Of a DNA stretch of 20,020 nt, positions 1 to 20,020 are shown piece after piece. Position 1 is the stretch's first letter. Every line of letters starts with the position of its first letter. The stretch spans positions 1 to 20,020 of the IMG/VR virus record IMGVR_UViG_3300000176_000080; one strand, given 5' to 3'. A program made the position numbers and the translations under genes. The notes below the pieces were generated by a model. It had not been told where the DNA came from. It ran no database searches and saw only the letters and a list, made by a program, of their open reading frames with translations. Origin of the DNA: a virus.

Positions 1-615
1 TCCAATACTAGGAGTTCCTGTGTTAGATAATTGAATAAAACCGCCACCCCCAGTTGTTGATGAACCACCACTTTGAGTGACGGTAATACTTACTCTGTAA
101 AATCCATTTGCTTGAGCAACAATAGAGGTTGCGTTAACAGTTGCAGAACTACCATTTTGAGTTGATGTTATTGTTCCACCAATTAAATCTACTACTACAG
201 CACCCCATGAACCTACTCCTGAATTGCCATAAATTTTTAAATATGCATATTGATTGGTTAAATATTTTAAAGATGCACTAAAAGTATATGTAATAGCATT
301 TGTTACAGGTGTATACTCACCAATGTAAGGATTAACTGCTACACCTGCTGGAGTTAAAAAAGTTGATGCTGTTGTTGTTCCGTCAGGTGCAGTTGTAGTG
401 TTTCCTGTAATAGTTGAATTAGTTTGCCAAATCCCATTAGTAAATGTTTGCGAATAAGTAAGTAAATTTTGCTCTGCCAATACACTCGTTTTACCATCAT
501 AATATGGTGCAGTCGTTGACCTAGAAAAAGTAACACGAGGATCAAGTTGTTGACTGTTAGCAAAATCAAGTAAAATTGATGGTTTTATAGCGGGAAAGTT
601 AGCAGTTATTGACAT
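1..615 (-). CDS. Fibre/adhesion-like structural protein, N-terminal part (cut by window edge)
   Basis: The frame is open for 205 codons from an ATG at 615-613 to the left edge with no stop, so the gene continues outside the window. GGAG lies about 8 nt before the ATG. The N-terminus reads MSITANFPAIKPSILLDFAN and continues with DPRVTFSRSTTAPYYDG and NLLTYSQTFTNGIWQ. That pattern (LDFANS, then R-x-T-F-x-R-x-T, then ENLLxxSQ.F.N..W) recurs in phage fibre, head-spike and carbohydrate-binding structural proteins. What follows is Ser/Thr/Gly/Val-rich, as expected for beta-sandwich modules. It is the last gene visible in the minus-strand late operon and overlaps the end of the homing endonuclease gene by 10 nt. 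A receptor-binding or virion-surface role is inferred from composition and position. The C-terminal part is not visible. Confidence 0.75.
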   Translation of the reverse strand, partial: MSITANFPAIKPSILLDFANSQQLDPRVTFSRSTTAPYYDGKTSVLAEQNLLTYSQTFTNGIWQTNSTITGNTTTAPDGTTTASTFLTPAGVAVNPYIGEYTPVTNAITYTFSASLKYLTNQYAYLKIYGNSGVGSWGAVVVDLIGGTITSTQNGSSATVNATSIVAQANGFYRVSITVTQSGGSSTTGGGGFIQLSNTGTPSIG

Positions 616-1421
616 TGTTGTTGCTCCTTCAATCTAACAAAATAACGCTTTCTTGATTCACTCATTTTCTTTTTGCTTTCTTCAGTATATCTAAAACCTA
701 TTTTTGCTTCAGATATTTTTTTGCGTGTTTCAGGCGAATTAACTTTGCCTAAATGATTTAATCTTTGTTTTTCTTTTACTTCTGGTCTGTTTAACGCAAT
801 TTTTAAAGACGCACTTAATTTTGCTTTAGTTTCATCACTTGCTTTTCTTCCCTTGCCAGCTTCTGATATTTTTCTTTTTGTTTCATCTGTATGTTTTTTT
901 CCAAAAGACGGATTGTCTGCACCTACATTTTTACCTTTACGATTTTCAGATATTTTTTTCTTTGTTTCTTCCGTATGTGATTTTCCGTAAAAAGGATGTA
1001 ATTCACCTGTCATTTTTGCTACTCTTTTAGCAATTGTTTCAACCGATTGTTTTTTACCATAATTAGGATTATTTGCACCAATTCTTGTAGCAACATACTG
1101 CCCTATTTTTTCTTTGGATTCCTTTGTATGGCGATACCCACTAATCCCATCACCACCATTTGTTGCATTGGTTAATTTATATCCTAATTTTTTTAATTGA
1201 TTAATTCTTTCCATTTCGCAAAGCAAAGATAATTCTTCATCAATATCTTTTGCAACATAATTTACAGTAAAGCCATTTGCTTTATTTACTACATTTTTCC
1301 AATACGCATTTCTTTTATATGGATGGTTTGCTCTATTGCCATGTCCTTTACCAACATAGAAAATCGCACCAGTATCTTTTCTGATGTGTTCATATACATA
1401 GAAATTAGTATTTATCGCCAT
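606..1421 (-). CDS. GIY-YIG homing endonuclease with NUMOD3 repeats
   Basis: A 271-aa protein. Residues 8-10 (YVY) and 21-26 (FYVGKG) match the two halves of the GIY-YIG nuclease motif, with Arg30 in the place of the catalytic arginine and a later CEMERINQLKKLGY segment that may carry the catalytic Glu. From about residue 95 to the end there are about seven copies of a 20-residue NUMOD3-type DNA-binding motif (for example HTEETKKKISENRKG, HTDETKRKISEAGKG, SPETRKKISEAKIG). This is the classic layout of free-standing phage homing endonucleases. I chose the ATG at 1421 because GGAAG lies 5 nt upstream; a TTG at 1433 is the alternative. The gene overlaps its upstream neighbour (DUF5658-like) and its downstream neighbour (fibre) by 10 nt each. 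It is more A-rich than the structural genes around it, consistent with later insertion. It may also act on the intron in the capsid gene, but that is inference. Confidence 0.9.
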   Translation of the reverse strand: MAINTNFYVYEHIRKDTGAIFYVGKGHGNRANHPYKRNAYWKNVVNKANGFTVNYVAKDIDEELSLLCEMERINQLKKLGYKLTNATNGGDGISGYRHTKESKEKIGQYVATRIGANNPNYGKKQSVETIAKRVAKMTGELHPFYGKSHTEETKKKISENRKGKNVGADNPSFGKKHTDETKRKISEAGKGRKASDETKAKLSASLKIALNRPEVKEKQRLNHLGKVNSPETRKKISEAKIGFRYTEESKKKMSESRKRYFVRLKEQQQCQ

Positions 1422-1684
1422 AAAGACTTCCAATTATGAAATACGACTGCAATATAAACAATGATTAAAACAACTAATAAAAGAGGATATTCAAGCCCAA
1501 TGTAATAGCCTAAAACGCCCAACAGAGCCGACTTGATTGCTAAAGCCACATCAACATTGACATATTTAAAGACAAATGCCATGACAGGATTTTGCTCATA
1601 GCCACCTTGTTTTAAGATAGTGCGAGTGGTATACCAATCAAGTAATTGGAGAATAAAAAAGGTTAGGGAGAGAATGTATATCAT
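1412..1684 (-). CDS. Small membrane protein, DUF5658-like
   Basis: A 90-aa protein with about three hydrophobic segments (near residues 2-15, 44-62 and 65-82) and the sequence LLDWYTTRTILKQGGYEQNP near the N-terminus. The DWYTT...GG.E.NPVM pattern is that of DUF5658-type small membrane proteins seen in phages and bacteria; their function is not known. Its ATG overlaps the stop of the 539-aa fibre-like gene (ATGA, 4 nt), and its end overlaps the endonuclease start by 10 nt, so it is translationally coupled within the late operon. A holin or other envelope role is possible because of the position near the end of the structural genes, but nothing in the sequence proves it. Confidence 0.7.
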   Translation of the reverse strand: MIYILSLTFFILQLLDWYTTRTILKQGGYEQNPVMAFVFKYVNVDVALAIKSALLGVLGYYIGLEYPLLLVVLIIVYIAVVFHNWKSLWR

Positions 1685-3300
1685 GCGATTCGATAAGTAA
1701 CAAATGTGTTAGTAGCAGTTTTAACGGTCTGGAACTGTGCTGAGGTGTTGATTGCGACTGTGGCATTACCGACATAAGTATGCCCTGTTCCAGCAGTCAT
1801 TGTGATTGCACCACTTGATGAGCCTGTATTGATGACAATCCACAAGAATGAGTTATTGACCACGCTAAGACCATTTAACACTCCAGCGTCTGTTAGTGTG
1901 CCTGTGGGTAAAGTTAAAGCCACCGCACTAGCAGAGGTTACTTGCACAATGTAAGTAAGCAATTGAGCAATTGTAAGCGTTGTTGTAGCAGTTAATGCAG
2001 TAATAGTTGGTTGAATCTGATAACCACTCGTGCCAACTAAGTTTGTAGTTGAGCCACCACCAATCTGAACTGCTTTAGCATCTTGATAGGCCATTGTGCC
2101 TAAGTATTGATTCAAAGGAATTTGATTCGCACCAGTTCCCACATCTTTTTGACTAACAATGTTGTAGCCATTTTCGATAAAAGATGTAACACTTAATGCA
2201 CCTGTTGATGGATTAAATGTGTAGTTTGGATTGGTGTACTCAGTAGTTGCAGTACCTGTTTGAGCAGTAAAATAAGTAGGGTAGTAAGTGGCATTTGTCG
2301 AGTTTGTAGAGATACCAATCGTTGATGCCGATGTGCTAATTGCTGACCATACAGGAGCTCCTGCACCATTGGATTGCAAGAAGTTACCTGCTGTACCTAC
2401 CGTAGAAAAAGCGTATGCAGTTCCTGTGCCATAACCCACACCACCTGCTGTTGGTGTTGCTGATGAGTTTGTACCACCATTGGCAATCGGTAATATGCCT
2501 GTTACCCCTGTTGTTAAGGGTAAGCCTGTTGAACTTGCTAAACTACCCACCAAGTTTGTGCCTGTTACAGTAGTTGCGTTTAATGATACTAATCCTGCAA
2601 TAGTACCTGTAATGCCACCTAGTGCTATAGAAGTGCTACCTATTGTTACCGAGTTATTCGTTAAAGCACTATTCGGTATGTTGGTTAAAGACGCACCTGA
2701 GCCACTAAATAAGGTTGCAGTAAACTTTCCTGTTGATGGCTGATATTGTAGTTTAGTAGAGGAAGTTTCAACAATATTGGTCGAGCCAGATGTTGCACTA
2801 TAAAATAAAGGGTAATAAGTCGCAGTATCAGTAGTTTGATCAGAAATTGTTACTGAAGTTGCAACAGTTGACCAAGATGGTGCTGATGTGCCATTACTTA
2901 ATAAGAATTGCCCAGTAGATCCTGCTGCTAAATAGGCAGTTGAGCCAATAGCATTTTGGTAAACAATCTGCCCAGCACCACCACCACTTAAATTATTAGC
3001 AGTATTAGCAGTTCCATTAAGTGTGCCAAAGAATGTAGGAGCAGAAAATACCCCTGTGCCTGGATTCCATGTCAAACTTGGTGAGGCAATGGCTAGACCT
3101 GTTACTTGCCCACTTGTTGCACTTGTAAACGTAGGATAAAGCGTTGCATTAACATTTGTGTTAACAATTCCAATCGATTCAGTCGCAGTAATTACAAATG
3201 GTTGACCTTGGCCGATAAAGGTATTAAACGTGCCATCAAGGTTAAAGTATGCTTGAACTGGCAGTATATTTTGATCTACTGTTAAAGCCGGGCCGGGCAT
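1681..3300 (-). CDS. Repetitive tail-fibre/virion-surface protein
   Basis: A 539-aa protein of Ser/Thr/Gly/Ala/Val-rich, low-charge sequence typical of beta-structured fibre shafts. It is modular. Three related units lie near residues 49-92, 157-203 and 333-377, each with NATYYPTF-like, then SATSG, then Y.P(S/G)TG.(F/L)SA. Two copies of another unit lie near 104-144 and 279-319, ending in G.FL.SNG..AP.WS. NGTANTANN (95-103) and LPIANGGTN (270-278) are motifs frequent in phage tail fibres. The ATG at 3300 is preceded by TAAGGAGTTTTT, so the stop of the upstream gene is fused to the ribosome binding site. No chaperone or autoprotease domain is recognised at the C-terminus. A role as a fibre or a fibre-anchoring protein is inferred from composition and position after the head genes. 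Confidence 0.7.
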   Translation of the reverse strand: MPGPALTVDQNILPVQAYFNLDGTFNTFIGQGQPFVITATESIGIVNTNVNATLYPTFTSATSGQVTGLAIASPSLTWNPGTGVFSAPTFFGTLNGTANTANNLSGGGAGQIVYQNAIGSTAYLAAGSTGQFLLSNGTSAPSWSTVATSVTISDQTTDTATYYPLFYSATSGSTNIVETSSTKLQYQPSTGKFTATLFSGSGASLTNIPNSALTNNSVTIGSTSIALGGITGTIAGLVSLNATTVTGTNLVGSLASSTGLPLTTGVTGILPIANGGTNSSATPTAGGVGYGTGTAYAFSTVGTAGNFLQSNGAGAPVWSAISTSASTIGISTNSTNATYYPTYFTAQTGTATTEYTNPNYTFNPSTGALSVTSFIENGYNIVSQKDVGTGANQIPLNQYLGTMAYQDAKAVQIGGGSTTNLVGTSGYQIQPTITALTATTTLTIAQLLTYIVQVTSASAVALTLPTGTLTDAGVLNGLSVVNNSFLWIVINTGSSSGAITMTAGTGHTYVGNATVAINTSAQFQTVKTATNTFVTYRIA

Positions 3301-3309
3301 AAAAACTCC

Positions 3310-3666
3310 TTAGTTTTGGTCTACCATTGGCATTACATAAAGCGTTGTTCCTGATGTACCAATAGCAGTAATTGCAAAACTTGGTGGAACTGCAATAACT
3401 GTTGGCTGACTCATGCTGACACCTAATACAAAACTCTGGCTTGAATTGCCACCAGTCGGTAATACCGCAGGATTAGCAGTTGTGGTTGTGCCTGCGATGG
3501 CCGGAGCAATTGTAATTGCTACAGGATTAGCTGAAGTATTCAAGAAACCACAAAAGTTGACTTGATCATTACCATTTGGAGTGATCGTTACTGATGTGGA
3601 AGAAGTGCCTGTAACTGCAATCGCAGTTGTAGGTCCTACAAAACGATATGCTGATACGTTAGCCAT
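3310..3666 (-). CDS. Small virion-associated protein, unknown function (118 aa)
   Basis: A 118-aa, almost charge-free, Thr/Ala/Val/Pro-rich protein with a beta-rich composition (TSSTSVTITPNG, NPVAITIAPAIAG). It has one Cys and no signal peptide or membrane segment. It lies between the 108-aa gene and the fibre-like gene, only 3 nt after the former's stop. Its composition resembles the two neighbouring small proteins at 3670 and 4078, so the three probably belong to the head or neck surface. Decoration, head-tail connector or fibre-attachment protein are all possible. No family is recognised with confidence. Confidence 0.65.
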   Translation of the reverse strand: MANVSAYRFVGPTTAIAVTGTSSTSVTITPNGNDQVNFCGFLNTSANPVAITIAPAIAGTTTTANPAVLPTGGNSSQSFVLGVSMSQPTVIAVPPSFAITAIGTSGTTLYVMPMVDQN

Positions 3667-3669
3667 AAT

Positions 3670-3996
3670 TTAAACCATATTTAGAGGTAAAGGTCCATCA
3701 GTTCTTGTTACTGAGAAAACATAAGTTCCCGCAGCAGGTGTAACTGAAGCATTTGTTGTATTAGCGAATTGAACTGTCAAAACGCCATTTGTTAATACAT
3801 CGCACTCAGCAATAATAATACCTGCTGTTTGATTACCATTTAAACCAACTGCGCTAACTTGGTCAGTAATTTGTAAGCCTGCGATATTAAAATTTTGTGC
3901 TGCTGAAGTATAAGACGCTACTGCAACAGGTGTTAAAGATGGTCCAATAAAAGTCGTGGATAAAACATTACCACGAGTGATTGTTGTAGATGGCAT
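3670..3996 (-). CDS. Small virion-associated protein, unknown function (108 aa)
   Basis: A 108-aa, beta-rich, Thr/Val/Ala-rich protein beginning MPSTTITRGNVLSTTFIGPS. AAGGA lies about 7 nt before the ATG. It is the first gene after the bidirectional terminator at 4042-4069, so it needs its own promoter or read-through. A TATAAT box is present on the minus strand at 4030-4025, but the -35 position falls in the terminator and is poor. Composition and position suggest a head or connector-surface role; no family is recognised. Confidence 0.62.
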   Translation of the reverse strand: MPSTTITRGNVLSTTFIGPSLTPVAVASYTSAAQNFNIAGLQITDQVSAVGLNGNQTAGIIIAECDVLTNGVLTVQFANTTNASVTPAAGTYVFSVTRTDGPLPLNMV

Positions 3997-4041
3997 GATT
4001 ATTCCTTTATAAGAAGTAACTTTAATTATAAAACAAGTAAT

Positions 4042-4069
4042 AAAAAACCCCTAATTAAAGGGGTTTTTT
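4042..4069. terminator. Perfect bidirectional Rho-independent terminator
   Basis: Ten base pairs (AAAAAACCCC with GGGGTTTTTT) flank an 8-nt loop, giving a GC-rich hairpin core followed by six U residues on either strand. It lies 8 nt after the stop of the 141-aa gene. On the minus strand it would end the scaffold-capsid-141-aa transcript. Confidence 0.85.
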
Positions 4070-4077
4070 ATGCTCAA

Positions 4078-4503
4078 TTAAGAGTAAGTGCTGAAATCAT
4101 AGCCATAAACGTATACGTCCATTGTAGCCGCTGCACCTTGTGCAGTTCCTACGTTGAGGTATAAATTTTGACCTGATAATGTTGCTGTTGATGCAACAGT
4201 TCTCTGGCTTACTACTGTTGAGCCTGTTAATGCGGATAAAGCAGCATTAGCAACAACACCAGTCCCACCGGCAGATGGAGCAGTAAATAGACCTGCTGCG
4301 GCTGTTGTGAGGGAAGTTGATGCGTTGGTAAATACTACGTTAGAAACAGAGTAGTTAATAGAGTTGATGATAGGCAATACTGCTTGATCACCTGTTGCGT
4401 TGACGTTTACACCTGTTGCGACTGCTAACAAACGAATTGCTTGGTTTGATAGTACGCCTTGTGGATGAATCGTTTGTACTGATGCTGGTCCTGGATTAGA
4501 CAT
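4078..4503 (-). CDS. Putative capsid-associated/decoration protein (141 aa)
   Basis: A 141-aa Ala/Thr/Val/Ser-rich protein starting MSNPGPASVQTIHPQGVLSN and ending DVYVYGYDFSTYS. It has no Cys, membrane segment or signal peptide. AAGGAG lies about 8 nt before the ATG. It directly follows the major capsid gene (18 nt apart) and is closed by a strong terminator, so it should be made at levels similar to the coat protein. That position and a likely beta fold fit a head decoration or stabilising protein. This is inferred; no family is recognised. Confidence 0.65.
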   Translation of the reverse strand: MSNPGPASVQTIHPQGVLSNQAIRLLAVATGVNVNATGDQAVLPIINSINYSVSNVVFTNASTSLTTAAAGLFTAPSAGGTGVVANAALSALTGSTVVSQRTVASTATLSGQNLYLNVGTAQGAAATMDVYVYGYDFSTYS

Positions 4504-4521
4504 TTTATTTTCTCCTTAAAA

Positions 4522-6046
4522 TTAAGCTGCGATACGGCAAGCGAGTTCAGGATAGAGCGGGGCCCATCCGTACAATACATCTAAACGAGTAGGAATACTG
4601 TCGTTGTTAATTGTGTATTGACGAACAATACGCATACTTAAACCGATTTCCTTATCAGAGGCACGACCTGCGAAATGAACACCTTCAGGGAGCTCTAAAT
4701 CTGCTACTGCGAGCGAAAAAGAATTTCTATGCATGATTATATTCTGTGGAGATACTGCACCAGTTGAATTGAACTGAGTTACCGCAGCAGAAGATGATGG
4801 TGAAGGAATCGATACGTTTTGGAACTGGCCAGCAGTAATAACCGCAGGAGATACCACAACAGAAACGCTTGAACCTGAAGCAATCGTAACAGCAGACTTA
4901 ACCACAAAGTTACGGAGCTTGTTTGAACCATACGCTTGACGATTCTGTGGGTTAACTGCGTAAACACCAGCGATCGTGAATGTATCACCGGCATTTAATA
5001 CTAAGTTACCAGTATTGGCAGCAGTCAAAGTGATTGTTGAGCTTGATGCCCAGCCACTTGTTAAGAAACCAGTTGCAGTTGTAGTTGCTACAGATGCAGT
5101 CACAGTAGTTGTGCTGTTATTACCGAATACTTGAGCCTGAACGTTTTGGTCTAATTTCCAGTTCATCCCCGCGGAATCGCGACCCATAAGTCCTTTGCGA
5201 TACTGTTCGCCAATTGCTTCTTGAGGTACGAATAAACCTTTTAAAGAATCAACAATCGTTGCAGATGTGAATGGCTCAACGATGCATGATCTGCGACCAT
5301 CTCTAGGAGCACCTTCAGAATCAAGGTAAGCACCAGCAGTTAGATAAGTAATCAAACCAGTTGGAGGAGTACCAGCAACACCTACAATGTTTGCAGTATT
5401 GAGGGTAGCCATTGCCAATCCATCTCTGTCAATTTTGTTTGCAATCGCAGCGACTGCAGGCTTCAAAACTCTATCGCTGAACATATCTAAAGATAATGCT
5501 AAGTCGGTCGTTGTAAACTGTGTGTCAACGTGGAACTGCGTTGACAAAGTAATAGGTACAGATGATTCGTTAAAATCTTCTACGTTCAGGGCTGGCCCTG
5601 TTGATCCAATAAAGCGTCCAGGTCTCATTCTGTTACTTTCAGTCTTACGACCTACTGACCATTTCTGGCGGTGCAATTTCTTCGAATCGCACTCTAAGGC
5701 TTCTTTAGTTATACCTTAGTTCAGACTATCGCATCTACTTTCGTAGGCTTCTCACTTAGTCGTTCAGGCTGCTTTCGCTTGCCCCTTGTTACCCACTTCT
5801 GGGACTCCAAGTCAATCAGAGAAACTTTTTCGTCCGCACACCTAGTTCTTTTTACGGACGTTTACTGTGTTACCAATCTTACCACCTCAAATGCAAGATT
5901 CACAGTAAAAACTGAGGCAGGCTTTATACCACAGCGAATTGATCGTCATAATTACGATCTACTTCAGAAGTGAATGTTAATTCGTTCTCCAAGACCATCA
6001 ACGCTTCGTTGGTGATCTTAGAAATGGTTAGCAAGTTATTTGCCAT
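4522..6046 (-). CDS. Major capsid protein, P22 coat (gp5)-like, interrupted gene in three exons
   Basis: The real start is the ATG at 6046 (AGGA 8 nt upstream). It gives MANNLLTISKITNEALMVLE and, around residues 33-40, NYDDQFAVV, the conserved N-terminus of P22-type coat proteins. The frame stops at TAA 5926-5924. The next homologous stretch, GGKIGNTVNVR (5886-5854), is in another frame, and the rest resumes at 5625 with RPGRFIGSTGPALNVEDF and runs to 4522. Joining 6046-5927, 5886-5854 and 5625-4522 gives 40+11+367 = 418 aa, close to P22 coat (430). The join DDQFAVV/GGKIGNTVNVR/RPGRF has the spacing I recall for relatives (DDQF.V.GAKIG..INVRKP.R). Other family features are GDTFTIAGVYAVNPQNRQ and the ending RLDVLYGWAPLYPELACRIA. 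The TTG-initiated frame from 5676 starts inside the intron and is not the true start. The protein forms the icosahedral shell on the scaffold encoded upstream. Confidence 0.85.
5626..5853 (-). ncRNA. Group I self-splicing intron in the capsid gene (ORF-less, 228 nt)
   Basis: Elements in minus-strand order. P1: exon end CGTCCGT (5860-5854) pairs with guide GCGGACG (5837-5831), with a U.G wobble at the splice site. P3: TTTCTC (5824-5819) with GAGAAG (5753-5748). P4: CTTG (5811-5808) with CAAG (5788-5785). P5: CCCA/TGGG (5803-5792). P6: GGC/GCC with a GAAA-capped P6a (5783-5767). P7: GACTA (5761-5757) with TAGTC (5728-5724). P8: CTAC-GAAA-GTAG (5746-5735). P9: CTAAGG/CCTTAG (5719-5694). P9.1: GTGCGATT/AATTGCAC (5692-5671). 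P9.2: TCAGT/ACTGA (5658-5639). The last intron base is G5626. P10: AGGT (5843-5840) with ACCT of the 3' exon (5623-5620). Splicing joins CGT to AGA codons in frame (NVR/RPGRF). There is no ORF inside. The subgroup is not assigned. Confidence 0.9.
5861..5909. repeat. Quasi-palindrome spanning the 40-nt insert and capsid exon 2
   Basis: On the plus strand TTTACTGTG (5861-5869) and AATCTT (5875-5880) are answered by AAGATT (5895-5900) and CACAGTAAA (5901-5909): 15 paired bases with one 5-nt bulge (ttacc, 5870-5874) and a 14-nt loop. In the mRNA this hairpin ends just before P1 of the group I intron and holds most of the 33-nt exon 2. A second pairing, CCTCA (5885-5889) in the loop with TGAGG (5913-5917) outside the stem, could give an alternative fold. 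Confidence 0.85.
5887..5926 (-). other. 40-nt out-of-frame interruption in the capsid gene, TAA to TGA
   Basis: After the codons for DDQFAVV the capsid frame meets TAA (5926-5924). Homology resumes at GGT-GGT-AAG (5886) in a frame shifted by one, immediately after an in-frame TGA (5889-5887). Removing exactly these 40 nt restores an uninterrupted protein with the spacing expected for relatives; 43 or 46 nt would also restore frame but shorten the protein. It is too short for a group I intron. It contains a CAGT-TTTT-ACTG mini-hairpin, and its 3' half is the inverted copy of the following exon. It could be an RNA-level skipped element, a fold-back insertion or an assembly error. The take-off (GTA) and landing (GGT) codons do not match, unlike T4 gene 60 bypassing. 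Confidence 0.6.
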
Positions 6047-6076
6047 GATATTTCCTTTATAAAATAAATTAAGTTT

Positions 6077-6928
6077 TTACCTAATCCTTTTAGCTTGTCT
6101 CATTGCTTTGTACTGCGAGTAAGTCATCTTATCTGTATCAGTAATAATGGCTTGCTCACTTGTACCAGCTTTGATTGGACTAATCGGGGCAGGTGCTTTG
6201 GACTTCTGGGCAACAGATTTAACAGGTTCAGTCTTTTCAAACTTTGCCTCCAATTTACCTATTTCTCTTAAAGCAGAACTTAGACTTGATTTAGATATTT
6301 TCTCTGCTAGTTCTTGGTTTTCAGCCAAATGATAAAGAATTCTAGGACCAACATCTGATTCTAAAATTGCATCTCTCACTTGATCGCTTACCACAACATC
6401 AGAGGAAGCTACCATATCATCAAAATCAGGCAATTCAGATTTAGTTGCTTCAAGTTTCTTGTTCCAAGTATCAATAACTTTGGCACGTTCCGCTTGTTTC
6501 ATTTTTTCTACATCTTCTTGCCTTGCTCTCATTACAGCGTTTTCAGCACTCCAATCAGCCAATGCTTCAGCGTATTCAAACGCATCAACAAATTGATCTG
6601 GTCTTGGTTTCTCATCTCTGCTCTGCTCTTTAGGAACAGCCTGTGACTTGATTGCCTTTAACTCTTGCTCTAATTCTTGTGTTCTGATTCTTGCTTGTTC
6701 AGCTTCCTGTTTAGCAAGGTCACGTTGCTTTGTGACTTCATCAAAACGCATCTTTACTTTAGGTTTTGGTTCTTCTGTTGCTTTTTCCTCGTTCTCGACA
6801 ACTGGTTCACTCTGTTCAATTTCAGCAACTGGCTCTGTTTCTACAGCCTCAGTCGGAGAATCTTCAGCTAAACCTAATTTATTTGCGTAAAACTCGGCAC
6901 TATTTTCACTTGTTAAAACATTGGCCAT
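6077..6928 (-). CDS. Scaffolding protein
   Basis: A 283-aa, highly charged protein with no Cys. Residues 22-60 are Glu/Pro/Val-rich. Residues about 60-100 (VTKQRDLAKQEAEQARIRTQ and on) form a long coiled coil, and a second helical charged region spans about 120-225. The C-terminus is basic (YSQYKAMRQAKRIR), matching the basic helix-turn-helix end of P22-type scaffolds that binds coat protein. Its place between portal and coat is the standard position for scaffold. GGAG lies 9 nt before the ATG. It is probably read from the promoter at about 7006-6978. The assignment rests on composition and synteny, because scaffold sequences diverge strongly. Confidence 0.82.
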   Translation of the reverse strand: MANVLTSENSAEFYANKLGLAEDSPTEAVETEPVAEIEQSEPVVENEEKATEEPKPKVKMRFDEVTKQRDLAKQEAEQARIRTQELEQELKAIKSQAVPKEQSRDEKPRPDQFVDAFEYAEALADWSAENAVMRARQEDVEKMKQAERAKVIDTWNKKLEATKSELPDFDDMVASSDVVVSDQVRDAILESDVGPRILYHLAENQELAEKISKSSLSSALREIGKLEAKFEKTEPVKSVAQKSKAPAPISPIKAGTSEQAIITDTDKMTYSQYKAMRQAKRIR

Positions 6929-6951
6929 CTTTCGAAGCTCCTCAGTAATTT

Positions 6952-6968
6952 CCTGTTAAACGAACAGG
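6952..6968 (-). promoter_or_regulatory. Hairpin in the leader of the scaffold/capsid transcript
   Basis: CCTGTT (6952-6957) and AACAGG (6963-6968) form a 6-bp stem with a 5-nt loop. It would sit within a few nucleotides of the 5' end of a transcript from the promoter at 7006-6978, where hairpins can protect mRNA from decay. It has no U tract and is 16 nt before the scaffold ribosome binding site, so it is unlikely to be a terminator. Confidence 0.5.
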
Positions 6969-6977
6969 CACGTTTGA

Positions 6978-7006
6978 ATCTTATTACTTTAAATAATTAT
7001 TGACAA
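6978..7006 (-). promoter_or_regulatory. Candidate sigma70-type promoter for scaffold and capsid genes
   Basis: Minus strand: TTGTCA (7006-7001), 17-nt spacer, TAAGAT (6983-6978), with an expected start near 6971. The rest of the 232-nt gene-free stretch 6929-7160 is very AT-rich, with no reading frame I would support. The promoter is predicted by pattern only; the -10 matches consensus at 4 of 6 positions. Confidence 0.42.
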
Positions 7007-7160
7007 TATTAAATTTCACATAAAGAAAACTTATACTTATTTAATAAATAAATGCGAATTCCTTGCTTATGCCAACATTCAGCTGTTTCAGGAATTGCAT
7101 ATATTTTTCCTATACAAATATAAATTTGAATTAAATATTTAATTTGAAAATTAAAATACA

Positions 7161-7340
7161 TTACTTTTTATTTTGTTTTTCATTTAAATCATGCAATGCT
7201 GTGTCTACAGCTTGTTTTTTTCCCATTATAGATTTTAAACGCTCAAATTCAGGATGGGTTTTAGCTCTTTCATGCTGTTCTTTATTGTATTTTTTTGCTA
7301 ATTCTTTAGATATATAATCTGCGTGATTTAATTCTTTCAT
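7161..7340 (-). CDS. Small charged protein, 59 aa, unknown function
   Basis: The ATG (7340-7338) overlaps the portal stop as ATGA, giving a 59-aa protein that starts MKELNHADYISKELAKKYNK and ends in a Lys-rich tail. It is hydrophilic and predicted helical, without Cys or membrane segments. Translational coupling to the portal gene and ordinary codon use support a real gene. Its position between portal and scaffold suggests a role in head assembly, but no family is recognised. About 230 nt of AT-rich non-coding sequence follow. Confidence 0.65.
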   Translation of the reverse strand: MKELNHADYISKELAKKYNKEQHERAKTHPEFERLKSIMGKKQAVDTALHDLNEKQNKK

Positions 7341-9400
7341 ATGGCCCTTTCTGTAGTTTCTGCTGACGCTAAATGTGCCTGTTGATGATCCATTCTTGCT
7401 AATAAAATTGCTATTTCCGCTTTCATACGTTCAATTTCTTTTTGTGTTTCTGTCTTAACTATGGTGTCATGTGCCATTGTTTCAACACGCATTTGCGTAT
7501 CGTGTCCCTTAGTTGTCTGACGCATGAGTTCGCGTTTAGTTTCGTTATCTTGTTTGACTTGCTCAATGTCTTGACGTTGTTGAATCATCATTTGAGCTTG
7601 TTGTAACTGTTGAGTTAATTGTTGAACTTGTGCTTCACCTTGCTTGAGCTTCATTTGAATTGCAGGTGGTATATCTGACATATCATCAATCTGAGCTAAT
7701 GGGTTATTAATTGCCATACGATCAGCAATAACATCAGCACCAGGGAAGTCCATATTTCTGACAAGTAAATCACCAGCAACTTGTACAAGTGATGGCTCTG
7801 CTTGGAATAATGCCATCATCGCTTCTACTGATTCTTGACGCTTCGAGTTATAGCCTGGTCCTGTATCCATCACAATGTCATATTCACCTACGCTCATGTC
7901 GTTCAAAATACGCTCAATGCCAGATTCATCCATCTTGCGTTCATTAATCGTCATAATCTCAGGCTTACCATCATCGCCAATGATTCGCATGGCTCTTTCG
8001 GTGTCATAAATATGAGGGATTAAATCAAGGATTACTCTACCAACTTGCCTGATACTACGAGTTAAATTGTCGTAATAGTGCATATTGGTCATGTCAGCTT
8101 GCATCTGCTGACCTTGGATTGCTTTACCGGATTGAATGCCTTGCGGTAACTGATTTGGATCGTAAATGCCAATAACTGCTTGTAAATCTAAATTCATTGA
8201 CTGCATTGCAGCCATTACTCCAGTAGGGGGTTGTTCTGGTGATTGTCTTACTGGTGGTGGAGCTGGTCTGCCATCAATGTCAGTCTGCTTGTAACGTAAA
8301 TAAGGCTTACTCGCATTGTTCGCTTCAGCCCATTCTTGTTCATGGCCTTCATCTTGTCCTTCAGCCAATATCCATTTTGCTTTGGGTGCAAGTGCGACAG
8401 TTTCAGTCAGAGCAGTTGACCAATAGTTATACATCCTTTGCGGATCTTTGGCCATGCGAACTAAACCAAAACGCTTATGTTTGCCTTGAACTATGGTGCT
8501 TTGACCATATACAGGGATAATTGGAATATATCGACCTGCCCATTCGCCCTCTTCAAGGATTTGCATCGCTGTCAATTTGCACCATTTAATCTTTTTACGG
8601 ACTGTTGTGCGTTGATTAATAACTTCAACACCTAATTTTTCCATTAACTTTTCATTAACTTCATCAGCGTAGATGCTTGAGCCATCTGATAACTGCATTA
8701 ACTCAACGGATTCTCTGACTGAATACCAATACTCAGCAATTCTGATTTCTTCTTTTTGTACCCAATCACCCATCACATCGCCAGTACCACGACTAACAAA
8801 ACCTTGGTCTATTTCAGCATCAGGATACATTGCACTAAATGATTTCTTACTAATAAGCGTTGTAATTAAACAACGCTCTGCATCTGAGCCATCAGCCATA
8901 ATGGAATTGGGATCAAAATACACAGTAAAAGGATTTTCAATTGGTCGAATATAAATTTCTTGGTCAAAGCTATCATCCTTCACATAATCGGTATGGACTC
9001 GGATATATCCCCAGCCCATGCGAACTGCATAATCCACAGCATTAATATAAGCCTGGTCAGCGTCAGACTGCAATTCAATATGTCGGCACATCCCAGTAAT
9101 GATTTGTGCCTGTTTTTCATCGGTTTGCGTATTCATGCCATGCGCTTTAATTCTAGGTCTTTGCTCTCGAATCTGATTCACAATCTGCCGGCAATACGCA
9201 TCGACTTTATTAATGGTCAAGCATGGTCTGGCTTCAAGTAATCGACTGTTCTGCACATCAACAGGCCATTGATCACCATTGCTAAAACGCACATCATCTA
9301 AGGCTTCAGCACGATTATTGGAGTCTACATCATTCACTTGACGTAAAAACTCCATTGCTTGATAGATTCTGTCATCTTGCTCAATGATTTCTTCGGCCAT
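7337..9400 (-). CDS. Portal protein, P22 gp1-like
   Basis: A 687-aa protein, close to the 725 aa of P22 portal. It forms the dodecameric ring through which DNA enters and leaves the head, and it contacts the large terminase. Family features are the N-terminal YQAMEFLRQVNDVDSNNRAE with RFSNGDQWP, then RPCLTINKVDAYCRQIVNQI (about residues 58-77), RPRIKAHG, GWGYIRVHTDY, IENPFTVYFDP, and NYWSTALTETVALAPKAKWI, where the central helical region begins. The C-terminus (about 585-670) is a Gln-rich coiled coil (QVQQLTQQLQQAQMMIQQRQ), as in the barrel of P22-like portals. AAGGG lies 7 nt before the ATG. It follows the large terminase by 26 nt and overlaps the 59-aa gene by 4 nt. Confidence 0.93.
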   Translation of the reverse strand: MAEEIIEQDDRIYQAMEFLRQVNDVDSNNRAEALDDVRFSNGDQWPVDVQNSRLLEARPCLTINKVDAYCRQIVNQIREQRPRIKAHGMNTQTDEKQAQIITGMCRHIELQSDADQAYINAVDYAVRMGWGYIRVHTDYVKDDSFDQEIYIRPIENPFTVYFDPNSIMADGSDAERCLITTLISKKSFSAMYPDAEIDQGFVSRGTGDVMGDWVQKEEIRIAEYWYSVRESVELMQLSDGSSIYADEVNEKLMEKLGVEVINQRTTVRKKIKWCKLTAMQILEEGEWAGRYIPIIPVYGQSTIVQGKHKRFGLVRMAKDPQRMYNYWSTALTETVALAPKAKWILAEGQDEGHEQEWAEANNASKPYLRYKQTDIDGRPAPPPVRQSPEQPPTGVMAAMQSMNLDLQAVIGIYDPNQLPQGIQSGKAIQGQQMQADMTNMHYYDNLTRSIRQVGRVILDLIPHIYDTERAMRIIGDDGKPEIMTINERKMDESGIERILNDMSVGEYDIVMDTGPGYNSKRQESVEAMMALFQAEPSLVQVAGDLLVRNMDFPGADVIADRMAINNPLAQIDDMSDIPPAIQMKLKQGEAQVQQLTQQLQQAQMMIQQRQDIEQVKQDNETKRELMRQTTKGHDTQMRVETMAHDTIVKTETQKEIERMKAEIAILLARMDHQQAHLASAETTERAI

Positions 9401-9426
9401 AATTTACCCTTGTAATTTTTGCAATT

Positions 9427-10695
9427 TTAACTCATCCATGAGCCACGTTCAATATTAACTGGTCTTTTTACTGTTTTCTTTGGCTCATTTACTAAAAGAC
9501 CTAGCATCCTAAATGCATCTGCACCATGGGAATATTGGTCATGGAGTGGCTTTTGTGACCAAGCACCGCTCTCATCCACATCATACCGATAGTGTCTAAG
9601 ACATTGCAGGCCATCGCCACAGTTCTCACGATCAAACACGCATTTATTAAAAATAGTTCTGGCTGCGTTGATGGAGTCAGTCACCGGCACTCTTGGCAAT
9701 ATCTGAACTTTGTACCCAGCACTACGCACAATTTCCTCAATCGATCGCCCTGAGCCTAAACTTTTAGCAGCTGCATCATGTGGCAGCCACAGCGTATCAA
9801 AGTGATAACCAAACTTTTGCATCTCAGCCAAATACCAACTAATCGTCTGTTGATTGGCCTGCATATATCGAATTAATCGGATTTCTAAACCAATAAACTG
9901 CACAAACCAAATGGCAGTATGATCAGCCCAGCCAAGGTCAAAGACTGCATGAACTGGCTTAATGGCATCGTATGGCACTCTAGTGATTCGGTTATCCATC
10001 TCAGCCTGTTGCATCTCCTTGGCAAAAATAGCACCATCAACAGTAACTCGGCACATTCCTTCCCAGACTGTATTGTAGGATTCAGGATCACGATTCTTGA
10101 GTGAGATGCGCTCAAGATTCAAAGTTTCCGGAAACCAAGGATTATCGGACCAATTAATCTTTTGGATAATTGCGTTCTCAGGTGGATGCATCACAAAACG
10201 CTGATAAGTTTCATCGGTTTCCAGCTCTGGATTGAATGAAACCCATATTTCAGAGTTTTCTTTACGAATGGTTGGAATCAATATATTCCATGAGGATTTG
10301 GTCACAGACTGTGCTTCCTCTATCCAGCAATAGTCCACACCTTCGTAAGATTTGATATTGGCAGTATTGTTTTTCAGGCCTACAAAACTAAACTCTGTAC
10401 CATTCTTGCCCTTGATATTGGCTTGTAAAATTTCATAAAAGGATTCCAATCCCAACAATTCAATCTGATCACTTAGTAATTTATGCACCGAATCACGCAT
10501 CGATGTCATGTATTCCCTGGCACATAAAATGCGAATAGGTGACTTAGCACCTAAAATAAGTAATGCTTTAGCTACTGAATGGGATTTTCCTGCACCACGT
10601 CCACCCCAGTAAACCTTATAACGCGATTTGTCGAACAAGGTCGACATCTTAAATGGGAATTCAGCCTTGGCAATTGCTCCATCAACGTCACTCAT
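9427..10695 (-). CDS. terL: Terminase large subunit, PBSX/Terminase_3-like
   Basis: A 422-aa packaging motor. The N-terminal ATPase has Walker A GGRGAGKS (residues 31-38), Walker B YCWIEEA (122-128, with the catalytic Glu pair) and a coupling motif near IWVSFNPELE (150-159). The C-terminal RNase-H-fold nuclease carries VFDLGWADHT (251-260, Asp253 and Asp258 as likely metal ligands), LWLPHDAAAKSLGSGRS, and DQYSHGADAFRM near the end with the last acidic ligand. The length fits the PBSX-type family. The ATG overlaps the small-terminase stop by 8 nt. It cuts concatemeric DNA and pumps it through the portal encoded next door. Confidence 0.95.
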   Translation of the reverse strand: MSDVDGAIAKAEFPFKMSTLFDKSRYKVYWGGRGAGKSHSVAKALLILGAKSPIRILCAREYMTSMRDSVHKLLSDQIELLGLESFYEILQANIKGKNGTEFSFVGLKNNTANIKSYEGVDYCWIEEAQSVTKSSWNILIPTIRKENSEIWVSFNPELETDETYQRFVMHPPENAIIQKINWSDNPWFPETLNLERISLKNRDPESYNTVWEGMCRVTVDGAIFAKEMQQAEMDNRITRVPYDAIKPVHAVFDLGWADHTAIWFVQFIGLEIRLIRYMQANQQTISWYLAEMQKFGYHFDTLWLPHDAAAKSLGSGRSIEEIVRSAGYKVQILPRVPVTDSINAARTIFNKCVFDRENCGDGLQCLRHYRYDVDESGAWSQKPLHDQYSHGADAFRMLGLLVNEPKKTVKRPVNIERGSWMS

Positions 10696-10975
10696 TTGGC
10701 TTTACGAACATCACTTGAATGCTATTAACAGACTCTCCATCGGTGGTAATGTCTGTGGATTGTGTGGCTTTCCCATCTAATCTATCTGCTAAAAAAGATA
10801 CTGCCCATGGATCTCCTTCTTCAGCTTTATCAACAACCTTGTCAGCAGCAGCTCTTAATTTATGCGGGTTTTGTGCAATAGATCGTCTGAGCGCATCTAA
10901 AAATGGTTTATTTTTACTCTGGTTTTTATTACCAGGTTGGCCACCTTTGGAGTTATTCGTATTTTCGTCTATCAT
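10688..10975 (-). CDS. Putative terminase small subunit (DUF5681-like)
   Basis: A 95-aa basic protein with GGQPGNKNQSKNKPFLDALR at residues 11-30, then KLRAAADKVVDKAEEGDPWA and VSFLADRLDGKATQ. The GN.N..KN..W/F.DALRRA and L...G...A...L.DRLDGK pattern is frequent in small phage proteins encoded just before the large terminase and commonly annotated as terminase small subunits. The 8-nt overlap with terL supports this. DNA binding to the packaging site is inferred from the family and position. The ATG at 10975 is the only reasonable start. Confidence 0.75.
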   Translation of the reverse strand: MIDENTNNSKGGQPGNKNQSKNKPFLDALRRSIAQNPHKLRAAADKVVDKAEEGDPWAVSFLADRLDGKATQSTDITTDGESVNSIQVMFVKPNE

Positions 10976-10993
10976 TTTGATTTTAAAAAAACT

Positions 10994-11218
10994 TTATGGT
11001 TGTTTTTCTTCATCAGCCGGAGCAAATTTAACTTGAATTTCATCCGTTGTAGACTCTTGTTTTTCCTCAACATTTTGAGGTTGTGGAGGCTTCGGTGTTA
11101 CTTGTTTATTAACATGAGCTTGAATGTATTCAATGAGTCCCCTTGCATATTTGTGTGGCACTTCATCCAAATACTTCATCATTTCATTAATTTGATCGAT
11201 GTGAAAATTGATAATCAT
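10994..11218 (-). CDS. Small phage protein, 74 aa, unknown function
   Basis: A 74-aa protein. The N-terminal 40 residues (FHIDQINEMMKYLDEVPHKY, then ARGLIEYIQ) are predicted helical and resemble short phage proteins of the type ...L..LPY....LI..IQ. The rest is a Pro/Gln/Glu-rich disordered tail (PKPPQPQNVEEKQE). The ATG overlaps the stop of the 46-aa gene by 4 nt (ATGA), and AAAGG lies about 9 nt upstream. It sits just upstream of the small terminase. The function is unknown. Confidence 0.65.
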   Translation of the reverse strand: MIINFHIDQINEMMKYLDEVPHKYARGLIEYIQAHVNKQVTPKPPQPQNVEEKQESTTDEIQVKFAPADEEKQP

Positions 11219-11355
11219 TTCTTTTTACCTTTCTTTGCTTCACGTTGTACATTAAGTGCTATTGCTACTGCTTGTTTCTGTGGTTTACCTGCTTCTATCT
11301 CTTTTTTGATGTTTTTAGGCACAACTTTTTCTGATTTAGATTTAATTAATGGCAT
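11215..11355 (-). CDS. 46-aa basic micro-protein conserved in phages
   Basis: ATG at 11355, stop TGA at 11217-11215. The protein starts MPLIKSKSEKVVPKNIKKEI and has the core GKPQKQAVAIALNVQREAKK. The pattern MPL.KSKS.K.VS.NI..E..AGKP.KQAVAIAL is one I recognise from many environmental phages, where it is a short Lys-rich helical protein of unknown role (nucleic-acid binding is plausible from charge). It overlaps the GroES gene by 14 nt and the 74-aa gene by 4 nt, so all three are translationally coupled. Confidence 0.75.
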   Translation of the reverse strand: MPLIKSKSEKVVPKNIKKEIEAGKPQKQAVAIALNVQREAKKGKKK

Positions 11356-11653
11356 TTACATTCTCCTGTTCAAAGCAAATATCAGCCCAACTCATGACCA
11401 GATAACGCTCATTGTTTTCAAAGTATTCAGTATATTTTAAATATTCGTCTTTGCCCATTGTGCCAAATCTGACGAATGATCCGACTAAAACCGGCATTTC
11501 TTCACGTCTGCCATTGGGTAATTTCTTGCCTGGTCCGACTGCGACCACAGTTCCCATATTGTCTTTCTCATCCATAATCACATGAATCAAAGACGATTTA
11601 ACTCGTTCAATGGGTTTGACTACAATTTTATCGTGTAAAGGTTTAAGCAACAT
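11342..11653 (-). CDS. GroES-like co-chaperonin
   Basis: A 103-aa protein of Cpn10 length. It opens LLKPLHDKIVVKPIER (compare the GroES start .IRPLHDRV.VK). A flexible segment at about residues 17-31 with HVIM takes the place of the GroEL-binding mobile loop (IVL in GroES). GTVVAVGPGK (34-43) matches G.V.AVG.G., PVLVGSFVRF matches VKVGD.V.F, and YLVMSWADI matches the C-terminal (L)IM.E.DI. It would cap host GroEL and adapt the folding chamber, as T4 gp31 does for the gp23 capsid protein; here the P22-like coat is the probable client (inference). It overlaps the Cys-rich gene upstream by 11 nt and the 46-aa gene downstream by 14 nt. No GroEL is seen in the window. Confidence 0.88.
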   Translation of the reverse strand: MLLKPLHDKIVVKPIERVKSSLIHVIMDEKDNMGTVVAVGPGKKLPNGRREEMPVLVGSFVRFGTMGKDEYLKYTEYFENNERYLVMSWADICFEQENVNAIN

Positions 11654-11897
11654 TTCTTTTGGGCCTTCCTGCTTTGGGTTTCATTGCAGCCACTTCAGCT
11701 TGAATGGATTCTTTGGTTACTTCTTGAACAATGTTGTCCAATGCTCCAAATGTTGAACTCTGGGCATATTCGCCACAGAGGTCTGTAGAATGCCTGTTTT
11801 GATAAGTAGGGTATCTGCGACATGAACCTAAAATATTATTGGGTTCGCTAAAATATTTACAGTTTCCGCAGTTACTTTTAAAATGATTCTCAGACAT
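11643..11897 (-). CDS. Small Cys-rich protein, probable zinc binding (84 aa)
   Basis: An 84-aa protein. The first half carries CGNCKYF (C10, C13), GSCRRYP (C26) and LCGEY (C41), a four-Cys set spaced like a small zinc ribbon or treble-clef-like module. The pattern C..C.YF...GxCRRYP...CGEY recurs in short phage proteins. The second half is helical and ends in a basic tail (KPKAGRPKRN). It may bind DNA or protein; the function is unknown. It overlaps the GroES start by 11 nt and lies after the hairpin at 11924-11958. Confidence 0.7.
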   Translation of the reverse strand: MSENHFKSNCGNCKYFSEPNNILGSCRRYPTYQNRHSTDLCGEYAQSSTFGALDNIVQEVTKESIQAEVAAMKPKAGRPKRNVA

Positions 11898-11923
11898 TAA
11901 ATAATTATCCTATTTGATGTTAG

Positions 11924-11958
11924 AAACCCCTAATCACTCTACAAAGTTTTAGGGGTTT
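11924..11958. terminator. Terminator hairpin, stronger on the plus strand
   Basis: AAACCCCTAA (11924-11933) pairs with TTAGGGGTTT (11949-11958), 10 bp with a 15-nt loop. On the plus strand it is followed by TGTTTTTTT. On the minus strand, the direction of both flanking genes, only a short UUU tail follows, so there it may attenuate rather than stop. Its stem core AACCCCTAA is shared with the terminator at 4042-4069. Confidence 0.7.
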
Positions 11959-11965
11959 TGTTTTT

Positions 11966-12307
11966 TTAGTCTTGTGGATAAGCAGCGCGTTTGTGGTCAT
12001 AAACGACTTTTTCAGAGCTTCCACCCTTCATTTCGCCTAACATACCATCGTTTTTACCCATGTGACTAGCATCTCTTGCACCAATGCCATCAGCCTTGCC
12101 CATTGCAACGCCACCAACTAGTTTAGCTTTACGCTCACCAGATGTATCGCTAGACGTTGCACCTTTAGGAATCATTTCGCCTGATTCGCCTTTAGTACCT
12201 TTAGTGCTGTTTGGCCCAGACTCTGAACCTTTTTTCATACCTGATTTATCGCTTGAAACAACACCCTTTGGCATTTTTTCACCACTTGCTGGTTTACCGT
12301 AATTCAT
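11966..12307 (-). CDS. Low-complexity Gly/Lys/Ser-rich protein, unknown function
   Basis: I place the start at the ATG 12307-12305 (MNYGKPASG), because AAGGA lies about 9 nt upstream; an ATG at 12352 in the same frame lacks a good ribosome binding site. The 113-aa product is rich in Gly, Lys, Ser and Met and probably disordered. It has an internal duplication, GEKMPKGVVSSDKSGMKK and GEMIPKGATSSDTSGERK, and later repeated GKADG/GKNDG motifs. There is no Cys or hydrophobic core. It precedes the hairpin at 11924-11958. The function is unknown. A low-complexity virion or nucleic-acid-associated protein is possible but not shown. Confidence 0.65.
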   Translation of the reverse strand: MNYGKPASGEKMPKGVVSSDKSGMKKGSESGPNSTKGTKGESGEMIPKGATSSDTSGERKAKLVGGVAMGKADGIGARDASHMGKNDGMLGEMKGGSSEKVVYDHKRAAYPQD

Positions 12308-12388
12308 TTTTAATTTTCCTTTGCAAAGAAATCTCAACGCGAGATAACTCATTTTATATCAAAAGTTTTATTTTGTGGGAAACAAAAT

Positions 12389-12571
12389 TTAATCCCAAAA
12401 TATTTCTTCAACAACAACTTTTTTTTCTTGATATTTGGTGCATCGATTTTTTAAGTCTGGAGTCCACCAAGGATCACCAGCCTTGCATTGCCCTTTCCAA
12501 GTTTTGTATTCACCATTGGCCAATTCATTCGGCATTGACACACAATTTTTGCAATAAACTCGATCATCCAT
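12389..12571 (-). CDS. Small Cys-rich protein, probable zinc binding (60 aa)
   Basis: A 60-aa protein, MDDRVYCKNCVSMPNE at the start, then GQCKAGDPWWTP and NRCTKYQEKK. Four Cys (C7, C10, C29, C44) are arranged like a small zinc-binding module similar to that of the 84-aa protein at 11643, so the two could be distant relatives. GGAG lies about 7 nt before the ATG. It is the first gene after the AGGTRTGTCA repeat region and is preceded by the terminator of the primase-helicase gene, so it needs a promoter in the repeat region. The function is unknown. Confidence 0.68.
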   Translation of the reverse strand: MDDRVYCKNCVSMPNELANGEYKTWKGQCKAGDPWWTPDLKNRCTKYQEKKVVVEEIFWD

Positions 12572-12596
12572 TTTCTTCTCCGTTTTAAGTGATTTT

Positions 12597-12844
12597 TAGG
12601 TGTGACACACTAGGTACACCACACCTACCATTTCCTTATATAGTGCCAAATATGTATATATACCTATAAATACCTATATTTATATAAATAATAATAAATA
12701 TTAAAAAAGGTATGTCAGGTATGTCAAGGTATTGATTCATAAAATAATTTTTTTTAAAAAGGTGTGTCATTGAGGTATGTCATTTTTTATTGAGGTGTGT
12801 CTTAATTTCGTTTAAAAAAAGACACACCTTTGATAGGTGTGTCA
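12597..12844. repeat. Array of AGGTRTGTCA repeats with AT-rich core: candidate origin (iterons) or operators
   Basis: The 270-nt gap between the 60-aa gene and the primase-helicase gene holds recurring AGGT(G/A)TGTCA units: 12598-12607 (variant AGGTGTGACA), 12708-12717 and 12717-12726 (head to tail, 9-nt period), 12760-12769, 12773-12782, 12793-12802 (last base T) and 12835-12844, plus an inverted one at 12821-12829. TAGGTGTG (12597-12604) is also mirrored by CACACCTA (12620-12627). Between the outer groups, about 12640-12707 is almost pure A/T with TACCTATA twice. Repeats next to an AT-rich stretch beside a replication gene resemble an iteron origin; repressor operators are the alternative. 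Confidence 0.6.
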
Positions 12845-12850
12845 CTTTTT
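12814..12850. terminator. Terminator of the primase-helicase gene, stop codon inside the stem
   Basis: GACACACCT (12821-12829) and AGGTGTGTC (12835-12843) pair perfectly over 9 bp with a 5-nt loop. On the minus strand seven U residues follow (12820-12814), a textbook Rho-independent terminator. The TGA of the primase-helicase gene (12844-12842) lies in the stem. The two arms are themselves copies of the AGGTGTGTC repeat. On the plus strand ACTTTTT follows, giving weaker reverse termination. Confidence 0.82.
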
Positions 12851-14899
12851 AGGCTTTTGCCACACCACAGTTCTCGTCGTTCCAATGCGTTTTTTCTCAA
12901 ATCCAAGATGTTTAAGCATTCTTGCTACTGTCATTTGCTCTCCTTTTGTCGGTGCATTAAATGGATTACTTTGGATGCCCATGCAGATTTCAGACACTTT
13001 ATATGACTGCTGATAATTCAATTTAATATACTCTTCAATCTTATCTTGGAGCGATTCATCAATAACTGAGTAGGTGTCGTTTACTTCTTTTTGATACGTT
13101 TCTGCATCCCTAAACAGCACTCCAGACTCTTTAAAAGTATGAATTGCCTCTGCCCAAATCTGTGTTCTATCGGCAATGAGTGCCTCAATATCCGCTTGAT
13201 TGACTACATCAAGTGGCAGCCACCTACGATTATTTTCGCCAACGCTGAGAAATTCATCATCATTGGTTGTGCCAATAAATGCACATCGTCTAGGAATGCG
13301 AACATTTAATTTAGCGAATGGGGGCCGATATTCCTCAACTTGCCTTACTACCCATGCCTTAATCATATTCGCTTCTTTGGACCTTAAACCTTGCAATTCT
13401 GCCAGTTCGCCAATGAGCTTGCCATTAAGTAACATTTTGCTATCTTTATTATCAATATCGTGAAAGTTCAACTCTGCATAAGTATCTGGTATCGGAGCTA
13501 AAGCATTAACTGCTGAGGATTTCCTCATGCCTTCTTTGCCAATCAGAACGATAGCCATGTCCACTTTAATGCCAGGCACAAGTAATCTGCCAGCCATTGC
13601 AGTCGCAAAATATTGAGAATAAGCCATCTCTCTGGCTGAGGATTCGACACCAAAATAGGTACTAAATAAATGATCAATACGTTTAATGCCATCCCATTTG
13701 AGGGAATTACCCCATTCAATCGCTGAATCAAATCGCTGATCGTGAGCTACTTTATAGACACAATCCATTAAATTTGACTTAGATGGAGTTGCAAAGCCAT
13801 GTCGTTCTAATTGCATTGATAGACTAAAAAAGTCGGTTTCACGAATTGCCCTAAAATCGTTTTTGTCGTAGAGCATAATCTGCTGGGTAAACTCATCGTA
13901 CTTGAGTTGTAATTGATTTAAGGCAGCATAGAGATTATCGTTTGTATTGGTAATCTGCCCTTTTTTCGTTATTTCTAAATTAGTAATATCAAATTGCAGG
14001 CAATCAATATCTTGGATTACTTCGCCATCGCTATTTACTTGAAAATCCTGATTAGGCAGTGAAATCTCTGGAGTAAATTCATAATTACTGACAGTTTTTA
14101 AGATGGTAGCCCTAATCTCATGTTCTGTAAGTGGTGGCTTACATACCCGATTATTCTCCTCCAAGATGGCCTGTAGTAATATGTATTCGCTAGAAATAAC
14201 ATTTCTTGCCTTCGATGCAAACTTAAATAAATAATTATTTCTGTTCGTATCTACATAAAACTCAACGTCACTATTCGGAGATGGAATAATTGCCACCACC
14301 TTTTGAGGACTAATCTGATTGGCCAAACTATTAAAGTTCGGCATCTTTTGAATACCCTTGTCCTTGATCACATCGCCAGTAATAGTTAAATATCTGCCGG
14401 TTGAATACATCTCCACTTGGAGGGTATTAAATGAGCCATTGATGCCCTTTGTGAGTGGTTCTGCATATCCTAATGCCCTTAGACCTTTGCGACTTGGAGA
14501 ATACTCACAGTAACTTGGCTGGAGCTTTTTAAGAAAGTCGATTGCCTCTGGGGAGATTGTTCCTTTCTCATCTACGCAGTTATCAAGGTCCACACCGACT
14601 AGGCCATCATTATTGAGAACAAAGCCAATACCAGCTCGATCGCCTTCCTCAAATGAGGTTAATGCCTTCTCAAAAGATGACCAGGTATCCGGATCATTGG
14701 ACTTACCATACTGATCTAATAAGTTTGGATCATAAAGAACCTTCCGAGGTTTATCGCCATTATTCGCGACTGCCTTCCATGTCACCCACCTTGGAATGTC
14801 TTTTAAAACCTGTGGGATTCTATCTGGATTAGGTAGGTAATAGGTATATCCATCAACAGTTATCGATGGTTTTTGCTGTAGATTTATGTTATTATTCAT
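12842..14899 (-). CDS. Primase-helicase: N-terminal PrimPol-like domain plus VapE-like P-loop ATPase
   Basis: A 685-aa protein. Residues about 28-180 look like a phage PrimPol domain: RIPQVLKDIPRWVTW, DPDTWSSFEKAL, GIGFVLNNDGLVGVDLDNC (metal-binding Asp104 and Asp106) and YSPSRKGLR in the place of the S.x.GxH motif, although His is replaced by Arg. About 390-685 is a VapE/virulence-associated-E-like ATPase with P-loop GKEGMRKS near 452-459, then GKLIGELAELQGL (Walker B-like), FIGTTNDDEFL (sensor 1) and NNRRWLPLDV (arginine finger region). This architecture primes and unwinds DNA in phages without their own replicative helicase. No good ribosome binding site precedes the ATG at 14899. Its stop lies within the terminator at 12814-12850. 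Confidence 0.85.
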   Translation of the reverse strand: MNNNINLQQKPSITVDGYTYYLPNPDRIPQVLKDIPRWVTWKAVANNGDKPRKVLYDPNLLDQYGKSNDPDTWSSFEKALTSFEEGDRAGIGFVLNNDGLVGVDLDNCVDEKGTISPEAIDFLKKLQPSYCEYSPSRKGLRALGYAEPLTKGINGSFNTLQVEMYSTGRYLTITGDVIKDKGIQKMPNFNSLANQISPQKVVAIIPSPNSDVEFYVDTNRNNYLFKFASKARNVISSEYILLQAILEENNRVCKPPLTEHEIRATILKTVSNYEFTPEISLPNQDFQVNSDGEVIQDIDCLQFDITNLEITKKGQITNTNDNLYAALNQLQLKYDEFTQQIMLYDKNDFRAIRETDFFSLSMQLERHGFATPSKSNLMDCVYKVAHDQRFDSAIEWGNSLKWDGIKRIDHLFSTYFGVESSAREMAYSQYFATAMAGRLLVPGIKVDMAIVLIGKEGMRKSSAVNALAPIPDTYAELNFHDIDNKDSKMLLNGKLIGELAELQGLRSKEANMIKAWVVRQVEEYRPPFAKLNVRIPRRCAFIGTTNDDEFLSVGENNRRWLPLDVVNQADIEALIADRTQIWAEAIHTFKESGVLFRDAETYQKEVNDTYSVIDESLQDKIEEYIKLNYQQSYKVSEICMGIQSNPFNAPTKGEQMTVARMLKHLGFEKKRIGTTRTVVWQKPKK

Positions 14900-14927
14900 A
14901 TAGGTGAGAAGTAAAGTTTAGGAAAAG

Positions 14928-14954
14928 AAAGCCATCATTGAGAGTGATGGCTTT
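14928..14954. terminator. Terminator/leader hairpin between DUF2800 and primase-helicase genes
   Basis: AAAGCCATCA (14928-14937) pairs with TGATGGCTTT (14945-14954), 10 bp with a 7-nt loop. U-rich tails follow on both strands (minus: CTTTCTTTTCC; plus: TTACTTT). On the minus strand it would end the DUF2800 transcript. It also lies inside the leader of any primase-helicase transcript begun near 14963. Confidence 0.7.
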
Positions 14955-14969
14955 TTACTTTAAGGATTT

Positions 14970-14980
14970 AGTTTAGCATT
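14970..14980 (-). promoter_or_regulatory. Candidate extended -10 for the primase-helicase gene, shared with the Cro promoter
   Basis: On the minus strand AATGCTAAACT, with TG one base before TAAACT, forms an extended -10 box. The same 11 bases occur at the Cro promoter (16303-16293). There is no convincing -35. The predicted start would be near 14963, upstream of the hairpin at 14928-14954. The 117-nt gap 14900-15016 holds nothing else that I can support. Confidence 0.35.
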
Positions 14981-15016
14981 ATTTTTATCGTCTATTCTCC
15001 CTAAAAATAATATTCA

Positions 15017-16009
15017 TTATTTAGACCTCTTTAATGATGGAGCTGACAAGGTTTCATCAATCAAATCAGCCGGCACATCAAAGCCAGACTTCTTAAGAGC
15101 AGTAATGGATTTCAATTCAAAGATTGCCGGATTATTATTAAACAGCTCAGCGACTGCATTAGCATCCTTAATCTTCTGCATCTTTCTGCCCTTGGCCATT
15201 GACCATCCAGTTACAAATCCACCACCATTCATTATGTCCTTAGCAGCCTCTCTGACTGCCTCAATCCAACCTTCAAGCATTTCAGCAGTATCAAGTAGTT
15301 CCGGTAAATCAGCCAAATGCTCTGATGGCTTAAATTCATTCTTGGCCACTTCAATTGCTTTATCTTTAATCGATGGACAAGTAACTCGAGCTGGGCAATA
15401 CTTGCATTGCTCGTAACCTGGTGTCGGATCTTGGAATGGATCTTCAGCCTTTTCTGCAAGTGCTTTTAATTCAATTTCAAATGCCACCATGTCATCATAA
15501 GAATATTGTGCCGGCAGCTGCTGAGCATAATGTGGCTGGAAGATGTGGCAATAAATAGTTACATTTGGCTGACCATGTAAAATCCAAGCACCTAAAGCAT
15601 AGGTTTTTAGTTGAATAGAATTGGTCTTTACAACACCTCTGCCGGTCTTTAGATCAACAATATGTAGTTCATTATCGTTGAAAACAATAGCATCAGCAGT
15701 TCCACCCAAAAGAGGATGGACAGTCTTTAATGCCTCTGTTAAGTTTGTTTCAAGTTCATAATGTCCACTCACAAAATCACTAATATAATTAAGGTAAGCA
15801 TTGGCCCATTCTAAACCTTCTTGATCTTCTGTAATAACTTCTTCGCCTTTTCCAAGTAATTCAGCCATTTCGTGAATCCGAGTGCCTCGTTCAGCTGCTG
15901 GATTGGATTTATTGGGGATGCCAATGCTCATGCGATATGAGGCTGGGCAGAGTGTAATTCGTGGTAAAGAGCTTGCTGAGAGTGGTGAGTGATAAGTCAT
16001 TTTATTCAT
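15017..16009 (-). CDS. DUF2800 protein, Cas4/RecB-like PD-(D/E)XK nuclease with Fe-S cysteines
   Basis: A 330-aa protein starting MNKMTYHSPLSASSLPRITL; the family typically has LSAS...R...CP.S. Nuclease signs are RGTRIHEMAE (His46), LGGTADAI (Asp106) and LHIVDLKTG (Asp119, Lys121), matching the H..D..DxK core of the RecB/Cas4 fold. Cys21 together with C202, C205 and C211 (QCKYCPARVTCPS) form the one-plus-three Cys layout that holds a 4Fe-4S cluster in Cas4 and AddB. It probably processes DNA ends in replication or recombination, with the DUF2815 SSB and RusA encoded on the other arm. The ATG at 16009 overlaps the Cro-like gene by 8 nt; a second ATG at 16000, 1 nt after that stop, is equally possible and has wider spacing from AGGA. 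Confidence 0.85.
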   Translation of the reverse strand: MNKMTYHSPLSASSLPRITLCPASYRMSIGIPNKSNPAAERGTRIHEMAELLGKGEEVITEDQEGLEWANAYLNYISDFVSGHYELETNLTEALKTVHPLLGGTADAIVFNDNELHIVDLKTGRGVVKTNSIQLKTYALGAWILHGQPNVTIYCHIFQPHYAQQLPAQYSYDDMVAFEIELKALAEKAEDPFQDPTPGYEQCKYCPARVTCPSIKDKAIEVAKNEFKPSEHLADLPELLDTAEMLEGWIEAVREAAKDIMNGGGFVTGWSMAKGRKMQKIKDANAVAELFNNNPAIFELKSITALKKSGFDVPADLIDETLSAPSLKRSK

Positions 16010-16268
16010 CTTCCTGTTCGATTTGATTGATTGGGTTCATGTAAAGTTTTGGGTTATTAAAGTTTGGTAATGCTAGTTCCGGCCTTAAATCTTCCGGCTT
16101 GATTCTGCCTTCCGTTAATTCTTCAATCCTCTTTAAGTAACGAGTAGGCACTCGGTCCAGCTTGGCCCACATATAGACTGATTGCACCGATACATCCAAA
16201 TCGATGGCAACAGCTTTGGCAGTTCCAAACTCCAACAATAATTTATTAAAATTTCTAGGTTGTTTCAT
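16002..16268 (-). CDS. Cro/YdaS-like transcriptional regulator
   Basis: An 88-aa protein. Residues 17-33 (AKAVAIDLDVSVQSVYM) form a helix-turn-helix, followed by WAKLDRVPTRYLKRIEELTE and IKPEDLRPEL. The sequence A..LGVS.q.V..W...RVP..r...IE.lT.G.v...dLRP is the pattern of the Cro/YdaS family of phage repressors. The C-terminal 25 residues are an acidic Asn/Pro-rich tail. AGGA lies 6 nt before the ATG. It is the first gene of the minus-strand arm and faces the plus-strand operon across a 145-nt control region, as a Cro-type switch would. No CI partner is seen in the window. Confidence 0.8.
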   Translation of the reverse strand: MKQPRNFNKLLLEFGTAKAVAIDLDVSVQSVYMWAKLDRVPTRYLKRIEELTEGRIKPEDLRPELALPNFNNPKLYMNPINQIEQEDE

Positions 16269-16322
16269 GTAATTCCTTTCTTTAGAAATTACAGTTTAGC
16301 ATTTAATTTTAAATAATTACAA
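16268..16322 (-). promoter_or_regulatory. Cro gene promoter with AATTACA half-sites (candidate autoregulatory operators)
   Basis: Minus strand: TTGTAA (16322-16317), 18-nt spacer ending in TGC, TAAACT (16298-16293). AATTACA occurs at 16287-16293 and 16315-16321, and inverted as TGTAATT at 16268-16274. One copy abuts the -10, one overlaps the -35, and one overlaps the start codon and leader. The pair 16268-16274/16287-16293 is an inverted repeat. A role as Cro operators is inferred. Confidence 0.5.
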
Positions 16323-16341
16323 AATATTTATTAAAAAAGTA

Positions 16342-16370
16342 TTGTTTTTATGTAAAAAGTGGTTTAAAGT
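16342..16370 (+). promoter_or_regulatory. Candidate promoter of the rightward operon
   Basis: TTGTTT (16342-16347), 17-nt spacer, TAAAGT (16365-16370), with an expected start near 16377 and about 37 nt of leader before the first ATG. Both boxes are imperfect. The position between the divergent operons supports a promoter in this stretch; the exact boxes are a guess. Confidence 0.35.
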
Positions 16371-16413
16371 TACTTCATGCAGTCAAATTTAATTAGAAAA
16401 AAGGAAGAGAAAT

Positions 16414-16572
16414 ATGGAAATTCTAAAATCAATTGTTAAGTATATTTTATTAATCATTTTTGTTGTATTTTTAATTGGCTTTTTAGTATTCTCAGCTTTT
16501 TTAATTGTCAAATATCCAACGCAAACGATTGCATTTACTTTATTGTTTGCACTTTTAGTGAGAGAAAAATGA
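16414..16572 (+). CDS. 52-aa membrane micro-protein
   Basis: ATG at 16414 preceded by AAGGAAGAG at good spacing. The product begins MEILKSIVKY and is then dominated by two hydrophobic segments (about residues 11-31 and 39-48), ending VREK. It is the first gene of the plus-strand operon and overlaps the next gene by 4 nt (ATGA). Early phage membrane micro-proteins can act in superinfection exclusion, host membrane modification or lysis timing; nothing in the sequence selects among these. Confidence 0.65.
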   Translation: MEILKSIVKYILLIIFVVFLIGFLVFSAFLIVKYPTQTIAFTLLFALLVREK

Positions 16573-16658
16573 AAACACCATTAATTGATTACTTCATCGT
16601 AATAGTTTTCGGAATTGCTTTAGGTTATGGCCTAGCAGTTTGGTTTACCGGTTATTAA
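16569..16658 (+). CDS. 29-aa single-span membrane micro-protein
   Basis: The ATG overlaps the upstream TGA (ATGA). The peptide opens MKTPLIDYFIVIVFGIALGY and has one membrane span followed by a short tail ending WFTGY. It has no ribosome binding site of its own and probably depends on translational coupling to the 52-aa gene. Very short, so confidence rests on the coupling, the clean amphipathic ends and the lack of any other gene here. The function is unknown. Confidence 0.5.
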   Translation: MKTPLIDYFIVIVFGIALGYGLAVWFTGY

Positions 16659-16671
16659 TTAGTACCAGTCC

Positions 16672-16694
16672 GGAGCATCTGGATAAAATGCTCC
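16672..16694 (+). promoter_or_regulatory. Hairpin before the DUF2815 gene
   Basis: GGAGCAT (16672-16678) pairs with ATGCTCC (16688-16694), a 7-bp stem with a 9-nt loop, followed by AATTTTG. The tail is weak for a terminator. It sits 22 nt before the DUF2815 start and could be a partial attenuator, RNA processing site or stability element separating the two micro-protein genes from the replication genes. Confidence 0.5.
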
Positions 16695-16716
16695 AATTTT
16701 GTGAAAAGAGTGAAAA

Positions 16717-17286
16717 ATGAAAGTAGTTACCAATAAAGTAAGAGCCTCCTATTTATCTTGGCATACTCCTCGTGAGGGCCTTGATGGCAAGATGTCTTAT
16801 AGCGTTGAGTTGTTAATTCCAAAGACTGATGTTGATGGCATTACCAAAATCAAAGCAGCCATGAAAGCAGCCTTAGAAAAGAAGTTTGGAGATTTGTCAA
16901 AAGTTAAAGGCCTCAAGAATCCATTAAAAGATGGTGATGGCAACAAGCAAGATGGCACTCCACATTCTGAGGAATATCATGGCCATTTCTATCTGCGTTG
17001 TAAATCCACAGAGAAGCCTGGAGTAATTGATTTGAAAGGCAAAGAGATAATCAACAGCACAGAATTTGTGTCTGGTGACTATTGCAGAGCCTCCATTATG
17101 GCATCAGCCTATGATTCCAATATGGCCAAGGGAGTTACCTTTTACCTAAATAATCTTCAGAAGGTTCAAGATGGAGAAGCATTAGGCGGTGGTAAAACGA
17201 CTGCTGCCGAGGACTTTGGGGTCCAAGGTAGTGCTAATGCTGACTTTGCTGAAACACCGGCTCAAGATGGCGATATCCCATTCTGA
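16717..17286 (+). CDS. DUF2815 single-stranded-DNA-binding protein
   Basis: A 189-aa protein. The N-terminal sequence KVVTNKVRASYLSWHTPREG, then YSVELLIPKTDVDGITKIKA and AALEKKFG, matches DUF2815, a phage OB-fold SSB family related to T7 gp2.5. Later features are HGHFYLRCKSTEKPGVID, FVSGDYCRASIMASAYD and GVTFYLNNLQKVQDGEALGG, all typical of the family. The end is acidic with a terminal aromatic (DFAETPAQDGDIPF), as in SSBs whose tail recruits replication partners. It would coat ssDNA made by the primase-helicase and work with RusA, encoded just downstream. AGAG lies about 6 nt before the ATG. Confidence 0.88.
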   Translation: MKVVTNKVRASYLSWHTPREGLDGKMSYSVELLIPKTDVDGITKIKAAMKAALEKKFGDLSKVKGLKNPLKDGDGNKQDGTPHSEEYHGHFYLRCKSTEKPGVIDLKGKEIINSTEFVSGDYCRASIMASAYDSNMAKGVTFYLNNLQKVQDGEALGGGKTTAAEDFGVQGSANADFAETPAQDGDIPF

Positions 17287-17500
17287 GGTAACTCTTGATT
17301 GGTTGCTGGAGGATTATAAATATAGTCCTCCAGTATGCCCTTACATTCCACTTGTAGCATTACAAAAAGAATGGACCATTTTTGATATTGATGATTCAGA
17401 TTTTAAAACTGCCAAGGTAAAAATGGACAGTAAGGCCGATAAAGAAAAGAAAGCCAAAATGAAAAAACAAATTAAAGCTCTAAAGGAAATGAACAAATGA
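17267..17500 (+). CDS. Small charged protein between SSB and RusA, unknown (77 aa)
   Basis: I use the ATG at 17267 (MAISHSEVTLDWLLEDYKYS), which overlaps the end of the SSB gene by 20 nt; an in-frame ATG at 17189 would lie deep inside the SSB gene and is unlikely. The 77-aa product has an acidic and aromatic first half (PPVCPYIPLVALQKEWTIFD) and a Lys-rich C-terminal helix (KADKEKKAKMKKQIKALKEM). The stop overlaps the RusA start (ATGA). Its place between two DNA-metabolism genes suggests a role there, but no family is recognised. No clear ribosome binding site is present; translational coupling is likely. Confidence 0.6.
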   Translation: MAISHSEVTLDWLLEDYKYSPPVCPYIPLVALQKEWTIFDIDDSDFKTAKVKMDSKADKEKKAKMKKQIKALKEMNK

Positions 17501-17853
17501 TTTCTTATATGTCATTCCCTCCACCGCCAAGTAACAACACTTATTATCGCAGATCTGGGCATCATACTCATATCAGCATTAAGGGCAGAGAGTATAAAAA
17601 GACAATCTGTGACATCGTTTCTGAGTTTTATCCCATAAAGTTCGGCATTCGTCCGGTAAAGGTTCACATTGATTATTGGCCTGCTACACGCAGAAAAGAT
17701 GATTTAGATAATCGATTCAAAGCTATTTTGGATTCATTGACTGCAGCCGGTGTTTGGGATGACGATTCACAGATTGATGAGCTGAGCATTTTAAGAAAGC
17801 CAGTAATGAAAGGTGGAAAAATTGTCGTAACTGTTGAGGCCATTCATGGATGA
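17497..17853 (+). CDS. rusA: RusA-like Holliday junction resolvase
   Basis: A 118-aa protein matching RusA length (120 aa). It begins with the Pro-rich FPPPPSNNTYYR motif, and residues 66-91 carry RKDDLDNRFKAILDSLTAAG followed by VWDDDSQ. Asp69, Asp71 and Asp90 correspond to the metal-binding aspartates of E. coli RusA (D70, D72, D91), and Lys75 to the essential K76. It cuts four-way junctions or branched DNA before packaging. The ATG at 17497 is coupled (ATGA) to the gene before; Met5 at 17509 is a weaker alternative. Confidence 0.92.
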   Translation: MISYMSFPPPPSNNTYYRRSGHHTHISIKGREYKKTICDIVSEFYPIKFGIRPVKVHIDYWPATRRKDDLDNRFKAILDSLTAAGVWDDDSQIDELSILRKPVMKGGKIVVTVEAIHG

Positions 17854-17998
17854 TTACCAAGTTTCAATCTTTGGTAAAGATTGCCTAGTATCATTTAAGA
17901 ATGAACCAGACCTAGAATCCATTGATGTAGTGCGAGAAATATTAAATAATTTAACAGATCAAATAATTAAGGAGCAATTAAATGGTAATCAATCTTAA
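17846..17998 (+). CDS. 50-aa acidic protein, unknown function
   Basis: The ATG at 17846 overlaps the RusA end by 8 nt. The product begins MDDYQVSIFGKDCLVSFKNE and continues PDLESIDVVREILNNLTDQI, so it has a short beta-strand-like start and a helix. The stop overlaps the next gene by 17 nt. A second ATG at 17850 is in another frame. No family is recognised. The overlaps on both sides and a frame that is open over exactly the space between neighbours support a real gene. Confidence 0.55.
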   Translation: MDDYQVSIFGKDCLVSFKNEPDLESIDVVREILNNLTDQIIKEQLNGNQS

Positions 17999-18143
17999 AG
18001 TAGTACAAAAAGATTATTTAGGATGGGTAGTTGAGTTCCCACCCACTTTTGATGCATTAAAACCACAGCAGAAATTGGATTTAATCCAAGATGCGTTATA
18101 CGACCTTAATGTTAAGTTTAAGGATGTAAATGAAAACTATTAA
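17982..18143 (+). CDS. 53-aa protein, unknown function
   Basis: AAGGAG lies 7 nt before the ATG at 17982, a strong ribosome binding site inside the previous gene. The product begins MVINLKVVQKDYLGWVVEFP and has a helical second half (KPQQKLDLIQDALYDLNVKF). It is hydrophilic with no Cys or membrane segment. It overlaps the next gene by 14 nt. The function is unknown. Confidence 0.62.
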   Translation: MVINLKVVQKDYLGWVVEFPPTFDALKPQQKLDLIQDALYDLNVKFKDVNENY

Positions 18144-18318
18144 TAAATTGAATTTAGATCCAGTTGCAACATTTCCAATGATTGCACAAGAGCTTGGAGA
18201 AAATGAAAGTGCTGTTTTTGAATGCTATAAAAGAGCCTTAGTTAAATTGCAAGTGGCACTCCGGAGAAAAGGTTATCAGCTGGATGATTTCTTTGGGTAT
18301 GTAAAAAATGAACATTAA
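18130..18318 (+). CDS. Small HTH-like protein resembling sigma70 region 4 (62 aa)
   Basis: AGGA lies 5 nt before the ATG. Residues about 16-46 (FPMIAQELGENESAVFECYK, then RALVKLQVALRRKG) follow the order seen in sigma-factor region 4 and related small phage regulators: (EI)A.ELG.SES.V...E.RAL.KLR. An HTH DNA-binding function is inferred from this local similarity only. The protein lacks sigma regions 2 and 3 and could not act as a full sigma factor. It overlaps its neighbours on both sides. Confidence 0.55.
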   Translation: MKTINKLNLDPVATFPMIAQELGENESAVFECYKRALVKLQVALRRKGYQLDDFFGYVKNEH

Positions 18319-18331
18319 TGGAGCAAAATAT

Positions 18332-18535
18332 ATGAAAGCATTTCCAGTAACAACTGAAAACCGAGAAGGTGCTTGGGGTCAAGAAGGTATGGATCTAATA
18401 GATTACTTTGCTGCTAAAGCAATGCAAGGATTATTGGCAACAATTTCTTATGAAAATAGTTGTATTCCTAATTATGAAATTGCAGAACAATCTTATAAAA
18501 TTGCTGCCGCAATGATGGAGGCTAGAAAAAAATGA
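18332..18535 (+). CDS. Conserved small phage protein (DYFAAKAMQG family), 67 aa
   Basis: I choose the ATG at 18332 because GGAG sits 8 nt upstream; the in-frame ATG at 18308 lacks a ribosome binding site. The product begins MKAFPVTTENREGAWGQEGM and has DLIDYFAAKAMQGLLA, followed near the end by YKIAAAMMEARKK. The pattern G(M/L).L.DYFAAKA.QG.(L).........AY..AD(A)M...R is common in small phage proteins of unknown function. Its stop overlaps the DUF551 start. Confidence 0.72.
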   Translation: MKAFPVTTENREGAWGQEGMDLIDYFAAKAMQGLLATISYENSCIPNYEIAEQSYKIAAAMMEARKK

Positions 18536-18732
18536 TGCAATTAACTTTAAGTGACTGGACTAGCATTGACAATCGGCTGCCTAAAAATGCTGAGGATGTA
18601 ATTGTTTTCAGTGATGACAAATTCCAAATTGATATTGGATTCTTAATGAATGGCAAATGGTTCAGCGACAGAGGTGAGTTACACACTGTTACCCACTGGA
18701 TGCCTTTACCTAATCCCCCAGAGGAGAAATAA
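18532..18732 (+). CDS. DUF551-like protein
   Basis: A 66-aa protein with the DUF551 signature: WTSIDNRLPKNAEDVIVFSD at the start (family W.sv.drlP..g..VlV), then a beta-rich middle (FQIDIGFLMNGKWFSD) and THWMPLPNPPEE at the end (family THWMPLPepP). DUF551 proteins are frequent in phage and prophage early regions; their role is unknown. The ATG overlaps the upstream TGA. Confidence 0.85.
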   Translation: MMQLTLSDWTSIDNRLPKNAEDVIVFSDDKFQIDIGFLMNGKWFSDRGELHTVTHWMPLPNPPEEK

Positions 18733-18733
18733 A

Positions 18734-18922
18734 ATGGATGAAATACTAAAAAAATATCAAGATCAGCTCGACCAGGCAATTAAATTTTCTGAGAAGATAA
18801 ATCGACAAAAGTCTTATTTGGTGGATTTGTTGATTAAAGATAAATCACCATCAAGTAGTGTAATTATTGGTAAATACCTTGATTGGTTAGATGAAAATGA
18901 GGTGGTTAAAAATGAAGCATAA
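18734..18922 (+). CDS. 62-aa helical protein, unknown function
   Basis: The start is the ATG at 18734, with GAGGAG 7 nt upstream; a start at 18650 would lie inside DUF551. The product begins MDEILKKYQDQLDQAIKFSE and is probably a helical coiled coil in its first 40 residues, followed by YLDWLDENEVVKNEA. It has no Cys or membrane segment. It overlaps the next gene by 11 nt. The function is unknown. Confidence 0.62.
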   Translation: MDEILKKYQDQLDQAIKFSEKINRQKSYLVDLLIKDKSPSSSVIIGKYLDWLDENEVVKNEA

Positions 18923-19208
18923 ACATTACGATTTAATTGTGGCATGGGCTGAAGGTAAAAAAATTGAAAAAAGATTATTTAAAAAAGAATGGATTGATTG
19001 TCATTATCCTGTTTGGTTTGATAATGACGAATACAGAATCAAACCAGAGCCAAAGCCAAAAGAATATTACGATGAAGATACTTTTGATGGCGGTTATCTT
19101 TACGTCTACAACCATACAATAGATGCAAAAACTTGTATGTTTCCCACATTAATACATCAGACATATGGCCAATGGAAATACATGGGGAAAGTGAGGTTAG
19201 AAAAATGA
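18912..19208 (+). CDS. Conserved small phage protein (AWAEGKKIE...EYRIKPEP), 98 aa
   Basis: I use the ATG at 18912 (GAGG about 9 nt upstream). The product begins MKHKHYDLIVAWAEGKKIEK, then WIDCHYPVWFDNDEYRIKPE. The arrangement H..LI.AWA.G..I..r....W.d...P.W.....YRIKPEP recurs in many phage hypothetical proteins, usually with this N-terminal module followed by a variable tail. Its role is unknown. The stop overlaps the next ATG (ATGA). Confidence 0.75.
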   Translation: MKHKHYDLIVAWAEGKKIEKRLFKKEWIDCHYPVWFDNDEYRIKPEPKPKEYYDEDTFDGGYLYVYNHTIDAKTCMFPTLIHQTYGQWKYMGKVRLEK

Positions 19209-19564
19209 ATGAACCAATAGCATATTGTGTGAATTTAGACGAAGACGCATTGATTGAAGCATCTAAAATTCTTGGATTAGACCCAACGGATGTAAATTTT
19301 TTAGATACACCACTTTATACACATCCAATTCGTGATGACGAAGACGAAGATCTTTTTCGCAAAGAACAAGTGGAAAAATTTTATGCGGAAGCAAGACCTT
19401 TGCGTGAAAAATATAAACCTCGTGAATTAACTGAAGAGGAAATAGTTGATGCATTATGTTTAAACCAAGAAGATTTAATAGTGTATATTGCAACATCGCC
19501 ACACGCAAAAGAAAAAATGGTTCAACGTGGCAGAGCGTTGTTAAAGAAAGCGAGTGAGAAATGA
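19205..19564 (+). CDS. 119-aa acidic phage protein, unknown function
   Basis: The start is taken at 19205 because it is coupled to the upstream stop (ATGA); an upstream ATG at 19133 lies inside the previous gene. The product begins MNEPIAYCVNLDEDALIEAS and includes TPLYTHPI (a PLYTHP motif frequent in phage early proteins), RELTEEEIVDALCLNQEDLI and a basic helical end (KEKMVQRGRALLKKASEK). No known domain. It is part of the overlapping early-gene chain. Confidence 0.65.
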   Translation: MNEPIAYCVNLDEDALIEASKILGLDPTDVNFLDTPLYTHPIRDDEDEDLFRKEQVEKFYAEARPLREKYKPRELTEEEIVDALCLNQEDLIVYIATSPHAKEKMVQRGRALLKKASEK

Positions 19565-19755
19565 GCACAATAATTACTATAAAAGAAATGATAAAAAGCG
19601 TAATGGAATGTCTTGAAGAATCGGTAGCTGATTTACCTAAAAAAGACCGTGAAGAAGCAAAAGCAGCTATTTTAGGTGCATTTTCTAAAGAAATGTTTTA
19701 TGGAAAAACAAAAGCGCCAGCAACGGATTTCTTTAGGGAGAGTAAAGATGAGTGA
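19561..19755 (+). CDS. 64-aa helical protein, unknown function
   Basis: The ATG is coupled to the previous stop (ATGA). The product begins MSTIITIKEMIKSVMECLEE and continues SVADLPKKDREEAKAAILGA, predicted helical and charged, ending FFRESKDE. It overlaps a following 17-codon frame by 8 nt. No family is recognised. Confidence 0.6.
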   Translation: MSTIITIKEMIKSVMECLEESVADLPKKDREEAKAAILGAFSKEMFYGKTKAPATDFFRESKDE

Positions 19756-19801
19756 ATTTTTTGCAGAAATACTTTTTAAAGCAAGTAGAGGTGAGAAATG
19801 A
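19748..19801 (+). CDS. Possible 17-aa peptide or coupling ORF
   Basis: ATG at 19748 with GGGAG about 8 nt upstream gives MSEFFAEILFKASRGEK and a TGA at 19799 that overlaps the next start (ATGA). It bridges the 64-aa gene and the right-edge gene with overlaps on both sides. It may be a real micro-peptide or mainly a device that carries ribosomes to the next gene. Confidence 0.35.
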   Translation: MSEFFAEILFKASRGEK

Positions 19802-20020
19802 CTTTAAGGCTTAAACCATCTTATATGGAATGGACACCAAATGAATTAGCAGATGCTTTAAAAAACTGGTTAGGCAACAGAGAACAACTTTTGGCGGCAG
19901 CAAATATGCTACGACAACAAGCACAAGAAATTAATAATTTAAAAAAACAAATTACTCAATTATCTGTTTCTCGTGAACCAAAGATAGGAGATCGAGTCAT
20001 TTTGATAGATGATGAATCTG
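19798..20020 (+). CDS. Coiled-coil protein, N-terminal part (cut by window edge)
   Basis: ATG at 19798 with GAGGTGAG 2 nt or more upstream, coupled to the preceding TGA. The visible 74 residues begin MTLRLKPSYMEWTPNELADA; a helical coiled-coil stretch (REQLLAAANMLRQQAQEINN, then LKKQITQLS) is followed by KIGDRVILIDDES, a beta-like turn. The frame is open to the right edge. No function can be given. Confidence 0.6.
   Translation, partial: MTLRLKPSYMEWTPNELADALKNWLGNREQLLAAANMLRQQAQEINNLKKQITQLSVSREPKIGDRVILIDDES

Follow-up and report, generated by a model that had tools for sequence, protein, structure and literature searches.

There is a gene for a GroES/Cpn10 co-chaperonin on the minus strand of the window, which is the whole 20,020-base stretch of DNA that was analysed. 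The gene order on this strand is ORF128, a Cys4 protein, GroES, a small ORF, a putative small terminase subunit (TerS), the large terminase subunit (TerL), a P22-like portal, a scaffold, and a P22-like coat. The features of this cluster are as follows.

11966..12352, minus strand: 128-aa ORF of unknown function (ORF128), the conserved upstream neighbour (tblastn across loci)
11643..11897, minus strand: HiPIP-like Cys4 protein (CxxC-x12-C-x14-C) that carries a GRPK tail; overlap of 11 nt between the end of this gene and the start of GroES
11342..11653, minus strand: GroES/Cpn10 co-chaperonin gene, ATG start, 103 aa (PF00166, phrog_3188, AlphaFold2 model, structure matches, purifying selection)
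11555..11602, minus strand: mobile loop, residues 18-33, with limits chosen by us (D8-to-G34 distance, low pLDDT)
11579..11587, minus strand: probable GroEL-binding triplet I23-H24-V25 (pattern in 80 of 82 proteins; parallel with E. coli mutants)
11483..11533, minus strand: roof hairpin, residues 41-57, kept with 17 residues (clade alignment)
10994..11218, minus strand: small ORF that separates GroES from the putative TerS (ORF list, locus comparison)
10688..10975, minus strand: putative TerS, proposed from its position (sub-threshold match to PF18932 DUF5681, E 0.0035)
9427..10695, minus strand: TerL (PF04466)
7337..9400, minus strand: P22-like portal (PF16510)
6077..6928, minus strand: scaffold (phrog_8865)
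4522..6046, minus strand: P22-like coat gene (P22 coat profile), interrupted twice, at 5926-5887 (40 nt) and at 5853-5626 (228 nt, group I-like)

The preliminary description of this DNA had placed a 103-aa GroES upstream of terminase and capsid genes, and the profile matches bear this out. The downstream TerL, P22-like portal, phrog_8865 scaffold, and P22-like coat were each recovered with Pfam or PHROG profiles. Upstream of ORF128 there is also a 60-aa cysteine-containing ORF (CxxC...C...C; 12389-12571, minus strand) that has no Pfam match.

The 103-aa protein matches the Pfam family PF00166 (Cpn10) with an E value of 4.8e-10 and 39.8 bits, the curated cut-off being 21.1. It also matches phrog_3188, 'co-chaperonin GroES', at 1.9e-11. 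A phmmer search of the PDB returned solved GroES chains (best 3nx6, 1.5e-9), and the GenBank relatives of the protein are annotated as co-chaperonin GroES. The AlphaFold2 model, made from 46 input sequences (the window's and those of IMG/VR loci), has a mean pLDDT of 79.6 and a predicted GroES beta-barrel fold. Its top structural matches are GroES and Hsp10 proteins (Foldseek E 8.1e-8 to 5opx; VIA Z up to 12.8). T4 gp31 is a more distant match, with a Foldseek E of 0.029, VIA Z of 8.1 (2cgt) and 7.9 (1g31), and 11-12% identity. The comparison of a predicted structure with GroES and gp31, which the preliminary description had proposed, therefore came out in favour of a GroES fold. A scan of IMG/VR with the window GroES yielded 131 relatives. 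The dN/dS ratio was 0.04-0.10 in four of five comparisons and the fifth was saturated; three of the four usable comparisons have a dS of 2.3-2.8, which is near saturation. A chance ORF is excluded by the number of relatives together with the low ratios, and the gene is under purifying selection as judged from these sequences. Sequence and predicted fold together confirm the ORF as a genuine member of the GroES/Cpn10 family.

GroEL (PF00118) was not found in the 20,020-base window record. It was also absent in a profile search from 28 of 28 related records, some of which may be fragments, while the same search detected GroEL in 14 of 14 control genomes. One of the negative records, L002, has 35,664 bases, and all 16 window proteins that were queried match it at 100% (rounded; tblastn). 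The earlier claim of a phage GroES without GroEL is upheld by these searches. Since no phage GroEL was found, the phage GroES, if it is a working co-chaperonin, must use the GroEL of the host. It very likely acts as a lid for host GroEL.

The mobile loop can indicate how such a lid might bind. By sequence and by low pLDDT, the protein appears to have the flexible loop and hydrophobic triplet of Cpn10, and the loop is shorter than usual. The pLDDT falls below 50 at residues 24-27, which is consistent with a flexible loop in the modelled protein. Among 82 different clade proteins, the distance from D8 to G34 is 26 in 72, 27 in six, and 25 in four. E. coli GroES and the GroES proteins of two candidate-host bins all have a corresponding distance of 30. 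The loop of the window protein is four residues shorter than that of E. coli GroES, two on each arm. Because it is shorter than in the GroES proteins compared, binding to GroEL could be weak. R17, S20, E29, and G34 are invariant among the 72 clade proteins with a distance of 26. In the same 72, position 22 is I, V, or L in all, position 23 is I or L in 70, and position 25 is V or I in 70. Position 24 varies freely: besides the H of the window, it may be I, E, Y, F, A, D, L, W, or another residue. The conserved loop pattern of the clade is [ILV]-[IL]-x-[VI].

A hydrophobic-x-hydrophobic triplet starts two to four residues after S20 in 80 of the 82 clade proteins, L091 and L137 being the exceptions; as the sequences are related, this count is descriptive. 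In 74 of these 80 the triplet begins 15 residues after D8 and 11 before G34, and for I25 of E. coli the distances are 17 and 13. In E. coli GroES, I25D or L27D is reported to abolish the interaction with GroEL and V26D is not (PMC5575113). We infer that the docking triplet is I23-H24-V25 because the flanking positions are conserved and position 24 is free, which matches the need for I25 and L27 and the tolerance of V26D. The triplet would then sit two residues nearer the barrel on each arm than I25-V26-L27 of E. coli. The preliminary description had pointed to HVIM, in place of the usual IVL, as the mobile-loop segment that may show how host GroEL is bound. That reading is probably out of register, as positions 24 and 26 are not conserved in the family. 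The roof segment is full in 61 of the 82 clade proteins and has 8-10 residues in the other 21.

The window lid shares with bacterial GroES the fold, a similar length, the roof hairpin, and a hydrophobic-x-hydrophobic loop triplet. It differs in that it lacks SGG before the triplet, has additional residues around DEYLK in its C-terminal half, as seen in an alignment, and is encoded by a phage in which no GroEL was found, in addition to having the shorter loop. With T4 gp31 it shares a related fold (11% identity to 1g31) and being a phage-encoded lid without GroEL. According to PMC6318259, gp31 has a mobile loop of 22 residues compared to 16 in GroES, has no roof, and provides a cage about 8% larger for the 56-kDa gp23. 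The window lid, in contrast, has a loop shorter than that of E. coli GroES and keeps its roof. A gp31-like enlargement of the cage was rejected, since the loop is shortened by four residues instead of lengthened and the 17 roof residues are kept. The gp31-type cage adaptation to which the preliminary description had appealed is therefore not supported, gp31 having the opposite features in the same source.

Phage GroES proteins as such are already known. RB49 is a T4-like phage. Its lid CocO is reported to be able to replace both GroES and gp31 (PMC5028025), and it can be likened to the window lid by this description as another phage-encoded lid. GroES is listed among 13 core genes of a marine podophage group, the HTVC023P-type pelagiphages, in PMC9599517; these belong to a different phage group, and the likeness is one of GroES presence. 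A phage GroES is also known from jumbo phage CBB (PMC5259590), and a paper on siphovirus B8b already mentions GroES in myo- and podoviruses (PMC4294664). Closer to the window is Xanthomonas phage PBR31 (MT119766, L083, GroES at 6891-7214), which has the same order of GroES, small ORF, TerL, portal, scaffold, and P22-like coat. Its coat is 51.8% and its GroES 36% identical to those of the window. The PBR31 GroES differs in having a longer loop (D-to-G distance 36) and the motif SAGILV, and no Cys4 partner was found by tblastn. The recorded host of PBR31 is Xanthomonas campestris, so this cultured relative is usable as a laboratory model. What is new here is the short docking loop in the clade and a lid that is decoupled from the coat; no description of a short loop or of lid exchange was found in a search of open-licence PMC papers.

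The coat gene itself is interrupted twice. The 40-nt insertion (5926-5887, minus strand) lies between GTG GTA and GGT GGT AAG, and its length is not a multiple of three. TAA follows directly after the upstream frame, TGA stands directly before the downstream frame, and the ends can pair. The same total gap is found in L002/L125, which are one contig, and in L086. The insertion is too small to be a group I intron, and no codon match for ribosomal bypassing was seen by eye. The 228-nt insert (5853-5626, minus strand) has a 5' exon that ends in CGT, an intron end in G, and a P1-like pairing. Inserts homologous to it are present at two other coat-gene sites, in L050 and L082 (MW202674), and 112 of 117 sequences have no insert at the compared stretch (window included; some contigs fetched twice). 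The ends of the 228-nt insert and its homologues at other sites suggest a group I intron. At gathering scores Rfam gave no family in the window, and a search near the coat interruption that allowed E up to 1 gave none either. There is also a 275-aa ORF (606-1433, minus strand) with four stretches of PF07460 NUMOD3 repeats. It probably encodes a homing-endonuclease-type protein and is located far from the coat intron.

The Cys4 gene appears to be coupled to the lid gene in most loci. A cysteine-spacing pattern was applied to 105 phage loci whose sequence extends at least 600 nt beyond GroES on the upstream side (five contigs were fetched twice). In 79 of them the Cys4 ORF and the GroES start overlap by 4-20 nt, and in 6 the ORF lies 146-189 nt upstream. 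It was not detected by this pattern within 600 nt upstream in the remaining 20; in one of these, L068, tblastn found it 1.3 kb upstream. Among 40 Cys4 members nine positions never vary, the four cysteines included, and conservation of the tail's G-R-P is 90% or more. The tail is mostly an AT-hook-like GRPKK. The HiPIP profile matches 24 of the 40 members at E up to 1, with a best value of 1.6e-4 and 0.095 for the window member, below the Pfam cut-off. The AT_hook profile matches 11 of the 40 at E up to 1 (best 0.014). The model of the Cys4 protein is of low confidence (pLDDT 66.1) and had no PDB match at E 0.001 or better, the best being 2y8n_B at 0.41.

The occurrence of the lid was explored from both ends of the cluster. 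Among the best 80 of the 131 IMG/VR relatives found with GroES, TerL lies downstream on the same strand in 71, and the other nine hold less than 1.2 kb after GroES. The P22 coat profile matched 22 of the 28 related records. The six misses are jumbo phage BF, four contigs with less than 4.8 kb of sequence left after GroES, and L021, in which tblastn found a partial coat. The coat protein was also used as a query, in order to avoid selecting on GroES, and the best 80 loci listed were analysed. Of these coat-selected loci, 29 have more than 1.2 kb upstream of TerL, and GroES is present in that stretch in 29 of 29. Their coats are at least 81% identical, and the 1.2-kb threshold was set after the data were seen. 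No GroES is present in L102, L113, and L145, which have 1.02-1.16 kb upstream of TerL, or in others with less. Such loci cannot be judged, because the lid sits 0.96-3.9 kb upstream of TerL in the GroES-selected loci. Contigs outside the best 80 of the GroES search account for 24 of the 29, some of which may be among its 51 further relatives; the other five are on contigs within the best 80. GroES looks like a core gene of this coat lineage by sequence comparison.

GenBank contains 45 phage records with a related coat, of which 19 were searched for GroES with two profiles, Pfam and A2, each at E up to 1. The permissive cut-off was used because the Pfam profile missed the phage GroES of L167 at E 0.001. 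Both searches gave the same four positive records. GroES was found in all three records with a coat at least 51% identical and in one of the 16 sampled records with more distant P22-like coats. The exception is DSL-LC05, in which GroES abuts the portal gene. Rhodoferax phage P26218 is one of the distant records in which neither search detected it. A lack of detection in distant records falls short of proof of absence. P22-like coats in general do not seem to need a phage GroES.

Pairwise identities can indicate whether the lid follows the coat. They were compared for 53 loci that have the full set of four genes, the number left from 62 once identical loci had been removed. The head genes correlate with one another (TerL-portal r 0.67, TerL-coat 0.64, portal-coat 0.53). 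The correlation of GroES is 0.22 with TerL, 0.09 with the coat, and 0.54 with the portal. As the last value is about that of portal with coat, the decoupling is clear for coat and TerL and less so for portal. The loci L105 and L111 have TerL 92.5%, portal 91.6%, and coat 93.1% identical, yet their GroES proteins are 28.8% identical. DNA similarity between them takes in part of the Cys4 gene (L105 330-448, 75%), is lost from 449 to 763, and is back from 764 (79%). GroES of L105 occupies 491-772, and the similarity resumes at its end. Further small upstream stretches differ, including about 0.9 kb extra in L111, so the upstream region is a mosaic and GroES is not the sole difference. The nearest relatives of the L111 lid are those of L094 (81%), L143 (79%), and L142 (78%), and those of the L105 lid are L109 (92%) and L106 (87%). 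In AU tests on quick trees, with clades named after the pairwise identities had been seen, concatenated TerL, portal, and coat reject L111 with its lid type, L088, L094, L142, and L143 (p-AU 8e-45). The GroES tree, from a short alignment with long branches, rejects L111 with its module relatives L105, L106, and L109 (p-AU 2e-4). The simplest reading is an exchange of the lid gene between phages whose head proteins are closely similar. Strongly accelerated divergence of GroES is the alternative.

Some clues to the host are present. A scan of genome contigs with a single conserved pattern yielded two related phage loci, L166 and L167, in bins whose titles name an uncultured beta proteobacterium and an uncultured Burkholderiales bacterium. 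Both bins also have an ordinary GroES and GroEL. These contigs carry phage genes and may be mis-binned, so that a beta-proteobacterial or Burkholderiales host is only suggested by the two MAG contigs. A recent capture of the lid from such hosts is not favoured, because the short loop is common to all 82 clade lids and is missing in the bins' own GroES.

It is rather likely that in an infected cell the lid caps host GroEL and phage proteins fold in the phage-lidded cage, head proteins such as the coat probably among them. The phage GroES would form a ring, presumably a heptamer, which would bind host GroEL and compete with host GroES, and phage proteins would then fold in the cage that it closes. 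The coat, which the preliminary description had taken as the probable client, is the most obvious candidate by neighbourhood and abundance. Some P22 coat variants depend on GroEL/ES. A stronger form of this idea, in which the lid is dedicated to the coat and the two co-evolved on the pattern of gp31 and gp23, is possible but doubtful. The two genes are neighbours, and GroES accompanies the coat in every judged locus of the coat-selected set (29 of 29 among the best 80) and in the three GenBank records with coats at least 51% identical. Plain vertical inheritance of the cluster would lead one to expect such co-occurrence too, and GroES was detected in just one of the 16 sampled distant records. 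The GroES-coat correlation of 0.09, against 0.64 for TerL with coat, and the 93% identical coats with 29% identical lids also argue against co-evolution, as does a loop length that runs opposite to gp31 (PMC6318259). Very different lids on nearly the same coat suggest that the lid is probably tuned to host GroEL more than to the coat, a reading drawn from the comparison of lids with coats.

It is unlikely that the lid mainly takes over host GroEL, starving host clients or stalling the cycle, with phage folding as a secondary matter. The shortened loop of all 82 clade proteins would fit this, since affinity or cycling may differ from host GroES, and so would the lack of a detected phage GroEL. 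The gene, however, lies beside terminase in the head cluster, which suggests late expression, and features of a working lid persist, namely the hydrophobic triplet and, in 61 of the 82 proteins, the whole roof. Still less probable is that the GroES fold has been reused without GroEL, for example as a part of DNA packaging or of the virion together with the coupled Cys4/AT-hook protein. The stop/start overlap with the Cys4 gene in 79 of 105 loci and the position of GroES, which adjoins terminase and in DSL-LC05 abuts the portal gene, could point this way. But the triplet and the low-confidence loop are retained, and GroES is kept in the 20 of the 105 loci for which a search of 600 nt upstream gave no Cys4 ORF. 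A lid for host GroEL that serves the folding of phage proteins is the preferred reading.

The usual model for phage GroES is T4 gp31, which as a lid makes the cage larger for a large capsid protein, whereas this freshwater lineage of lake phages shortens the docking loop instead. Natural pairs of the L105/L111 type make it directly testable whether a lid is matched to its client or to host GroEL. As a tentative proposal, which we hold to be less than probable, GroES may be an exchangeable cassette for host adaptation, with the coat and packaging module kept and the lid swapped. If this is true, short-looped lids with or without a full roof would fit different host GroELs, and the lid gene would help to set host range through protein folding.
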